Shown here: positions 1-64,000 of the stretch, in pieces
Numbering within the stretch: the stretch's first letter is position 1
How the letters are laid out: every line of letters starts with the position of its first letter
Origin: Iocasia fonsfrigidae
GTDB lineage: Bacteria > Bacillota > Halanaerobiia > Halanaerobiales > DTU029
Direction of reading: 5' to 3'
Assembly: GCF_017751145.1 (NCBI RefSeq)
Contig: NZ_CP046640.1
Coordinates: 3,390,137-3,454,136 of the forward strand
DNA length: 64,000 nucleotides
Translations under genes and position numbers: made by a program
Notes under the pieces: model-generated
Database searches by the model: none
Told to the model about the DNA's origin: nothing
The model's input: only the letters and a program-made list of their open reading frames with translations

Positions 1-1014
1 TTTTCTATCTTTATCTTTAATTAAAGGGAGTAACTCCCTGACAATATTTTTAGCATCACCAACAATCGGAATTAATATCTCTACATTTTTACTAATTTCC
101 GCAGGGTCTATATCAATATGAATAACCTCAGCCTGAGAAGCAAATTTATCAAGCCTACCTGTAACCCTATCATCAAAACGTGTCCCAATAGCAATAATAA
201 GGTCTGTCTCGCAAAAGGCATAATTGGCATAACGAGTACCGTGCATACCAGGCATACCAAGTGATAACTGGTCATCACCAGGGAAAGACCCTAAGCCCAT
301 AAGTGATGTTATTACTGGAATATTTCCCTTCCAGGCCAATTCCTTTAATTCTTCAGCGGCCTCAGAGATAATAACTCCACCACCAGCAAAAATAACCGGT
401 TTTTTAGCCTTATTTATCTTTTCTGCTGCAAGCTTTACCTGACGGCTGTGACCCTTATAGGTTGGTTTATAGCCAGGCAGGTCCGATTCAGCTGGGTAGC
501 TATATTCAGCCTCTGCCTTAACTACATCGACAGGTAGATCAATTAATACCGGTCCAGGTCTCCCTGTCTTTGCAATATAAAAGGCATCTTTAATTGTTTT
601 GGCCAGATCATTAACATCTGTTACCAGGTAATTGTGTTTAGTAACCGGCATGGTAATTCCCTTTATATCGGCTTCCTGAAAAGAGTCTTTACCGATCTGT
701 GAAGTAGCTACCTGACCTGTAAAAGCCACCACTGGAACTGAATCCATGTATGCATTAGCAAGCCCAGTTACCAGATTAGTAGCACCAGGGCCAGAGGTAG
801 CAATACAAACCCCAACCATTCCAGTGCTACGGGCATAGCCATCAGCAGCATGAATTGCTCCCTGTTCATGCCTGGCAAGATAATGTTTAATTGGACATTC
901 ATATAATAAATCATATATATGGATTACTTTTCCACCAGGATAACCAAAAATCACTTCTACATTCTCCGCTAACAGACTCTTAATTAAGATGTCTGCCCCT
1001 GACATTACTGTCAA
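1..1014 (-). CDS. ilvB: Acetolactate synthase large subunit, partial (N-terminal 338 residues)
   Basis: ThDP-dependent enzyme that condenses two pyruvates (or pyruvate and 2-oxobutyrate) in the first common step of branched-chain amino-acid synthesis. My translation of the minus strand begins [15 protein letters not shown] and shows the ThDP N-terminal domain with the catalytic glutamate in RHEQGA, then [10 protein letters not shown], then the start of the central domain ([10 protein letters not shown]). The frame is open to the window edge, so the C-terminal ThDP-binding part is missing. I chose the TTG start at 1014 because AGGAGAGGTG lies 6 bases upstream; an in-frame ATG at 1005 is too far from that site. 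It follows hisC on the same strand after about 315 bases. IlvB and closely related ThDP enzymes (oxalyl-CoA decarboxylase, glyoxylate carboligase) share this fold, but the motifs and the amino-acid gene context favour IlvB. Confidence 0.93.
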
Positions 1015-1045
1015 TAAAATCACCTCTCCTTAATTATAAAAAATT

Positions 1046-1073
1046 AAGCCCTGAATATAGCTATTCAGGGCTT
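1046..1073 (-). terminator. Hairpin with U-run in the ilvB leader
   Basis: A 12-bp perfect stem (AAGCCCTGAATA and its complement) with a 4-base loop is followed on the minus strand by TTAATTTTTTAT and then the ilvB ribosome binding site. It can end the upstream hisC transcript or act as an attenuator in the ilvB leader. I see no T-box motif here, so the sensing mechanism, if any, is unknown. Confidence 0.6.
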
Positions 1074-1329
1074 TTAATACCAAAAAGATACAGATTTATC
1101 TTATATAAATATCTTTCTAATATAAAAGAAGTATCCCTACTAACTACTATTGCCTTCTTCTATACCTCTTATAAATTTATATTATATTTTTCTTTTATAA
1201 CTACTTCTCTTGATCACAATCAAGCAAATATAAATCCCCTTAACTAATTCCTGATCACTAATTCGGAGATTTAAAAGTTTAAAACTAATTCCTGATTTTA
1301 GGTCAATTATTTAATTAATAATTATATTA
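1074..1329 (-). other. ilvB-hisC intergenic leader region
   Basis: No gene is supported in this AT-rich interval. It contains two copies of the word ATCAGGAATTAGTT on the minus strand (plus-strand positions about 1243-1256 and 1283-1296), 40 bases apart, close to a possible -35 TTGACC. A 13-codon TTG-initiated frame beginning Leu-Ile-Val-Ile can be read here, but it is too short and too poor in branched residues to call a leader peptide. Confidence 0.4.
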
Positions 1330-2433
1330 CTATGACCTTAAAATGTCAATACAATTAATGAAATATTTATTTTCCTCAGGAAGTCCAATGCTCAATCTAA
1401 TATGTTCAGGATACCCCAGTGGTTTACCAGGTCTAATAATAAGCCCCATCTCCAGTAAACGCTGAAAAACACCCATTGAATCCATCTTGAGGTTTATTAA
1501 CATAAAATTTGCCTCTGTTGGCACATACTCAATACCTCTTTTATTCAGTTCTTGATATAAATACTCCTTACCCTTTTCATTTATCTGAAGTGATTTTTCC
1601 AGAAAAGCGGTGTCCTTAAGGGCTGCTCTGGCAGCTGCCTGAACTATTCGATTAACATTAAACGGGTCTCTGGCCTTCCTTAATATCTCTATAACCCCTT
1701 TACTGGCAACAGCATAGCCCAGCCTTAGTCCAGCTAAACCATAGGCTTTAGAAAAAGTCCTTAAAACAATAATCGGATACCCTTTTTGGATATACTCGAT
1801 CCCATCTGGATAATTCTCATCCTGTACATATTCATAATATGCTTCATCCATAACAACAATAGTCCCTTCAGGTAAGGTTTCAAGCAAATTGTCAAGCTCA
1901 CTCTGACTAAATATCGTACCAGCAGGATTATGAGGATTTGTTAAAAAAATCATCTTTGTTTTAGCTGTAACAGCCTCTGCTATTGCCCGTAAATTCTGTC
2001 TATAATCATCCATACAAATCCTGACAAGCTGGCTCCCCATTAAATGTGAAACAAAAACATACTCTACAAAAGTAGGGTGTGATATAATAACTTCATCTTC
2101 AGCTGTTAAAAAAGCCTCAGCAATCACCTTCAATAGACCATCAGAACCATTACCAAACAAAATCATTTCTTCATCAATTGATAGCTTATCTGCTAAAAGA
2201 CCTTTTAATGTACGACAGGCCCCATCCGGGTAACGGTTAACTACCTCCATTTCAGCAGCAACAGCCTTTTTTACCTGTTCAGAAACCCTTAAGGGGTTTT
2301 CATTAGAAGCCAGTTTAACAATTTTATCAAGTCCAAACTCCTTCTTAACTTCATCAATCGGCTTGCCCGGTATATACGGCTTGAGTTTATTGAGTTCTTT
2401 CCTCATCAAATCCTTCACATCAATACCAATCAT
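1330..2433 (-). CDS. hisC: Histidinol-phosphate / aromatic aminotransferase
   Basis: A 367-residue fold-type I PLP aminotransferase of the HisC family. The PLP-binding lysine is K229 in RTFSKAYGLAGLR; SNENP near the N terminus, NPHNPAG at 166-172 and DEAYYEY at 196-202 are also present. The start has AAGGAGG 7-8 bases upstream. HisC converts imidazole-acetol phosphate to histidinol phosphate, but many HisC-like enzymes also transaminate phenylpyruvate and hydroxyphenylpyruvate. The gene starts 14 bases after pheA and shares its phenylalanine-type T-box leader, with no other his gene nearby. I therefore infer a main role in the last step of phenylalanine/tyrosine synthesis. Family call is firm; physiological substrate is inference. 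Confidence 0.9.
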   Translation of the reverse strand: MIGIDVKDLMRKELNKLKPYIPGKPIDEVKKEFGLDKIVKLASNENPLRVSEQVKKAVAAEMEVVNRYPDGACRTLKGLLADKLSIDEEMILFGNGSDGLLKVIAEAFLTAEDEVIISHPTFVEYVFVSHLMGSQLVRICMDDYRQNLRAIAEAVTAKTKMIFLTNPHNPAGTIFSQSELDNLLETLPEGTIVVMDEAYYEYVQDENYPDGIEYIQKGYPIIVLRTFSKAYGLAGLRLGYAVASKGVIEILRKARDPFNVNRIVQAAARAALKDTAFLEKSLQINEKGKEYLYQELNKRGIEYVPTEANFMLINLKMDSMGVFQRLLEMGLIIRPGKPLGYPEHIRLSIGLPEENKYFINCIDILRS

Positions 2434-2447
2434 TAGAAAAAACCTCC

Positions 2448-3296
2448 TTAAATTTTTTCAATAAGATAACTCCCCAGTACCCTGAAAAAAGATGACTTTT
2501 CCTGTACACCATCAAGTGCCTTCTTAATATTTTTTTCCTGTCTATGACCCTCAAAATCAATATAAAAAAGATACTCCCCTAACTGTCTTTTAGTTGGCCT
2601 TGATTCAATCCTGGTTAAATTAACCCCTTCCTCTGCAAAATCACCAAGGATATTATATAAGGCTCCTGACTTGTTTATCCTGGGGGCACATATTAAAGAT
2701 GTCTTATAGTCCCTATCCTTTTTATACACCAGACCACCAATATCAAGCTTATTAGCTATGACAAAAAACCTGGTAAAGTTATTGTCATTATCCTGAATTT
2801 TTTTAGCAATAACCTCCAGTCCATAGATATCACTTATTCGTTCAGAACCTATAACAGCACTATCACTACTACCTTTCACAATTTCAGCAGCCTCAGCTGT
2901 ACTTGCTGTATAGCTAATACTAGCTGCGGACAGTTTGCTGTTAATAAATTTATTGGACTGACCAATAGGTTGGGGGTGTGAATATACCTTAGTGATATCA
3001 GCCAGCCCAACACCCTTTTCTACCAACAGACAATTATTTATTGGAAAAATAAGTTCAGCAAGGATAGTTACAAAGGAATTACTGTAAAGAAGATCCATAC
3101 TAACATTTACAGCCCCTTCCAGGGAATTTTCAATCGGCACCAATCCCCTATCTATCTCCCCGGACTGGATTCCTTCAAAGATATTATATATAGAATTATA
3201 AGATACCAATTTTTCATCAACCGTAAAATAACTTATCCCAGCCTGTTCACTATACGTCCCCGGCGGTCCCAGATATCCACACTTCAGTATACCCAT
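2448..3296 (-). CDS. pheA: Prephenate dehydratase
   Basis: Monofunctional prephenate dehydratase (282 residues), which turns prephenate into phenylpyruvate in phenylalanine synthesis. The catalytic periplasmic-binding-protein-like domain starts with GYLGPPGTYSEQA, has PIENSLEGAV and ends with the NFTRFFVI motif that carries the catalytic Thr-Arg-Phe. The C-terminal ACT domain (about 198-280) has GALYNIL and ESRP, the usual phenylalanine-binding feedback site. There is no chorismate mutase domain. It is the first gene of a pheA-hisC operon behind a T-box leader with a UUC specifier, so both enzyme feedback and tRNA-Phe-dependent transcription control are expected. Confidence 0.96.
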   Translation of the reverse strand: MGILKCGYLGPPGTYSEQAGISYFTVDEKLVSYNSIYNIFEGIQSGEIDRGLVPIENSLEGAVNVSMDLLYSNSFVTILAELIFPINNCLLVEKGVGLADITKVYSHPQPIGQSNKFINSKLSAASISYTASTAEAAEIVKGSSDSAVIGSERISDIYGLEVIAKKIQDNDNNFTRFFVIANKLDIGGLVYKKDRDYKTSLICAPRINKSGALYNILGDFAEEGVNLTRIESRPTKRQLGEYLFYIDFEGHRQEKNIKKALDGVQEKSSFFRVLGSYLIEKI

Positions 3297-3339
3297 AACT
3301 TACACTCCTTCTTTTTTTATTATTTAAAAATAATATAAA

Positions 3340-3598
3340 AAAACTTGCTCCCTGCAAGGAACAAGTCTTTATCTTCTATACCATCCTTAATGGCCTTTTA
3401 AAACTACTAAAAAACAATAGTTTACCATGATAACGGTTGGTCTCCGTTAAGGCCTAATATCTATTATCTCTTTCAGCCTACAACTCCCAGGGGAACTTCA
3501 TTAAAAAGCACTTTATCAGGCTCCCACCAATCCTGATTCGCTGCCAAAATACTTGGTAATTACTTTCCCTGTTCATAGTCTTTTATGCTTATATTTTG
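3340..3598 (-). promoter_or_regulatory. T-box riboswitch, specifier UUC (tRNA-Phe)
   Basis: The minus-strand leader of pheA shows the T-box layout. There is a distal stem-I segment with the GGTTGGTG-like element (AGGATTGGTGGGAGCC). A specifier region reads TGAAG-TTC-CCCTGGGAG with TTC at 3493-3495. A degenerate T-box word AGGATGGTATAG lies at about 3376-3387. An intrinsic terminator (9-bp stem at 3343-3367 followed by seven T) precedes the pheA ribosome binding site. Uncharged tRNA-Phe would favour the antiterminator and switch on pheA-hisC. The specifier assignment rests on the fixed spacing to the conserved stem-I sequence and on agreement with the gene function. Confidence 0.85.
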
Positions 3599-3604
3599 AC
3601 ACAT

Positions 3605-3633
3605 ATTATATAGAATTTATTTTCTCTTGTCAA
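3605..3633 (-). promoter_or_regulatory. Promoter of the T-box/pheA/hisC transcript
   Basis: Perfect sigma-A hexamers on the minus strand: TTGACA at 3628-3633 and TATAAT at 3605-3610 with a 17-base spacer. It lies directly before the T-box stem I. The remaining 3634-3832 holds no gene; on the plus strand it contains a TATAAT about 85 bases before the response regulator. Confidence 0.88.
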
Positions 3634-3832
3634 GTAATTTTTGTTAATTTAGCTCTTATATTAATTGCAAGTTAAAAACTATCTCAATATACTCCTTTTG
3701 TACTAATTGAATCACAACCTTCTTAGCTTCAAAATATTAATGAAATAACATATAATATTTAGTATAAGTACAAGGAATTTTTGAAATTATTCAGAAGATA
3801 AATATTAAAATAACCACAAAGGAGAGTAAATA

Positions 3833-4462
3833 ATGATTAAAATATATTTAGTCGACGACCATCCTTTTGTGCTGCAAGGTTTAAAGACTTTTTTAAGTAC
3901 TAACGAAGAGATAGATATAATTGGAGAAGCAAGTAATGGAAAGGATGCCTTAGCAGATATCAAAGAGAAAAACCCCGAGATAGCTATTGTAGATTTACAC
4001 CTTCCTGATATGACAGGAGTTGAGTTGACCAAAAAAATTCTAATGGTTAATCCCAGTGTACAGATAATAATACTCTCTAGCTTCTGTGAAGATGATGAAA
4101 TCATAGCTGCAATCGATGCTGGAGCATTGAGTTATCTAATGAAAGATTCACAACCTCAAAAACTAACAGAAGCAATCTTTGCCGCTAAAAAAAGAGAGCC
4201 TATCTTACACCCTAGAATTGCCAAAAAATTGATGAAACGAGTTACTAAAAAGAAAGCAGTGATAGAACCTCTTACCTCTAGGGAAAAGGATGTTTTATTA
4301 CAACTAAGCAAAGGAAAGTCCAATAAAGCTATTGGCAAAGCCTTATTCATCTCTGATAAGACTGTTAAAACTCATATAAGTAATATACTAAGAAAGCTTG
4401 ATGTAAAAGATAGAACTCAAGCTGCTATCAAAGCAATCGAAGAGAATCTAATCGGCAGGTGA
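3833..4462 (+). CDS. NarL/FixJ-family response regulator
   Basis: A 209-residue response regulator. The receiver domain (1-115) has the acidic pair in LVDDHP, phospho-acceptor D54 in AIVDLHLPD and K104 in YLMKDS. The C-terminal LuxR/GerE HTH (about 144-205) has LTSREKDVL and the recognition segment SDKTVKTHISNIL. AAAGGAGAG precedes the ATG. The partner kinase starts 5 bases downstream. Phosphorylation should promote dimerisation and DNA binding. The best target candidate is the convergent ABC/LolA-like operon (5597-10165), whose upstream region has three copies of ACTAAAAGT; that link is inference. Confidence 0.93.
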   Translation: MIKIYLVDDHPFVLQGLKTFLSTNEEIDIIGEASNGKDALADIKEKNPEIAIVDLHLPDMTGVELTKKILMVNPSVQIIILSSFCEDDEIIAAIDAGALSYLMKDSQPQKLTEAIFAAKKREPILHPRIAKKLMKRVTKKKAVIEPLTSREKDVLLQLSKGKSNKAIGKALFISDKTVKTHISNILRKLDVKDRTQAAIKAIEENLIGR

Positions 4463-4466
4463 TATT

Positions 4467-5501
4467 ATGTACATAGATAATTTTATTAAGATGCTTAAAA
4501 TAGCTAGAAAGTCTAGTTTAATAGGAATTGGAATATCATTAACTTTTATGTTAGCTTTCTACGAATCGCCAATAACTCTTTATACTTTAATAGGTTATAT
4601 AGTCTTTGGAAGTTTAGTAGGTTTTTTTATCTCTCTAACTCTTGGCTTAGTTAACTATATATCATTTTCAAATAAAAATACTCACATATCCCTTCAAATT
4701 ATAATAACCTATATTCTATCTTTTATAATCTTTTATATTATTGCCTTACCTTTCGCTTATATACAAGAATTATCTAAAACAACCTTAGTATATATAGCCT
4801 TAGGTAATGCTGTGGCTTCAGTAATGGTTTGTCTATTCTTTGCTAATATTCATGAAAAGGAAGAGAGAATAAAGCTGGAACAAGAAAATAAAGAACTGGC
4901 TATCATTGAAGAAAGAAATAGAATTGCCCGTGAACTCCACGATTCTGTATCACAGAATCTATTTGGTATCAATCTTAATCTAAACACTTTAAACTACCTA
5001 TTAGAGCATAACCCAGAAAAATCAAAGCATATGATTAAGCAATTACAAGAAATGATTCAAGAGGTTCAAGCAGAAATGAGACTAATGATTTATGAACTAA
5101 AACCTTTAGATTTAAGTAAAAGAGGCTTCTTAGAAACTATAGAAAACTTAATTACCTTATTTAAAAAAAGATATAATTTAGTTATCTCCTTTTCGCTTAT
5201 AGGAAATGAAGATTTTATTGATAATGAAATACAACTTACACTATATAGAATAATACAAGAGGCTTTAAATAATATTGTTAAACATGCTAACGCAAGTAAA
5301 ATTCAAATCTCTTTACAGATACAAGAAGATAATATCCACTTATCTATCCATGATAATGGAGAAGGATTTAACCTAGAAGAGATAGATAAAAATAATAATT
5401 TTGGTATACAAGGTATGGAAGAAAGAATTGCACAGATTAAGGGAAAATTACTAATTGAATCAACAGTTGGAGAAGGAACTACTATTCAAGCTATAATCTA
5501 A
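4467..5501 (+). CDS. Membrane sensor histidine kinase, HisKA_3 (NarX/DesK) type
   Basis: A 344-residue membrane kinase pairing with the response regulator just upstream (4-base gap). Four hydrophobic segments (about 18-31, 39-66, 75-97, 106-127) are joined by very short loops, so sensing probably occurs within or near the membrane, as in DesK-type kinases. A short coiled coil leads into the dimerisation/phospho-acceptor motif EERNRIARELHDSVSQ with H158. The HATPase_c domain follows, with the N box in LYRIIQEALNNIVKHANA and a G box in DNGEGF. There is no separate extracytoplasmic ligand domain. The signal is unknown; envelope or lipid stress would fit the neighbouring operon. Confidence 0.92.
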   Translation: MYIDNFIKMLKIARKSSLIGIGISLTFMLAFYESPITLYTLIGYIVFGSLVGFFISLTLGLVNYISFSNKNTHISLQIIITYILSFIIFYIIALPFAYIQELSKTTLVYIALGNAVASVMVCLFFANIHEKEERIKLEQENKELAIIEERNRIARELHDSVSQNLFGINLNLNTLNYLLEHNPEKSKHMIKQLQEMIQEVQAEMRLMIYELKPLDLSKRGFLETIENLITLFKKRYNLVISFSLIGNEDFIDNEIQLTLYRIIQEALNNIVKHANASKIQISLQIQEDNIHLSIHDNGEGFNLEEIDKNNNFGIQGMEERIAQIKGKLLIESTVGEGTTIQAII

Positions 5502-5508
5502 AAAAGCA

Positions 5509-5530
5509 GAGAAAAGGAATTTCTTTTCTC
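5509..5530. terminator. Bidirectional terminator between convergent operons
   Basis: GAGAAAAG/CTTTTCTC stem with a 6-base loop lies just after the kinase stop codon. On the minus strand it is followed by TGCTTTTTT, so it can also end the 10165-5597 operon arriving from the other side. Confidence 0.6.
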
Positions 5531-5596
5531 CACTTTCTCAAATCTTCACTTATCATATTCAAATTAATATTAACAAGATAATTTAAGCTCCCATAC

Positions 5597-6631
5597 TTAT
5601 AAAAGGTCAATAGAGACCTTAAAATTAATAGTTAAATCTTCAGGTTTACTTCCTATTCTACTACTTTTAGGACCAGAAAAGTGCTCTATCTCTATAGAAT
5701 AAGTTAAATTTTCTATACCAGAATAAGATAAATTGAAAGTTCTAATATCTCCATGGTCATTTAAATCTATTACATCTTTTATCTGCCAGTTCCAATCACT
5801 AAAAAGATCTCCATGGTTTCCTATAACCCAGACTAGATAATCACTCTTTTCACGATAGTATTCTAAAACAATTACTTTATCATTTTTAGTAATATACTCT
5901 CCACCAAAGAGATAGAGATTAGACTTCTCATTTAAAGAGTCCCAATAACGTTTATTATATTCTCCATATACAGCTAAACCATTAAGAAAATCTTTAGAGT
6001 AATTAATTCCTAGGTTAATGCCTTTCTTTTTCTTCTCACTATCTAACCTTTGGTCTGGATCTAAATCACTATTATCCTTAAGATAAGATAAAATTAAGGT
6101 ATAATCACTGGTTTTAAGTAATGAATTATACTTAATCCAAGCAGAGTATAAGTCCTCATAATCACTATCAAAAGTACCGCCTACCTTAAAAGTAGAATTG
6201 AACGTCATCAAGCTAAACTCACTACCTAAATAACTCTCTTCATCATCCAAGGGATATGTAGGATAATACTCACTAAACCCTTTCCCCCAAGTCCAGTACC
6301 CCTTCCCAAACTCTAATATACTATCTCCAACCATTGTATTAATTAAAAATTCATCAAGGTATACAGAATCTTCCTCTGTTTCTCCTTTTACCCTTAAGTC
6401 ATACTGATAAAGACCATATATCCCTGAAGCACTTAACTCCAGGGTAGTATCTACACTACTTTCTGAGTCAAGGATGTATGAATCAGGTAAATTATCATTA
6501 TCAATATGGGAATAATCAAATTCAGTAATTAATTTACTGTCCAGTTCAATAGCCATAGCATTATTAACAAGCCGTAAAATAATAATTATTAAGAAAGTTA
6601 ATATCATTAAGATCTTCTTATAATTAGCCAT
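5597..6631 (-). CDS. Secreted beta-barrel-like outer-membrane protein, last gene of the Lol-like operon
   Basis: A 344-residue protein with an N-terminal signal peptide (about 1-28, cleavage near NAMA-IE). It is otherwise made of alternating polar/hydrophobic strands rich in Tyr, Asp, Ser and Gly, typical of outer-membrane beta-barrels (for example FGKGYWTWGKGFSEYYP). I recognise no enzyme motif. Its place directly downstream (9-base gap) of a LolA-like carrier and an FtsX-type ABC transporter resembles clusters in other diderms where a barrel is the outer-membrane component. It may be the cargo or the outer-membrane station of the system. Topology is inferred from composition; the function is unknown. 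Confidence 0.7.
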   Translation of the reverse strand: MANYKKILMILTFLIIIILRLVNNAMAIELDSKLITEFDYSHIDNDNLPDSYILDSESSVDTTLELSASGIYGLYQYDLRVKGETEEDSVYLDEFLINTMVGDSILEFGKGYWTWGKGFSEYYPTYPLDDEESYLGSEFSLMTFNSTFKVGGTFDSDYEDLYSAWIKYNSLLKTSDYTLILSYLKDNSDLDPDQRLDSEKKKKGINLGINYSKDFLNGLAVYGEYNKRYWDSLNEKSNLYLFGGEYITKNDKVIVLEYYREKSDYLVWVIGNHGDLFSDWNWQIKDVIDLNDHGDIRTFNLSYSGIENLTYSIEIEHFSGPKSSRIGSKPEDLTINFKVSIDLL

Positions 6632-6640
6632 TTTATGCCT

Positions 6641-7444
6641 TTAATCTTTAATGAGTAAATCAAATCTACTCATCATTAGTGGTTGAAAAGCCCTTGGTGA
6701 CAACTCCTTAACCTGTATACCTATATACTTTAACTCTGTAACTCTATCTTGATCTTGTAATAGATTTTTGATAACTATATCAGCAACCTCATGATTTCCT
6801 ATTTTTCTATGATTCTTATAATTTAATTCCTTTAATGGAGTACCACTGACAGCTTTTAATATAACATGTTTAATCCTATTTGTATCCTTGCTGATAGTTA
6901 ATTTCACTTGCTGATAAGTAGTCTTTTCATCTTTGGCAAGCAAATCTATAATATAAGAATCTTCTACTTCATGAAATTCTTTAATATCATAGTCTCTATA
7001 ATAATTAATACCAACTGTTTCTCCTATACCAGCATCCCCAAATATTCTTTGTTGTCCCGAAATTCTAATTGGCCGCCGAAGATTCTTTTTAGACATCCAA
7101 TTATTAGTTCCTATAATTAAGAATTTATTATGAACTAAATCTTCTGGTGCAGTAAAGGTTACCATTTGTCGCTCCCCACCATTATAAATATAAACTCTTA
7201 ATGCTGAACTATTGGTTTCAGTCTCTTCTCCATCATTAATTTTATCCTTATCTTTAACTTTTTCGATTACTGTACAGTCCATTTCAATTAGATAGGAATT
7301 TTCATGTAAATTTTGTTTATCTAAAGCTAACTGTATGATTTCTTTAGAACCAGTAGCATATATTTTACTTGTATTTAATAAAAATATGGATATTATTATA
7401 AGTAATATCATAGACTTTTTATTTATTATCCTCATTAGGAACAC
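6641..7444 (-). CDS. LolA-like outer-membrane lipoprotein-sorting protein (COG2834-type)
   Basis: A 267-residue secreted protein with a signal peptide (about 12-31). The body resembles the LolA-like family PF17131: a beta-rich half-barrel with the segments WMSKKNLRRPIRISGQQ and FGDAGIGETVGINYYRDY, which correspond to the conserved 'W.P...RPIRI' and 'GD' positions of that family as I know it. Such proteins are thought to carry lipid or lipoprotein between membranes. It sits between an ABC permease (67 bases upstream) and the barrel gene (9 bases downstream), so a periplasmic chaperone role is likely. Classic LolA function is not proven for this branch; a lipid ligand is equally possible. Confidence 0.82.
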   Translation of the reverse strand: MFLMRIINKKSMILLIIISIFLLNTSKIYATGSKEIIQLALDKQNLHENSYLIEMDCTVIEKVKDKDKINDGEETETNSSALRVYIYNGGERQMVTFTAPEDLVHNKFLIIGTNNWMSKKNLRRPIRISGQQRIFGDAGIGETVGINYYRDYDIKEFHEVEDSYIIDLLAKDEKTTYQQVKLTISKDTNRIKHVILKAVSGTPLKELNYKNHRKIGNHEVADIVIKNLLQDQDRVTELKYIGIQVKELSPRAFQPLMMSRFDLLIKD

Positions 7445-7511
7445 CCCTCTTTTTAATTAAGGGCAACTATAATCACCCTACTGTAAACAACTTCCTATAA
7501 ATATAAATCTA

Positions 7512-8705
7512 CTAAACATGTCTCAACATCTCTACTACCTTAAGGCGTGCGGCCTTTAGAGCAGGATAAACGGTTGATAGGGTAGTAGCAAGGATTACTA
7601 TTAAAAATGGAGTTATTCCATTTTTTAACGCTAATTTAATATATAAAGGCACCTCTTGAGTATTAGGCGGAGTATAGGTTATATTTAAGCTATTTACAAT
7701 ATTTCCTGCTATCCATCCTAGAGCAATCCCCAGAACACCCCCCATAACTCCAATAATTAATGCCTCTTGAATCAACTGTGTAAATACTTGACTTTGTCTT
7801 GTCCCAATAGCTCTAACTGTACCAATTTCATTCATCCGTTCAAAAAAAGACATCGACATAATCTCTAATATACTAATAAATATTAAGAGAAATATTAACA
7901 TTGATAGAAATAAAAAAGCTGTTTCATACAATCCCCTAACCTGATGATAGAAAGCAGCTAAATCTTCCCAGCTTCTCATTTCAACATCTAAGCCTGCTTC
8001 TTTAAAATCTGATTTTAATTCTACAATAGTACGATCAGTTAATTTAGTATCAGTCAATAAAACTTTAAATTTGTCTACTCCCTCAGTATTTAGTAGAATT
8101 TGGGCAAAACTAAGGGGCATCATAATATAATGGCTATCTGCATCATCATTTCCTATAGAGAAGGAACCACTTAACTGTAAACTACCTGCATTATAGGCAC
8201 CATCAATAGTTGTAGCCATTATCGAAACCCATTCATCCTCTTCAATATTCAATATCTTTTTTATCCCCTGCCCTACAATTACTCTGTCTTGATCACCTGG
8301 GAATAAGGAAGTTCCACTTTTAATAGATATATTCTGTTTATAATCGGTTTCTACCCCCATGGCTGAAACAATAGTACTTCTTTTTTCTGTTCCTAAGATT
8401 CCAGAGACCTGCAAAGTTCTAGTATAATCTGTCACATGCTCTTTATTGTTAAGTATCTCATTAATCTTAGCAATATCATCCTTACTTAAAACCTTCCTAT
8501 CCACACTTTTCTTATCCCAAAAGCCTTCTTTAGCAATTTGTAAGTTACTATATTCTCTAATAGCCATCATCTGTAACCCCTCAAATGTTGAAGTAAAGTA
8601 TCCTTTTAATAGGAATAAAACTGCTATACTGACAATTATTAAGCCTAAACTTAAAAGTGAACGCCTCTTATTTCTCATAATACTTCGCCAGGCTATTTTG
8701 AACAT
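7512..8705 (-). CDS. ABC transporter permease, FtsX/MacB/LolC-E type
   Basis: A 397-residue type VII ABC permease. One transmembrane helix near the N terminus (about 17-38, after the MRNKRRSLLSLGL motif) is followed by a large extracytoplasmic MacB_PCD-like domain (about 40-245), then three C-terminal helices (about 260-285, 312-338, 362-385) with EIGTVRAIGTRQSQVF between the first two. Such permeases use ATP hydrolysis to pull lipoproteins or other envelope substrates out of the inner membrane (mechanotransmission) rather than moving them through a channel. Its start is one base after the stop of the ATPase gene. The neighbouring LolA-like protein supports a LolCDE-like job. Confidence 0.9.
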   Translation of the reverse strand: MFKIAWRSIMRNKRRSLLSLGLIIVSIAVLFLLKGYFTSTFEGLQMMAIREYSNLQIAKEGFWDKKSVDRKVLSKDDIAKINEILNNKEHVTDYTRTLQVSGILGTEKRSTIVSAMGVETDYKQNISIKSGTSLFPGDQDRVIVGQGIKKILNIEEDEWVSIMATTIDGAYNAGSLQLSGSFSIGNDDADSHYIMMPLSFAQILLNTEGVDKFKVLLTDTKLTDRTIVELKSDFKEAGLDVEMRSWEDLAAFYHQVRGLYETAFLFLSMLIFLLIFISILEIMSMSFFERMNEIGTVRAIGTRQSQVFTQLIQEALIIGVMGGVLGIALGWIAGNIVNSLNITYTPPNTQEVPLYIKLALKNGITPFLIVILATTLSTVYPALKAARLKVVEMLRHV

Positions 8706-8706
8706 A

Positions 8707-9390
8707 CTAACTGACCTCCTTTACACTTAGAGTACCATCTTTAATTTCTATTAACTTTTGGGCATATCTATTGATAAATAAATCATGGGTCACAATAACA
8801 AAGGCTACGTCATATTCATTATTTAAATTTAGCATTAACTCTATAATAGTCTTCCCTGTTTCAGAATCTAGATTTCCTGTTGGCTCATCTGCTAAAACCA
8901 CTTCAGGCTCGGTAACTAGAGCCCGTGCAATAGCTACTCTCTGTTTTTGACCACCAGATAGCTGGCCAGGTAATCTATTATTCATCTTATCCAAAGCAAG
9001 CTCTTTTAAAATCTTATCAACTCTCTTCTTTCTTTCTGACTTACTGACTTTCTGTAAGAGAAGGGGATATTCTACATTCTCCCATACTGTTAAAACTGGA
9101 ACCAATTCAAAGTATTGAAATACCAAACCAATTTTATCTCTACGAAGCTCTGTCCGTTCTCTATCACTTAAAGAATTTAAAGAAGTTTTATTAATCTCAA
9201 TCTCCCCTGAGCTTGCTTCATCAATACCAGCCAACAAATTTAGGAGGGTAGATTTTCCACTACCAGAAGGACCATTTACTACAATAAAGTCACCTTTGTT
9301 AATTGTAAGATTTATATTCTTTAAGGCTTGAACTTCTTCAATCTGGCTAGAATATATCTTGCTTAAATTTTCTATTTTAATAATAGCCAC
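8707..9390 (-). CDS. ABC transporter ATPase, LolD/MacB type
   Basis: A 227-residue ATPase subunit with Walker A GPSGSGKST, Q loop, signature LSGGQKQRVAIARAL, Walker B VVLADEPTGNLDS with the LolD/MacB-typical 'EPTGNLDS', and the switch histidine in IVTHD. It pairs with the permease downstream in a tightly packed operon (13 bases after the TPR gene, 1 base before the permease). It would energise release of an envelope substrate to the LolA-like carrier. Confidence 0.93.
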   Translation of the reverse strand: MAIIKIENLSKIYSSQIEEVQALKNINLTINKGDFIVVNGPSGSGKSTLLNLLAGIDEASSGEIEINKTSLNSLSDRERTELRRDKIGLVFQYFELVPVLTVWENVEYPLLLQKVSKSERKKRVDKILKELALDKMNNRLPGQLSGGQKQRVAIARALVTEPEVVLADEPTGNLDSETGKTIIELMLNLNNEYDVAFVIVTHDLFINRYAQKLIEIKDGTLSVKEVS

Positions 9391-9403
9391 TTCTTACTCC
9401 CCC

Positions 9404-10165
9404 TTAAATTTCTTTAGCTTCTTTTAAAATATCCTCTGCCCATTTATTAGCTGGATAAATTTTCAGAGCTTGTTTTGCACTATCTATCGCTTGGTCTTTA
9501 TCTTTTAATTTTATATAAGCATTGGCTATCCAAATATAAGAAATAAAGTTATCGAATTTATCTTTACTATCTAAGGCCTTTTGAAACATTGTAATTCCTT
9601 TATCTATATCACCGCCACCAATTTTAGGTGCATTTATATAGTATATTCCTAATGAATTAAAAGCCGTATAATTTTCTTTATCAAGCTTCACAGCTTTCTG
9701 TAATAATTTAACTGCTTTTGGACCACTAGTCATCAAATAAATTACGCCTTTATATTCCATCAATCTCATATAAGTATCAGCTAATAAACGATGAGCTTCA
9801 CTTAATTTTTTATTCTTTTTTATACTTTTTAGAGCTAGTTCACTACTATTCTCAAAATGTCGAGCAGCCTTTCTTGGTTCTCCCTTAACCTCATACATTT
9901 CAGCTATTAAAAATTCAACTTGACCTTGCCACAAATACTTTTGATCATCATTATTTACCTTTTCAAGATAAAAATTACTTTGCCCAGCTGTTTCAATTAG
10001 TTTTTCAATATCATTATCACCATTATAGTAATCTTCTCTAGCCTGAAAGAACAGATCTTTTCCTTGCTCTAAGTTATTATCCTTCGCCTCCATATTTAAA
10101 GAAATGACTATTGTAAGAAACATAATTAGAACTAAAATAAATTTGTAATTTTTTAATTTTATCAT
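9404..10165 (-). CDS. Secreted tetratricopeptide-repeat protein
   Basis: A 253-residue protein with a signal peptide (about 8-28) followed by degenerate TPR repeats across about 65-250. The stretch SLGIYYINAPKIGGGDIDKGI is reminiscent of TatT-like secreted TPR proteins known near transporters in spirochaetes and other diderms; this resemblance is from memory. It is the first gene of the five-gene operon and probably acts as a periplasmic scaffold or adaptor. The start has GGGGGAT about 8 bases upstream. No catalytic motif is seen. Confidence 0.75.
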   Translation of the reverse strand: MIKLKNYKFILVLIMFLTIVISLNMEAKDNNLEQGKDLFFQAREDYYNGDNDIEKLIETAGQSNFYLEKVNNDDQKYLWQGQVEFLIAEMYEVKGEPRKAARHFENSSELALKSIKKNKKLSEAHRLLADTYMRLMEYKGVIYLMTSGPKAVKLLQKAVKLDKENYTAFNSLGIYYINAPKIGGGDIDKGITMFQKALDSKDKFDNFISYIWIANAYIKLKDKDQAIDSAKQALKIYPANKWAEDILKEAKEI

Positions 10166-10227
10166 TTTTATCCCCCTAAAATTATTTGTTAACTATATTA
10201 TATAAGTTACCTAAGTCCTATACATCT
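10166..10227 (-). promoter_or_regulatory. Putative promoter of the TPR-ABC-LolA-barrel operon
   Basis: A TATAAT on the minus strand (plus positions about 10197-10202) lies about 30 bases before the TPR gene start. No recognisable -35 hexamer stands 17 bases upstream, which is typical of activator-dependent promoters. Three ACTAAAAGT words lie immediately upstream. Confidence 0.5.
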
Positions 10228-10360
10228 ACTAAAAGTTCTGTTTCTATTAGACTAAAAGTAGTAAGAAATCTCCTGCTTTTGGGGGATAAATTAGTCTGTC
10301 AACAGATTAATCATCCACGAAGAGTTATCTATAACCCGTAGAGACACTAGACTAAAAGTA
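10228..10360. repeat. Three ACTAAAAGT direct repeats, candidate response-regulator sites
   Basis: The word ACTAAAAGT occurs at 10228-10236, 10251-10259 and 10351-10359. The last two extend to the identical 13-mer TAGACTAAAAGTA and are exactly 100 bases apart; the first two are 23 bases (about two helical turns) apart. They sit upstream of the weak promoter of the Lol-like operon, where a NarL-type regulator would bind. The rest of 10166-10432 holds no gene. Confidence 0.5.
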
Positions 10361-10432
10361 AAACAAAAAAATGGAAAATTAATTGAAATATAATAGTCTA
10401 CCCAGTAATCTTTCAAATTAAAGAGACAAAAA

Positions 10433-10464
10433 AAGGTATTCCCGAAGTCTTGAAGGAATACCTT
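10433..10464 (-). terminator. Intrinsic terminator of the glucan phosphorylase gene
   Basis: Ten-base stem AAGGTATTCC with a 12-base loop, followed on the minus strand by TTTTTTTG. It lies 50 bases after the stop codon of the phosphorylase gene. Confidence 0.85.
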
Positions 10465-10516
10465 GTATATCTCTTACATATCAATACTAGTTAATTTCGC
10501 AATTCACTATATTAAT

Positions 10517-12136
10517 CTAGAAAGTATAGATCTCCTTATAATATCTTTTTAACATCCTTTTTGCAGAAAATCGTTCATAGGTACTCTCAATACTGGCTTT
10601 CATCATCTCTTCCCATCGCTCTCTATTATGATAATAGGTAGGTACTACTTTATTCAAAAGGACTTCATATAAGGCCTTAAGGTCATGTTCATCCTGTTTA
10701 TCCTGATCACTATCTTGATAGCCGTCCCCAAACTGCCAGCCGTTAACCCCATCTTCACAGGCTTCAGGCCACCAACCATCAAGTATACTCATATTCAAAA
10801 CCCCATTCATCGCTGCTTTCATCCCGGAAGTACCGCTAGCTTCCTTTGGCCTTCTGGGGTTATTTAACCAGAGGTCAATCCCTCTTGTTAACTTTTTCCC
10901 TATTTCCATATTATAGTCTTCCAGAAATACAACACTATGTTGATATTTCTTACTCATCTTAACCAGACTGCTTATAATTCTTTTCCCTGTATCATCTAAG
11001 GGATGGGCCTTCCCAGAAAAAACAAGCTGTATTTTACCTTCTTTTAAATAAGGACCAATAATAGATGCTTTGCTAAATATTAAATCACTCCTTTTATAAG
11101 GGGCCGCCCTTCTGGCGAAACCTATCAGAAGTTTATCACTGCTGAGGTTGACACCTGTTTTTTGTTTTATATATTTAATCAGCTCTTTTTTTAATTCTTG
11201 GTGTACAGGCCAGAGTAATTTACCCTGATCATATGCTTCCCTGATCCTCTGATCTACCCAGGTTTTATGGTGAACACCATTAGTAATAGCTATAATGGGG
11301 GGTTTATTATCTACATGCTCCCACATTTTACGTGCTGTTACAGCATGCAGCTCTGCTACAGCATTGGCCATATGTGACAGTCTCAGTCCGGCAACTGTCA
11401 TATTAAAAGGGGCACCACCAATCTTAACCATCTGCTCCAGGGTCAAACCCCTGAAGCCCCCCATATATCTAATACTATCCAGACGGTGTTTCTCATTTCC
11501 TTCCTTAACAGGGGTATGGGTTGTAAATACTATTTCCTTCCTTACTTCGGCCAGTGCTTCATCAAAAGTATGACCCTGCTTTATTTTCTCCCTTATTAAT
11601 TCTATACCTGCAAAAACTGCATGCCCTTCATTAAAATGATATATATCTATATTTAAACCTAATTTTCTGATTAGCTTTATACCACCTACCCCCAGGATAA
11701 GTTCCTGGGCAATCCTCTCCTCTACAAACCACCCATATAATTGACCTGTTATCCATTTATTAGCGTTCTTTTTATGATTTGTATCCAGCAAATACAGAGG
11801 AACATTATCATAGCGTTGCAATTTCCAGACTTTACAGATAATATCTTCATCTCTTATTCTAACTGTTACAGTAATACCAGTATCATCCAACAACTTATAC
11901 ATATAATCATTATTATGATAGGAATCATATGGTCGACCATCTTCAGCAATAAGCTGTTTTGTATAACCCTGCCTCCACAAAATACCAATACCTATCATTG
12001 GTTTATTTAACTCTTTAGCAGCCTTAAGGATATCACCAGCCAGTATACCTAAACCACCGGCGTAAATCCTAATTGCTTTATCCAGACCATATTCCATACA
12101 AAAATAAGCAACCTTTGGTTCTTTATTACTACTCAT
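10517..12136 (-). CDS. glgP: Alpha-glucan phosphorylase, GT35, short form
   Basis: PLP-dependent phosphorylase that releases glucose 1-phosphate from alpha-1,4-glucans or maltodextrins. The protein is about 539 residues, shorter than the roughly 800-residue E. coli MalP/GlgP and in the range of the TIGR02094-type short glucan phosphorylases. Visible motifs are the N-terminal YFCMEYGLDKAIRIYAGGLG, the glucan-site HFNEGHAVF, and the PLP-lysine motif EASGTSGMKAAMNG near the C terminus. I take the ATG at 12136 because AGGAGGC lies 8 bases upstream; a longer frame up to 12211 has no such site. Its location next to GH13 genes indicates intracellular maltodextrin or glycogen breakdown. Confidence 0.92.
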   Translation of the reverse strand: MSSNKEPKVAYFCMEYGLDKAIRIYAGGLGILAGDILKAAKELNKPMIGIGILWRQGYTKQLIAEDGRPYDSYHNNDYMYKLLDDTGITVTVRIRDEDIICKVWKLQRYDNVPLYLLDTNHKKNANKWITGQLYGWFVEERIAQELILGVGGIKLIRKLGLNIDIYHFNEGHAVFAGIELIREKIKQGHTFDEALAEVRKEIVFTTHTPVKEGNEKHRLDSIRYMGGFRGLTLEQMVKIGGAPFNMTVAGLRLSHMANAVAELHAVTARKMWEHVDNKPPIIAITNGVHHKTWVDQRIREAYDQGKLLWPVHQELKKELIKYIKQKTGVNLSSDKLLIGFARRAAPYKRSDLIFSKASIIGPYLKEGKIQLVFSGKAHPLDDTGKRIISSLVKMSKKYQHSVVFLEDYNMEIGKKLTRGIDLWLNNPRRPKEASGTSGMKAAMNGVLNMSILDGWWPEACEDGVNGWQFGDGYQDSDQDKQDEHDLKALYEVLLNKVVPTYYHNRERWEEMMKASIESTYERFSAKRMLKRYYKEIYTF

Positions 12137-12215
12137 AAAAAATTGCCTCCTTTTTCTATAATGATATATTCCGTGATAACCCAACTGAAGATCAAACCCA
12201 TACCATACCACTAAA

Positions 12216-12326
12216 TTATGAAATTCTTATTATATATTTATTATCTTCTAATTTAAGAAACTTATCATTAATATGATCAAATATCTCTTTTTCACAACCG
12301 GATACTTCATTTTCACTACTTTTCAT
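12216..12326 (-). pseudogene. C-terminal remnant of a GH13 alpha-amylase gene
   Basis: A 36-residue minus-strand frame whose second half (EKEIFDHINDKFLKLEDNK then YIIRIS) matches the C terminus of the GH13 enzyme encoded at 13277-15040 (KKEISNYLDDSSFQLGDDK then YIIEIS). It has no ribosome binding site and no upstream catalytic part. I read it as the 3' end of a second GH13 copy, or of the original gene, left behind when the nucleotidyltransferase gene came to lie between them. The similarity is short (about 27 residues), but spacing and residue pattern agree throughout. Confidence 0.6.
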
Positions 12327-12337
12327 AATAGTTTTCT

Positions 12338-13114
12338 TTATAAATACTTACTGATAATAATCTCAATGGCCTTTTTATATTCCAAGCTAAGTTGCCCGGA
12401 TAATTCTCTTCTTAATACATTTAACAGCGCTCCAGCTGCTTCTGGAATAGGCTTAAGTAAAATAGATTCCATTTCTTTTCCTAAATCTGAATAAACAAAT
12501 TCAAACCTCCTTAAGGGATCGATATTATCAAGTAAATTATTATTTTAATTAACTAAATGTTTTCCCAATAAAATCAATAATTTTTTCAATGCTGATATCT
12601 TTACAAACTCATGGGCACTAACTTTTTCTCCTCTTTTATACCTACCAAGACCAACCAATAAATTAACAATGAACTGACCTATTAGTACCTCATTACTGCA
12701 ATTTAAATTTGACTCTTCGGCCGTTGTTTGTCTGATTTTTCTCAGATGATCCTCTATATTTTCTCTATCAATTAATATTTGATAACAATTTGTTTTAGAA
12801 AAATACAATTCTTTACTATCAAAAACTGCAAATTCAATTAAATGCCCACTATTATATAATACTTTTAAGCCGTGTTCAGTTTCTTGAAAAGATAATAATA
12901 TACTATCAAAATTTGGCAACCATGATAAATCATTACGAAACTCTTGTTGGTGACCAGTTTGTACAATCACAAAGAAATCATGATCAGACCACTTGTCTGG
13001 TCTATAATTCTGCCTGGACATAGAACCAACGGCAACTAATCCAATAACTCCAATACAATTTAATAAATTATTTTTTAAATTCTCAGTATACCTTTCATAC
13101 TCAATACAATTCAT
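12338..13114 (-). pseudogene. Nucleotidyltransferase gene with an in-frame TAA stop
   Basis: A nucleotidyltransferase-fold protein. The core motif GSMSRQ...WSDHDFFVIV (residues about 30-51) gives the GS pair and the metal-binding DxD-type acid. The open frame stops at TAA 12545-12547 after 189 residues. However, the same frame continues without another stop to 12338, encoding LDNIDPLRRFEFVY and IPEAAGALLNVLRREL, which look like the usual C-terminal helices of this family. So the original gene was about 258 residues and has suffered a nonsense mutation (or a sequencing error). The substrate is unknown; relatives modify aminoglycosides or other small molecules. It has its own ribosome binding site (AAGGAGA). 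Whether the 189-residue product is active is open. Confidence 0.7.
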
Positions 13115-13276
13115 ATAATCTCTTCTCCTTAAAATAAATAGTGAACTTAATATTAGATATAATCTGTGTCTTCAAAATCTCCTAATTCCATTAATCTAAT
13201 ATAATACGGACTGAAATGTTACAAATATATGAACCATGGACCTCCAGTTCTCCAACGCAAAAAAATAATTTTTATC

Positions 13277-15040
13277 TTAGCTCAAAATCATTCCTTTAAA
13301 TTTTGAAATTTCTATTATATATTTTTTGTCATCACCCAATTGAAAAGAACTATCATCTAGATAATTAGATATTTCTTTTTTATATCCAAATAAATTTCCT
13401 GCTAAAGTGTATTTTTGGGATAATGGACTATTGTTAATAATCACTACAATACTTTCATCCTCATAGCTGCGCAAAAAACCATATGTATTTTTTATTTCAT
13501 CAATTACTATTGGCTGATAATCACCACGTCGAAGTGGTATTAATTCATGTCTTAAGCTTATCAGCTTTTGGTAATATTTATATAAATCTTTATCCTGTTT
13601 TTCTATATCCCAGACCATACAACGACGGCAATCAGGATCATCTTCACCTTCTATACCCACCTCATCACCGTAATATATCATCGGTGCCCCTGGATAAGTA
13701 AATTGAAATAATACTGCCAGTTTCATCAATTCTTTCTCTCCCGAAAAAAAATTAATTAATCTGCGGGTATCATGGCTGTCCAGGAGATTCAGCATACTAT
13801 AATTTACTCTGTCTTGATATAACATCCAGTTCCTGACAAGCCTATTACTGAACTCGCCAGGGCCTATTTTTTTATAGGCAAAAAAATCAAGTACCGACAT
13901 TTCCAGTGGATAATTCATAATTGCATCAAATTGGTCACCCTGCAACCATTTTTCCGAATTATGCCAGATTTCCCCTACAATATAGGCATTCGGTTTAATT
14001 TTTTTTACCCTTTCACGAAATTTACGCCAGAAATTATGATCAACCTCATCAGCCACATCAAGCCTCCACCCATCTATATCTACTTCATTAAGCCAATATT
14101 CAGCTGCACCAAGGAGATAATCCTGAACCTCAGGATTTGAAGTATTAAGTTTCGGCATATCTATTACATCATTAGCAAAGGTATCATAATTGACCGGAGG
14201 AGTGGTTTTAACAGGATAATTATCAATAAAAAACCAATCACTATACTTAGAACTGGCACCATTTTCCCGAACATCTTTAAAAGCAAAAAAATTAAACCCA
14301 CTGTGGTTAAAAACAGCATCAAGAATAACCCGAATTCCCCTTCTATGGACCTCAACAACTAATTTTTTCAGTATTTCTTTGTTACCAAAGCTAGGGTCAA
14401 CCTTATAAAAGTCATCAATATTGTACTTGTGATTACTAGTAGAACTGAAAATTGGATTAAGATAGAGAGCATTAACTCCCAGGTTTTCTAAATAATCTAG
14501 CTTTTTTATAATCCCTTCTAAGTCCCCGCCAAAAAAAGAATCACTTTCAGGTTTAGCTCCCCAGGGTCTTATCCTATCTGGATCATTATCTGTATTACCA
14601 TTATTAAATCTTTCAGGGAATACCTGGTAAAAAACCGCATCCTGTACCCATTCAGGTATTGAAAAAATATCGCCTTCATTTATAACTGGATATTGGAAAT
14701 ATTCACCATAGCCAAAAGATTTTCCAGGTTTAATATTACTAAAGCCTTTTTCTGTAAACCAGATCCCTTCAGAACCATCACTTAAATAAAATAAATAGCG
14801 AAAACGGTTATCATCCATTGTTATACTAGTCTCAAAATAATCATAAAGACCATCGCTGGCAACTAACTCCATCTTTTTTACATTATATGGAGCTTTGCCA
14901 TCATACCGACTACCAAATATTACTTTTACCTCTTGTAAATCATTTTTAGCTGCTTTTAGTCTAATCTTTAAAGTATTCCTATCAAGAGGGTAAACATAAT
15001 TCCAACCTGGCTTATGTAAAATTGCTGCTTTATTCATCAT
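13277..15040 (-). CDS. Cytoplasmic GH13 neopullulanase/cyclomaltodextrinase-type amylase
   Basis: A 587-residue GH13 enzyme with no signal peptide. An N-terminal CBM34-like domain (about 1-120) precedes the (beta/alpha)8 barrel. The catalytic triad is nucleophile D328 in DGWRLDVADE, acid/base E357 in IVGEIWHNS, and stabiliser D424 in LLDSHDT; MPKLN in the conserved region is the neopullulanase/cyclomaltodextrinase signature. Such enzymes cut imported maltodextrins, cyclodextrins or pullulan fragments. It ends with a short all-beta C domain that recurs as a remnant at 12216-12326. The upstream neighbour is a decayed small gene, then the secreted glucan-binding protein. Confidence 0.93.
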   Translation of the reverse strand: MMNKAAILHKPGWNYVYPLDRNTLKIRLKAAKNDLQEVKVIFGSRYDGKAPYNVKKMELVASDGLYDYFETSITMDDNRFRYLFYLSDGSEGIWFTEKGFSNIKPGKSFGYGEYFQYPVINEGDIFSIPEWVQDAVFYQVFPERFNNGNTDNDPDRIRPWGAKPESDSFFGGDLEGIIKKLDYLENLGVNALYLNPIFSSTSNHKYNIDDFYKVDPSFGNKEILKKLVVEVHRRGIRVILDAVFNHSGFNFFAFKDVRENGASSKYSDWFFIDNYPVKTTPPVNYDTFANDVIDMPKLNTSNPEVQDYLLGAAEYWLNEVDIDGWRLDVADEVDHNFWRKFRERVKKIKPNAYIVGEIWHNSEKWLQGDQFDAIMNYPLEMSVLDFFAYKKIGPGEFSNRLVRNWMLYQDRVNYSMLNLLDSHDTRRLINFFSGEKELMKLAVLFQFTYPGAPMIYYGDEVGIEGEDDPDCRRCMVWDIEKQDKDLYKYYQKLISLRHELIPLRRGDYQPIVIDEIKNTYGFLRSYEDESIVVIINNSPLSQKYTLAGNLFGYKKEISNYLDDSSFQLGDDKKYIIEISKFKGMILS

Positions 15041-15073
15041 TAAATTATCACTCCCTAATTATTTTTGTTTATA

Positions 15074-15394
15074 CTATTGTCTTAAAGTTGTCCTAATTCT
15101 TATTTCCAAACTGACTCCACCATCAACAGTAAACTCTTCTGTTTTCAGATAGAATACAGTTTTATCACCCTCCACCTAATCATTATTATCTTCCTTAATA
15201 GATATATTTCCTGAAAAATCCAATGACCCCTCCTGACTATCACACTTACCATTATTGCTATCACCACTCCCATTAATCCATAAAACACAATAGAATTTCT
15301 CATTGAATTAATCACAGCTACTATGTAATTTAAATTTACCCATGAACTTATCCCAGAATGATTTATATTTTTCAAAAAAAAACTTAATTTTCAC
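15074..15394 (-). pseudogene. Decayed small gene with two in-frame stops
   Basis: From a GTG at 15394 preceded by AGGAGGATGTAGG, one frame runs 107 codons to a stop at 15074. It is interrupted by TAA after VKIKFFFEKYKSFWDK...HSSCD and by TAG after ISIKEDNND. The segments between the stops have ordinary coding composition (GKCDSQEGSLDFSGN, VEGDKTVFYLKTEEFTVDGG). I recognise no family. It may once have been a small beta-rich protein, perhaps a glucan-binding module, linked to the GH13 operon. A 76-codon frame elsewhere in the same interval is less likely because it lacks a ribosome binding site. Confidence 0.5.
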
Positions 15395-15807
15395 CCTACA
15401 TCCTCCTTATTTAATTATCTCAGTAATTCACACCTCTCCTTCTATTAAGTAAAATCAATCTAACTTTAAAAACAGAATTGTTGTGAAATCGTTTAAACAA
15501 GATTGAATACAGTATAATTTTTTTATATTTTGCAAAGAAAGATATAGAAACCACCTAAATTCTTTAACATAAAATGCAAGGCTGGCTCAATATTAATATT
15601 CAGAATATTTAAAGGGGAAACAAATTAACATCAAGCTCAATAATTAGTACCAAACCAACCTTGCATAAAAATAATTCTTTTTTTTATAACAATTTAATCA
15701 AATTAAAAATCTTGTGTGGTGTCCTGTAAACTACCAACTATAAAGTTAGCGCCATAAAAGAGAATTATGTCTATTGAAAATTAAAGCTAATAAACTCTAA
15801 ACTATCT
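15395..15807 (-). other. Intergenic region with a long imperfect inverted repeat and an operator-like site
   Basis: No gene is supported. A 12-base arm ATGCAAGGCTGG (15574-15585) is complementary, with one G-T, to CCAACCTTGCAT (15655-15666), and pairing can extend inward imperfectly; this is probably the 3' structure of the 906-residue protein transcript. A TATACT (about 15511-15516, minus strand) followed by AAACGATTTC (about 15486-15496) looks like a promoter with a LacI-type operator for the downstream GH13 genes. Confidence 0.45.
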
Positions 15808-18528
15808 TTAGAATACTGTTTCAAGTTCGGCCTTATAATAGTCTTCTCCTTCATCTTCATCTTGTTTATTATATGAAAGTGAAAAAGTACTCCTTTTATT
15901 AATCTCCTTAGTCAATTTAATTAAAATTGCATCATCTTCATATTCAGAGATTTCACCATGATTAAAATCATATTTAATACATAAATCAGCTCGTATACTG
16001 TAAGGAAATTTATAATATGTTTCTAGAGTTAAAATAGAATACCAATCTATAAAACGTTGTTTGTCAGCTACATAGTATTGTTCATCTTTAGTAATATCAG
16101 ATGGAGTATAATCTATTACATTATCTTCAATTTGTTGAAATTCCAGACCTGTAGTAAGTCCACCCCACATTGGTAATTTAGGATTTCTAAATTCTGTTTC
16201 TAAATACACTTTCTGTTTCCAATCATTATCATTATCATCCTGATCTTCATAGTCTGCATTCTCTACTAGACCATCAGCTCCATTATCATCAACTGTATAA
16301 TTAAGCAAAATATATGGGATATAATCCTCACTATCTCCCAAATGGTGTAATTTTGTTTCCAAACCATATTTTATTGCTTTATCATCTTCATATCCGCTTA
16401 CAGGGTCTTTAACATAACGGACATTAGGTTTGACATAAGCAATTTTATCTGTATGTAGATCCAAATCACTCTCTAAATAGTATTCTTCAACTTCTGAATC
16501 CAATCTGTTGTGTATATTTCCCCTCAAATATTTTAGGTATGGAATGTTACTAGTCTGTGTCTCAAAACAAGCCTCCTTCTTTTCCCCTTCAAAATCATCT
16601 GTATCTTTTGGATCAACTTCAATACTACCTGTAATATAATCTAGACCCTTAACTGGTTTATTCCATTCTAAACCTGTGGCCACTTTCCTACTCAAGGCAT
16701 CCCCTTCTTCTATGTCTTCACCATCATCTACAACTTTATCATCTGAAGCAACTTTGTATTCTAATTCTCCATTAAGTACTAAATTATTTAAAAGATTATA
16801 TTTTCCTTTGGCATATGCAGTCCGGTAACCAACATCTGCATCTTCCATAACATCATCATCTGCTACTGGCAGATAAGCATTTTGAGACATGGTCCTGGCC
16901 CCAACCGTAAAATCACCTTTGTATTTAGTCAAACTAAAATCTCCTGATTTAATACGGGCCTTCATACTGGCTTTTTTATCAACAATTTTATAATTAGCTT
17001 CTAGTAAAGCTGAATCACCTCTGTCATAAATAAAATCCCCTGCTGTCGCATAAACACAGGCAGTATTCACTTTAATATTCTCGCCGTTTGTTTCATAACT
17101 AGCTGTAATTTCATGATAATCATTCCAGTTATCAGTATCCCACATTATTTTAAACTCCTGGCCTTCTTTCAAATTAGTAAACTCACCTTCCCAGATACCA
17201 GGTGCAACTTTCTCCAGAGCAAAAGACTTATCAGATGGTGTCCAGGCTGGGTCCTGCATGCTCCCTACTAGATGCATCTCTTTTACTTCACCAATTACCG
17301 GTATGGGTTTATTTTCAGCACCTTCAGCAGGTTCTAATCGACTTATATTTACTCTAATCTTCCAAGCTGAACCTTCTTCCATCACCTTAGTAGTTAAAGC
17401 AGTGTATTGAGCCTTTAATGTCAAATTGTCAATTGGTTTAGCCTCAATAAAAACCGCCTCTGTGTCTGTTAGTTTTCCATCAACATCTTGTGTATACTGC
17501 AAATGAGAACCTATTTTCACTTCTTTCCCATTTAAATTAAAATCTTTACCAATATTTGCATATCCATGGTAAAGCCCATAACTTTCCTCATCCTGTAAAT
17601 ACTCTGTAGTATTATCAAGATATTCTGTCATGGCAAAATTAAAATCTACCGGCAGACTTTCCTTGCTTTCCATTTTAAATCTACGGGTATAGTTACCGTT
17701 TTTTAATAAATCATTGGGATTAGTTGTCCCATTTTCTCTACCCTCACTATCAGTAATCGCATCAACTAATCCTAATGGGTCCATTGAATTAGTAAGGTCT
17801 TTGGTATTGATGCCAATTGTATAATCAACAGGATCAGTTAGTAATGTTACTTTAGTATTCCATAACTCAATTGTATCAGGTGTAAAGATCTCCATCTCAT
17901 CTATTTTTGTTATATCATCTGCATCCCATTCTATATTTACCTGACCACTATATTTTACTCGATCAACTTTTTCAGCATTATCTCCTTCACCAAGTTTATC
18001 CTGTATTGTTCCTTTTATATTTAATTCAAAGTCATTATCTATTTTTATAGGGTCATGTTCGTCATCAGTATTATTATATTCAACTTTGTTAACTACCTTA
18101 CCAGTTAGGCTAAACTCCCCTTTCATTTTACCAGAACTTATTCTCACTACAGAGTTTTGTCCCCCCTGCCCATCATCAACAAACGTATCTGCCTCATTAT
18201 CCTTCATCCAGTTCTTATCACTATCAACAAATTTATAGGGATATGTACCCTTTTTTAAAATTTTAGTAATTGTCCAAGCTCCATCTACTATTGTCATCTG
18301 CCAATCAGGGTGAGAACCATCCCAATTATTGGCTGTGCCCTCTATTACTTTATCTTCAGGAAAATCACCAGCTAGATACATCTCGCTTACATCCAATTTA
18401 GCTTGATAAATAAACGTTACTTTGTAATTCCCATCATCCAATTCCTCTACTATAGTTTTGGCATAAACAGAACCACTCACCATAATTAAAGTTAATAATA
18501 GGAAAACACAAATTTTCTTTTTCATCAT
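15808..18528 (-). CDS. Large secreted protein: two glucan-binding E-set domains in an outer-membrane barrel-like body
   Basis: A 906-residue protein with a clear signal peptide (1-23, cleavage after VYA). Residues about 34-131 form a CBM48/AMPK-type glycogen-binding E-set: MYLAGDFP, WQMTIVDGAWTI, GTYPYKFVDSDKNW, DDGQGGQNSVV. A second E-set lies at about 414-503: EMHLVGSMQDPAW, FKIMWDTDNWNDYHEI. The rest is a long series of amphipathic beta strands with acidic loops, ending in ELETVF. A C-terminal phenylalanine is the usual signal for outer-membrane barrel assembly. It lies among amylase and maltodextrin import genes and behind a LacI-type operator. I infer a surface starch-binding porin that combines the jobs Bacteroidetes split between SusC and SusD/E. 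Barrel topology is inference from composition. Confidence 0.75.
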   Translation of the reverse strand: MMKKKICVFLLLTLIMVSGSVYAKTIVEELDDGNYKVTFIYQAKLDVSEMYLAGDFPEDKVIEGTANNWDGSHPDWQMTIVDGAWTITKILKKGTYPYKFVDSDKNWMKDNEADTFVDDGQGGQNSVVRISSGKMKGEFSLTGKVVNKVEYNNTDDEHDPIKIDNDFELNIKGTIQDKLGEGDNAEKVDRVKYSGQVNIEWDADDITKIDEMEIFTPDTIELWNTKVTLLTDPVDYTIGINTKDLTNSMDPLGLVDAITDSEGRENGTTNPNDLLKNGNYTRRFKMESKESLPVDFNFAMTEYLDNTTEYLQDEESYGLYHGYANIGKDFNLNGKEVKIGSHLQYTQDVDGKLTDTEAVFIEAKPIDNLTLKAQYTALTTKVMEEGSAWKIRVNISRLEPAEGAENKPIPVIGEVKEMHLVGSMQDPAWTPSDKSFALEKVAPGIWEGEFTNLKEGQEFKIMWDTDNWNDYHEITASYETNGENIKVNTACVYATAGDFIYDRGDSALLEANYKIVDKKASMKARIKSGDFSLTKYKGDFTVGARTMSQNAYLPVADDDVMEDADVGYRTAYAKGKYNLLNNLVLNGELEYKVASDDKVVDDGEDIEEGDALSRKVATGLEWNKPVKGLDYITGSIEVDPKDTDDFEGEKKEACFETQTSNIPYLKYLRGNIHNRLDSEVEEYYLESDLDLHTDKIAYVKPNVRYVKDPVSGYEDDKAIKYGLETKLHHLGDSEDYIPYILLNYTVDDNGADGLVENADYEDQDDNDNDWKQKVYLETEFRNPKLPMWGGLTTGLEFQQIEDNVIDYTPSDITKDEQYYVADKQRFIDWYSILTLETYYKFPYSIRADLCIKYDFNHGEISEYEDDAILIKLTKEINKRSTFSLSYNKQDEDEGEDYYKAELETVF

Positions 18529-18588
18529 TATACCTCCTCGTATACATTTTAAACATCATTTTTAAACCCAAAACCACACTACTTTACT

Positions 18589-18604
18589 ATTATACAATCG
18601 TTTG
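18589..18604 (-). promoter_or_regulatory. Promoter -10 with adjoining LacI-type operator
   Basis: On the minus strand CAAACGATTG (18595-18604) is immediately followed by TATAAT (18589-18594), so a repressor bound there would cover the promoter spacer. It is about 60 bases upstream of the 906-residue protein gene. The same TGCAA-N-CG-TTTG type site recurs at 29781, 29931, 31021 and 31110. Confidence 0.65.
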
Positions 18605-18727
18605 CATAAGAAAATTGCCTCCTCTCATTAATGCTAATTTAATAATAATCTGCTCTGCTTATAGTGTTTCGCTTTAATCGTCTGAACAACAATTCAATTA
18701 TATAAACGGTCTATCATGAGAAAACCC

Positions 18728-19536
18728 TTAATTATGAATTATAACAGCTGATATTGGTGGAACAGATATACTGTTATTCTCTATCTTCACACTGGTGTTA
18801 ACCAATGAAGTAGTACCAGCTGTTTTATCATCAACAACCACTTTCCAGTTAGAGTCTATTCCATTAATTTTTAGTGTTTTAGTTGTACGGTTAGAGTTGT
18901 AGATAACAATTACTTCATCCCATTTTTCTGTACCATCCAGTTTTCTTAGGCTATAGACTACTAAATTTTTCTCCTGGACAGGTATAAATTCAATGCCCTG
19001 TTTAATCTCAGCCATCCTTTCCATCCTGAAAATCTTATGCTCTCTTCTGAGTTTTATCAGTCCCTTAAAGTATTCATAGATATCCTGATATTTTTTTTAT
19101 TTTCCCAGACAATTTGGTTGGTTAAATCACCAGAATCATAACTATTATGATCTATTCCGTATTCTATATTGTCAGGATCGGGTTTGCTCCTCAACATTTC
19201 CGAACCACCATGAATAAAAGCCTTTCCCTGAGATGTCATCACAATAGCTGTTGCCAGCTTATGCATTCCCTTTCGTTCTTCAATAGTTGCCTCAGAGGCA
19301 GATAGATTAATCTTATCCCAGAGAGTACGTCCATCATGACAGGTAACATAATTTATAACCTCTTCCGGGTCATCAGCAAATCTATCATAAGGTGCAGTTA
19401 AAAGAGGTAATTTTGACTGATAATCAACCATACTAGCTATTACACCAGTCCGAATCTTATCCTCATTACCAGCTACGTCCTGTACAAATCCACCTTCTTC
19501 AGCTGGAGCAATAGCAGAAGGTTGAATATAAGACAT
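18728..19536 (-). pseudogene. Truncated, frameshifted type I pullulanase (GH13) remnant
   Basis: The frame starting at 19536 encodes pullulanase-type sequence (EGGFVQDVAGNEDKI, then INYVTCHDGRTLWDKI with the stabiliser aspartate, then GGSEMLRSKPDPDN and DHNSYDSGDLTNQIVW). It then runs into a stop after a run of eight A at about 19092-19099. Another frame continues seamlessly with KKYQDIYEYFKGLIKLRREHKIFR and the C-terminal beta domain to 18728. So one indel in a poly-A tract breaks the gene. The N-terminal half, including the nucleophile and acid/base, is absent: a stop codon lies just before 19536, and the secreted amylase ends at 19573. It is a dead 3' fragment unless poly-A slippage rescues part of it; even then it would lack catalytic residues. 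Confidence 0.85.
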
Positions 19537-19572
19537 ATTTTAAGGCTCAATGATTTTAACCTTACTTTTAGC

Positions 19573-21498
19573 TTATTCCCAAGCAGTAATTGTAAGTTCA
19601 ACAGTCTCTTCTTTCTCAAAGGTATAAATTCGATTATTATTACTACCACCTTCAAAGTGATTATCTCCATCGTTTTCTCTCTTACTGGTATCTTCCCAGT
19701 TATCTCTGGTTTTAAACTTAAAAGCAAGAGTCATATCAACAGGCTGTTCTAATGTTATTCGATATTTTCCATCAGCCCTTTTATCTAATTTATAATCATC
19801 ATCTAGCTGCCAACCGCTTAACTCTGAGACTAAATAAAGATCAGCGTTTTCTGCAATGTCATAAAGCAGATCCACTACAAAAGTGACCTTAGGCAAACTT
19901 ATAATGATATCTTCTCCACTTACCTTTAATCTATCATTACTTGTCTTTAAAACTAATGACCCATATGCAGGTATAATTATTTGATTAGACTTTCCAATAA
20001 CACTACTTGTCAGTAAATCTTTTGCATTAACAGAAATACTTATACTCCTTTCCTCTCCTGATAAATTATGAATAAGAAATATATTATAATCAACAGTAGA
20101 ATCACTTACTTTATATCCATAAATTAAATTAGGGGTCTCTAACTTTTGATATTCACCTCTAAAAAAGATCGGATTAGCCTTTCTAATAGCAATTAATTTT
20201 TTATAGTGTTGAAATATACTTCCTGCAACACCGCGTTGTTCTTCTAATGAGATCCCATCATTTGCTTTGGTATATCTCATTGGATTATAAAATCCACCTT
20301 TAGACATAGTTGTCATACCCTGGCCGTTTGCCTCTTTATACCAATCAAAAGGCTCTCTGATATTGTCATCTGGTTTAGCCCCTATCTGTCCTAATTCTTC
20401 ACCATAATATATAAATGGTGTCCCAGGTAAAGTCAATAATAATGAAGCAGCCAATTTTACTTTTTCTTCATTTAGGTCATAAGCAACTCTATTTTGATCA
20501 TGGTTTCTTAAAAAAGTTGCATCAATAAAATCATCTGAATACTGACTATATTGAGAATGAATATCCTCTATCTCGTCTAGAATATCTATTCGTACTCCAT
20601 TGACCATCTTTATAATCTTATCGGCCAGACTAAAATTAAATGATGAGTCTAAATCTTCATAAAACTGGGCCATAGTCTCAGTTTCTGTCCAATTCTCTCC
20701 TACTAAAAATGCTTCAGAATTTACGCTTTTTATAGCAATATTAAACTCCTGCCACCAATTATGCGTAACCTCTAAATCTTCATCAATGTGTAATGCGGCA
20801 TCAAGTCTAAATCCATCTACTCCATCCGAAAAATCCCCATCTTGATTTGGATCTAACCAAAATTCTGCTATATCCTTAAATTTTTCTCTAACCTCAGGAT
20901 TTCGAAAGTTTAAATCAGGCATTCCACTCCAGAAAGTACTGTAATAATAGTCATCAGCAAATTCATTATGCCAAACCTGTTGTCCCCATGCTCCCTTTTG
21001 CTCAAGATCATCAAATTCATCCTTCCAAACATAGTAATCTCTATATGGATTTTTGGTTCCTTTAGCAGCCTCTTTAAACCAGGGGTGTTGATTAGAAGAA
21101 TGATTGACTACTAAATCCATAATTACTTTAAACCCATTAGCATGAGCCTCTTCTAAGAATTCTATAAATTCCTCTCGGGTACCATAATCTGGCTCAGTAT
21201 CGTAATAATCAATCACATCATAACCATGATAACTTGGAGAATTATTAATAGGCATCAACCAAATTGCATTTACCCCTAGCTCTTTTAAATAAGGAATTTT
21301 TTCTTTTAATCCTAAAAAATCTCCTATTCCATCACCATTACCATCATAAAAGCTTCTTACAAATACTTCATAAAACACTGCTTCTTTAGCCCAATCAGCT
21401 GGTTCCCAGTTAGGTACATCCCCGGCAGTTACTACCATACTGAAAATACCTAATCCCATTAAAATAAAAATCAAAATACTACTATACTTTTTTATCAT
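19573..21498 (-). CDS. amyA: Secreted alpha-amylase, GH13, with C-terminal E-set starch-binding domain
   Basis: A 641-residue extracellular or periplasmic alpha-amylase. A signal peptide (about 1-25) is followed by a GH13 barrel with D233 (GFRLDAALHI), E268 (LVGENWTE) and D334 (FLRNHDQNR); DLVVNHSS is conserved region I. Residues about 540-641 form an added immunoglobulin-like glucan-binding domain (YLVSELSGWQLDDDYKL, FKFKTRDNWEDT). It would cut starch outside the inner membrane into maltodextrins for the ABC importers. It lies upstream of the broken pullulanase and the glucan-binding barrel protein on the same strand, probably one former operon. The N-terminal part resembles the GH13 enzymes described from Halothermothrix orenii, as far as I can judge from memory. 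Confidence 0.93.
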   Translation of the reverse strand: MIKKYSSILIFILMGLGIFSMVVTAGDVPNWEPADWAKEAVFYEVFVRSFYDGNGDGIGDFLGLKEKIPYLKELGVNAIWLMPINNSPSYHGYDVIDYYDTEPDYGTREEFIEFLEEAHANGFKVIMDLVVNHSSNQHPWFKEAAKGTKNPYRDYYVWKDEFDDLEQKGAWGQQVWHNEFADDYYYSTFWSGMPDLNFRNPEVREKFKDIAEFWLDPNQDGDFSDGVDGFRLDAALHIDEDLEVTHNWWQEFNIAIKSVNSEAFLVGENWTETETMAQFYEDLDSSFNFSLADKIIKMVNGVRIDILDEIEDIHSQYSQYSDDFIDATFLRNHDQNRVAYDLNEEKVKLAASLLLTLPGTPFIYYGEELGQIGAKPDDNIREPFDWYKEANGQGMTTMSKGGFYNPMRYTKANDGISLEEQRGVAGSIFQHYKKLIAIRKANPIFFRGEYQKLETPNLIYGYKVSDSTVDYNIFLIHNLSGEERSISISVNAKDLLTSSVIGKSNQIIIPAYGSLVLKTSNDRLKVSGEDIIISLPKVTFVVDLLYDIAENADLYLVSELSGWQLDDDYKLDKRADGKYRITLEQPVDMTLAFKFKTRDNWEDTSKRENDGDNHFEGGSNNNRIYTFEKEETVELTITAWE

Positions 21499-21619
21499 GT
21501 TATCCTCCCTCTCTTAGGTAAAATATAAACACTTATAATCCTCCTTATTTCTGTCCTTATCAAAAATATTACCGATCTTAAAGTATCAAATAATCCAATA
21601 TATTTTTCTCGATTTTAAA

Positions 21620-23653
21620 TCAAGTTCTAAATTTCTTAAGTAAAATATGTAGTCTGTCAACCATAGTTAATAGACTTTCAGATAAAGTGGCCAATCCATC
21701 CATCGAGTGAAAATGTTCATTTATAGCCTGGTTAATTTGTTTTATCCCTTCAACAGTACTTTTTGTAACCTGGTCAAACTCCTCAATTGTATTACTTACC
21801 TCCTCATTATTTTTATTCTGTTCTTTAGTTGCCAAGGCTATTTCATCTGCGATATGAACTGTAGTCTTAACTGCTTGTTGAATATCTGCAAAAGCCTGTT
21901 GAGCCCTATTTCCAATTTCAATCCCTTCCTCAATAATCAGGGACTCTTCATTCATTACCATAACAGCATTTTTGGTTTCTCTCTGAATCTCTGATATTAT
22001 TTTGTAAATATTTGTTGCCGCTCTATTTGATTGGTTTGCTAGAGTACGTACTTCATCTGCAACAACTGCAAAACCACGCCCATGTTCACCCGCCCTGGCA
22101 GCTTCAATTGCAGCATTTAAAGCTAAAAGATTAGTTTGTTCGCTAATTTCACTAATTAGATTAATGATATTATTAATCTCTTGAGAATGAATATCTAACT
22201 GTTGAATAACCTGGGTTGAATCTTCAACTGTGCTAGCCATTTTTTCTATCTGCAATAATAACTTTTCCAGAGAATCTTGACCAGATTCTACCTGTTCATT
22301 AACTAAATTAGATTTTTCTGCAACTAGTTGAATCCCATCTGATATATTCTTATTAGAACTTAACATTTGTCTTACCAGTTGAATAACTTCATTAATTTGA
22401 CCAGCTTGTTCCTCGGTTTCTGAAGAGATCCTATCACTGGTTGCAGAAACCTGTTGAGTAATTGCTGCTGTTTCCTGAGTTGAAGTAGAAAGTTCTTCAG
22501 CAGTTTCCGTTATCTTTTTAGAACCAGCTTTAACCTCAAAAATCAGTTCCCGAAGATTTTTTAACATCTGTTTTATACTGCCTTTCAGGTGCTCAAGTTC
22601 ATCCTTTCCTTCAACTCTAATCTCCTGTTGCAAATCACCATCTGCTATTTTATCTACCAACTGAATAATTCTTTTGATAGGATTACTAATATTCCAGGTT
22701 AAAAATAGGGCAATTAAAGATGTAATAATAATACTCAAGATTGTATAAATTATTATTGTTGTTGTCATCTTTTTTTCAGTCATCAGAATCGGATCCCTCG
22801 GTAAAGCCAGGGCTAGATAACCAATCAATTCATTCTGATGGTCTTTCAAGGAATAACCCACCATCCGATAGCTTTCACCTACTAAATCCATGTTCTTCCA
22901 GAGTAAGTCCTTTTCAGTTATCGTTTCGTCAAAGCCAGGATTATTGATTTTTAATTCGCTGAAAGAAGATGTTACAAGGTTTCCATTTTTATCAAAAAGT
23001 AAAAATTCCATGCCCAGTTCTTTATCTAAAGAAAGAAAATAATTTTTATTTAAAACCTTAGCAACCATAAATACCCCATTAACCTTACTCTGTATATCTG
23101 GGTCAATAATAGCTGCTGCACCTTTAATTAATATACCTTCATTAGTCATCTCTATCTGATTAACTGTTAATTTATTTTCTATAATAAAATTTAACAATTT
23201 GAAATTGAGACTATGAAAACCATCAGGTAAATTACCACGCCCGGAAAGCTTTTCCCCCTGGCTGTCCAAAACCTCAGCAATATTAATTTTATATTTATCA
23301 ATAAAATTTGAGGATAAAACTCTCAACAAAGTAAAGATGTTTTTACTACTGACAGCTTCCTGTAATAAAGTTTCTTTCGCTTTTATGTCCGCAATATTTT
23401 CTAAATTAACTATTTCATTCTTATAAATCCTGGTTACAATCCTTTTTCCAAACAACAATTGCTCATCCATATTTCGATTAAGTGAATTACTGGATAGTTT
23501 AAGACTATTCCAGGAAATGAAAAAAGCAGGTATCAAAATCACAATTAAAAACGAAATAAGAAGTTTGGTATATAAAGAAAAATTAGAAATAAATTTTTGC
23601 CAAAATAATAAGATAATAAACCTTTTCTTCCCATTTATTTTGCTTAATCTCAT
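21620..23653 (-). CDS. Methyl-accepting chemotaxis protein with Cache-like sensor
   Basis: A 677-residue transmembrane chemoreceptor: TM1 at about 28-48, an extracytoplasmic Cache-type sensor domain (about 50-295), TM2 at about 297-318, then HAMP (about 320-372) and a signalling domain with the conserved hairpin tip [38 protein letters not shown]. No CheW/CheA genes are in the window, so it must feed a chemotaxis apparatus encoded elsewhere. Its position between the amylase gene and a sugar MFS/ABC region suggests a sugar-related ligand, but the sensor domain gives no direct evidence. Confidence 0.95.
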
Positions 23654-23703
23654 GTTTATCCACCTCTTTGTATTAATAATATTTTAATAATATTATTACA
23701 GCT

Positions 23704-25008
23704 TCATGGATTATACTCCGATTTCTCGACATTGACCCCATTTATTTCCCTATTACATAATTGCAAAAAGCCAATTACTATTAAACTTGCTGTACCGGAA
23801 GCCAGTATCAAATAAATCCATAAAATTTTATCCAAAAGAATACCGTATATCCACATTCCTAAAAAGGAAAAAAAAGTAAATGATGTATTTTGAACAGCAA
23901 AAAATCTACCTCTAATCTGTTCTGGAACACTCGTTTGTAAATAAGCAAATATTGGAATGCTTCTAATGACACCTACAACGCCCAAAAAAACCAGACAACC
24001 CGAAAAAAAGATGGTTACAATCCACTTTGTACGATCAGTGGATATAAATAATATAGGTAAACATAGAAGAAACATACCAAACGTCTGCATATGTATAATT
24101 ATGTACAAGCGTTTTAAAAGCTCATTAACAGTAGGAATAAAAGTCATAAGCAAAGATGCAATAAGTGCACCTACAGCCAAACTTCCCTGGATAACAGCCA
24201 ACTGAAGTTCAGATACATTAAGTATATTATACGAAACATATGGTACAATAACAGCTCCCAATGGAGCAAAAACCAAAACAAGAAAACTATTTATGATTAA
24301 CAAAAGTCGTACTTGATTAGTATCCTTTAAATATAAAAATACTTCTCTATACTCTTTGATTAAGTTATTTTTCTTCTCGCCTTTTTCCCCAGCGTTATAC
24401 CGATAAAAAACAATAAAAGTTTCTAATAATCCGGAAATAATAAACGAAAATCCATTAATATAAAATATGACTGCCATACTGAAATTCTGATATACTAAAG
24501 CCCCTAGAAAAGGTCCCATCATACTGATTGTAGAACCATAAGCAGTAAAAACAGAATTTAACTTTGATACTTGTTTTGTCTTTACCACATTAGCAATGGA
24601 AGAAGTCATTGTTAGTGAAAATAGGCTTTGTATCATGGATAATCCCATACTAAATATTATAATAATGATAATATTTGATGGGTATAATTTAAAGAACAGT
24701 AAGAAAACAAATATAATAGCTCCGCTGGCCAAATCACTTCCTACAATTAATTTTTTCTTGTTACAACAGTCAACAACCATACCTCCTATAATATTTGTCA
24801 AAATATTAGGGAGTATGGAAAAACTTAGAACAGAGGTAAATAAAGCAGCAGATTTCGTTGTACTGAGTACATATAAACTAATTGAAAAAGTAAAAATTGA
24901 AGTACCTAGTTCTGATATTATTCTCCCCAATATCATTAATACAAAATTAATATTATATTGTTTATCAGAGATTTGTATTAAATCGTTTTTGTTGTTCATT
25001 ATAAACAT
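23704..25008 (-). CDS. Major facilitator superfamily transporter
   Basis: About 434 residues with 12 predicted membrane helices in two six-helix halves, resembling drug/metabolite exporters of the MFS_1 or MFS_3 (YfmI/Bacillibactin-exporter-like) type. Signature-like features include LGRIISELGTSIFTF at the N terminus, GGMVVDCCNKKKLI in the loop after TM2 and QTSVPEQIRGRFFAVQN in the loop before the last helices. I prefer the ATG at 25008, preceded by GAGGAAAG, over a GTG at 25044. It follows a LacI-type regulator gene, with the operator-like CTTAAGCGTTTAAG in between, so control by that regulator is likely. The substrate cannot be told from sequence. Confidence 0.85.
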   Translation of the reverse strand: MFIMNNKNDLIQISDKQYNINFVLMILGRIISELGTSIFTFSISLYVLSTTKSAALFTSVLSFSILPNILTNIIGGMVVDCCNKKKLIVGSDLASGAIIFVFLLFFKLYPSNIIIIIIFSMGLSMIQSLFSLTMTSSIANVVKTKQVSKLNSVFTAYGSTISMMGPFLGALVYQNFSMAVIFYINGFSFIISGLLETFIVFYRYNAGEKGEKKNNLIKEYREVFLYLKDTNQVRLLLIINSFLVLVFAPLGAVIVPYVSYNILNVSELQLAVIQGSLAVGALIASLLMTFIPTVNELLKRLYIIIHMQTFGMFLLCLPILFISTDRTKWIVTIFFSGCLVFLGVVGVIRSIPIFAYLQTSVPEQIRGRFFAVQNTSFTFFSFLGMWIYGILLDKILWIYLILASGTASLIVIGFLQLCNREINGVNVEKSEYNP

Positions 25009-25250
25009 CTTACCGCTTCTTTCCTCATATGACCGTGGTATCACTCGTATATGTGCAAAATGTGATAAGTCTTTGAAAACAACCTTCCTTTAATTCTGAT
25101 TTCTACTTTTCTACTTAACGATATCTTCATTTTGAATGACTGCTACCCCAAATAAAATGAATGTACTGTTTATTATCAAATAAACCAACTAACACTTGAT
25201 AGTTATTTATTAGCGTAAAATATTCAAAATCAACTCCTCCTCACCAACAA

Positions 25251-25264
25251 CTTAAGCGTTTAAG
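25251..25264. promoter_or_regulatory. LacI-type operator (CTTAAGCGTTTAAG) before the MFS gene
   Basis: A near-perfect CG-centred palindrome overlapping the stop codon of the regulator gene. A second copy with the same arms (CTTATACGTTTAAG, 26247-26260) lies just before the regulator start. Two matching sites flanking a LacI-family gene point to autoregulation plus control of the MFS gene. The stretch 25009-25250 has no gene with a start codon. Confidence 0.65.
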
Positions 25265-26213
25265 CTTTTAAAGAAAATTCCTTCTCTTTAAAAATTGTAT
25301 ACTTATCTACTGCAAATTTTCTATTTAAATAGTTCATCATTATAGTCACGGCTGTTTTAGCTTTCTTTTCAACGTCAAAAACAACCTTTTTGGCTCTTTT
25401 TGGAATTATATATGAGCTACCGCAGGTACTTATTACCGCAATGTTTGGTGGATCAATGAAATTTGCTACTATTGTCCCTAGAAACTCATTTAATACAATT
25501 CCTTTTTTGCCTTTATGACTCTTTAAAAAATCTTCGAATTCATAGATAGATTCTACCATATGTATATCTGCTTCATCTCCACCAAAACAATATTGAATTT
25601 TCTGGTTCATTTCTCTATTATTGAACTTATCCATAACCAAAAATAATTCATTATTTCCCAGCAAGTCTTTTCCTTTTTGAATTGCACTTTCAAAATCAGG
25701 TACAATTTTATGGAAAATCAAATCATCAATATAGCTATCTACAATTATAATGGGTACATTAAATTTATTTGAAAGCTCATAAAACAAATTTTTTCTTACA
25801 TCAACAATGAATACTCCCTCTAAATCCCGTTGAAAAATTATATCCAGCTTGGGATTTTCTATATCAATATTAGACAATAGTATATGGTAGCCTTCAAAAG
25901 CAAACATCCTCTCAAGCCAATTAATAAATTCACTGTAATAACATTTTTTCCAGGGGAAATCCACAGAATAATCATTAACAATGAAAACACCAATTAATCC
26001 TGATTTTCCACTAACCAGTGAACGAGCAACAAGGTCAGGGATGTAGTTCATCTCCCGTGCAATCGTCATAATTTTATTTTTTGTACTAGAAGAAATTGTT
26101 TCATTAGTATTATTGTTTATCACATAAGATACAGTTGCAACAGAGACACCTGCTTCTCTTGCAATATCTCTCATTGTAACTTTTTTTAAGTTTTTATTTT
26201 TTGGGGAAGACAT
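25260..26213 (-). CDS. LacI-family transcriptional regulator (near MFS gene)
   Basis: About 317 residues. The N-terminal HTH (about 12-60) has KVTMRDIAREAGVSVATVSYVIN and the hinge helix LVARSLVSGKSG; the C-terminal half is a periplasmic-binding-protein-like effector domain (GLIGVFIVNDYSVD, GVFIVDV, PNIAVISTCG). The effector domain is divergent from typical sugar-binding LacI proteins, and several consensus positions are missing. The start at 26213 is chosen because AAAAGGAGATG lies about 10 bases upstream; the longer frame to 26246 has none. Palindromes CTTATACGTTTAAG (26247) and CTTAAGCGTTTAAG (25251) are its probable sites. Confidence 0.9.
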   Translation of the reverse strand: MSSPKNKNLKKVTMRDIAREAGVSVATVSYVINNNTNETISSSTKNKIMTIAREMNYIPDLVARSLVSGKSGLIGVFIVNDYSVDFPWKKCYYSEFINWLERMFAFEGYHILLSNIDIENPKLDIIFQRDLEGVFIVDVRKNLFYELSNKFNVPIIIVDSYIDDLIFHKIVPDFESAIQKGKDLLGNNELFLVMDKFNNREMNQKIQYCFGGDEADIHMVESIYEFEDFLKSHKGKKGIVLNEFLGTIVANFIDPPNIAVISTCGSSYIIPKRAKKVVFDVEKKAKTAVTIMMNYLNRKFAVDKYTIFKEKEFSLKA

Positions 26214-26246
26214 AAATTTCAGCATCTCCTTTTTATAATATAACAA

Positions 26247-26260
26247 CTTATACGTTTAAG
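26247..26260. promoter_or_regulatory. LacI-type operator (CTTATACGTTTAAG) before the regulator gene
   Basis: A CG-centred palindrome 33 bases before the regulator start; the partner site is at 25251-25264. Consistent with autoregulation. Confidence 0.6.
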
Positions 26261-26313
26261 TTTCATCATTGTATTACATTTTAAAAGGTTTTCAATATTT
26301 TACTTCATTTCAA

Positions 26314-27156
26314 CTATCCTTTGTTTGCCCCTTTAGTGAGACCACCAATCATTAGCTTCTGTAAAGAAAGATAAATTATTGTAATAGGTAAGGCAGCCAG
26401 TAATGCTCCAGCTGCAAACTGGGTAAAATGCTGTCCATATTGTCCACTAATAAAATCATATAAACCAACAGCCATAGTCCAATTTTTTTGTGAAGTTAAA
26501 ATCAATCTAGCAAAAAGAAAGTCACCAAATGGAGCTATAAAATTTAAAATTGCAATTACAGAAATTATTGGTAAAGAGAGAGGAAAAATAATTCTCCAAA
26601 AAATTTTCCAACGACTGGCTCCATCAATTATAGCAGCTTCTTCCAGGGAGCGGGGAATAGTATCAAGATAACCCTTCATAAGCCAGCTATTATAAGGAAT
26701 AGCACCACCTGAATAAATCAGAACTAGCCCCCAATGAGTATCAAGCAAGCCTATTAAATTCAATAAAACATATAGTGCAACCATATTCATTATCCCCGGA
26801 AACATCTGTAAAACAAGTAATCCCATTAATCCCTGTTTTTTCCCTATAAAATCCAGTCTGGAAAAAGAATAAGCAGTAAAAGAGACCAACAATATAGTCA
26901 GCAGTGAAGTAAAGGTGCCAACTTTGATAGTATTCCAGTACCAGATGAAAAAGTCTGTTTCCTGGAATAATTCGGTATAGTGACTCCATGTCATATTTTG
27001 GTGAAAAAAAGAACTACTGAAAAGACTATCACCAGGATTTAAAGATGAACTAAATATCCAAACTACTGGGAAAAAAACAACCAGAACCATAAAAATAATA
27101 AATATATAAGTAAAAACTAATTTAAGATTACTTTGAAACCTCTGAGATCTAATCAT
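26314..27156 (-). CDS. malG: Maltodextrin-type ABC permease, MalG family
   Basis: A 280-residue inner-membrane permease with six helices and the EAA loop EEAAIIDGASRWKIFWRIIFPLSLP, which docks to the ATPase. It forms the channel with the MalF-type subunit encoded just upstream (4-base ATGA overlap), served by the binding protein at 28545-29750. No MalK-type ATPase gene lies in the window, so a shared ATPase (MsmX-like) must be encoded elsewhere. Substrate maltose/maltodextrin is inferred from family resemblance and the surrounding amylase genes. Confidence 0.92.
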   Translation of the reverse strand: MIRSQRFQSNLKLVFTYIFIIFMVLVVFFPVVWIFSSSLNPGDSLFSSSFFHQNMTWSHYTELFQETDFFIWYWNTIKVGTFTSLLTILLVSFTAYSFSRLDFIGKKQGLMGLLVLQMFPGIMNMVALYVLLNLIGLLDTHWGLVLIYSGGAIPYNSWLMKGYLDTIPRSLEEAAIIDGASRWKIFWRIIFPLSLPIISVIAILNFIAPFGDFLFARLILTSQKNWTMAVGLYDFISGQYGQHFTQFAAGALLAALPITIIYLSLQKLMIGGLTKGANKG

Positions 27157-28466
27157 TGTAACATCTCCTCCTCCTGAAAAGACCTGGTTCTTCTGAAATT
27201 GTAGATACTAAATCCAGCAATGATAATAAAGATTATTATAGAGATTGCAGAAGCATAATTATATTTTAATTTCTGAAAAGTTAATTTAAAGATCCAGGAT
27301 ATTAAAATATCGGTACCACCAGCACCTCCCTGCCAGCCAAACACAGCCGGCCCTCCATCATTTAACAGGTAAATAATATTAAAATTATTGAAATTATAGG
27401 CAAAGGTCATAATTAACAGAGGAGCCATTGAGTATAAAAGCAGAGGCAGGGTAATATTTCTAAACTTCTGCCAACCACTGGCCCCATCAACTATTGCTGC
27501 TTCATAGAGATCACCGGGAATGCTCTGCAAAATACCTGTAATTAAAATCATAGCATAGGGAAAACCTAACCAGAGATTAACCAGAATTAGCGCCACTCTG
27601 GCCCAAAATACTTCATAAAGCCAGGGAATATTATTTATATTAAATAATTGAACCAGAAGTTTATTAATTATCCCAAAATTAGTATTAAGCATCCCCCGCC
27701 AGATAAGAATACTGACAAATGCTGGTATTGCCCAAGGTAAAATCAGTAGTGTCCGAATTATCTTCCGAAATTTTATCCGGGGGTTATTCAATAAAATAGC
27801 CAAAAATCCACCTAGCCCAAAAGTACTTACTGTAGAAAGTATTGACCAGATTACCGTCCAGCCAAATATATTTCTAAAGGTTTTTGACCAGGAACCTAGA
27901 GTCAAAACCTTATAAAAATTCTTGATACCTACCCAGTCAAGAATATGTTTCGGGGGTGAGTGATAAAGATCATAATTTGTAAAAGCAATTAACATAGAAA
28001 AAATCATAGGAAGAATTGTTATTGCTGTAATAACAATTAATCCAGGTGAAAGAACTATATAAGGATAACCACCTTCGATAATTCTTTTTAGTGAAATATA
28101 AAAGCTAGCTGGCTTTTGACCATTATCCAGTAATTTCCCATTTTTATAAGCATCCCTGATATTAAATAAATATATAGCAAGAATAACTAACAACAGTAAC
28201 AGAGCAATAATACCGTAAACCATAAAAAAAAGGGAATGGTCTTTCATAGGAGTTTCTCCCAGTGTCACTAGCCCCTGAAAACTTCTGATAAAATAAGGAA
28301 TGCTATTGATAATAACAAAGGCATTAAATATAATAAATAAAAACCCTTTAATAAACTGACCATTAGCTATCTGCCCTGCTCCCATAAAAACTGTTGATAA
28401 TATTGCAGCAATACAACGTCTATTCTCAATCTTTTTAATCTTTTTCTGTATTTGAGGTTCCAACAT
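27153..28466 (-). CDS. malF: Maltodextrin-type ABC permease, MalF family
   Basis: About 437 residues. Two extra N-terminal hydrophobic regions (AGQIANGQFIKGFLFIIFNAF and a long helix near 70-100) precede the six-helix permease core, as in MalF-like proteins of Firmicutes. The EAA motif is EAAIVDGASGWQKFRNITLPL. I take the ATG at 28466 (MLEPQ...) because AAAGGAGAG lies 4-6 bases upstream; the in-frame ATG at 28481 is within that site. It overlaps malG by 4 bases and follows the binding-protein gene. Confidence 0.92.
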   Translation of the reverse strand: MLEPQIQKKIKKIENRRCIAAILSTVFMGAGQIANGQFIKGFLFIIFNAFVIINSIPYFIRSFQGLVTLGETPMKDHSLFFMVYGIIALLLLLVILAIYLFNIRDAYKNGKLLDNGQKPASFYISLKRIIEGGYPYIVLSPGLIVITAITILPMIFSMLIAFTNYDLYHSPPKHILDWVGIKNFYKVLTLGSWSKTFRNIFGWTVIWSILSTVSTFGLGGFLAILLNNPRIKFRKIIRTLLILPWAIPAFVSILIWRGMLNTNFGIINKLLVQLFNINNIPWLYEVFWARVALILVNLWLGFPYAMILITGILQSIPGDLYEAAIVDGASGWQKFRNITLPLLLYSMAPLLIMTFAYNFNNFNIIYLLNDGGPAVFGWQGGAGGTDILISWIFKLTFQKLKYNYASAISIIIFIIIAGFSIYNFRRTRSFQEEEMLQ

Positions 28467-28544
28467 ATTCTCTCCTTTCAAATCTGGCGGTTGACCCTAT
28501 CTACTATCAGAGAGAATCAACCGCAAAAATAATCTAGCTTATTG

Positions 28545-29750
28545 CTATTGTTTCATCTGCTCAATATTTTCTTTAATCTGTTCTACCATTATCGGCAATA
28601 CCTCTTCAGGACTAACCTGTCCTTTAAAAATAAAAGGAAGAGTATTTTCTACCGGATCCCAGACCTGCATCATCTCCGGGATATTAGGCATCGGAATTCC
28701 GCGTCTAGCCTGAATTGCAAATGCCCTCAAATCTTCATTCTCCTGAAATTCCGGCAAAGAAATAACATCATCCCTAGTTGGAATAATAGCAGCTTCTTGA
28801 TAATGTTTAAAGCTATTTTCTTTATTTGTCAACCACTTGATAAACTTAAGAGCCTCTTCTTTCTGTTCACTAAAAGCACTGATATAGTATGCTTTAACTC
28901 CAATCAAGGTATGGGGATATTCTCCGTTATCAAGTTTGGGAAAAGGAGCAATACCATAGTTTATATCTGCCTCTTTATAATTTCCAAAAGCCCAGGGACC
29001 ACTAATCTGAGCTGCTAATTTCCCTTCCTGAAAGAGCCCATCAAAAATATCATCGGTTATACCTTCAGGCATAAGCCCTGAAGTTCTAAAAGTCTTAATT
29101 AATTTTACTGCTTTAATAGCTCCTTCAGTAGCCAAACCAATATCATTTACATCCAGACCATTTTCAGTTTCTTTAAATACATAACCACCATAAGCTGAAA
29201 TAAAACCAAAGATATGATAAAGTTTCCATATTTGGCCCATAAAACCATACTGCTGCTCATTAGGTTTGTTTAATTCTAAAACTTTTTCCAAAAACTCATC
29301 AAAAGTAGCGGGTATTTCAGGAATCAGATCTTTATTATAAATAATTGCTACCGTTTCCATAGCATAAGGCAAACCATATAATTTACCTTTATAACGCACA
29401 GCACGTACTGCTGATTCTGTATACCCATCAAAATTTAACTTGTCTTTCGGCAATGGCCATAATAAGCCTTGTTCAACTGTTTTCCCTATCGCATCATTTG
29501 GCCAGGCTACAATATCTGCACCCTTACCAGCAGGTCCGTCTAATGCCAGTTTATCACTTTGTGATAATTGATCAATCGCTACTACTTCAATTTCTACTCC
29601 AGTTTCCTCAGTATACTTCTCACCTACCAACTTAACAAATTCCTCTTCAGTTCCAGAACTCTCCCAAACTACTAATTTTGTTGCCTCAACATTAAACGAT
29701 AAGCCTAATACCAAAACCATCAAAACTAACAACATAACAACTCTCTTCAT
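28545..29750 (-). CDS. malE: Maltose/maltodextrin-binding protein
   Basis: A 401-residue extracytoplasmic solute-binding protein. A signal peptide (about 1-23, VEA-TK) has no lipobox cysteine, which fits a soluble periplasmic protein in a diderm. The fold is that of MalE: KLVVWESSGTEEEFVKL, AIIYNKDLIPEIPATFDEF, INYGIAPFPKLDNG, KEALKFIKWLTNKEN, FLEKVLE. First gene of the malE-malF-malG operon, with a promoter and two LacI-type operator words upstream. Confidence 0.93.
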   Translation of the reverse strand: MKRVVMLLVLMVLVLGLSFNVEATKLVVWESSGTEEEFVKLVGEKYTEETGVEIEVVAIDQLSQSDKLALDGPAGKGADIVAWPNDAIGKTVEQGLLWPLPKDKLNFDGYTESAVRAVRYKGKLYGLPYAMETVAIIYNKDLIPEIPATFDEFLEKVLELNKPNEQQYGFMGQIWKLYHIFGFISAYGGYVFKETENGLDVNDIGLATEGAIKAVKLIKTFRTSGLMPEGITDDIFDGLFQEGKLAAQISGPWAFGNYKEADINYGIAPFPKLDNGEYPHTLIGVKAYYISAFSEQKEEALKFIKWLTNKENSFKHYQEAAIIPTRDDVISLPEFQENEDLRAFAIQARRGIPMPNIPEMMQVWDPVENTLPFIFKGQVSPEEVLPIMVEQIKENIEQMKQ

Positions 29751-29780
29751 TTTTTCACCCTTTCTTTTTTATAACATCTG

Positions 29781-29790
29781 CAAACGTTTG
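29781..29790. promoter_or_regulatory. LacI-type operator CAAACGTTTG before malE
   Basis: A perfect 10-base palindrome in the context TGCAAACGTTTGTA, 31 bases upstream of malE and downstream of its promoter, positioned to block elongation. A related CAAATGTTTG lies at 29931-29940. Confidence 0.7.
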
Positions 29791-29881
29791 TATAAACTAG
29801 AAATTTTTCTTCATGAAAATAAATTTCATTTTAGGAGATACCATAAGATTAACATAAAAATATATGTGATTATGTACAAAT

Positions 29882-29940
29882 ATTATATATTTCTTCTTTT
29901 TGATGTACAATAGATTCTATGTAATATTTTCAAATGTTTG
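29882..29940 (-). promoter_or_regulatory. malE promoter with upstream operator-like site
   Basis: TTGTAC (29905-29910) and TATAAT (29882-29887) on the minus strand with a 17-base spacer. CAAATGTTTG at 29931-29940 lies 20 bases upstream of the -35 box. Together with the palindrome at 29781 this could form a repression loop of about 150 bases. The rest of 29751-30077 shows no gene. Confidence 0.65.
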
Positions 29941-30077
29941 CATATTAATAATCTTAATCTCTGAAAGCCATCTGAAGTCAATGCATATTCAAGTCAAAAA
30001 TAAAATAGAATCTTGAGATATTTTAGATAATATCACTGTTACTAGGCTGTTTTTAATCATAGGCAAAATAGCACATA

Positions 30078-30851
30078 CTATTCACAGTTGTGAGGTTCTA
30101 GTAAAATATCGTAAATCTTTTTACCTTTTTCTTTTAAATTATTTACCTCTCTATTAATTCCAAATGCAATTATTTCATTTTGCTTCCATAGACCTCCTAC
30201 ATCTTTTAAAACTAAATCTATTATCTTTTCAGTTATACTCACCTTATCTTCCAGATTACTTTTTTGATAAAATTCTTCTAATTGTTGATAAATATCAGGT
30301 TCTTTCTTTTTTATATAACTAATCGCTTTTTTCTCACCTAGATATGCCATCTTATTAAATTTAAAATATGATTGTATTAACCAGTATATATTCGTATCAA
30401 GTAGCAAATTACATAAAATAGGATTAGTATCTAACCTACCTTTGACTTTATCTAATACATGCTTTTTACTAAAACGGTCAAATGCAATGTCATGTTCAGA
30501 AAAACTATTTTCTTCCTCATTCCAGTTTTGTTTATTTTCTCTTATAAGATTACAAACTACATTATTTTTATCATATATAATTCTGCCTTCATATATTGAA
30601 AAATCTATAAATGATAAAGGTTTCTCTCTTTTTAAATCTTCTATTGTCCGAATATTTAAATCAACAGGAATATCATTAATATAAAAATGCAAACTCTCTA
30701 TGGAATAGAATCTTTCTTCAACTATAACAAAAATATCATAATCACCATTCCCATAAGAGTCATAGCAATTTCTACTACCATATTCGATAATGCTTATTAC
30801 TATTGAGTTATTTTTTAGTTTTATTACAAGTTCCTCTAAGTTTTTAATCAT
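30078..30851 (-). CDS. Nucleotidyltransferase-fold protein, possible aminoglycoside nucleotidyltransferase relative
   Basis: A 257-residue protein with an N-terminal nucleotidyltransferase domain: EYGSRNCYD (GS motif) and GDYDIFVIV (metal-binding acids), DVPVDLN-like third acid in NDIPVDLNIR. A helical C-terminal half (GRLDTNPILCNLLLDTNIYWLIQSYFKFN) resembles the region following the catalytic domain in kanamycin-type and other small-molecule nucleotidyltransferases. The substrate is unknown. It lies between a promoter with LacI-type operators (31174-31203) and the malE operon, in the same direction, as if inserted into a sugar operon leader. It is not closely similar to the interrupted nucleotidyltransferase at 12338-13114. 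Confidence 0.75.
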   Translation of the reverse strand: MIKNLEELVIKLKNNSIVISIIEYGSRNCYDSYGNGDYDIFVIVEERFYSIESLHFYINDIPVDLNIRTIEDLKREKPLSFIDFSIYEGRIIYDKNNVVCNLIRENKQNWNEEENSFSEHDIAFDRFSKKHVLDKVKGRLDTNPILCNLLLDTNIYWLIQSYFKFNKMAYLGEKKAISYIKKKEPDIYQQLEEFYQKSNLEDKVSITEKIIDLVLKDVGGLWKQNEIIAFGINREVNNLKEKGKKIYDILLEPHNCE

Positions 30852-31018
30852 TTCAAATATATCCTTTCTAAGGCAACATAGTACAAGTAGTATCTGAATT
30901 AATCCTTAAATATTTATCTAACACTAGCCAAAACAACAAGCAGCAACATATCTATCATCACTATTAATATTTTTCCTTGTTTAAAATCTACATTTGCAAA
31001 GACGTCTATTTTATTAAA

Positions 31019-31203
31019 TGCAAATATTTGAAAAAATATATTTAATATTTAAATTTCGATTATACCTAATCATCAGATTGTTAAGAATATAAGAGTCGAG
31101 TAAATTATGCAATCGTTTGAACGCAGTGCTCAAAAAAATATTATGTAGTCGTCTGTTTAATATTCTTTATACTATTATATATATACTAGCCTATTTTTGT
31201 CAA
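31019..31203 (-). promoter_or_regulatory. Strong promoter with two downstream LacI-type operator sites
   Basis: TTGACA (31198-31203) and TATAAT (31174-31179), spacer 18, on the minus strand. Downstream on the transcript are TTCAAACGATTGCA (31108-31121) and TTCAAATATTTGCA (31019-31032), both of the TGCAA...TTTGAA type also found at malE and the glucan-binding protein gene. The next gene is the nucleotidyltransferase 170 bases further on. The region 30852-31251 otherwise has no gene. Confidence 0.7.
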
Positions 31204-31251
31204 GAAAATTTACCATAAATATCATAATATTATGGAAAACAGCCGTTTTAC

Positions 31252-32247
31252 TTATACTGAGTCCCTGACTATCAATTCAGGTGAAAGCAGAATATGGTTT
31301 TCACTTATATATTCCCCTTGAATTAATTTTAATAAAAGCTCTGTAGCTATCTCACCCATCTTTTTACCCGGCTGACTAATGGTTGTTAATGGGGGATCAA
31401 TATACTCACCAATCTGAATGCCATCATATCCCATAATAGCTATATCTCCTGGTATTGTTAAACCCTGTTCTTTTAGGGCCTTAATCGCCCCCAGGGCCAT
31501 CAAGTCATTGGCTGCAAATATAGCAGTAAAATCTTTACTTAACAGCAATTTTTTAGCAGCACGATAGGCGCCTTCCTGAGTAAAATCAGCATTTATTATA
31601 AAATCAGAATTGACAGCCAGCCCCTTATCTAGCAAAGCATCTTTATAACCCTGCAAACGATATTTTCCTGCTACTAAACCCATAGGTCCAGTGATTGTAG
31701 CAATCCTTTTATGACCAGCTTTAATCAAATAATCTACTGCCTGATAGGCACCACTTCTATTGTCCGTTTCTACCCAGTAAGCATCCTGATCCCCCATCGG
31801 ATTGCCTAAAAAAACAAATGGTAATCCTTCTTTTTTAAGATAAGTAACCCTGAGGTCATTAGTTCTGGGTTCAGTTAAGATAATACCATCAACATTATGT
31901 TTATGAAAGATCTTTTCCAATTTACCATAGTCACTATTATCATTAAATAGAGTAAGGCTGTATCCATTTATTACAGCGACCTCTCCAATGCCCTGTAAAA
32001 ACTCCAGGAAAAAGGGATCCGCTATTGAACGTGGTATTTTGGGGAAAACTACTCCAATCACATTAGTATTTTTATTGGCCAGGGCCTGTGCCGCTTTATG
32101 TGGTTGATAATTCATTTTTTTAGCAAGTTTTTTAATTCTTTTTCTGGTGTTTTCATTTACCCTAGGGTCATCCCCCAGAGCCCGGGAAACTGTTGACTTC
32201 GATACCCTGGCTTCCTTTGCTATATCTTCCATTGTTTTATTACCCAT
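31252..32247 (-). CDS. LacI-family sugar repressor (MalR/GalR type)
   Basis: A 331-residue regulator: HTH (about 4-50) with TMEDIAKEARVSKSTVSRAL, hinge helix AAQALANKNT, then a type-I periplasmic-binding-protein effector domain (VIGVVFPKIPRSIADPFFLEFLQGI, GHKRIATITGP, AAIFAANDLMALGAIKAL-like, IMGYDGIQIGEYIDPPLTTISQP). It is the last gene of the operon with the second sugar importer (35331-32301). The palindrome TACAACCGGTTGTA, found twice before that operon and once at the GH65 promoter, is its most likely operator. A disaccharide or its phosphate is a plausible inducer. Confidence 0.94.
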   Translation of the reverse strand: MGNKTMEDIAKEARVSKSTVSRALGDDPRVNENTRKRIKKLAKKMNYQPHKAAQALANKNTNVIGVVFPKIPRSIADPFFLEFLQGIGEVAVINGYSLTLFNDNSDYGKLEKIFHKHNVDGIILTEPRTNDLRVTYLKKEGLPFVFLGNPMGDQDAYWVETDNRSGAYQAVDYLIKAGHKRIATITGPMGLVAGKYRLQGYKDALLDKGLAVNSDFIINADFTQEGAYRAAKKLLLSKDFTAIFAANDLMALGAIKALKEQGLTIPGDIAIMGYDGIQIGEYIDPPLTTISQPGKKMGEIATELLLKLIQGEYISENHILLSPELIVRDSV

Positions 32248-32300
32248 TTATAATCACCTTTAAAGATAGTTATTCTCTATCTTATCTACAAATCCTCTTT

Positions 32301-33155
32301 TTATCCCTTTACTGAACCAGCCAGTATTCCCTTTACAAAGTAGCGTTGTAATGAAAAGAAGATAATTAGAGGGATAATCATTGATATAAAGGCAGCAGAT
32401 GTTAGTAAATGCCAGTCCTGCCCATAGGAACCTACTAGATTGGTCAGTTTCATTGTTAAGGGTGCTACACTTCTACTACCACCCAGATATATTAAGGCAA
32501 CCAGGAGGTCATTCCACACCCATAGAAATTGAAAAATAAAAAGTGAAGCAATCGCCGGTACTGATAGTGGTAATGCCAGACGGTAAAATACAGTCCAGAT
32601 TGAAGCCCCATCAATATAAGCTGCTTCGAATAAATCATCAGGTAATCCCTGAAAAAAATTGTGGAGCATAAAAACTGCCAGGGGCAGGCCATATCCTGTG
32701 TGGGCTAACCATAAGCCAACAAAAGTACCTGATAAATTAATTATATTATATAGTTTTAAGATTGGTATAAAGGTTAGCTGTAAAGGAACTACCAGCAAAC
32801 TAATAATAACACCATAGACTATACCCCGACCCTTGAAGCTTAATTTCGATAAGCCAAAGGCTGCAAAGGCTGCTACAACAACCGGAATTAATGTTCCAAA
32901 AATTGCAATTAAAAATGAATTCTTAAAAGCTACATCCATTCCAACTGAATGAAAAACCCTACTGTAATTTTCGATAGTATATTGTGTAAAATCCAGCGGA
33001 CTGCTGAACACTGTCCACCAGCCTGTATTATTTACATCCTCTGCTGGACGAAAAGACGTAATCAATAAACCCATAGTAGGCAAGATCCAGACAAAAATTG
33101 TTATAATAATAAGAAGATGCAAGATGATTTTAGCAAAAGCTTTATTTGACTCCAT
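32301..33155 (-). CDS. Sugar ABC permease, MalG-like (second importer)
   Basis: A 284-residue six-helix carbohydrate permease (CUT1 family) with EAA loop FEAAYIDGASIWTVFYRLALPLSVP. Shares one base with the partner permease gene upstream. No ATPase gene is present in the operon. The substrate is probably the disaccharide handled by the GH65 phosphorylase encoded upstream. Confidence 0.92.
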   Translation of the reverse strand: MESNKAFAKIILHLLIIITIFVWILPTMGLLITSFRPAEDVNNTGWWTVFSSPLDFTQYTIENYSRVFHSVGMDVAFKNSFLIAIFGTLIPVVVAAFAAFGLSKLSFKGRGIVYGVIISLLVVPLQLTFIPILKLYNIINLSGTFVGLWLAHTGYGLPLAVFMLHNFFQGLPDDLFEAAYIDGASIWTVFYRLALPLSVPAIASLFIFQFLWVWNDLLVALIYLGGSRSVAPLTMKLTNLVGSYGQDWHLLTSAAFISMIIPLIIFFSLQRYFVKGILAGSVKG

Positions 33156-34024
33156 TAGCTGTCCTCCCCTTTCATCCTTTTAATATTCATTACAATAACT
33201 GGTATAATCAGCAGGAACAATATCACTGCAATTGCACTGGCCCTACCATAGTTGCGATACTGAAACATTTCTTTATACATTCTATTAGCAATAACCTCTG
33301 TTCCATAATTACCGTTTGTCATTACATAGACTATATCAAAGATCTTAAGTACATTAATAATCATCGTTGTGGTAACTACAGCAATAGTACTCTTCATTGA
33401 AGGAATAATTATTTTAGTAAATACCTGCCACTCATTGGCACCATCAACCCTACCGGCCTCCATTAATTCCCGGGGTATGCCCTTATAGGCAGCTGACAGA
33501 AGTACCATACAAAATCCAGTCCAGATCCAAATACCTACAAATATTAGAGAAAAATTATTCATCCAGGGGCCTTTCATCAACCAACCCTTTGGACTGCCGC
33601 CAAATAATACAATCACTTGATTTAATAGGCCTATTTGATTAGTAAATATCGGTTTATATGTATAAACAAACTTCCAGACAACACTGGCTCCTACAAAAGA
33701 TACTGCCATAGGCATAAATATAATTGTTTTAGCTAATTTTTCATATTTAATTTTATCTGCCAGAATCGCCATTAATAATCCCATACCAACCGTTCCTGCT
33801 GTAAAAAATACCAGCCACATCAGATTATTTCTAAAAGCTGTTAACATTGTGGGCGATGTAAAGGAATAAATATAATTCTTCATTCCTACAAATGTCTCAG
33901 AGCGTTTCCCCAGAAAACTAATAATCATTGTATGAACTGACGGATATAATAAAAAGACGGTTATAAAAAAAAGAGCAGGCCCTATAAAAAGGGCCACCCA
34001 CAGTTTTTGATTTTTCAACTTCAT
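33155..34024 (-). CDS. Sugar ABC permease, MalF-like (second importer)
   Basis: A 289-residue CUT1 permease: six helices beginning LWVALFIGPALFFITVFLLYP, EAA motif MEAGRVDGANEWQVFTKIIIPS. Starts 14 bases after the binding-protein gene. Forms a heterodimer with the product of 32301-33155. Confidence 0.92.
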   Translation of the reverse strand: MKLKNQKLWVALFIGPALFFITVFLLYPSVHTMIISFLGKRSETFVGMKNYIYSFTSPTMLTAFRNNLMWLVFFTAGTVGMGLLMAILADKIKYEKLAKTIIFMPMAVSFVGASVVWKFVYTYKPIFTNQIGLLNQVIVLFGGSPKGWLMKGPWMNNFSLIFVGIWIWTGFCMVLLSAAYKGIPRELMEAGRVDGANEWQVFTKIIIPSMKSTIAVVTTTMIINVLKIFDIVYVMTNGNYGTEVIANRMYKEMFQYRNYGRASAIAVILFLLIIPVIVMNIKRMKGEDS

Positions 34025-34038
34025 TAATTAACATCCCC

Positions 34039-35331
34039 TTAATTAGTTGCTGCACCAGATGTATATGTTTCATCAGCAACTGATTCTATGTATTCCAGGA
34101 CACTATCAAGGTCCTGACCATTTACATAATCTACCACCCCAGTCCAGAAAGCACCAGAGCCAATTGCTTTAGGCATAGAATCTGAACCATCAAACCTAAA
34201 TACTTCTGCATTTTTCAAGACTTCAGCCATTTTAGCTGTTAATTCATCTGGATAAACAGCTGGATTAATTCTCTTATTTACACCTATCTTACCAAGTTCA
34301 CTAACCCAGATAGATTGTGCCCCAGGTGAGGCAAGAAATCTCATAAACTGCTTTGCTGCTGGTTTATCTGTCATTAAGCCCATCATATCGGCAGCACCAA
34401 GTACAGGTGTCCCGTATTCCTCTTCAATTTCAGGAAAGGCAAAGAAATTAAAATCCTCACCAGCAAGTAAATCAGGGTTATTATCTTTAATAAAACTGGT
34501 AATAAAACTAGCCTGACGATGCATATAAGCCTGAACCGGTTCAGCAAATAGAGGTGTTACAGCATCACCAAAGTTACTAGCATTCACTGCCGTTGGTCCT
34601 CCCCAGACATAACTGGAATCTCGTGCAATTTCACCGAAAATCTCAAACGCCCTTTTGACCCTTTCATCAGTCCAGGGAATATCATGATTAACCCACTGGT
34701 CATATACCTCAGGTCCAGCAGTTCTTAACATAATATCTTCAATCCAGTCCGTCCCAGGCCATCCACTGGCTGCACCTGACTCAAGTCCAATTGCCCAGGG
34801 AATATCACCATTAGAAATCATTTTATCCATTAATGCTTCCATATCATCCCAGTCACTCGGGATTATATATCCTTTAGCAGCAAAGGCTTTAGGATTATAC
34901 CAGACTAAACTCTTGACATCAGCAGATATATATATACCATACATACCATCTTCATATGTAGCCAGTTCTTTCCAGACAGCATTATAATCTTCATTAAATT
35001 GTGGCATATCAAGTACATCTATCAGATCTACCAAATCTCCCTCCCGGGCAAGTTCTTCCATCATTCCTAAACCAGTTAAATGAACTATATCTGGTGGATT
35101 ACCTGCTTCCAGCCTTGTAGTTAATAAAGTAGGCAGATCCCTTGTCCCTTCAAACTCGACCTCAATTCCAGAGGCAGCCTCAAATGTCTCCATAACTTTA
35201 GTAAAGGCCTCTAATTCATTTCCACCCCAGACCCCCATAATTGTTATTGTCTCGTCAGCACTTACAGCTACTGCAAAAATTACTCCCATAAGTAGAATTG
35301 CTGAAACCATCATCCAAATACTTTTTTTCAC
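34039..35331 (-). CDS. Sugar-binding protein of the second ABC importer
   Basis: A 430-residue extracellular binding protein (CUT1, family-1 SBP). It has a GTG start with AAGGGGGG upstream, a signal peptide (about 1-25, AVSA-DE) without a lipobox, and the motifs TITIMGVWGGNELEAFTKVM, PPDIVHLTGLGMMEELA, VWYNPKAFAAKGY, KQFMRFLASPGAQSIW. First gene of the operon SBP-permease-permease-repressor. Two operator palindromes lie in its leader. Substrate inferred from the neighbouring GH65 phosphorylase (kojibiose, nigerose, maltose or trehalose class). Confidence 0.93.
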   Translation of the reverse strand: MKKSIWMMVSAILLMGVIFAVAVSADETITIMGVWGGNELEAFTKVMETFEAASGIEVEFEGTRDLPTLLTTRLEAGNPPDIVHLTGLGMMEELAREGDLVDLIDVLDMPQFNEDYNAVWKELATYEDGMYGIYISADVKSLVWYNPKAFAAKGYIIPSDWDDMEALMDKMISNGDIPWAIGLESGAASGWPGTDWIEDIMLRTAGPEVYDQWVNHDIPWTDERVKRAFEIFGEIARDSSYVWGGPTAVNASNFGDAVTPLFAEPVQAYMHRQASFITSFIKDNNPDLLAGEDFNFFAFPEIEEEYGTPVLGAADMMGLMTDKPAAKQFMRFLASPGAQSIWVSELGKIGVNKRINPAVYPDELTAKMAEVLKNAEVFRFDGSDSMPKAIGSGAFWTGVVDYVNGQDLDSVLEYIESVADETYTSGAATN

Positions 35332-35360
35332 TATTAACCCCCCTTATATTTTATGTTTTA

Positions 35361-35403
35361 CAACCGGTTGTATATCTGATTTTTAAAATTCTACAACCGG
35401 TTG
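35361..35403. promoter_or_regulatory. Tandem CAACCGGTTG operators before the second importer operon
   Basis: Two identical palindromes TACAACCGGTTGTA, cores at 35361-35370 and 35394-35403, with centres 33 bases apart (about three helical turns), so repressor dimers would sit on the same face of the helix. They lie 30-70 bases upstream of the binding-protein start. Confidence 0.8.
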
Positions 35404-35479
35404 TAAAACACTACAATATAATTTATATTTAAACATTTATTAAAAAATTCCTTCTTTTTTTAATGAATTCCTTAAAAAT

Positions 35480-37843
35480 TTAAAAATTGCTTTTTTCTAT
35501 TCCTCTGCCAGCTGATAATAAGAATCTCTCTCCCTTATGGAAAATCCTAATCTCTTCACCTGTAATTAACTTATAATAAGTTTTATCACGCTTAACACTT
35601 ATCTTAATTTGTCTATCCTGAAATTTTATCTTAAAGGCAAACCCCTTCCATTTTCGAGGAACACAGGGATTGAAATATAACTTTCCGTCATAATTGCGCA
35701 TGCCAGCAAACCCCTTAATCAAAGCTAACCAGGAACCTGCCATACATGCTGTATGCACACCCTGATAAGCATTATTATTATAATCATCAAGATCCAAACG
35801 GGCTGTCATCATAAAATAATTATAGGCATCATCCATATAACCAATCTCATTCGCAATTATACTGTGAATAGCCGGTGATAAGGAAGAATCATGTGTTGTT
35901 TTCGGCTCATAAAAATCATAATTAGCTTTTTTTTCTTCTAAAGAAAAGAGATTTCCCAATAACAACATCAGCAATATTACATCTGCCTGTTTAATAACCT
36001 GATATTTCCAGATAACCAATGGATGCCAGTGCTTTACCAGAGAAATTTCTTCAGAAGGAATAGCATCTACATCGATTGCTTCTTTATAAAGAAAAGAGTC
36101 ATCCTGTGGGTGAATACCGAGTTCTTTATTAAATGGCAGAAACATATTGTCCGCAGCCTTTTGCCAGGCATCTATTTCTTCTTCCTCTAGCTTAATTCGC
36201 TCTTTTAAATCACGATATGCCTTAGGGTTTTCTTCAGCAGTTTTCTTAATCACCTCTATTGCCCACTGCAAGTTGAATCTAGCCATATAGTTGGTATAAC
36301 AGTTATTATTAACACCTGGTTTATATTCGTCAGGACCGCAGACCTCATTAATACAAAACTTCCCATCTCGAAGTGGTATATATCCACCATGATCTATCCA
36401 CATACGGGCAGTCTCTACTAATATTTCTGCACCATAATTATGCAAAAAGTCCTTATCTTTAGTGGTATTATAATATTGATAAATAGCATAAGCTATATCT
36501 GCATTAATGTGATATTGAACAGTAGAACCCATAAAAAAGCCAGATGCCTCTTCACCATTAATTGTCCTCCAGGGGAAAAGAGCCCCATCAAGTCTTACCC
36601 TCCTAGCATTTTTCCTTGCCTTATCAAGGTTATGATAGCGGTACATTAATAGACTTTTGGCAATTTCTGCCCTACTATAAAGGAAAAACGGCATGATATA
36701 TGTTTCAGTATCCCAGAAATAATGCCCTTCATAATACTCACCTGTTAAACCTTTAGCAGCAATATTTGTTCTACCGTCACGGCCGGTAGACTGTAAAAGA
36801 TGAAAGGCATTAAATCTGAACGCCTGTTGTAAAGCTAAATCACCATATATTTTTACATCAACATCACTCCAGTATTCTGCCATATAATCAGTATGCTTTT
36901 TTAATAGATTTTTATCCCCCATCTCCACAGCAATATTTAGGTTATTTATAAGTTTATTTTTCAATTTATTTTCAAGCTCTGAAAAGTCAATATTAAGACC
37001 TAAATCTAATGATGTATATACACATAAATATCTCTGTAGAGAATATTCTTTTCCCTTTTCAACATTAAGTTCATATTCAACACTAAGCCCTTTCTCTGAA
37101 GACAGGTGTTTTTTGCTTATAATAACACCTTCATTAGAAGGTATTAAAACATTCCTACATGCCATACCAGTTGCAATAAATGTACTGGTTGCTTTCTGAA
37201 TAATGTACTCAATTTCTCCTTGAAAACCTCTGTCTTTAACTACAAGTTCCCTTTTATTTCTCAAATGATGATAATTAGTAGAATCACCCATTATTCTTGT
37301 CTTTAATAAAACATGTCCGGAAAAATTTAGCGGCTTAAATTTATAAATAATCATCCCCAAATGGGGTTTATCCTGAGATAAAAACCGTAAAATATTAAAA
37401 AATATTTTTTTCCCTCCTGGACTGGTCCAGGTTAATTCCCTTAGCAAAACACCCTTTTTCATATCAAGTGATCGACTGTAGTCACTCACCTCACCCTGAA
37501 GCAGGTCATATTTTTCACCATTAATATATAGATTGATAGATGACCATTTTGCCAGGTTTAACATAGTTTGACTCTGACGAGGTAAATCTGGCGCCTCTTC
37601 AGGATATATTATCTCCTCTGAGCCATATACACCATTGATATACATACCTGGTGTAGAAGTATAGTCTGGTCCAGAGTAATCTTCTTCTAATGTCCCTCGC
37701 ATCCCCATATACCCATTTCCGAGGGAAAAGATCGCCTCATTATGATGATTAGTCTCTACTGAAAAGCTATCCTCTGTTATATTCCACGGCTCACAAGGGT
37801 ATAAAGGTTTTTCTTGATATTTATTCCGATGATATGCTCTCAC
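35480..37843 (-). CDS. GH65 disaccharide phosphorylase (kojibiose/nigerose/maltose phosphorylase family)
   Basis: A 787-residue inverting phosphorylase that splits an alpha-glucosyl disaccharide with phosphate into beta-glucose 1-phosphate and glucose. The N-terminal beta-sandwich has FSLGNGYMGMRGTLEE; the (alpha/alpha)6 barrel has HYFWDTETYIMPFF, RLDGALFPW and the catalytic-acid motif NEVCGPDEYKPGVNN with E506. Specificity within GH65 cannot be read with confidence; kojibiose, nigerose, trehalose and maltose enzymes are all possible. GTG start with AGGGGAG upstream. The promoter (TTGCAA, 37964-37969; TATAAT, 37940-37945) carries an operator matching those of the adjacent importer operon, so uptake and cleavage are co-regulated. 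Confidence 0.9.
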   Translation of the reverse strand: MRAYHRNKYQEKPLYPCEPWNITEDSFSVETNHHNEAIFSLGNGYMGMRGTLEEDYSGPDYTSTPGMYINGVYGSEEIIYPEEAPDLPRQSQTMLNLAKWSSINLYINGEKYDLLQGEVSDYSRSLDMKKGVLLRELTWTSPGGKKIFFNILRFLSQDKPHLGMIIYKFKPLNFSGHVLLKTRIMGDSTNYHHLRNKRELVVKDRGFQGEIEYIIQKATSTFIATGMACRNVLIPSNEGVIISKKHLSSEKGLSVEYELNVEKGKEYSLQRYLCVYTSLDLGLNIDFSELENKLKNKLINNLNIAVEMGDKNLLKKHTDYMAEYWSDVDVKIYGDLALQQAFRFNAFHLLQSTGRDGRTNIAAKGLTGEYYEGHYFWDTETYIMPFFLYSRAEIAKSLLMYRYHNLDKARKNARRVRLDGALFPWRTINGEEASGFFMGSTVQYHINADIAYAIYQYYNTTKDKDFLHNYGAEILVETARMWIDHGGYIPLRDGKFCINEVCGPDEYKPGVNNNCYTNYMARFNLQWAIEVIKKTAEENPKAYRDLKERIKLEEEEIDAWQKAADNMFLPFNKELGIHPQDDSFLYKEAIDVDAIPSEEISLVKHWHPLVIWKYQVIKQADVILLMLLLGNLFSLEEKKANYDFYEPKTTHDSSLSPAIHSIIANEIGYMDDAYNYFMMTARLDLDDYNNNAYQGVHTACMAGSWLALIKGFAGMRNYDGKLYFNPCVPRKWKGFAFKIKFQDRQIKISVKRDKTYYKLITGEEIRIFHKGERFLLSAGRGIEKSNF

Positions 37844-37939
37844 TTCAATCTCCCCTTTTATTATTTATTACTAATTAAGCATCTTGTATAATTAATTTCC
37901 ACATCTTTTTTAACTAAATTTACAGTTCTTTTATATATC

Positions 37940-37976
37940 ATTATACTCGTTATATTACAAGTCTTGCAACCGGTTG
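37940..37976 (-). promoter_or_regulatory. GH65 promoter overlapped by a CAACCGGTTG operator
   Basis: Minus-strand -35 TTGCAA (37964-37969) and -10 TATAAT (37940-37945), spacer 18; the palindrome at 37967-37976 overlaps the -35 box. The remaining 37844-38083 holds no gene. Confidence 0.75.
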
Positions 37977-38083
37977 AAATATTCATTAAAAAAATAACTT
38001 AGTTATACTTCTTCATAAAATAAGTAATCCCTTTTTTTAACTAGAGTTTATCTTATTTAATCAAAACCAAAAATTATAATAAT

Positions 38084-38114
38084 AAAAAAACACTCTACAT
38101 AAAACGCTAGAGTG
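38084..38114 (-). terminator. Terminator of the rRNA-tRNA operon
   Basis: CACTCTA stem with a 10-base loop followed on the minus strand by seven T, 22 bases after the last tRNA gene. Confidence 0.85.
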
Positions 38115-38135
38115 ATGTATACATAAGTATAAATA

Positions 38136-38211
38136 TGGAGCGGGAAACGGGATTCGAACCCGCGACCTTCTCGTTGGCAACGAGATGCTCTACCAGCTGA
38201 GCTATTCCCGC
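38136..38211 (-). tRNA. tRNA-Gly(GCC)
   Basis: 76-base cloverleaf with encoded CCA; anticodon loop TTGCCAA gives GCC. Last gene of the rRNA-tRNA operon. Confidence 0.96.
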
Positions 38212-38214
38212 ATC

Positions 38215-38299
38215 TGGTGGAGGGGGAAGGATTTGAACCTTCGTAGGCATCGCCGGCAGATTTACAGTCTGCTCCCTTTAGCCACTCGGGCACCCCTCC
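38215..38299 (-). tRNA. tRNA-Tyr(GTA)
   Basis: 85-base class II tRNA with long variable arm and encoded CCA; anticodon loop CTGTAAA gives GTA. Confidence 0.96.
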
Positions 38300-38305
38300 G
38301 CTTTT

Positions 38306-38464
38306 TAGAAGTAGGATGTAGGATATCAGAGGTAGGATTGAATGCAAATTTGGTTTGCACTTATAAAACCAACTAACAACCTGTGAATCCTAATTAATAT
38401 TATAAATACCATTAAAAACACTAAATTCAAGTCTCTTGCTTCTGACTTCTTACCTCTTACATCC
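38306..38464. repeat. Intergenic repeat element between tRNA genes, copy 1
   Basis: Ends are related inverted arms of the type GAAGTAAGAGGTnnGAAGTCAGAAG. It contains a 39-bp block (38325-38363) that recurs with one change at 38739-38777, with a TGCAAATTTGGTTTGCA palindrome inside. No gene in it. Confidence 0.65.
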
Positions 38465-38468
38465 GTTG

Positions 38469-38545
<77 letters not shown>

Positions 38546-38553
38546 TATTACAC

Positions 38554-38629
<76 letters not shown>

Positions 38630-38637
38630 AAAAAAAA

Positions 38638-38714
38638 TGGCGAAGGCGATGGGATTTGAACCCACGATCTCCGGCGTGACAGGCCGGCGCGATAAACCAC
38701 TACGCTACGCCTCC
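38638..38714 (-). tRNA. tRNA-Asp(GTC)
   Basis: 77-base cloverleaf, encoded CCA, anticodon loop CTGTCAC gives GTC. Confidence 0.95.
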
Positions 38715-38716
38715 GT

Positions 38717-38839
38717 ATTTAGATGTCAGAAGTATGACATCAGAGGTAGGATTGAATGCAAATTTAGTTTGCACTTACTCAAAAGCATAATTCATCATCA
38801 AGTCTTATGAATTCTTACTTCTGACCTCTTACTTCTTTT
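38717..38839. repeat. Intergenic repeat element between tRNA genes, copy 2
   Basis: Same family as 38306-38464: shared 39-bp block at 38739-38777 and a right arm TTCTTACTTCTGACCTCTTA. Confidence 0.65.
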
Positions 38840-38840
38840 A

Positions 38841-38916
38841 TGGTGGGCGAAACAGGGCTCGAACCTGTGACCCCCTGCTTGTAAGGCAGGTGCTCTCCCA
38901 ACTGAGCTATTCGCCC
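38841..38916 (-). tRNA. tRNA-Val(TAC)
   Basis: 76-base cloverleaf, encoded CCA, anticodon loop CTTACAA gives TAC. Confidence 0.95.
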
Positions 38917-38920
38917 AAAA

Positions 38921-38996
38921 TGGCACCCTCAAGGGGATTCGAACCCCTGCCGCCAGGATGAAAACCTGGTGTCCTGGACCCCTAGACGATGAGGGC
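38921..38996 (-). tRNA. tRNA-Glu(TTC)
   Basis: 76-base cloverleaf, encoded CCA, anticodon loop TTTTCAT gives TTC. Confidence 0.95.
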
Positions 38997-38999
38997 ATA

Positions 39000-39093
39000 T
39001 GGCGGAGAGGGAGGGATTCGAACCCTCGCTAGGGTGTTAAACCCTACTACAGGTTTAGCAAACCCGCCCCTTCAGCCACTTGGGTACCTCTCC
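39000..39093 (-). tRNA. tRNA-Ser(GCT)
   Basis: 94-base class II tRNA with a long variable arm and encoded CCA; anticodon loop TTGCTAA gives GCT. Confidence 0.94.
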
Positions 39094-39171
39094 GGTTTAG
39101 ATGTTGAAGGTAGGATATCAGAAGTAAGAAAATAATACTTACTTCCGACTTCTTACCTCATACCTCTTAAT
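39094..39171. repeat. Short intergenic repeat element, copy 3
   Basis: A compact member of the family: GTAGGATATCAGAAGTAAGA on the left and an inverted-type arm CTTACTTCCGACTTCTTACC on the right with a very short centre. Confidence 0.5.
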
Positions 39172-39248
39172 TGGTGGGTCTAAGTGGATTTGAACCACTG
39201 ACACTGCGGGTATGAACCGCATGCTCTAGCCAGCTGAGCTATAGACCC
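39172..39248 (-). tRNA. tRNA-Met(CAT), elongator
   Basis: 77-base cloverleaf with G1-C72 pair and encoded CCA; anticodon loop TTCATAC gives CAT. Distinct from the initiator at 39554. A CAT tRNA modified to read AUA (tRNA-Ile2) is a less likely alternative. Confidence 0.85.
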
Positions 39249-39256
39249 ATGTATAA

Positions 39257-39333
39257 TGGAGCGGGAGACGGGATTCGAACCCGCGGCCCTCAGCTTGGAA
39301 GGCTGATGCTCTAGCCAGCTGAGCTACTCCCGC
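39257..39333 (-). tRNA. tRNA-Gly(TCC)
   Basis: 77-base cloverleaf, encoded CCA, anticodon loop CTTCCAA gives TCC. Confidence 0.95.
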
Positions 39334-39399
39334 AAGAAAACATATCGAAATTTTATATTAATTATACATGCAACTGAATAATAAATCAAGTGTGAGAAA

Positions 39400-39552
39400 T
39401 TGGTAGCACCACAGGCACTCCGTATTTAAACAAAGCATACAAGAATATAATTGGTTGCACCACAGGCACTCCGTATCTAACTAAAATCATATAAGAAAAA
39501 TTTGGTTGTACCACAGGTGCTCCGTATTTAAACAAAGCATACAAGAATATAA
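39400..39552 (-). repeat. Three 51-bp tandem repeats abutting the 3' end of tRNA-fMet
   Basis: Units start at 39400, 39451 and 39502, exactly 51 bases apart, and a fourth unit begins at 39553 inside the tRNA 3' end. On the transcribed strand each unit ends in a copy of the tRNA terminus (GCAACCA, with variants ACAACCA and GCTACCA) after a small hairpin around GGAGTGCC-TGT-GGTGC. Copies 1 and 3 share most of their sequence; copy 2 differs in its AT-rich half. There are no spacers, so it is not a CRISPR. Confidence 0.85.
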
Positions 39553-39553
39553 T

Positions 39554-39630
39554 TGGTTGCGGGGGCCGGATTTGAACCGACGGCCTCCAGGTTATGAGCC
39601 TGACGAGCTACCAGACTGCTCTACCCCGCG
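39554..39630 (-). tRNA. Initiator tRNA-fMet(CAT)
   Basis: 77-base tRNA with the initiator hallmarks: unpaired C1, GGG pairs at the base of the anticodon stem largely kept, loop CTCATAA giving CAT, and 3' end GCAACCA. The 51-bp tandem array begins directly after its CCA. Confidence 0.95.
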
Positions 39631-39634
39631 TCAT

Positions 39635-39710
39635 TGGTGAGCCATGGAGGAATCGAACCTCCGACACCCTGATTAAAAGTCAGGTGCTCTACCGACTGAG
39701 CTAATGGCCC
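39635..39710 (-). tRNA. tRNA-Lys(TTT)
   Basis: 76-base cloverleaf, encoded CCA, anticodon loop CTTTTAA gives TTT. Confidence 0.95.
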
Positions 39711-39718
39711 ACATATTG

Positions 39719-39793
39719 TGGCTAGGGCGGCAGGATTTGAACCTGCGAATCATGGGACCAAAACCCATTGCCTTACCACTTGGCTACGCCCTA
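39719..39793 (-). tRNA. tRNA-Gln(TTG)
   Basis: 75-base cloverleaf starting TAGGGCG with encoded CCA; anticodon loop TTTTGGT gives TTG. First tRNA after the 5S gene. Confidence 0.94.
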
Positions 39794-39804
39794 TGGAAAT
39801 AAAA

Positions 39805-39918
39805 TCGGCAGCGACCCACTCTCCCACAAAGTCACCCTTGCAGTACCATAGGCGCTGGAGGACTTAACTGCTGTGTTCGAAATGGAAACAGGTGTTTCCC
39901 CTCCGCAATTGCCACCGA
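39805..39918 (-). rRNA. rrf: 5S ribosomal RNA
   Basis: About 114 bases. The minus strand shows the loop C/helix III region CCATTTCGAACACAG and complementary ends (TCGGTGGC / GTCGCTGCCGA). It lies 110 bases after the 23S gene and 12 bases before tRNA-Gln. Confidence 0.95.
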
Positions 39919-40027
39919 AAATTTTATCTGCTTTTTATAATACACCAAATATTATAGCATATCTATCTTAGTTGTCAATAGACTATTCTTTCAAAAATGC
40001 ATACAGGAAAATAATTTTTAAAGTTAA

Positions 40028-44850
<4,823 letters not shown>

Positions 44851-44934
44851 AAAATTTTAATAGATTATTTGTGACTCTTTGAATACTTTTGAACTCTTTT
44901 GGATACTTGCCTTTTATTTAAAAAAGGCTCGCAC

Positions 44935-44966
44935 TTGCGTCATTGCTTGTTGTTCAATTTTCAAGG
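44935..44966 (-). other. 16S processing stem, 5' leader arm
   Basis: Complementary to the spacer segment 43265-43293 (shared core TTGCTTGTTGTTCAA against TTGAACAACAAGC). The two arms bring the ends of 16S together for RNase III cleavage. Confidence 0.8.
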
Positions 44967-45016
44967 AACATTAATTGTTTATCTCACTGACTTTTTATTA
45001 TCTGTCAGCGAATTAT

Positions 45017-45327
45017 ATCTTATCACTTTTAACCTCACTTGTCAAGAAGTTTTATTTTATTTCAAAAATCATTTTCCAAGTGCTGTTAACAGCGACGTTT
45101 TACATCTTATCATCTCTGTCGATTACTGTCAAGTAGTTTTTTTGAAATAATCTTTTTATCATGCAACTACTTAATAGTTCCAACAACTTACCGCTTTTAG
45201 CGACGACAAGATATATCTTAACATCTCTATCTCTTCCTGTCAAGGAAATTTTAAAATGACAGCGTTGTCTATCACCATCTTTTGTGACGACAAAATACAT
45301 TCTAACATCATCTTGCCATACTGTCAA
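45017..45327 (-). promoter_or_regulatory. Four tandem rRNA operon promoters
   Basis: Minus-strand -35/-10 pairs, all TTGACA with a 17-base spacer: 45040-45045/45017-45022 (TAAGAT), 45127-45132/45104-45109 (TAAGAT), 45238-45243/45215-45220 (TAAGAT), 45322-45327/45299-45304 (TAGAAT). The units are 85-111 bases apart and share flanking words such as GTCGTCGC after the -10, which suggests duplication. The stretch 44851-45347 has no gene. Confidence 0.85.
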
Positions 45328-45347
45328 GAACTTTTTGGGGAAATAGT

Positions 45348-46286
45348 TCAATCATATTCTTTAACAATCTCTATATCTTTAAAATAATGAGAAACAATCT
45401 CCTCTGGTGAACGACCATCTTTAGCCATAGCATATGCCCCCCACTGACTCATTCCCACACCATGACCAAAACCTGCACCACTAAAACTATACCTATCATC
45501 CTGTTTTTTTATCTCTGATATCTTCGTTGATTTTAATCTTTTTGGATCTAACTCATTCCTGAAATTGGCTGCCTTTACTGTAGCACTTCCTTTACTTCCT
45601 TTAAAACTGAGGTCAATGATCCTACCTGTTCTATCCCTATCTTCAATAACAACTTTCTCAAGAACACCTATATCTTTCCCCATACTACTTAAGGTTTCTT
45701 CAATCTCTCTATTAGAAAATTCAATGGTCCAATTTTGAACATCTTCCGGAGCCATCTCATCTGGCGAATTTACAATTTTAATATATGGTGGTTCATCTTT
45801 TTCATAGGCAAGTCCTACTTTAGCAGACGTAGTCTGGCCTCCAGCACTGGCATGAAACCAACCCTTAATATAATCATCCTGATGTACTACAACTTCACCA
45901 CGGGTTTTACTTACTGCATCAGCTAATTCCTGGGTAACATTTTCCGGCTTAAACTCCTGAGCAAATTCATAACTTCCACTAATAACATTTGTCTTATTCT
46001 CATCCATATATTTTAATGCAAAGGTACGGGCAATTATAGCCTGTGCTGCATAGGCATTAGCAGGCCAACCCTTTTTCATTTCTCCTGCTACAACCCCGGT
46101 TATATATTCCTCAAATTTCATCTGCTTTTCCTGACCATCTGTCAGTTTAACAACTATTTCTGGCTCCTTTTCTAATCTATTCCGCTCTCTAACCCCTTTA
46201 ACCCTAGCCTGATTACCACATGCTACAGCCATAGTCATTATAATTATAAATATAAAAATAAAGAGAAACAGCCTTGTAAACTTCAT
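45348..46286 (-). CDS. spoIID: SpoIID/LytB-family lipoprotein
   Basis: A 312-residue envelope protein with an N-terminal signal ending in the lipobox AVAC-G (Cys about 23), so probably a lipoprotein. The SpoIID domain spans the rest: TGVVAGEMKKGWPANAYAAQAIIARTFAL, FHASAGGQTTSA and the C-terminal GAGFGHGVGMSQWGAYAMAKDG. SpoIID is a lytic transglycosylase that, with SpoIIP and SpoIIM, degrades peptidoglycan during engulfment; paralogues (LytB-like) act in vegetative wall remodelling. The lipobox is unusual for the classic sporulation protein, so a paralogue is possible. Not in an operon with spoIIIA genes here. Confidence 0.88.
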   Translation of the reverse strand: MKFTRLFLFIFIFIIIMTMAVACGNQARVKGVRERNRLEKEPEIVVKLTDGQEKQMKFEEYITGVVAGEMKKGWPANAYAAQAIIARTFALKYMDENKTNVISGSYEFAQEFKPENVTQELADAVSKTRGEVVVHQDDYIKGWFHASAGGQTTSAKVGLAYEKDEPPYIKIVNSPDEMAPEDVQNWTIEFSNREIEETLSSMGKDIGVLEKVVIEDRDRTGRIIDLSFKGSKGSATVKAANFRNELDPKRLKSTKISEIKKQDDRYSFSGAGFGHGVGMSQWGAYAMAKDGRSPEEIVSHYFKDIEIVKEYD

Positions 46287-46421
46287 TAATAATCCCCCTT
46301 TATATTTTGATAACAGTAGTAGTCTCTCTTAAACTAGAGATATTATTCATTTCATACACCTTCACATTATATATATAATAATCATATATTATTATAAACA
46401 TAGTAATTGGGAGGTGATAAA

Positions 46422-46529
46422 ATGGGTAATGTTGCTGAACACTGTGGCCGAGGTGGTCTCTGTGGTGACAGTTTTATATTTATAGTCTTCTTAATTCTTA
46501 TACTGTTATTACTTGGAGGAAATATATAA
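46422..46529 (+). CDS. Small YjcZ-like membrane protein, 35 residues
   Basis: ATG preceded by GGGAGGTGATAAA (near-perfect ribosome binding site); product MGNVAEHCGRGGLCGDSF followed by a 15-residue hydrophobic helix and GGNI. The Gly/Cys-rich start and C-terminal aliphatic helix resemble the YjcZ family of very small sporulation proteins in Bacilli and Clostridia. It is the only plus-strand gene in this part, divergent from the SpoIID gene and followed by a strong bidirectional terminator. Function unknown; spore coat or forespore membrane association is a guess from the family. Confidence 0.75.
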   Translation: MGNVAEHCGRGGLCGDSFIFIVFLILILLLLGGNI

Positions 46530-46592
46530 TTTAGTTTAACTATAAACAAAGTAAACTATTTATAATCAATCTATTAAGATTTTTTACAATTT

Positions 46593-46619
46593 AAAAAAGC
46601 CGACCAAGTCGGCTTTTTT
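46593..46619. terminator. Bidirectional terminator
   Basis: AAAAAAGCCGAC-CAA-GTCGGCTTTTTT: 9 or more base pairs with A/T tracts on both sides; ends both the small plus-strand gene and the dacF transcript. Confidence 0.93.
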
Positions 46620-46647
46620 AGTACATGCAAAATATATATTTGATAAT

Positions 46648-47817
46648 CTAATTAATAAATTTCCCGATCAAACTACCAATCCAATTAAGAAACCCTCTCC
46701 AGAGTCTCACAAATATATTCGCTTTTGCTATATCTTCTGTTGCCAGAAGGTCTACAGCTGCTAGAACCTTTCCATCCTGTATTATTGCCTCTTGACCAAG
46801 TACCTCTCCCTTTTTTATCGGAGCAGATAATCCATCTCTAAGTTTAATTTCCCTTTCCAGGGTATTCTTACTACCCCGTTTGATCACAACATATAAGTCC
46901 CTGGCAGCTTCAGCTGTTGTAGTCGTCTTTTTCCCATCAGCAATGTTAATATTTTGAACTTTGCTTCCCTGCTCAACAACCTTTTCCTTAATAAAAGCAT
47001 TAAATCCATAATCTAACAGACGGGATGTTACTTCTTCCCGTTCCTGTTCTGTTTCTGCCTTTAAAACCACCGATATAAGCCTCATATTTTCCCTTTTAGC
47101 TGTTGCAGCCAAACAGAAGCCTGCTTCCTGGGTATGACCAGTTTTTAATCCATCCATGCCAGGATATTTGTTTATTAATTTATTAGTATTTGTTAAATCT
47201 GCCTTCCTATTGGGCAGTTGTAATATATCATGCCAAATAGAAGCCCATTTAAGAACCTGTGGATGTTTGATTAACTCTCTAGCCATAATAGAAATATCTC
47301 TAGCGGTTGAGTAATGTTCTCCATGTTCAGTAGGCAAACCAGTAGAATTTACAAAATTTGTATTCTCCATCCCCAATTCTGCAGCTTTTTCATTCATTTG
47401 ACCTACAAAATTGCTATAAGTACCACCAATAGCCTCAGCAATAGCTACACTAGCGTCATTAGCTGATGCTACAGTAACAGCCTCAAGTAAGTCCTCGACT
47501 TCAACCCTTGTATCTGCTGCCAAAAATATCTGAGAACCACCCATTGATTGGGCATGTTTACTAATTGAAATCTTATCATCTAAATTAATTGTTCCCTTTT
47601 CTATCTCCTCCATTGCTAATAGGAGAGTCATTATTTTTGTGATACTGGCAGGTGGAAGAACTTCATTAGCATTTTTTTCAAATAATACCTGCCCCGTTTC
47701 GTAATCCACTAAAATTGCCGATTCTACCCCTGCCTCAAAATCTGCTGCATAAAGACTAGTTGATATAAAAATAAAAGTAAGTAATAATATTATTCCTGTA
47801 TAAAAATATTTATTCAT
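46648..47817 (-). CDS. dacF: D-alanyl-D-alanine carboxypeptidase (penicillin-binding protein, DacF/DacA type)
   Basis: A 389-residue secreted low-molecular-weight PBP that trims the terminal D-Ala from peptidoglycan stem peptides. Signal peptide (about 1-24), then SxxK in PPASITKIM (S58, K61), SxN in ASAND, KTG in MDGLKTGHTQ, and a C-terminal beta domain ending in an amphipathic membrane anchor (RLWRGFLNWIGSLIGKFI). Its start codon overlaps the mazG stop by one base. It could be vegetative DacA or sporulation DacF; context near sporulation genes does not decide. Confidence 0.94.
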   Translation of the reverse strand: MNKYFYTGIILLLTFIFISTSLYAADFEAGVESAILVDYETGQVLFEKNANEVLPPASITKIMTLLLAMEEIEKGTINLDDKISISKHAQSMGGSQIFLAADTRVEVEDLLEAVTVASANDASVAIAEAIGGTYSNFVGQMNEKAAELGMENTNFVNSTGLPTEHGEHYSTARDISIMARELIKHPQVLKWASIWHDILQLPNRKADLTNTNKLINKYPGMDGLKTGHTQEAGFCLAATAKRENMRLISVVLKAETEQEREEVTSRLLDYGFNAFIKEKVVEQGSKVQNINIADGKKTTTTAEAARDLYVVIKRGSKNTLEREIKLRDGLSAPIKKGEVLGQEAIIQDGKVLAAVDLLATEDIAKANIFVRLWRGFLNWIGSLIGKFIN

Positions 47818-48635
47818 TAATAATCCTCCTTATTGTATGATAATTTATGCTTTGCTTCTTCCCAATACTCATCCAATTCATCTAAAGCTAGTTTTTCTAA
47901 AACCGCACCTTTATCCTTAACCCTTTCTTCAATATACCTAAACCTGTCCTTAAATTTGAGTATTGTCTTTAATAATGCTAATTCAGAATTAACATGACTA
48001 AATCTTGCAAGATTTACAACCGCAAATAATAAATCACCTATCTCTTCACTTATAGCAGTTTTATCATTCTCTTCAATTGCAGCCGTAACTTCACCTAACT
48101 CTTCTTCAATTTTACAAACCACATCTTTTATATCTGACCAATCAAACCCTACCTCAGCAGCTTTTTTCTGCAGCTCATCAGCTTGATTTAAGGCTGTTTG
48201 AGCTTGGGAAACATCATCTAGAATAGATTCTTTTCTTTTACCCGATTCAATTTTTTCTTCCTTCTTTATTTCTTCCCAAAGATGTTTTACTTCATTAGCT
48301 GAACTAAGCTTTTTTTCTTGAAAAACATGGGGATGACGTCTTATTAGTTTATTGTTGATACCCTCCAAAACATCAATTAAAGTAAAGTCATCTCGCTCTT
48401 TCCCGATCTGAGCCTGGAAAATAACCTGAAGCAAAAGGTCACCCAGTTCTTCTTTTAGAGCTGTTATATCTTCCCTCTGTAGGGCCTCTACAACTTCATA
48501 GGCCTCTTCAATAATATACGGCTCTAAAGAATTATAATTCTGTTTCTTATCCCAAGGACAACCATTTGGCCCGCGTAATACCTCCATAATATCTACCAAA
48601 CGATTTAATTCCTCTGCCATTTTTTCTTTATCCAT
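47817..48635 (-). CDS. mazG: Nucleoside triphosphate pyrophosphohydrolase MazG
   Basis: A 272-residue protein with two tandem MazG domains. Each has the EExxE-type metal-binding helix (IIEEAYEVVEAL / LKEELGDLLLQV and KIEEELGEVTAAI / EEIGDLLFAVVNL), and GPNGCPWDKKQNYNSLEPY is the family N-terminal signature. It hydrolyses NTPs, including aberrant ones, to NMPs and pyrophosphate, and can lower ppGpp-linked stress. Lies between the SpoVB-like flippase and dacF, a common Firmicute order. Confidence 0.95.
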   Translation of the reverse strand: MDKEKMAEELNRLVDIMEVLRGPNGCPWDKKQNYNSLEPYIIEEAYEVVEALQREDITALKEELGDLLLQVIFQAQIGKERDDFTLIDVLEGINNKLIRRHPHVFQEKKLSSANEVKHLWEEIKKEEKIESGKRKESILDDVSQAQTALNQADELQKKAAEVGFDWSDIKDVVCKIEEELGEVTAAIEENDKTAISEEIGDLLFAVVNLARFSHVNSELALLKTILKFKDRFRYIEERVKDKGAVLEKLALDELDEYWEEAKHKLSYNKEDY

Positions 48636-48637
48636 AA

Positions 48638-50266
48638 TTAATTCCTCACTAACCCAATTTTTTTTAATTTTTCAGCAAAACTCTTCCCCACTTTAGGAAT
48701 CATTAACAGGTCATTATATCTAATCGCCTTAATCACAAGTAAAATTAAAAAATATAGTATTACTGCTAATAATACTATTATAAATGTAGCAGCCGGATAG
48801 TGATACCTGGTTATTTTACTTAATAAAAAGTCTATTAAGGAAAAACCCCTGTAAACTATCAATCCCATTACTCCAACAGCAAAAACTGGTTTTATCACCA
48901 GAGCCTTTAAATCAAGCAAAAAGTGGGTATATTTTTTAACATATATTAAATTCAATAAAGCAGCAACTGCAAAACCTGTTACTGTACCGAAAGCAGCACC
49001 CTTTATCCCAAAAGCGGGGTGGGCAGTCAATACATAATTGATCAAAGCATTAATTAAGGCGCCCAGCAATAGATTTGCTGCAGGAACCCTGGTTTTACCT
49101 ATTCCATTTAAAATAGCTGAACTGGTATGTTGTAGTCCAATAAATAAGACACCCCAGGCCGATATCCTTAAGATTGCAGCTGCAGTAGGCACAGCAAAAA
49201 TCACTGTTGTTAAAGGCTCAGCCAGCACAAAAAGCCCTGCTGCTGCCGGCAGACTAATCAATACTGCCAGACGCAGGCCTGCTTGAGTTCTATATTTAAT
49301 AAGCTTTTCTTTATTTAAAGCAAAAGCCTCAGAGATAGACGGCACCAGACTGGTTGCCAGTGAAATGGTAATAATAGTTGGGAAATTAACCAATGTCATA
49401 GCAACTGCAGTCAGTTCCCCAAATAAGGCCATCGGGTCCTGTACCAGCACTCCTGCCTGTAGACGCATAGGAACAATAATAGTATCGACTAAATTCATCA
49501 GGGGTTGTACCAAAGCCCCTAATGTTATGGGTACAGCTAATAAAGCTATCTCCCGTATAAACTGACCCGTATTTGCTAGTTTAACAGATACTTTATTGCC
49601 ATCCCTTATAAACTTCCATATTTTTTTCCTCTTTCTATAGTATATAAAAATTAAAGTTAAAAGTCCAGCAATAGATCCTGTCACAGCACCAGAAGTAGCC
49701 CCGGCAGCAGCCAGTCCAAGGCCCTTACTTAATAATAAATAAGACAACCCTATCATTGTAATCATTCTAATAAATTGCTCTATAATCTGAGATATAGCCG
49801 TAGGCATCATATTCTGTAAGCCCTGAAAAAATCCTCGATAGGTAGCCATCAGTGATACAAAAAAAATCGCTGGAGATATAGCCAGTATTGGATAATATGC
49901 CTCAGGCCCCCATTTAAACAATACAGTCAGGGGTTTAGCTAGAACAGCCATCAAAATTGAAACAAATAATCCAATAAAAAAGGCCATATACCTCCCAACT
50001 GTAAAAACCTGGAAAGCCGCCTTTCTATCACCTAATGAAATCTTTTCAGAGATTAATTTAGCCAGAGCAATAGGAATTCCTGAACGGGAAACAACTAGCA
50101 GGGTAGTATAAACAGGATAAGCTACCTGGTATAGTCCCATACCTCTGGTCCCTATAATCCTGGTCAAGATTATCCTATAGGCAAACCCCATCACTTTAGC
50201 AATCAGACCAGCCGCTGTCAAAATAGCAGCACCCTTAATAAAACTTTGCGCCTTCTCCTCACCCAT
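48638..50266 (-). CDS. SpoVB-like polysaccharide/lipid II flippase (MATE/MOP superfamily)
   Basis: A 542-residue integral membrane protein with about 14 helices of the MOP superfamily (SpoVB/YtgP/MurJ group): FIKGAAILTAAGLIAKVMGFAYRIILTRIIG at the N terminus and GMGLYQVAYPVYTTLLVVSRSGIPIALAKLISE. These flip lipid-linked cell-wall precursors; SpoVB is needed for spore cortex, YtgP for vegetative growth. Adjacency to mazG and spoVT matches the spoVT-yabM (murJ/spoVB-like)-mazG order in Bacillus. Three-base gap to mazG. Confidence 0.93.
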   Translation of the reverse strand: MGEEKAQSFIKGAAILTAAGLIAKVMGFAYRIILTRIIGTRGMGLYQVAYPVYTTLLVVSRSGIPIALAKLISEKISLGDRKAAFQVFTVGRYMAFFIGLFVSILMAVLAKPLTVLFKWGPEAYYPILAISPAIFFVSLMATYRGFFQGLQNMMPTAISQIIEQFIRMITMIGLSYLLLSKGLGLAAAGATSGAVTGSIAGLLTLIFIYYRKRKKIWKFIRDGNKVSVKLANTGQFIREIALLAVPITLGALVQPLMNLVDTIIVPMRLQAGVLVQDPMALFGELTAVAMTLVNFPTIITISLATSLVPSISEAFALNKEKLIKYRTQAGLRLAVLISLPAAAGLFVLAEPLTTVIFAVPTAAAILRISAWGVLFIGLQHTSSAILNGIGKTRVPAANLLLGALINALINYVLTAHPAFGIKGAAFGTVTGFAVAALLNLIYVKKYTHFLLDLKALVIKPVFAVGVMGLIVYRGFSLIDFLLSKITRYHYPAATFIIVLLAVILYFLILLVIKAIRYNDLLMIPKVGKSFAEKLKKIGLVRN

Positions 50267-50336
50267 CTCTAATACATCCTTCCCCTAATGTATTATTTAT
50301 CTTTTCCGATATCATATTCTTTTAAACTTGAACAAA

Positions 50337-50631
50337 ATGGCTTTACGACCATAATAATTTTTATTCTACCGCTTGTCGTTCGCTACGACATCCGTGCCTC
50401 CACTCTCTGTCAAAACTTTTTGCTCCGGCGTCCTGCCTCCACAAAAAGTTAGAGTCGCTATAGAATAAAAAATTATTACTTAGCCACCTTGACTAAGACC
50501 AATATATTTACTGGACGACTCTAGAAATTATCCGTAGGCAGGACGCCGAAGGAGAATTTCTCGACAGTAAGCGTAAGCAGGACGCTGTAGCGCACGACAA
50601 GGAAAGTAAATATATTTGTCGGTCTTCAAAG
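50337..50631. repeat. Pair of inverted 86-bp structured elements, each in an AT-rich hairpin
   Basis: Element A (50372-50457) and element B (50516-50601) are both exactly 86 bp; B read on the minus strand aligns end to end with A. Shared words include CTTGTCGT, CGCTAC, CGGCGTCCTGCCT and AGAGTCG. Each is flanked by its own unrelated AT-rich inverted repeat (TTTTTATTCTA/TAGAATAAAAA around A; AATATATTTACT/AGTAAATATATT around B). Stems inside differ in sequence but keep pairing (AACTTTTTG/CAAAAAGTT in A, AGAAATT/AATTTCT in B), which is covariation. The local G+C is far above the neighbourhood. No gene is present in 50267-50689. Confidence 0.75.
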
Positions 50632-50689
50632 TTATCCATAATTTTCCTTAACAAGAACAAATATAAGTAAGCATATGTATTTTTTATTA

Positions 50690-50711
50690 CCCCCTCCTTA
50701 AACAGAGGGGG
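50690..50711 (-). terminator. Terminator after spoVT
   Basis: CCCCCTC/GAGGGGG stem with an 8-base loop, 15 bases after the spoVT stop, followed on the minus strand by TAATAAAAAATA rather than a pure T-run. Confidence 0.65.
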
Positions 50712-50726
50712 ATTAAGTAAATATTA

Positions 50727-51302
50727 TTACTGCTCCATCTGCTTAGCCAGGAAAGAAGCGGCTGTATTGGCCAGCTTCATTTCAAGTTCACCCATTTCCT
50801 GCCCTTCTTCCTTAGCACTCATTACTACAACACCAATAGGATCTCCTTCCACAATAATGGGTGCCATCACAGATGAATTGAAAGAATAATCCTCAATTTC
50901 ACCAATACCCTGGCAAAAGGAATCTACTCCTTTATCGTTTATGATAGATGCCCTTCTATCTTCCATTACCTTTTCTGCATCACTACTTATTTGTTTTTCT
51001 AGGAAAGTCTTTCGCGGAACACCTGAAACGGCTATGATCACATCTCTGTCCAGTATAAATACCCCATGATTTGTCTCTTCAGCTAATGCATCTGCATATT
51101 CCTGGGCAAATTCACTTAATTCACCGATCGGGGAATATTTCTTAAGTATAACTTCACCCTCCCGATCAACAAAGATTTCAAGTGGCTCTCCTTCCCTGAT
51201 ACGCATTGTACGTCTTATCTCCTTAGGGATAACAACCCTGCCCAGATCATCAATTCTTCTTACAATCCCTGTTGCTTTCATAGACTGCCGGAAACCCAGC
51301 AA
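50727..51302 (-). CDS. spoVT: Stage V sporulation protein T, AbrB-type regulator
   Basis: About 191 residues. The N-terminal swapped-hairpin AbrB DNA-binding domain (MKATGIVRRIDDLGRVVIPKEIRRTMRI) is followed by a GAF domain (about 60-190). SpoVT is a forespore regulator acting with sigma-G. I place the start at the TTG 51302, preceded by AGGGAGGTGA, seven codons before the conventional MKATG (ATG at 51281), which itself has no ribosome binding site close by. A longer frame to 51347 is not supported. Located between mfd and the SpoVB-like gene as in Bacillus. Confidence 0.95.
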   Translation of the reverse strand: MLGFRQSMKATGIVRRIDDLGRVVIPKEIRRTMRIREGEPLEIFVDREGEVILKKYSPIGELSEFAQEYADALAEETNHGVFILDRDVIIAVSGVPRKTFLEKQISSDAEKVMEDRRASIINDKGVDSFCQGIGEIEDYSFNSSVMAPIIVEGDPIGVVVMSAKEEGQEMGELEMKLANTAASFLAKQMEQ

Positions 51303-51489
51303 ATCACCTCCCTTTGAGTTCTGACCCCAATCACCTGTAATATACATTTGCTGTCTAATATTTAAGAGGAAGGGGTTTCTAAAAATAGCTTTCCCATAGA
51401 AGGTAAATTTATACTATCTAAGATAAGGTTGCTAATCCTGACCCACAAAAATAACAAATCAAAAAATAAGAGTCTTGTATACAGGTGAT

Positions 51490-54400
51490 TTATTTTCCAG
51501 AAAGAACAATAAAATCCTGTAGGATCTTTTCTAAAAACATGATGTCTTTACCTTTAATTCCCAGAGACGGTGTCCTTCCTGACTTTATTCTTATCTTTCC
51601 TTTATGTCTGTCTATCAATTTAAATAATATATCAGGATCTATATCTTTAGCACTTGCAAAATAACATATAATATAACTATTTTTATAGGTAATTTTATTT
51701 ATACCCAGTTTACGGGCAGCAATTTTAATCTTACTAATATTAATCAAATTAACCACTACCTCTGGAGGATCACCAAAACGGTCTATCAACTCATCTATAA
51801 GACTACTGAGGGTCTCTTCCTTTTTAACAGCCATTATTTTTTTATATATTTCAATTTTTTGCTTTGCATCTGTAATATAATCATCAGGTATATAGGCATC
51901 TACTGCTAACTTTATTTCAACTTCCAATTTATCTTCATCTTTTTGACCTTTTAATTCCTCAATTGCATTTTCAAGTAGTTTACAGTATAAAGAAAAACCA
52001 ATTGTTGCAATATGACCATGTTGTTCAGGACCCAATAAGTTACCTGCACCCCTGATTTCCAGGTCACGCATAGCAATCTTAAAACCGGAACCAAGGTTTG
52101 TAAACTCCTTAATTGCACCCAAACGCTTTTCAGCAACCTCCGGCAAAATACGATCCCGTTCATATAACAAATAGGCATAGGCAACCCGGTTAGAGCGGCC
52201 TACCCTGCCACGCAGCTGATATAATTGAGCTAAACCCATTATTTCAGCCCTATTAACAATAATTGTATTAACATTCGGCAGGTCAAGACCAGTCTCAATA
52301 ATAGTTGTACAGACCAGCACATCATAATCATTATTATAAAAATTCATCATTAATTTTTCCAGTTTATGTTCATTCATCTGACCATGTGCTACGGCAACTC
52401 TGGCTTCAGGTACTAATTTTTTAACCATATCTGCTTTTTCCTCAATATCTTCTACCCTGTTATGTACAAAATATACCTGTCCCTGCCTGCCTATCTCTTT
52501 TCTGATAGCATCACGTACTAATTCGCGATTAAATTCACTAATATGAGTCCTGATCGGATATCTATTTTGTGGTGGCGTTTCAATAACACTCATATCCCTG
52601 ACCCCAACAAGAGCCATATGAAGAGTCCTTGGTATCGGGGTTGCTGATAGGGTCAGTACATCCACATTTCTTTTAAAATCCTTTAAACGCTCCTTATGTG
52701 TAACCCCAAATCTCTGTTCTTCATCAACAACCAATAACCCCAGATCATTAAAAATAATATCTTTAGATAGTAGCCTGTGTGTCCCAATAATTATATCAAC
52801 CTCTCCCAGGGCTAGCCTCTTTAAGACATCCTTCTGCTCAGAACGGGTCCTAAACCTGCTGATCATTTCAATTGCAATTGGATAATCTTTCATTCTTTCT
52901 ACAAATGTATTATAGTGTTGTTGGGCAAGTATAGTAGTCGGAACCAAAACGGCTGTTTGCTTGCCATCCATAACAGCCTTAAAAGCAGCACGAATCGCAA
53001 CCTCTGTCTTACCATAACCTACATCACCACATAACAAACGATCCATCGGGGTATCAGCTTCCATATCCTGTTTTACATCTTTGATAGCTTGCAACTGATC
53101 AGGTGTCTCTTCATAAGGGAAAGCCTCTTCAAACTCCTGCTGCCAGACCGTATCTTTAGAAAAACTATATCCTTCAACTGTCTCCCGTTCTGCATATAAT
53201 TCGAGAAGACCAACAGCCATTTCTTTTACTGAATCCTTTACCTTTTGTTTGACCTTTTTCCATTCGCTCCCACCCAGTTTATATAAGCTAGGCGGTTTCT
53301 GGTCTGCACCAATATATTTTTGAACTAAATTAACCTGTTCAGTCGGCACATATAATTTATCTTCACCAGCATATTGTAAAACCAGATAATCCTGGTGTTT
53401 ACCCTGAATATCCAGAGTTTCTACCCCAGTATATTTCCCTACTCCATGATTTTCGTGAACAACATAATCACCAATACTTAACTCTTCAAATGATGATATG
53501 TTCACACCTTCTTCCAGGTCATGTAACCGCTGCCGTTTTTTCTTCTGAGCCTGACCAAAGACCTCTTTTTCTGTAAAGACAACTAATTTAAGGTCCTCAA
53601 AAATAAAACCCTCTGCCAGACTTCCCTCCCTGACCATAATCGCTCCAGGTTTAAGGGAATCCCCTTCCTTAATCACCAACAGCTCCTCTTCTTGTAGATA
53701 TTTAATAAGTCTACTTACCTTGGTCCTGGAATTTAAGGTTATCATCACCCGGTACTTATTATCCTGAAGTTTTTTTAATTCATCTAATAATAAAGGAAGT
53801 TTACCGTGATATGGTTCAACACCCCTTGTCGTAAATAAAAAGCTTTTGCTAGTATCTATAGGAGATACTGTACTGGCTATATCTGAAGAAAATAAAATAT
53901 TACTATATTTACTTAATTCCTCAATAAGCTGATTAATATCCAGAAAATTTCCCCTATATCCAGGTGTTACACTCCCCTGCTCCAACAAGGTAGCCTGGGT
54001 TGCCATTAACTCTCTATCAAGGTGTCTAACCCTTTCCCAGAATCTCCCTGCCTGATTGATAAAAATTCCCGCCTTCTCCGGCAGATAATCAAAAAGAGAA
54101 GCAGGCTCATAAAAAAAAGGCAAAAATTGTTGGTTGCCAGGGAAATCATTCAATTCAGATAATTTTTCTAAATTATCATTCATTCTATCTAATAAATAAT
54201 CAGCTTCTTCATCATTACCCGATTTTTTCAAGACTTTTATCGTATCCTGATATTCCTTACGAATAACCGGTACTACCCTATTAAAATCATCCTTTGAAAA
54301 AACAATTTCCCTGGATGGTGGTATAACAATCTCTTCCAGCTCAAGAAACGAGCGCTGGGATCCCAGGTCAAATGACCTTATTGAATCAATCTCATCACCA

Positions 54401-54990
54401 AAAAACTCTATCCTGATAGGTTTCTCAACAGAAAGAGTATAAATATCAACAATACCACCACGCACACTAAATTCACCTGCTTCCTCAACCATTTCACTCC
54501 TTTTATAGCCCAGTACAGCCAGAGAAGAAACCAATTTAGAAAGATTCATTTCCTGCCCAGTATTAAGGTAAAGTGAATATTTTTCAAAGGCTTCAGGTGG
54601 CATGGTCGTCCTTAATAAATTGGCAGTAGTAGTTATTACAATTTTGGCTTTATCAGGGAAAATTGTTAGTTCCTGTAATACCTTTAATCTACTACCAAGT
54701 TCTTTATAATCCTCAACTATTTGCTCATGTGGTAGAACTTCAATTTCAGGGTATATCAAAACCCTTTCTTCAGGCAAAAAACGAATCAGGTCTTCATAGT
54801 ATTGTTCAACATGGTAGGTATCATTTACTACCAGAAGTATATTATCAGGTAGGCTCTCAATTATATTAGCTATAAAAAAATTCAGCCGTGAATTAACAAG
54901 CCCCTTAACCATGAGATTTTGCCTGTCATTTAAGGCCAATAAGAAATCAGCTATTTTTTTATTGTTTAAAAACAAAGAATTCAACACCAT
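51490..54990 (-). CDS. mfd: Transcription-repair coupling factor Mfd
   Basis: About 1166 residues, the usual Mfd length. N-terminal UvrB-like domains (EVLPHEQ region, VVSLAVLGY), the CarD-like RNA polymerase-interacting domain (LSIGDYVVHENHGVGKYTG), the SF2 translocase with Walker A GDVGYGKTEVA, DEEQRFG, SATPIPRTLHMA, and QLRGRVGRS, and the C-terminal TRCF domain. It removes RNA polymerase stalled at DNA lesions and recruits UvrA. I choose the ATG at 54990 (MVLNSLF...) for the AAGGGAAGGA site just upstream; the frame is open to 55011. Follows pth. Confidence 0.97.
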   Translation of the reverse strand: MVLNSLFLNNKKIADFLLALNDRQNLMVKGLVNSRLNFFIANIIESLPDNILLVVNDTYHVEQYYEDLIRFLPEERVLIYPEIEVLPHEQIVEDYKELGSRLKVLQELTIFPDKAKIVITTTANLLRTTMPPEAFEKYSLYLNTGQEMNLSKLVSSLAVLGYKRSEMVEEAGEFSVRGGIVDIYTLSVEKPIRIEFFGDEIDSIRSFDLGSQRSFLELEEIVIPPSREIVFSKDDFNRVVPVIRKEYQDTIKVLKKSGNDEEADYLLDRMNDNLEKLSELNDFPGNQQFLPFFYEPASLFDYLPEKAGIFINQAGRFWERVRHLDRELMATQATLLEQGSVTPGYRGNFLDINQLIEELSKYSNILFSSDIASTVSPIDTSKSFLFTTRGVEPYHGKLPLLLDELKKLQDNKYRVMITLNSRTKVSRLIKYLQEEELLVIKEGDSLKPGAIMVREGSLAEGFIFEDLKLVVFTEKEVFGQAQKKKRQRLHDLEEGVNISSFEELSIGDYVVHENHGVGKYTGVETLDIQGKHQDYLVLQYAGEDKLYVPTEQVNLVQKYIGADQKPPSLYKLGGSEWKKVKQKVKDSVKEMAVGLLELYAERETVEGYSFSKDTVWQQEFEEAFPYEETPDQLQAIKDVKQDMEADTPMDRLLCGDVGYGKTEVAIRAAFKAVMDGKQTAVLVPTTILAQQHYNTFVERMKDYPIAIEMISRFRTRSEQKDVLKRLALGEVDIIIGTHRLLSKDIIFNDLGLLVVDEEQRFGVTHKERLKDFKRNVDVLTLSATPIPRTLHMALVGVRDMSVIETPPQNRYPIRTHISEFNRELVRDAIRKEIGRQGQVYFVHNRVEDIEEKADMVKKLVPEARVAVAHGQMNEHKLEKLMMNFYNNDYDVLVCTTIIETGLDLPNVNTIIVNRAEIMGLAQLYQLRGRVGRSNRVAYAYLLYERDRILPEVAEKRLGAIKEFTNLGSGFKIAMRDLEIRGAGNLLGPEQHGHIATIGFSLYCKLLENAIEELKGQKDEDKLEVEIKLAVDAYIPDDYITDAKQKIEIYKKIMAVKKEETLSSLIDELIDRFGDPPEVVVNLINISKIKIAARKLGINKITYKNSYIICYFASAKDIDPDILFKLIDRHKGKIRIKSGRTPSLGIKGKDIMFLEKILQDFIVLSGK

Positions 54991-55017
54991 ATTTTTCCTT
55001 CCCTTATACAAATATCA

Positions 55018-55048
55018 AAAGGGCCCCTGCTAAAAAGCACGGGCCTTT
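55018..55048. terminator. Hairpin between pth and mfd
   Basis: GGGCCCCTGC/GCACGGGCC stem with an AAAAA loop, flanked by A and T runs. It may end pth transcripts or attenuate mfd. Confidence 0.55.
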
Positions 55049-55055
55049 TATTTAT

Positions 55056-55613
55056 TTAGTTATACTTATTCATAGCAGCCTCAAAGCCATCTGTTATAAT
55101 AATAGGGATAGCTCCACTAATATTTTTAATTGCTTCATTAATTAATTTATCCTCATCTTTAGAAAAATAACCCAGTACATAGTTTGTAGTAGCCATACCC
55201 TCCGGTGGACGGCCAATACCTACACGTATTCTTGGTATTTTATTTGTTCCCAGACAATTTATAATCGACCTAAGGCCATTATGACCCCCGGGACTTCCGG
55301 CAGTCTTTATTCTAATTTTCCCTGTTGGCAAATCCATATCATCATAGATAACGATAACTTTATTGAGCGGTACCTTGAAATAATCAAGAATCAACTTTAC
55401 AGATTCACCACTTTTATTCATATATGTCTGTGGTTGGGCTAATATTACCCTCTTATTTTTAATCTGTCCTTTAGCAAGAATAGCTTTAAGCTTATGCCTT
55501 GTACCTGTAATATCAAAATCCCCCGCCAGATTATAGACAACCCTAAACCCAATATTATGACGGGTAGAACTATATTTATCACCAGGATTACCCAGACCAA
55601 CAATTAAATACAT
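55056..55613 (-). CDS. pth: Peptidyl-tRNA hydrolase
   Basis: A 185-residue hydrolase that recycles peptidyl-tRNAs released from ribosomes. MYLIVGLGNPGDKYSSTRHNIGF carries the catalytic histidine (H20); DDMDLPTGKIRIKTAGSPGGHNGLRSI contains the conserved Asp and GGHNG. Member of the prs-rplY-pth-mfd operon. Confidence 0.97.
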   Translation of the reverse strand: MYLIVGLGNPGDKYSSTRHNIGFRVVYNLAGDFDITGTRHKLKAILAKGQIKNKRVILAQPQTYMNKSGESVKLILDYFKVPLNKVIVIYDDMDLPTGKIRIKTAGSPGGHNGLRSIINCLGTNKIPRIRVGIGRPPEGMATTNYVLGYFSKDEDKLINEAIKNISGAIPIIITDGFEAAMNKYN

Positions 55614-55648
55614 TTTACTCCCCCTGGGTCTTTATCCATTTAAATAAC

Positions 55649-56299
55649 CTATTCCTCATCCTCTTCTTCAGCTGTTTCTTCCTCTGCATCTTCTTCACCT
55701 ATTACTTCTGGTTCCATAAATTCATCATCTTCTTCTTCAACCTCTTCCTCAACCAGTTCTGTTGGAACAACAACAGTTACAACAGCTTCATCAAGAGGGG
55801 TAACAACATCTATATCTTCTGGAATATCAATATCATTTACTAGTAGAGAATTACCTACTTCCAGAGCAGAGATATCCAGTTCTATTTCTTCAGGAATATT
55901 AAGAGGTAAACATTCAACTTCAATCTCTCTGAGCAACTGCTGTAGTACACCACCATCTGCTACACCAACAGCATTTCCTGTAAGATTGAGGGGTACTGAT
56001 ATAGTAATCTTTTCATCCATTGAAATATGATGGAAATCAATATGCAGAATATCTCCACTAATTGGATTTTTCTGTACCTCTTTGATCATTACTGTTTCCT
56101 GGTCACCATCTAATGTCATATCAAAGATAGCATTCCCACTCATTTTATGTTTTAAGTCTTCCGGATTAATAGTCAGTGCTTGCGAATCACGGGTCTTACC
56201 ATATACTACAGCTGGTACAAAGCCTTCTCTTCTTAATCTCCGGGCAACACCCTTACCAGTTTCTGCTCTTAACTCAGCCTTTAGATTATATCTTTCCAT
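55649..56299 (-). CDS. rplY: Ribosomal protein L25/general stress protein Ctc
   Basis: A 216-residue long-form L25 (TL5/Ctc) binding 5S rRNA. The L25 N-terminal domain (about 1-92) is followed by a beta C-terminal domain and an acidic low-complexity tail (VEEEVEEEDDEFMEPEV..., residues about 186-216), common in this family. Downstream of prs in the usual Firmicute order. Confidence 0.95.
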   Translation of the reverse strand: MERYNLKAELRAETGKGVARRLRREGFVPAVVYGKTRDSQALTINPEDLKHKMSGNAIFDMTLDGDQETVMIKEVQKNPISGDILHIDFHHISMDEKITISVPLNLTGNAVGVADGGVLQQLLREIEVECLPLNIPEEIELDISALEVGNSLLVNDIDIPEDIDVVTPLDEAVVTVVVPTELVEEEVEEEDDEFMEPEVIGEEDAEEETAEEEDEE

Positions 56300-56409
56300 A
56301 ACAATCCTCTCCTTTACTTATTCAAACACAGCTAGTAAAAAAATATGTTCTAAATCATATTATACCATCCATCTTATATTTCAGCAAGTGTCCAATAATT
56401 ATTCCCCTT

Positions 56410-57354
56410 TTAGAATAAAACACTTACTGATAGGTCCTTAAAAATACGGTCTATTGCTTCAGCAAATAATGGTGCTACTGATAGGACCTTAAGATTGTCC
56501 AGTCCACAATCAAGGTTCTGGGGTATGGAGTTGGTAACAATTATTTCTTTAAATGGGGCAGCCTTCAATCTTTCAATGGCAGGTCCAGAGAATAAACCAT
56601 GTGTCCCACAGGCATATACATTATCAGCCCCTTTTTCTTTTAAAACCTTAGCAGCCTGAGTAATAGTACCGGCAGTATCAATAATATCATCAAACAGAAT
56701 TACATTCCTGCCTGAGACATCACCAATAACATTCTGAACCTCAGCCACATTAGCCTTAGGTCTTCTTTTATCAATAATCGCTATTGGCAGATCTAAAGAT
56801 TCTGCCAGCTGTCTAACCCTTTTTACTGCTCCAACATCTGGTGCTACAGCAGTAAGATTTTTCAAACCCTTGTTTTTAAAATAATCTATCATAATAGGTG
56901 CAGAATACAAATGATCTACTGGAATATCAAAGAAACCCTGTATCTGTGGTGCATGGAAATCAACAGACAGCAGTCTACGGGCACCTGCTTTGGTAATTAA
57001 ATTAGCAACAAGTTTTGCTGTTATCGGATCGCGCGGTTGTGCTTTGCGATCCTGTCTGGCATAACCATAATATGGTACTACAGCTGTTATTCTGCGGGCA
57101 GAAGCCCTTCTAAGGGCATCAATCATAACCAGTAACTCCATAATATTCTCATTTACGGGTGGACTTGTTGGTTGAACAACAAAAACATCAGCTCCCCGTA
57201 CTGTTTCATCAATGGTTACACCTATCTCACCATCCTTAAAGCGACATATCTCCGCACTTACCAATTCGGTTCCCAAACAATCACAAATTTCTTTAGCGAG
57301 AGCACGGTGGCAATTCCCAGCAAAAATCTTTAATTTGTCACTGTATGTAGACAT
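56410..57354 (-). CDS. prs: Ribose-phosphate pyrophosphokinase
   Basis: About 314 residues. Makes PRPP from ribose 5-phosphate and ATP. Motifs: FKDGEIGVTIDETVRG, YGYARQDRKAQPRDPI, SVDFHAPQIQGFF, and the PRPP loop NVILFDDIIDTAGTI. The ATG at 57354 overlaps the glmU stop by one base (TGATG); a TTG three bases upstream is less likely. Confidence 0.97.
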   Translation of the reverse strand: MSTYSDKLKIFAGNCHRALAKEICDCLGTELVSAEICRFKDGEIGVTIDETVRGADVFVVQPTSPPVNENIMELLVMIDALRRASARRITAVVPYYGYARQDRKAQPRDPITAKLVANLITKAGARRLLSVDFHAPQIQGFFDIPVDHLYSAPIMIDYFKNKGLKNLTAVAPDVGAVKRVRQLAESLDLPIAIIDKRRPKANVAEVQNVIGDVSGRNVILFDDIIDTAGTITQAAKVLKEKGADNVYACGTHGLFSGPAIERLKAAPFKEIIVTNSIPQNLDCGLDNLKVLSVAPLFAEAIDRIFKDLSVSVLF

Positions 57355-58724
57355 CAATTATCCTCACTACCTCCCTTAGTCTTATCAAAGGTTCTGGCAG
57401 GGACACCAACTACAGTAACAGCCTCTGGAACATCTTTAGTCACTACAGAGCCTGCCCCTGTCTTACCTCCATCTCCTATACTTATCGGAGCAACTATAGT
57501 AGTATTGCTCCCAATAAAAACATTATCACCTATCTTTGTTTTATGCTTATCCTGACCATCATAATTAGCAAAAATAGTACCGGCACCAACATTAGTCCCT
57601 TTCCCAATCTCTACATCACCAGCATAGCTTAAATGAGGCACTTTACTATTTTCCCCTATCCTTGCCTTTTTTAGTTCTACAAAATCACCGATTTTCGCCC
57701 CTTTCTCAACTATCGAACCTGGCCGTATATAAGCAAAAGGTCCAATATTTACACCATCACTTATTTTACTATCTTGAATTATACAGTGGTCTACAATATT
57801 AACTTTATCGGCTATTTTTGCATTATTTAATCTGCAGTGTGAACCTACTACACTATATGAACCAATTTCAGTCTTTCCTGCTAGATATGTAAAGGGATAA
57901 ATAATACTATCACGACCTATTGTAACACCTTCATCAATATATGTTACAGCCGGGTCAATAATAGTAACACCATTTTTCATATGACAATTATTAATCCGCT
58001 TTCTAATTATTTTCTCTACCAACGAAAGGTTAACTCGATCATTAACCCCAATTATTTCATTATTATCTTCACAGACCACAGGTATTATAACACCATCTGT
58101 TTCATTAATATAACTTATTGTATCTGTTAAGTAATATTCCTGTTGGGCATTATTATTATCTAATCTGGTCAGGGCAGCCTCTAAACATTTGCTATCAAAG
58201 CAATAAACCCCACTATTAATCTCCTTGATTTCCTTTTCAGTACTTGAAGCATCCTTTTCTTCAACAATCCTCTCTATATAACCATTATTATCACGAATAA
58301 TCCTACCATAGCCTGAAGGTTCTTCTAAATAAGCAGTAAGGACTGCAGCTGCAGCACCCTGTTCCTCCCTCTGACGAATAAGCCGCTTAAGCCTCTGGGG
58401 ACTGAGTAATGGTGTATCACCATATAAGATCAGTACTGAACCTTGATGTTCCTTAATATAACTCGCAGCCTGTAAAACAGCATGACCTGTACCCAGCTGT
58501 TCTTTTTGCAGTACTGACTTAACCCCTTTTCCCTCAAGTAATTTACTTACCTTATCACCCTGATGGCCCACAACTGCTACTACCTGGGAGTTTATTTCAT
58601 TAATATTATCAATAACATGTTCCACCATAGCTTTTCCAGCAACCTGATGGAGGACTTTAGTTAAGTCAGACTTCATCCGGGTTCCTTCCCCAGCTGCTAA
58701 TATAATAGATAATAAATCAGACAT
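57354..58724 (-). CDS. glmU: Bifunctional UDP-GlcNAc pyrophosphorylase / GlcN-1-P acetyltransferase
   Basis: A 456-residue enzyme of UDP-GlcNAc synthesis for peptidoglycan and outer-membrane glycolipids. N-terminal uridyltransferase with LAAGEGTRMKSDLTKVLH, C-terminal left-handed beta helix with hexapeptide repeats and the acetyl-CoA region (KKARIGENSKVPHLSYAGD). Upstream gene ends 2 bases before; prs overlaps by one base. Confidence 0.97.
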   Translation of the reverse strand: MSDLLSIILAAGEGTRMKSDLTKVLHQVAGKAMVEHVIDNINEINSQVVAVVGHQGDKVSKLLEGKGVKSVLQKEQLGTGHAVLQAASYIKEHQGSVLILYGDTPLLSPQRLKRLIRQREEQGAAAAVLTAYLEEPSGYGRIIRDNNGYIERIVEEKDASSTEKEIKEINSGVYCFDSKCLEAALTRLDNNNAQQEYYLTDTISYINETDGVIIPVVCEDNNEIIGVNDRVNLSLVEKIIRKRINNCHMKNGVTIIDPAVTYIDEGVTIGRDSIIYPFTYLAGKTEIGSYSVVGSHCRLNNAKIADKVNIVDHCIIQDSKISDGVNIGPFAYIRPGSIVEKGAKIGDFVELKKARIGENSKVPHLSYAGDVEIGKGTNVGAGTIFANYDGQDKHKTKIGDNVFIGSNTTIVAPISIGDGGKTGAGSVVTKDVPEAVTVVGVPARTFDKTKGGSEDN

Positions 58725-58726
58725 CT

Positions 58727-59578
58727 TTATCCTCCCTGTCTATTAATTAAAATATGAAACTGATCTGTTTCAAGAAAAGAACGATTTTCTTCTTTAATTA
58801 TATTAGTCAATTTCAGGTTAAAATCCAAGGCAGGTAATCTACCATTCAAAATATAGTAACGTAGATATACTGGATACAAGGCATCTTTAATACCATATTG
58901 CACAAGTAAATCCAGATTATTATAAGCACTAAAAAGGCCAACTACATCGGTGTTAAGGACTTTTTTCACTGCTTTATTAAGACTTGACCCGCCGATTATA
59001 TTAGCCAGATTACTATCTGCCAGTAAATCCATTGTATCATCATAGAAATATAATTCAGGTAATTCATCCCCATAAGCAGACTCCAGGATAGAAATATCAG
59101 AATTAAAATTATGTCCCACAATTATATCTGGCTTAAACTCTTCTATAACATTTCGCAAACAATTAATTCCGTCCACAATATCTACCGACTTAGCTAATTT
59201 ATTATTGGTAAATATTATTCCGGAAGAAATATATTCCAGTCCATCAAGTATAACATATTGAATCAAATCAAGCTTACTTTTTAGGTATTCTGTATCGATA
59301 CCCATAATTCTCCGGGCCCTTGGTTTCTTACTCCAGGAAGGATCAACCAAAAAAGTAATCATTTCATCATAGGTTGTATCAATTTGTTGTAATTTTTTTA
59401 AAATAACAGATTCATAGTTTCTTATACCAATTACTTCAGCCAGTTCTTCTGTTGAAGCAGCCTTAAATTTCTTCTCAGTTGGATAGTGCTTGAGTATTTT
59501 CCTTAACCTCTTGCCACGTCCAAGTATTATAGCTAGTTTATGTTGATATAGATCTTCTGCCATTACATATAATCTCAT
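58727..59578 (-). CDS. HhH plus DEDDy 3'-5' exonuclease-like protein
   Basis: A 283-residue protein between spoVG and glmU. Residues about 20-65 resemble a helix-hairpin-helix (LRKILKHYPTEKKFKAASTEELAEVIGI, UvrC-like). The rest has the spacing of a DEDDy RNase H-fold exonuclease: ExoI GIDTEY, ExoII GHNFNSDISIL and ExoIII QYGIKDALYP (Y-x3-D). I do not know a named family for this combination. It lacks the other DNA polymerase domains. Starts with AAGGGG upstream of an ATG; the promoter of the whole glmU-prs-rplY-pth-mfd run lies directly before it. A DNA or RNA processing role is inferred only from motifs. Confidence 0.7.
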   Translation of the reverse strand: MRLYVMAEDLYQHKLAIILGRGKRLRKILKHYPTEKKFKAASTEELAEVIGIRNYESVILKKLQQIDTTYDEMITFLVDPSWSKKPRARRIMGIDTEYLKSKLDLIQYVILDGLEYISSGIIFTNNKLAKSVDIVDGINCLRNVIEEFKPDIIVGHNFNSDISILESAYGDELPELYFYDDTMDLLADSNLANIIGGSSLNKAVKKVLNTDVVGLFSAYNNLDLLVQYGIKDALYPVYLRYYILNGRLPALDFNLKLTNIIKEENRSFLETDQFHILINRQGG

Positions 59579-59613
59579 TTAATATCCCCTTAATAATACC
59601 TTTAACCGTTAGA

Positions 59614-59642
59614 AGTATAACAGACTGGATTACTTTTGTCAA
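59614..59642 (-). promoter_or_regulatory. Promoter of the exonuclease-glmU-prs-rplY-pth-mfd run
   Basis: TTGACA (59637-59642) and TATACT (59614-59619), 17-base spacer, about 36 bases before the first start codon. Confidence 0.85.
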
Positions 59643-59665
59643 GGTAATAGACTAAGCCTTGACAG

Positions 59666-59698
59666 TAAAAAGACAGCGGCCTTTATCAAGCCCCTGTC
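59666..59698 (-). terminator. Terminator of spoVG
   Basis: GACAG...CTGTC stem with a GGCTT/AAGGCC inner part, followed by TTTTTAC on the minus strand, 12 bases after the spoVG stop. Confidence 0.75.
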
Positions 59699-59709
59699 CT
59701 ACTTAGCAA

Positions 59710-59967
59710 TTATGCAATCTCTTCATTATATTTATTTATAATTGCATCATGTATTAGATTCCTTGTGTCATTATTAATGGGATGACAAACATCTCTAAAT
59801 TCACCATTTTTATCTTTTCTGGACGGCATAGAGATAAATAATCCTTTCTTACCATCAACAACCCTCATATCCTTTACTACAAATGAATCATCAAAAGTAA
59901 CACTCGCAAAAGCCTTAGTAGGACCCTCCTGAGAAGTTAAAAATACCCTGACTTCAGTAATTTCCAA
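59710..59967 (-). CDS. spoVG: SpoVG, RNA-binding regulator
   Basis: An 85-residue SpoVG: MEITEVRVFL, KAFASVTFDDSFVVKDMRVVDG, LFISMPSRKDKNGEFRDVCHPI, all family hallmarks. It binds RNA/DNA and affects septation, sporulation and capsule genes in Firmicutes. TTG start with AAGGTGGTG 7 bases upstream. Own promoter (see next entry). Confidence 0.97.
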   Translation of the reverse strand: MEITEVRVFLTSQEGPTKAFASVTFDDSFVVKDMRVVDGKKGLFISMPSRKDKNGEFRDVCHPINNDTRNLIHDAIINKYNEEIA

Positions 59968-59999
59968 CAGTTACACCACCTTTTTTATTGTTATAATAA

Positions 60000-60028
60000 A
60001 TTATAACCTGCCCAACCTTCAAAGTCAA
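60000..60028 (-). promoter_or_regulatory. spoVG promoter
   Basis: TTGACT (60023-60028) and TATAAT (60000-60005), 17-base spacer, 33 bases before the TTG start. Confidence 0.85.
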
Positions 60029-60042
60029 GAAAAAAAAGGAAT

Positions 60043-61026
60043 CTATTCCATCACTCTCCATAATTCGTCTTTGCCAGACCAATTAAATATTTCTTTACTT
60101 CCTTTTTTATAAACATAGTTACCCCCAGAAGTAACCTTACCAATCACAGCTGCTTCAATACCGTTATCTGCCAGCTCCTTTATCAATTCTTCTCCATTTT
60201 CTATTGTTATTAGCATACTTCCAGAAGAAATAAGGGCTGTCGGCTCTATTTCCATCATCTTACAGATAACCGCTGTTTCCTCTGTTAATAAGAGTTTATC
60301 TTCATATAATTCAAAGCCTAGTCCAGTTGCCTGAGAAAGTTCTTCAAGGGCACCATAAAGACCCCCTTCAGTAATATCATGCATGGCATTAGCACCCATC
60401 CGGGCTGCTATGATACCCTCTTTTATTACACTTAGTTTATTACCATAAGAACAGGCCCTTTTTAATAATTCAGGTTTTACTCCCTTTTTACTTAATTCAT
60501 CATAATAATCATTAGCCAGAATATAAGTACCTTCTATACCAATACCTTTTGTTATAATAATATCATCACCAGGTTCAGCCCCTGCCGATGAAACAAATTT
60601 ACCCCTGACAGCCTTACCAACTGCAGTTACTACAATAATGGGTTTATTTACAGCAGATAAAATCTCTGTATGTCCACCTAATACCTCTACTTCTATCTTA
60701 CGGGCAGTATCATTAATCTCTTCCATTAGTCCGGCTATTTCCTGATCAGTAATTTCAGCCGGCAGAAGTAGAACAACCTGGATACCAAGTGGTTTAGCCC
60801 CGGCAGAAGCTATATCATTACAGGAAACATGAACTGCAAGATAGCCTGCATTCTTACTTGCACCAGTAATAGGATCAGAAGAAATCACTATTAAGTCATT
60901 AGCTGGGTCAATGACTGCCGTGTCTTCGCCAATACCAGCATGTAGTAAAACATCATCTCGTTTATAATTGATTTTATTTAAAACAATCTCTTTTAATTTA
61001 TCTCCAGGTATTTTACCTATCTGCAT
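60043..61026 (-). CDS. AIR synthase-related protein (PurM/ThiL/HypE superfamily)
   Basis: A 327-residue ATP-binding enzyme of the PurM/ThiL/HypE superfamily. GIGEDTAVIDP carries the metal/ATP-binding acids, SCNDIASAGAKPLGIQVVLLLP is the dimer-interface motif, and GGHTEIL, MHDITEGGLYGALEEL (HypE-like) and LISSGSMLITI follow. No hyp or hydrogenase gene lies nearby. It is 4 bases after an ECF S-component gene, which suggests a vitamin-related kinase or dehydratase reaction. It lacks the C-terminal extension typical of HypE (the PRIC end), so I do not call it hypE. Confidence 0.85.
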   Translation of the reverse strand: MQIGKIPGDKLKEIVLNKINYKRDDVLLHAGIGEDTAVIDPANDLIVISSDPITGASKNAGYLAVHVSCNDIASAGAKPLGIQVVLLLPAEITDQEIAGLMEEINDTARKIEVEVLGGHTEILSAVNKPIIVVTAVGKAVRGKFVSSAGAEPGDDIIITKGIGIEGTYILANDYYDELSKKGVKPELLKRACSYGNKLSVIKEGIIAARMGANAMHDITEGGLYGALEELSQATGLGFELYEDKLLLTEETAVICKMMEIEPTALISSGSMLITIENGEELIKELADNGIEAAVIGKVTSGGNYVYKKGSKEIFNWSGKDELWRVME

Positions 61027-61030
61027 TAAA

Positions 61031-61555
61031 TCACTTCCTAAAATATCTATTAATATGATGTGTCAGAGGAAGGGCAATAATCCCCCCAATAAGCATTTGC
61101 ATGTAATCAATCCCTATTTCAGGGAGCACTGCTGGCCAGCTAATTAAAAAACCCTTGGTAAGGGCATAACCCAGAACCATAAAATTCCCCCCAGCAATAA
61201 TAGCAACTAAATTATCCTGCCACCTCTCTCCATGAGAAAATAGCCCAACAAGATAACCTTCAATCCCTTTAATAAAAAATGTAAAAGGAGCCCAGATATA
61301 ATATCCAAGCAGAATATCCATTAAAGCTGAACCAATTGCACCAGCAGTAAAACCTGCCCTGCGGCCAAAAACAATGGCGATTATATATATAGCAACTTCA
61401 CCAAGATTAAAATATGAACTGCTAGGTCCTGGTATATGTAGAAATGTTGCTACAGCCGTAATGGCTATAAATAATGATAGAAAAGCTAGTTCCCTGGTAG
61501 TAAGCTCTGTATATTTTAGATTCCTTAGTTTTTCTTGAATATTACCCTGTTTCAT
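61031..61555 (-). CDS. ECF transporter S component (vitamin/precursor type)
   Basis: A 174-residue membrane protein with about five or six helices. ELTTRELAFLSLFIAITAVATF at the start and FNLGEVAIYIIAIVFGRRAGFTAGAIGSALMDILLG are typical of substrate-specific S components of group II ECF transporters. The energising EcfA/A'/T module is not in this window. The ligand is unknown; a thiamine precursor or another vitamin would fit the adjacent AIR-synthase-like gene. Confidence 0.85.
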   Translation of the reverse strand: MKQGNIQEKLRNLKYTELTTRELAFLSLFIAITAVATFLHIPGPSSSYFNLGEVAIYIIAIVFGRRAGFTAGAIGSALMDILLGYYIWAPFTFFIKGIEGYLVGLFSHGERWQDNLVAIIAGGNFMVLGYALTKGFLISWPAVLPEIGIDYMQMLIGGIIALPLTHHINRYFRK

Positions 61556-61610
61556 GTGACCTCATCTCCTTTATTTTTTTAGTATATCCCCAGACAGCTT
61601 TAAAGTCAAG

Positions 61611-61638
61611 AAAAACCCAGTACCATTATAGTACTGGG
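61611..61638 (-). terminator. Terminator of glnR-glnA
   Basis: CCCAGTAC/GTACTGGG stem with a 7-base loop followed by TTTTTC on the minus strand, 36 bases after the glnA stop. Confidence 0.9.
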
Positions 61639-61674
61639 CTTATAGAAAAACAAGTTTTAAATTAGTTTCAGTTA

Positions 61675-63006
61675 TTAAAGATAAAGGTACTGGTCCAGTT
61701 CCCAGTCATGAACCTGGGTCCTATATACATCCCATTCTATCATTTTAGCCTCTACAAAGTGTTCAAAGATATGTTCCCCGAGGGTATCTCTGAGTATCTG
61801 ATCCTCAGCAAGATTATTAACTGCTTCCAGAATATCAGACGGCAGACTATCAATAGCCCGGGCCTGGCGCTCACTTTCTCCCATTGCATAGATGTTATCA
61901 ATAGTTTGTTCGCCCGGCTCTATTTTATTTTTTATTCCATCAAGACCTGCCTTGAGCATTACTGCCATCGCCAGATATGGGTTTGCTGCCGGGTCAGGAT
62001 TACGCAGCTCTATTCTTGTGCCCACTCCTCTGGCTGAAGGAACCCTTATTAAAGCACTACGGTTCTGGCCAGACCAGGAAATATAAACAGGGGCTTCATA
62101 ACCAGGAACAAGTCTTTTATAAGAATTAATTACTGGATTAGTTATTGCCGCCAGTGCAGGGGCATGTTTTAAAATCCCTCCCATATAATGATAAGCAACC
62201 TCACTTAAACCAAGTTCATCATCAGGGTCATAAAAGGCATTTTCACCATCTTTAAATAATGACTGATGGACATGCATACCTGAACCATTTTCTCCAAAGA
62301 TAGGTTTAGGCATAAAGGTTGCATGAAGATTATGTTCCATAGCAACTGCTTTAGTAACAAATTTAAAGGTAGCAATATTATCAGCAGTCCTTAAAACAGG
62401 CGCATATTTAAAATCTATCTCATGCTGCCCAGGGGCAACTTCATGGTGTGAAGCTTCAACATCAAAACCCATTTCTTCTAAAGCCAGTACTATATCACGT
62501 CTGGCATTTTCGCCCATGTCTACTGGTGAAAGGTCAAAATAACCACCTTTATCATTAGTTATTGTAGTTGGTTCCCCCTTTTCATCTTTATCAAAAAGGA
62601 AAAATTCTGGTTCAGAACCAGCATACATCTCAAACCCCATCTCTTTAGCTTCAGCCATAACCTTTTTTAAAGTGCTGCGGGGACAGCCAGCAAAGGGTTC
62701 ACCATCCGGGGTCAAAATATCACACATTAGTCTAGCCACTGCCCCCTCTTTAGGCCTCCAGGGAAAGATAGTAAAGGTGTCGTAATCCGGCTTTAGATAC
62801 ATATCAGACTCCTGAATCCTGGTAAAACCCTCAATAGATGAACCATCAAACATAATACCATCATCTAAAGCAGTAGGCAACTGATCAACAGTAATAGCTA
62901 CATTCTTTATTGTTCCTAGAATATCTACAAACTGCAACCTAACAAACTTTACATCCAGTTCTTCTGCCTTTTTTAGAATATCCTCTTTTGTTATTGACAA
63001 ACTCAT
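61675..63006 (-). CDS. glnA: Glutamine synthetase, type I (Gram-positive form)
   Basis: 443-residue dodecameric glutamine synthetase that makes glutamine from glutamate and ammonia. [54 protein letters not shown] and the ATP site [27 protein letters not shown] are all present. No adenylylation-tyrosine context of the proteobacterial form; instead the short I-alpha form that is feedback-inhibited and binds GlnR. ATG at 63006 shares one base with the glnR stop (TGATG). Confidence 0.97.
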
Positions 63007-63362
63007 CACTCCTTAGTCTTCTTATATTTTTCTTTTAAATTTCTACTTGAGCCAGGATAAATTCTAGATAAATCGCCTTTATTTATCCTGTTATTCAAAT
63101 TTGTTCGCAGATTAGATAAATTCCCCTTAATTGGTCGGGGATGATTTAGAACCTCTTTTATTGCCTCAATTTTATATCCTTCATCTAATAGGGATTTAAT
63201 CTTCTTCATTCTATTAATATCATCTTCTGAAAATAAGCGCTGATTCCCCTTTGTCCTTTCAGGAAAAATAAGTCCTACCTCATCATAATATCTGATCTGG
63301 CGTGCTGTTAAACCAGTCTTTTCCTTAACAACCCTCATCGGTATACTCTTTTTGCCAGCCAT
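63006..63362 (-). CDS. glnR: GlnR, MerR-family nitrogen regulator
   Basis: A 118-residue MerR-type repressor: winged HTH with [41 protein letters not shown] (residues about 8-50) and a short C-terminal tail rich in Asn/Lys, as in GlnR/TnrA, which is the part contacted by feedback-inhibited glutamine synthetase. Directly upstream of glnA in one operon; autoregulation is expected. Confidence 0.94.
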
Positions 63363-63426
63363 ATCAAATTAACCCCCTGAAATTTTTTTAGAATTAAATT
63401 TAACCCCAATTTCACTTGCTACTATC

Positions 63427-63466
63427 AGTATATAACAGCAAAATGTATATGTCAAGTTTGTGTCAG
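63427..63466 (-). promoter_or_regulatory. glnR-glnA promoter with possible GlnR box
   Basis: TTGACA (63450-63455) and TATACT (63427-63432), 17-base spacer. The -35 box lies in TGACACAAACTTGACA, a short repeat that partly resembles the TGTNA-N7-TNACA GlnR/TnrA site. Confidence 0.75.
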
Positions 63467-63548
63467 CTTTTATTCTGTAATATTTCTTATATTTTAGATG
63501 AAAAGGCATATATATTAAGAGAAGATACTTTTTAAGGAGTGTGGCCAA

Positions 63549-64000
63549 ATGAATAAAGGAATTACTACAAACTTTTTCCCAGGTGGTAATACAAGTAAAG
63601 GGTTTTATTCCTACTATAAATATTTGCCCTATAAAACAGATAAGGTTTTTATAATCAAAGGAGGACCTGGAACTGGCAAGTCAACCCTGATGAAAAAAAT
63701 AGGCCAGCAAATTAATAAGCAGGGATATGACCTTGAACTCCACTGGTGTTCCTCTGATAATAATTCATTAGATGGTATTGTCATCCAAGAATTAGGTATT
63801 ACTTTTCTTGACGGCACCTCCCCACATATGATTGACCCTGTAAATCCCGGCGCAGTTGAAGAAATAATCAATCTGGGTGAGTTCTGGGACAGTAATTTTC
63901 TCCGCACACATAGTGAAGAGATAATAAAGACAAATAATAGAATTAAACATAAATTTAAACAGGTCTATAACTATTTAAAAGCAGGCGGCATCATTTTTAA
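63549..64000 (+). CDS. P-loop ATPase of the PRK06851-like family, partial
   Basis: The plus-strand frame from ATG 63549 (AAGGAGTG about 7 bases upstream) runs off the right edge after 150 codons. It shows Walker A in IIKGGPGTGKSTLMKKIG preceded by FPGGNTSKGFYSYY, then DLELHWCSSDNNSLDGIVI and DGTSPHMIDP. This pattern fits a poorly characterised Firmicute ATPase family usually about 350-370 residues long that carries two P-loop halves. The function is unknown. It is divergent from glnR. Confidence 0.75.
   Translation, partial: MNKGITTNFFPGGNTSKGFYSYYKYLPYKTDKVFIIKGGPGTGKSTLMKKIGQQINKQGYDLELHWCSSDNNSLDGIVIQELGITFLDGTSPHMIDPVNPGAVEEIINLGEFWDSNFLRTHSEEIIKTNNRIKHKFKQVYNYLKAGGIIF

Follow-up and report, generated by a model that had tools for sequence, protein, structure and literature searches.

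A putative ABC-driven lipid exporter with a LolA-like shuttle and an outer-membrane barrel in Iocasia fonsfrigidae

Whether lipoproteins are sent to the outer membrane in diderm Firmicutes bears on when outer-membrane lipoproteins originated. The original prediction for the locus studied here called their route not settled, which is fair, but a Lol system has already been proposed for the Halanaerobiales: Lnt and a LolA-LolCE-LolD cluster are reported there (PMC5007114), the claim is repeated in PMC11784454, and in the excerpts of the two papers used here the Halanaerobiales are the only Terrabacteria given such a system. The window, a 64,000-nucleotide stretch of the I. fonsfrigidae genome, carries an operon with LolD-like, LolCE-like and LolA-like products. 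Is this a lipoprotein-sorting pathway, or does it move something else?

The operon and its predicted products

Five genes on the minus strand form the operon, in agreement with the original prediction. They encode a secreted TPR protein (9404–10165; 253 aa, PF07719 48.7 bits) with a signal peptide and no lipobox seen, a LolD/MacB-type ABC ATPase (8707–9390; 227 aa, ABC_tran 133.7 bits), an FtsX-type permease from a single gene (7512–8705; 397 aa, PF02687 60.7 bits), a LolA-like protein predicted to act as a periplasmic shuttle (6641–7444; 267 aa as listed) and a secreted, predicted outer-membrane barrel (5597–6631; 344 aa). The gene coordinates leave gaps of 13, 1, 67 and 9 bp. The LolA-like protein more likely starts at an ATG (about 7435) that lies three codons downstream of the listed GTG and has AGAGGGGTG ahead of it. 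Convergent with these genes, on the plus strand at 3833–5501 and thus just beyond the 5597–10165 span, lie a NarL/LuxR-type response regulator (3833–4462; PF00072, Response_reg, and PF00196, GerE) and a HisKA_3 histidine kinase (4467–5501; PF07730 and PF02518, HATPase), whose domains confirm the predicted NarL-type pair.

The ABC-FtsX-LolA-barrel core was also found in seven further genomes or contigs (eight loci including the window), so the operon is more than a chance arrangement. The response regulator and kinase adjoin the transporter in six of the eight loci. The TPR gene is present in seven of them (six of the seven outside the window), and orthologues with 39–44% identity open the transporter unit in L058, L135, L136, L137, L139 and L140; the permease of L058 is 57% identical to that of the window. 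The model of TatT, the TRAP transporter T-component (PF16811), gave 29.7 bits with the window TPR protein (cut-off 26.5) and 16.9 bits, under the cut-off, with the L058 orthologue. The matches listed by a PDB profile search were for the most part designed TPR proteins and others of a general kind, with no TatT among them. The TPR protein may serve as an adaptor or scaffold. One further locus, L059 in genome G006, has an ABC ATPase, one FtsX permease and a LolA-like protein, with neither a homologous TPR protein nor a barrel-profile match. It was not counted as a window variant: the 245-aa product of its first gene lacks a Pfam match and any match to the window TPR protein, and its LolA-like protein forms a long branch. 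A second barrel-like gene was ruled out as a member of the window system, as no match to it was found in the window genome.

The best named matches among the NCBIfam models are a LolD-like ATPase and a LolCE-like permease, both under the respective cut-offs (TIGR02211, 246.6 bits with a cut-off of 307.75; lolCE TIGR02212, 80.5 bits with a cut-off of 362.45). The ATPase has the Walker A motif GPSGSGKS and LSGGQ. The permease belongs to the type VII (FtsX/MacB/LolCE) ABC proteins, which have an FtsX-like C-terminal domain and four TM segments with a large loop after TM1: it matches PF02687, and a crude hydropathy analysis places hydrophobic segments at 17–35 and from 262 onward. It presumably acts as a homodimer.

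The LolA-like protein is a member of PF17131 (LolA_like; 68.5 bits, cut-off 30), and its AlphaFold2 model (pLDDT 85.6) has a LolA fold, as originally predicted, with a Z score of 11.6 to E. coli LolA (1ua8). Higher scores were obtained with 3buu (Z 23.4), the DUF1329 protein 4z48 (Z 18.9) and LolA3 (9tp6, Z 18.6). For the 344-aa protein, a search of Pfam and NCBIfam, including DUF1302 (PF06980), gave no match. The guess that it is a barrel was supported by its AlphaFold2 model (pLDDT 73.6, pTM 0.64), an 18-strand porin-like barrel that matches 18-strand porins at Z 22, for example the BenF-like porin 3jty (Z 22.1, 3.1 Å over 287 residues). A predicted fold other than a barrel, which would have told against the original prediction, was thus not obtained. 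Its C-terminus, ..FKVSIDLL, does not carry the terminal F that occurs in 48 of 50 counted cassette barrels.

Shuttle and barrel cassettes across the order

All 96 PF17131 loci in 38 genomes of the order were inspected. The first 60 were picked for spread and used to build barrel profiles, and the remaining 36 were then added. A LolA-like gene found mostly beside RND pumps was one of the two outcomes that the original prediction named as speaking against it, and this outcome was observed: 50 of the 96 loci adjoin an RND/MMPL pump and 36 an FtsX-type ABC transporter (33 with two FtsX genes, three with one). No pump was seen at ten, seven of which are truncated where a contig stops. Within three genes, 83 of the 96 loci have a homologous gene for a secreted barrel, and at 80 it is immediately downstream of the shuttle. 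Among the 36 loci independent of profile building, 30 have a barrel-profile match within three genes; of the six misses, two stand 31 and 492 bp short of where their contig stops.

Profile comparisons showed that the shuttles are homologous across engines (98.7–100% probability), as are the barrels of RND and two-FtsX ABC cassettes (99.8%). The window-type barrel matches the RND-cassette barrels at 97.1% over 283 columns and the two-FtsX barrels at 87% over only 43 columns. In an example of the RND cassettes the pump is of MMPL/HAE3 type (177.5 bits), and one RND-cassette barrel homologue scores DUF1302 at 31.8 bits (cut-off 23.2). The constant unit is shuttle plus barrel, and the pump varies. 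Free swapping of pumps was rejected, since the LolA tree requires a single ABC/RND change and LolA lineages mostly track the engine (70 rows, with four labelled "other" left out of the counts and the long rows L059 and L090 flagged). One operon has an SCP2 sterol-transfer gene within it, and another is followed by a hydrolase-Omp85 gene.

The expected conservation across the Halanaerobiales holds for the wider cassette, present in 37 of the 38 genomes at up to eight copies per genome, and fails for the window variant. In a search with the window LolA-like protein, the window genome and G031 alone gave E values below 1e-50, and we accordingly rejected the view that it serves the whole order as a general route for lipoproteins; matches in six other genomes (E 2.8e-7 to 6e-4) are cassette paralogues. 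In the phylum, strong PF17131 matches (best E 3.7e-13 or lower) occur in 56 of 299 genomes, 55 of which have Omp85, a count over related rather than independent genomes. The family cut-off is exceeded in 60 genomes. Twenty genomes with weaker matches, five of them with Omp85, were set aside, and the family f39 has seven Omp85 genomes with no strong PF17131 match.

A promoter element linking kinase and transporter genes

By hydropathy, the N-terminal part of the kinase has about four TM helices, and a large extracytoplasmic domain is lacking. The LiaS model gave 112 bits (cut-off 450), which is below the level of a LiaRS equivalog. A predicted promoter/operator on the minus strand at 10197–10277 consists of an inverted repeat (AGCAGGAG-N5-TTACTACT, 10257–10277), 30 bp, GATG (10223–10226), 20 bp and TATAAT (10197–10202). 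Of 14 regions upstream of genes in window-type loci, 10 have the pattern GATG-N20-TA[TC]AAT, compared with a mean of 0.02 and a maximum of 2 of 14 in order-1 Markov shuffles. The inverted repeat is present in 8 of the 14 regions and absent from 2.4 Mb (both strands) of other loci; in all seven regions having both elements they are spaced by 29–30 bp. When gaps of 26–32 were scanned for the best arms, one of 12 regions, upstream of the response regulator in L137, had no proper repeat. The window repeat is the most degenerate of the repeat-bearing copies (13 of 16 consensus bases). In a blind repeat scan of the 38 genomes the full element appeared only before an orthologous regulator-kinase pair (L189) and in a decayed operon (L197). 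We conclude that a conserved promoter element links the kinase and transporter genes.

The inverted repeat alone was not accepted as an operator. It occurs at nine places in seven of the 38 genomes, and as seven of these nine lack the promoter part, it can also be an ordinary terminator; it resembles a terminator hairpin in two relatives (z −4.6 and −5.3) and not in the window (z +0.6). Another candidate operator, ACTTTTAGTCTA, had 11 matches (at most two mismatches) in the window where 13 were expected, and the repeat/GATG element was preferred. Scanning the window's own genome with AGTAGATG-N20-TATAAT was uninformative beyond the operon, as it gave 16 places (at most one mismatch) compared with 10 for the reversed control.

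Proposed role and known systems

Taken together, gene content, homology, predicted folds, the change of engine and the shared promoter element lead us to propose that the operon probably encodes an envelope-stress-induced, ATP-driven exporter that moves a lipid or lipid-like compound, presumably outward, from the inner to the outer membrane. Powered by ATP, the gene set would lift the lipophile out of the inner membrane; the LolA-like protein would ferry it through the periplasm and hand it over to the 18-strand barrel, which may take it up or let it go at the outer membrane. The membrane-embedded kinase may detect membrane disturbance, upon which the regulator would activate the shared promoter that lies upstream of kinase and transporter genes alike, possibly by binding the repeat. 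The window system would then be the single-permease ABC variant of a wider shuttle and barrel cassette with ABC or MMPL/HAE3-type RND engines.

We consider a genuine Lol pathway of LolDF type unlikely. In such a pathway lipoproteins would be extracted by LolD and a homodimeric permease and carried by the LolA-like protein, with the barrel or the TPR protein standing in for LolB. The best named matches, the LolA fold and the reported Halanaerobiales cluster (PMC5007114) favour such a pathway, and the single permease gene recalls the homodimeric LolF of the single-permease LolDF-LolA system (PMC11784454). However, every Lol model stayed under or far under its cut-off, and canonical LolA (PF03548) exceeded its cut-off in none of the 38 genomes, with seven sub-threshold matches at E ≤ 1. 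The structures nearest to the LolA-like model are NE2245, 3bk5, DUF1329 and LolA3, at least 5 Z units above any lipoprotein LolA, and the experimentally studied relative LolA3 barely binds LolB and does not pair with it (PMC13103446); in the excerpts used, its deletion left lipoprotein-dependent traits intact. Furthermore, the LolA-like family adjoins RND pumps more often than ABC transporters, the operon holds no lipoprotein gene, and the eight loci with the window variant are too few for a housekeeping route. Of the predicted lipoprotein or lipid route, the lipoprotein part is thus unsupported, given the PF03548 result, the LolD and LolCE cut-offs and the LolA3 data, and the lipid part stands as the best reading.

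Similarly improbable is an efflux or detoxification pump for envelope-active xenobiotics, such as membrane antibiotics or solvents, induced via a LiaRS-like sensor. The small-sensor HisKA_3 kinase with its LiaS score fits such a pump, AmeABCD provides a precedent in toxic monoterpene efflux (its deletion lowers monoterpene tolerance; PMC6394551), and the sporadic distribution of the window-type operon and its decay in G007 suit a conditional trait. Arguing against it, the operon encodes neither TolC nor an adaptor of the MacA/HlyD type, a soluble shuttle like LolA is suited to lipid-like molecules carried singly, and the SCP2 and hydrolase-Omp85 genes mentioned above point to lipids. Less probable is an uptake or retrograde route with the barrel letting a lipophile in and the shuttle moving it inward: in structure the barrel best matches uptake porins with specific substrates (OccK, BenF-like), but the exporter AlgE is level with them (Z 21.2), and the type VII ABC systems and HAE3 pumps described in the excerpts act by extraction or export (PMC12646458) and outward (PMC6394551), respectively. 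The predicted export line dedicated to the barrel itself, favoured by strict shuttle-barrel adjacency, is the least probable of all, since the barrel has its own Sec signal peptide, the genome has Omp85/BamA, and a LolA groove fits acyl chains and not unfolded polypeptide.

The lipid exporter reading, if true, calls for re-testing of the published Halanaerobiales Lol system. The counts suggest that this claim rests on genes for pump-shuttle-barrel exporters, so that it can be tested sharply, and the gene family of the operon has probably been taken wrongly for a lipoprotein-sorting pathway. More tentatively, diderm Firmicutes may have no Lol at all, and the Halanaerobiales "Lol" may be an exporter family in which LolA-like shuttle and outer-membrane barrel stay the same and the engine is either ABC or MMPL/HAE3 RND. 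Its members, as many as eight per genome, would bring lipids or other lipophiles to the outer membrane, and the window copy would be inducible and under membrane-stress control. The findings further suggest that a LolA-fold shuttle keeps one kind of outer-membrane barrel as its partner while the inner-membrane engine is of one or the other of two unrelated types, and the conserved promoter offers a handle to switch on one version and seek its cargo.

LiaRS/VraSR-type envelope-stress systems combine a HisKA_3 kinase with a short membrane sensor, a NarL-type regulator and an autoregulated promoter. The window pair shares these features, the autoregulation presumably, whereas its kinase is far under the LiaS cut-off and no LiaF was seen.

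The reported Halanaerobiales Lol system (PMC5007114, PMC11784454) very probably corresponds to the 33 PF17131 loci with an ABC ATPase and two FtsX genes. The excerpts make no mention of an adjacent barrel or RND-driven copies, and the window variant differs in its one permease, TPR protein and two-component system. LolDF-LolA (PMC11784454) is alike in having one LolD-like ATPase, one LolCE-like permease and a LolA fold, but the window has no canonical LolA, has a barrel in the operon and shows no lipoprotein link. LolA3 of Porphyromonas and Flavobacterium (PMC13103446, PMC11885536), although among the nearest structures, shares about 15% identity, and the excerpts describe no pump for it. In YbbAP-TesA, a proposed extractor of hydrophobic compounds (PMC12646458), a type VII ABC transporter is proposed to hand over a hydrophobic molecule to a partner in the periplasm, but that partner is a hydrolase and there is no barrel.

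The best-studied relative is the hydrophobe exporter AmeABCD of Castellaniella defragrans (PMC6394551), described as an HAE3-RND pump with a DUF1329 protein of the LolA superfamily and a DUF1302 outer-membrane protein. The window resembles it in that an inner-membrane pump, a LolA-superfamily periplasmic protein and an outer-membrane barrel share one cassette, with the shuttle adjacent to a barrel homologous to those of the RND cassettes. The RND version of the order has an HAE3/MMPL pump and a DUF1302-scoring barrel, and the fold of the window shuttle is near DUF1329. The window differs in having an FtsX-type ABC engine in place of HAE3-RND, PF17131 instead of DUF1329, a TPR protein in place of AmeC and its own two-component system. 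The operon would thus be a variant, not described before, of exporters built from a pump, a LolA-superfamily shuttle and a barrel.

The operon and its relatives

The operon consists of five minus-strand genes between 10165 and 5597 (intergenic gaps 13, 1, 67 and 9 bp). The first encodes a secreted TPR protein; genes for a LolD-like ABC ATPase, a single FtsX-type permease and a LolA-like protein follow, and the product of the last is a secreted protein of 344 residues. As originally predicted, the operon is convergent with a gene pair for a response regulator of the NarL type and a kinase of the HisKA_3 type (3833-5501), which gene coordinates and family matches confirmed. The Walker A, LSGGQ and RELHDS motifs are unbroken. 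By hydropathy the kinase spans the membrane with about four helices and lacks a large domain outside it. In profile searches the LolA-like protein matched PF17131 (68.5 bits, cut-off 30), and the 344-residue protein matched no family.

Scanning genomes with an alignment of the permease yielded ten loci, six of which hold the same system with permease identities of 52-57% (UBA5388, AS06, AS08, UBA8346, UBA11021 and Halonatronum saccharophilum). In genome G031 the regulator, kinase, TPR, ABC, FtsX, LolA and barrel genes follow each other in that order on one strand. With the window included, all 8 loci of this system have the ABC-FtsX-LolA-barrel core and 7 have the TPR gene (UBA8346 being the exception), and regulator and kinase genes adjoin the transporter genes in 6. 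The eight LolA proteins form a single group on the LolA tree with full SH-aLRT support. In genome G007 the regulator, kinase and ATPase are kept, the permease is split in two pieces and the barrel is reduced to a fragment; thus, the system is decaying there.

In four loci the barrel gene is directly followed by another gene for a secreted, barrel-like protein of 303-342 aa: L058:5088-6041 (G031), L135:10002-10921 (interrupted by the contig end), L137:10333-11361 and L140:11763-12674 (H. saccharophilum). These genes are homologous to one another (E 1e-30 to 1e-54), had no Pfam match in the three copies tested and no match in the window's genome, and occur in 1 of the 38 genomes of its order. 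They could represent an eighth component of the system.

Elsewhere in the window, 15808-18528 (-) encodes a 906-aa secreted protein with a C-terminal phenylalanine and a weak glycogen-binding-like domain (PF16561, 23.6 bits, under the cut-off of 26.8), adjoining genes that by reading alone resemble those of starch/glycogen enzymes. At 12545-13114 (-) lies the gene for a nucleotidyltransferase-like protein of 189 aa, which scores 23.3 bits against PF04439 (streptomycin adenylyltransferase; cut-off 22), and at 38136-39793 (-) a 13-gene tRNA array.

PF17131 shuttles, their pumps and their barrels

The original prediction suggested, as one of its options, a Lol-like lipoprotein or lipid route. By the available tests the system is not Lol: canonical LolA (PF03548) was above cut-off in 0 of the 38 genomes of the order, and the window's ATPase and permease scored under the LolD and LolCE cut-offs in the profile search. 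Interpretation of the operon is decided by the surroundings of PF17131, which is found in 37 of the 38 genomes (96 matches, 8 in the window's genome). We inspected all 96 neighbourhoods. An MMPL/HAE3-type RND pump adjoins 50 of them, an ABC ATPase plus a pair of FtsX permeases 33 and an ABC with one FtsX 3; at the other 10, 7 of them at a contig end, no pump was seen. A secreted barrel-profile match on the same strand lies within three genes of 83 of the 96 PF17131 loci, directly downstream in 80; among the 36 loci kept out of profile building the figure is 30. Outer-membrane barrels typically end in phenylalanine, as do 48 of the 50 barrel neighbours counted (all but those of the window and L058).

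Profile comparison gave 99.8% between barrels of the RND and two-FtsX ABC cassettes, 97.1% over 283 columns between window type and RND, 87% spanning only 43 columns between window type and two-FtsX ABC, and at most 22% for unrelated controls. Judged by these profiles, the barrels are homologous across engines. On the LolA tree the engine types are nearly separate and a single ABC/RND change is needed, so engine switches were rare and ancient, with the shuttle-barrel pairing kept. In the window's genome, loci L053, L054 and L055 include two near-identical LolA-like/barrel copies (both PF17131 206.4 bits). The pump region upstream of a third cassette reads as two ORFs (304 and 450 aa). This points to duplication and possibly to pump decay.

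AlphaFold2, with the window and scan relatives as input, gave a good shuttle model (pLDDT 85.6) and, for the 344-residue protein, a signal peptide followed by a fair 18-strand barrel (pLDDT 73.6, pTM 0.64). The structures nearest to the shuttle were NE2245 (3buu, Z 23.4), 3bk5 (20.1), DUF1329 (4z48, 18.9) and LolA3 (9tp6, 18.6), followed by the lipoprotein LolA of P. aeruginosa (13.3) and E. coli (11.6). The barrel resembled BenF-like and Occ porins (Z about 22; 3jty, 3.1 A over 287 residues), AlgE (21.2) and Wzi (20.6), and Foldseek alone placed 16-strand general porins on top; such likeness of either model is no proof of function.

Of 299 evenly sampled genomes of the phylum, 56 had a strong PF17131 match (best E of 3.7e-13 or lower) and 55 of these also Omp85, so PF17131 follows the outer membrane within this phylum, with related genomes being non-independent points; Omp85 occurred without a strong match in 21. 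PF17131 also matched in 6 of 14 control genomes, 3 of them archaea. Archaea lack a bacterial outer membrane, so the LolA-like fold as such is not limited to diderms and may serve other lipid-carrier roles there.

A shared promoter element

We found a shared element ahead of the transporter genes, or ahead of the regulator gene in loci that begin with it: AGTAGGAG-N5-7-CTCCTACT, 29-30 bp, GATG, 20 bp, TATAAT. GATG-N20-TA[TC]AAT is present in 10 of 14 upstream regions (shuffles expect 0.02, maximum 2). Eight of the 14 regions contain the inverted repeat, which was absent from both strands of 2.4 Mb of other loci; its spacing to GATG is 29-30 in all seven regions with both. A blind repeat scan of the 38 genomes returned nine places, only two with the promoter part: before an orthologous regulator-kinase pair (L189, G001) and before the decayed operon of G007 (L197). 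The repeat alone might instead be a terminator, since as RNA it folds well in two relatives, but the window copy, which is degenerate (13 of 16 bases), does not. We infer that the regulator binds the shared promoter element.

Proposed route and comparison with known systems

Beyond the established gene content, cross-engine homology, predicted folds and promoter element, the families suggest a mechanism. The type VII ABC would extract a lipid-like cargo, which would be carried in the LolA groove and delivered by the shuttle to the barrel, with transport directed outward; the kinase may sense membrane stress. In H. saccharophilum a 545-aa FMN reductase + SCP2 sterol-transfer gene lies between the permease and LolA-like genes (L140:8272-9909 (+)), and downstream of the G031 operon a gene for a 904-aa protein joins an alpha/beta hydrolase (PF12146) to an Omp85 barrel (PF01103, 36.8 bits; L058:2234-4948 (-)). 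Both fit a lipid cargo without proving it.

A Halanaerobiales Lol system was proposed from LolA homologues adjoining LolC/E and LolD (PMC5007114) and restated as a probable horizontal gain (PMC11784454); Lol was reported absent from Terrabacteria (PMC10665443). The cluster of the first two papers very probably corresponds to the cassette of ABC and two FtsX. Two others report that LolA3 hardly binds LolB, has lost a conserved arginine, and can be deleted with gliding and type IX secretion unaffected (PMC13103446, PMC11885536). Further papers describe another type VII ABC, proposed to extract hydrophobic compounds from the inner membrane (PMC12646458), an MMPL/LolA-like protein adjoining a predicted porin and induced by long-chain alkane (PMC6304351), and AmeABCD, which combines an HAE3-RND pump with a LolA-superfamily protein of the DUF1329 type and an outer-membrane protein of the DUF1302 type; cells from which AmeABCD is deleted tolerate monoterpenes less well (PMC6394551). 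In the literature searched for this cassette type, no PF17131-barrel cassette driven by an ABC was found. A pump with a LolA-fold shuttle and an outer-membrane barrel is a known type, to which the window version adds its own two-component control.

Follow-up and report, generated by a model that had tools for sequence, protein, structure and literature searches.

A predicted outer-membrane beta-barrel with built-in starch-binding-type modules in the starch cluster of a diderm Firmicute

Introduction

How polysaccharides pass the outer membrane of diderm Firmicutes is hardly known, and the papers that we retrieved deal mainly with OmpM. A starch locus of the halophile Iocasia fonsfrigidae poses the question in concrete form. 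In the window, the 64,000-nucleotide stretch of DNA analysed here, a minus-strand open reading frame of 906 codons encodes an E-set/beta-barrel protein, and a first-pass annotation had asked whether this single chain does the work of both SusC and SusD/E. Our best explanation is an outer-membrane beta-barrel whose own modules, of starch-binding type, bind alpha-glucans and whose pore passes maltodextrins, a reading to which we give a probability of roughly 0.7. The barrel family is a concrete, testable candidate for starch uptake in diderm Firmicutes.

Results

Gene and domain architecture

The features of the gene and its product are as follows.

15808..18528 (stop codon included), minus strand: gene for the E-set/beta-barrel protein, 906 residues; from the open reading frame and its full-length conservation in relatives
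18533..18538, minus strand: Shine-Dalgarno-like AGGAGG; read from the sequence
18460..18528, minus strand: signal peptide, residues 1-23; direct reading of the sequence
18136..18459, minus strand: E-set 1, residues 24-131, AMPK/CBM48/X25-type, predicted periplasmic; from Pfam and profile comparison, topology from model loop lengths
18331-18360, minus strand: ten-residue insert PEDKVIEGTA in E-set 1, residues 57-66; from comparison with 11 other copies
17395..18123, minus strand: first part of the predicted barrel, 11 strands, residues 136-378; from the AlphaFold model and amphipathicity
17062..17370, minus strand: E-set 2, residues 387-489, between strands 11 and 12, predicted extracellular; from homologue profiles, topology from the models
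15811..17019, minus strand: second part of the predicted barrel, 19 strands, residues 504-906, ending in Phe; from the AlphaFold model and amphipathicity

The AGGAGG lies 4 bases ahead of the first ATG and 7 ahead of the second. Since the frame is conserved over its full length across several genera, the open reading frame is not a chance one; an NCBIfam search of the protein returned no family. The N-terminus is Lys-rich and then hydrophobic, with VYA/K at 23/24, and reads by eye as a signal peptide; the body is strand-rich and acidic (D + E about 20%), and the terminal Phe recurs in every other complete homologue, five of them long and three shorter. All three features had been remarked on in the first-pass annotation, and sequence, models and homologues bear them out. 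The genome itself is one contig of 3.93 Mb. Judged by its relatives, it would be that of a Halanaerobiales-type diderm Firmicute, and the Omp85 that we found in it is consistent with an outer membrane in this organism.

Two modules of the glycogen-binding E-set type

By sequence comparison, module 1 (residues 24-131; initially placed at about 34-131) is an AMPK/CBM48-type glycogen-binding E-set. In Pfam the window copy matches X25_BaPul_like (E 8e-6) and AMPK1_CBM (6e-5), both just under the cut-offs, and E-set 1 of three homologues exceeds the AMPK1_CBM cut-off, down to 3e-18. Profile comparison matches the module to the pullulanase X25 domain (5ot1, 2.4e-17) and the glycogen-binding domain of AMPK beta (1z0n, 3.5e-12). 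W69, K99, W103 and N125 align with the Trp, Lys, Trp and Asn glucan contacts of AMPK; three of these (W69, K99, N125) are invariant in 12 E-set 1 sequences, and the W103 position holds Trp or Tyr. The window copy carries the insert PEDKVIEGTA beside the conserved NNW, missing from all 11 copies with which it was compared, and its place next to the conserved Trp counsels caution over glucan binding by this particular E-set 1.

Module 2 (residues 387-489) is, on the same kind of comparison, a divergent relative of the module 1 family, recognised mainly through homologues. Homologous copies match the Pfam families CBM48, AMPK1_CBM, CBM20 and CBM53, and the profile of the module weakly matches AMPK beta and pullulanase X25; Pfam gave no match over thresholds for the window's own copy. 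Thus the second E-set originally placed at about 414-503 stands, with shifted boundaries and on the strength of its homologues, and the expected similarity to CBM families extends to module 1 and to the homologues of module 2, the window copy of module 2 staying below thresholds. Nine homologous copies all keep W429, W446, K460 and W468. The solved relatives of these modules, AMPK beta, CBM48 and pullulanase X25, are attached to enzymes or kinase subunits, and not, as here, to a membrane barrel.

Prediction of a large membrane barrel

AlphaFold2, run on the window protein with a six-sequence alignment, predicts about 30 long strands, 11 before and 19 after E-set 2 (pLDDT 57, pTM 0.38). A second prediction, made for a relative's barrel with the same six species in the alignment, again gave 11 + 19 strands (pLDDT 67, pTM 0.49); the two runs use one shared alignment and are therefore not independent. 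The predicted strands have a period-2 amphipathicity of 1.46, compared with 0.76+-0.10 after shuffling within strands, a value that none of 2000 shuffles reached, and some of them are without strong hydrophobicity on one face. The PDB folds listed as matches, which are Foldseek's top matches only, are all membrane beta-barrels (TonB receptors, SusC, the ushers FimD and PapC, LptD, porins and VDAC), with Z up to 15.4 but an rmsd of about 11 and low TM-scores. A signal peptide, many amphipathic strands, an even strand number and a C-terminal aromatic residue, all traits of outer-membrane barrels, occur together in the protein. The fold class that emerges from the models is clearly that of a membrane beta-barrel of the outer-membrane kind. 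Because model confidence is low, the closure of the barrel, which the first-pass annotation had asked for as support, and its exact strand number are provisional predictions, whereas the membrane-barrel fold matches and the approximate count of 30 strands agree with the barrel of 14 or more strands asked for there. If that count is right, this would be among the largest barrels known for nutrient uptake.

The combination of barrel and binding domains in one chain, also proposed earlier, is supported: E-set 1 is N-terminal, and E-set 2 is inserted between strands 11 and 12. In outer-membrane barrels, periplasmic turns are short and outer loops longer. With the E-set 2 loop left out, the gaps in the window model average 14.7 residues after odd strands and 6.0 after even ones (one-sided p about 0.003), and those in the relative's model 13.1 and 5.6 (one-sided p about 0.003). 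This alternation would place both termini, and with them module 1, in the periplasm; module 2, which follows strand 11, would then lie on an extracellular surface loop. Only E-set 2 is thus expected to capture starch at the surface, so that the idea of binding modules serving surface capture fits the second module and not the first.

The starch locus of the window

The surroundings of the barrel gene, all on the minus strand, are the following.

10517..12211: alpha-glucan phosphorylase; TIGR02094 over cut-off
13277..15040: GH13 enzyme of cyclomaltodextrinase/maltodextrin glucosidase type, apparently without signal peptide; domain search
15041..15807: slot of the relatives' starch-binding-type lipoprotein, here without detectable homologue; tblastn
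18731..19527: decayed remnant, lying in two frames, of the 3' end of a secreted pullulanase gene; similar to residues 628-893 of the pullulanase of locus L039
19573..21498: secreted alpha-amylase (GH13), 641 residues; domain search
25260..26246: LacI-family regulator; domain search
26314..29750: maltodextrin-type ABC importer genes, MalG-, MalF- and MalE-like; equivalog matches

Downstream of the barrel gene lie the GH13 cyclomaltodextrinase-type enzyme and the phosphorylase, and upstream the secreted amylase, the regulator and the MalGFE-type genes, in agreement with the cluster of secreted amylase and maltodextrin importers that had been recognised at the outset. The best equivalogs of the importer genes are MalG, MalF and, for the binding protein, GanS followed by MalE, all below the curated cut-offs.

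The stretch 18731-19527, which separates the amylase gene from the barrel gene, aligns in two frames, at 84% and 60% identity, with the final third of the pullulanase of a relative. Sequence comparison identifies it as a pullulanase pseudogene, in the slot where three related clusters carry an intact pullulanase ahead of the barrel gene; a second pullulanase-type gene lies elsewhere in the genome. On the other side of the barrel gene, tblastn gave no match to a relic of the relatives' lipoprotein in 15041-15807, nor was that lipoprotein found in the window genome, one of the searches for it running without a positive control. With the lipoprotein undetected and the pullulanase decayed, the starch system of this genome may be shrinking, and the E-sets of the barrel may be the only starch-binding parts of the system left at the outer membrane.

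Relatives and their starch clusters

An alignment search of genome contigs retrieved the relatives; a single-sequence search gave none. Full-length homologues of 29-37% identity occur in Halothermothrix orenii and Halonatronum saccharophilum, as well as in four MAGs, of which one is truncated. The viral contigs searched held no relatives, and the sole match among the plasmids searched was from Treponema. Around the homologues the order pullulanase, barrel gene, lipoprotein, secreted amylase recurs, with MalEFG-type genes in two cases; the order is incomplete in H. orenii and Halonatronum, where no pullulanase immediately precedes the barrel gene, and one MAG has its upstream gene masked. The lipoprotein downstream of the Halonatronum barrel gene (L038, 12810-14279) contains three near-identical CBM26 modules (3.9e-31), and those of the other clusters consist of tandem repeats hardly recognised by Pfam. 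The presence of a separate lipoprotein in the homologous clusters suggests that barrel plus lipoprotein is the usual design. The proposal that one protein unites SusC and SusD/E therefore does not hold for the relatives, which keep the lipoprotein apart; the window genome, where it is undetected, comes close.

Other families of the phylum have a shorter homologous family (638-722 residues), which aligns with the long one over 517 columns (E 2.5e-29); where the long proteins carry E-set 2, it has either a single E-set or two in tandem. In two of its three members the gene adjoins one for a GH57 enzyme with a glucodextranase-C domain; on the third member's contig none was seen.

In the published record, a PopA-superfamily protein of H. 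orenii (Hore_23180, PMC12228718) was considered and set aside: judged by gene order, its locus number misfits the position of the barrel gene.

The same E-set on other barrels

Four genomes of the family to which Halonatronum belongs encode LamB (E down to 5e-91) with this E-set fused at its N-terminus, and a fifth, more distant genome shows the same fusion by eye. The LamB barrel has 18 strands. LamB is an outer-membrane maltodextrin channel beside starch enzymes, as proposed for our family, but a different barrel without an inserted E-set: hhalign of our family against the E-set-LamB proteins aligns only the N-terminal E-set, and LamB (PF02264) gave no match in the barrel protein and was not found in the window genome. 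At least three E-set-LamB genes share upstream genes with the Halonatronum barrel gene. At this type of locus the barrel differs and the E-set is constant, and none of the genomes searched holds both barrels.

The Treponema match lies on plasmid pTS2 of Treponema saccharophilum (L061, 6004-11554), in a starch cluster. There, a gene for a 708-residue protein, made up of an E-set and a long body with Phe as its last residue, is followed in a row by a small lipoprotein-like gene and by genes for an amylase and a maltose-binding protein. The layout resembles that of our family, whereas kinship is detectable in the E-set only; since nothing else aligns, we rejected the Treponema body as a homologue of the barrel, and it is probably a barrel in its own right. 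Beside starch genes, glucan-binding modules have thus been joined to no fewer than two outer-membrane barrels that are unrelated to each other, those of this family and of LamB, and Treponema probably provides a third such joining. This pattern suggests that, outside the Bacteroidetes, the same solution to starch uptake recurs.

A further fusion was seen in a sister genome (G026; L068, 1501-3207, minus strand), which encodes an OmpM-like sugar porin, namely a LamB maltoporin whose N-terminal domain is SLH. In OmpM the N-terminal SLH domain faces the cell wall (PMC5007114), and by analogy that of the SLH-LamB protein should do so as well. Such porins of diderm Firmicutes resemble the barrel protein, as predicted here, in having a soluble domain at the N-terminus that faces the periplasm, but theirs is a cell-wall-binding SLH domain in place of a glucan-binding-type E-set.

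Discussion

Alternative readings

The alternative that survives best, though we consider it unlikely, is that the protein is a surface starch adhesin or scaffold, in which the barrel only anchors the E-sets and offers starch to the amylase, the maltodextrins entering through another porin. The predicted surface position of E-set 2 beside secreted hydrolases would suit this role. Against it, a periplasmic E-set 1 would be of no use in adhesion, the other porin is not evident, as far as the search for LamB in the window genome goes, and in sister genomes this E-set is fused to LamB, which is a genuine sugar channel.

Somewhat less likely still, an E-set might sit inside the barrel as a gate instead of acting as a surface grabber. 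Usher barrels carry an Ig-like plug, FimD and PapC are among the top fold matches, and E-set 2 does interrupt the barrel sequence. Homologues, however, have a single E-set or a tandem pair at this insertion point, which fits an exposed loop at least equally well, and the conservation of glucan-contact-type residues in E-set 2 argues against a mere plug.

That the protein is a soluble or fibrous all-beta protein of the cell surface, with no membrane barrel, we regard as very improbable. The low model confidence, the acidic sequence and the strands without a strongly hydrophobic face speak for it, but the period-2 amphipathicity, the loop-length parity, the C-terminal Phe, the E-set-LamB fusions and the uniformly membrane-barrel character of the listed fold matches all speak against it. 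Neither outcome named beforehand as contrary to the barrel proposal, such a fold or a lack of similarity to glucan-binding domains, was obtained in the predictions and profile searches.

A TonB-dependent, SusC-like transporter with fused binding modules, suggested by the siderophore receptors and SusC proteins among the fold matches, can hardly be maintained, given that Pfam finds no TonB plug (PF07715) in the window protein or its homologues, that the N-terminus is an E-set, and that no SusD_RagB was found in the window genome by a search positive in a Bacteroides control, though plug proteins occur elsewhere in that genome. The equivalence with SusC drawn in the first-pass annotation is accordingly a weak one. 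The plug-domain proteins, about 615 residues long, are three in number and lie outside the window (G000:C1:1311657, 2707309 and 2718608); no TonB receptors were reported in the H. orenii genome paper.

A model for starch uptake

With no plug detected, SusC is a weak analogue and a LamB-type porin a nearer one. The best reading is that the barrel protein acts in the manner of a porin into which binding modules of the Sus type have been built, being neither SusC, for want of a plug, nor LamB, for want of a match. As in the Bacteroides Sus system (SusC, D, E, F and G), an outer-membrane barrel is combined with starch-binding modules and a secreted amylase, to which the homologous clusters add a starch-binding-type lipoprotein; in contrast to Sus, the barrel lacks the plug, its partner SusD was not found, the binding modules share one polypeptide with the barrel, and an ABC importer follows. 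This points to a design of outer-membrane starch uptake different from the Bacteroides machine, as had been surmised.

The computation supports the family of the modules, the fold class of the barrel, the conservation of the cluster and the strand parity; glucan binding, a pore function, and the closure, exact strand number and sidedness of the barrel are what we infer. We suggest that E-set 2, on its extracellular loop, would hold amylose or a large maltodextrin at the mouth of the pore, where the secreted amylase could cut the glucan so held. The fragments would pass through the large barrel, and the periplasmic E-set 1 might bind them as they arrive and so favour inward flow, after which the MalEFG-like importer would take them up and the cytoplasmic GH13 enzyme and the phosphorylase would degrade them.

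More tentatively, and at odds that we put short of even, the family may represent a separate class of polysaccharide channel: an unusually large barrel (about 30 strands) that has a starch-binding domain on either side of the membrane and would combine starch capture outside with maltodextrin trapping inside, with no need of TonB energy. In the course of evolution it would have been swapped with LamB at a shared locus, the E-set being retained. Among the open-access papers searched, no title or abstract was found that describes a porin with a starch-binding module, which is weak evidence of absence; mentions of porin together with CBM48 in metasecretome and Fibrobacter papers proved to be unrelated co-occurrences.

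An E-set like module 2 (39-45% identity) also occurs outside barrels. In six genomes of the same order (loci L016, L017, L020, L021, L025 and L034), small proteins of about 150-200 residues, with no obvious signal peptide, join it to a ComEA-type helix-hairpin-helix; they are possibly glycogen-linked DNA-binding or sensing proteins.
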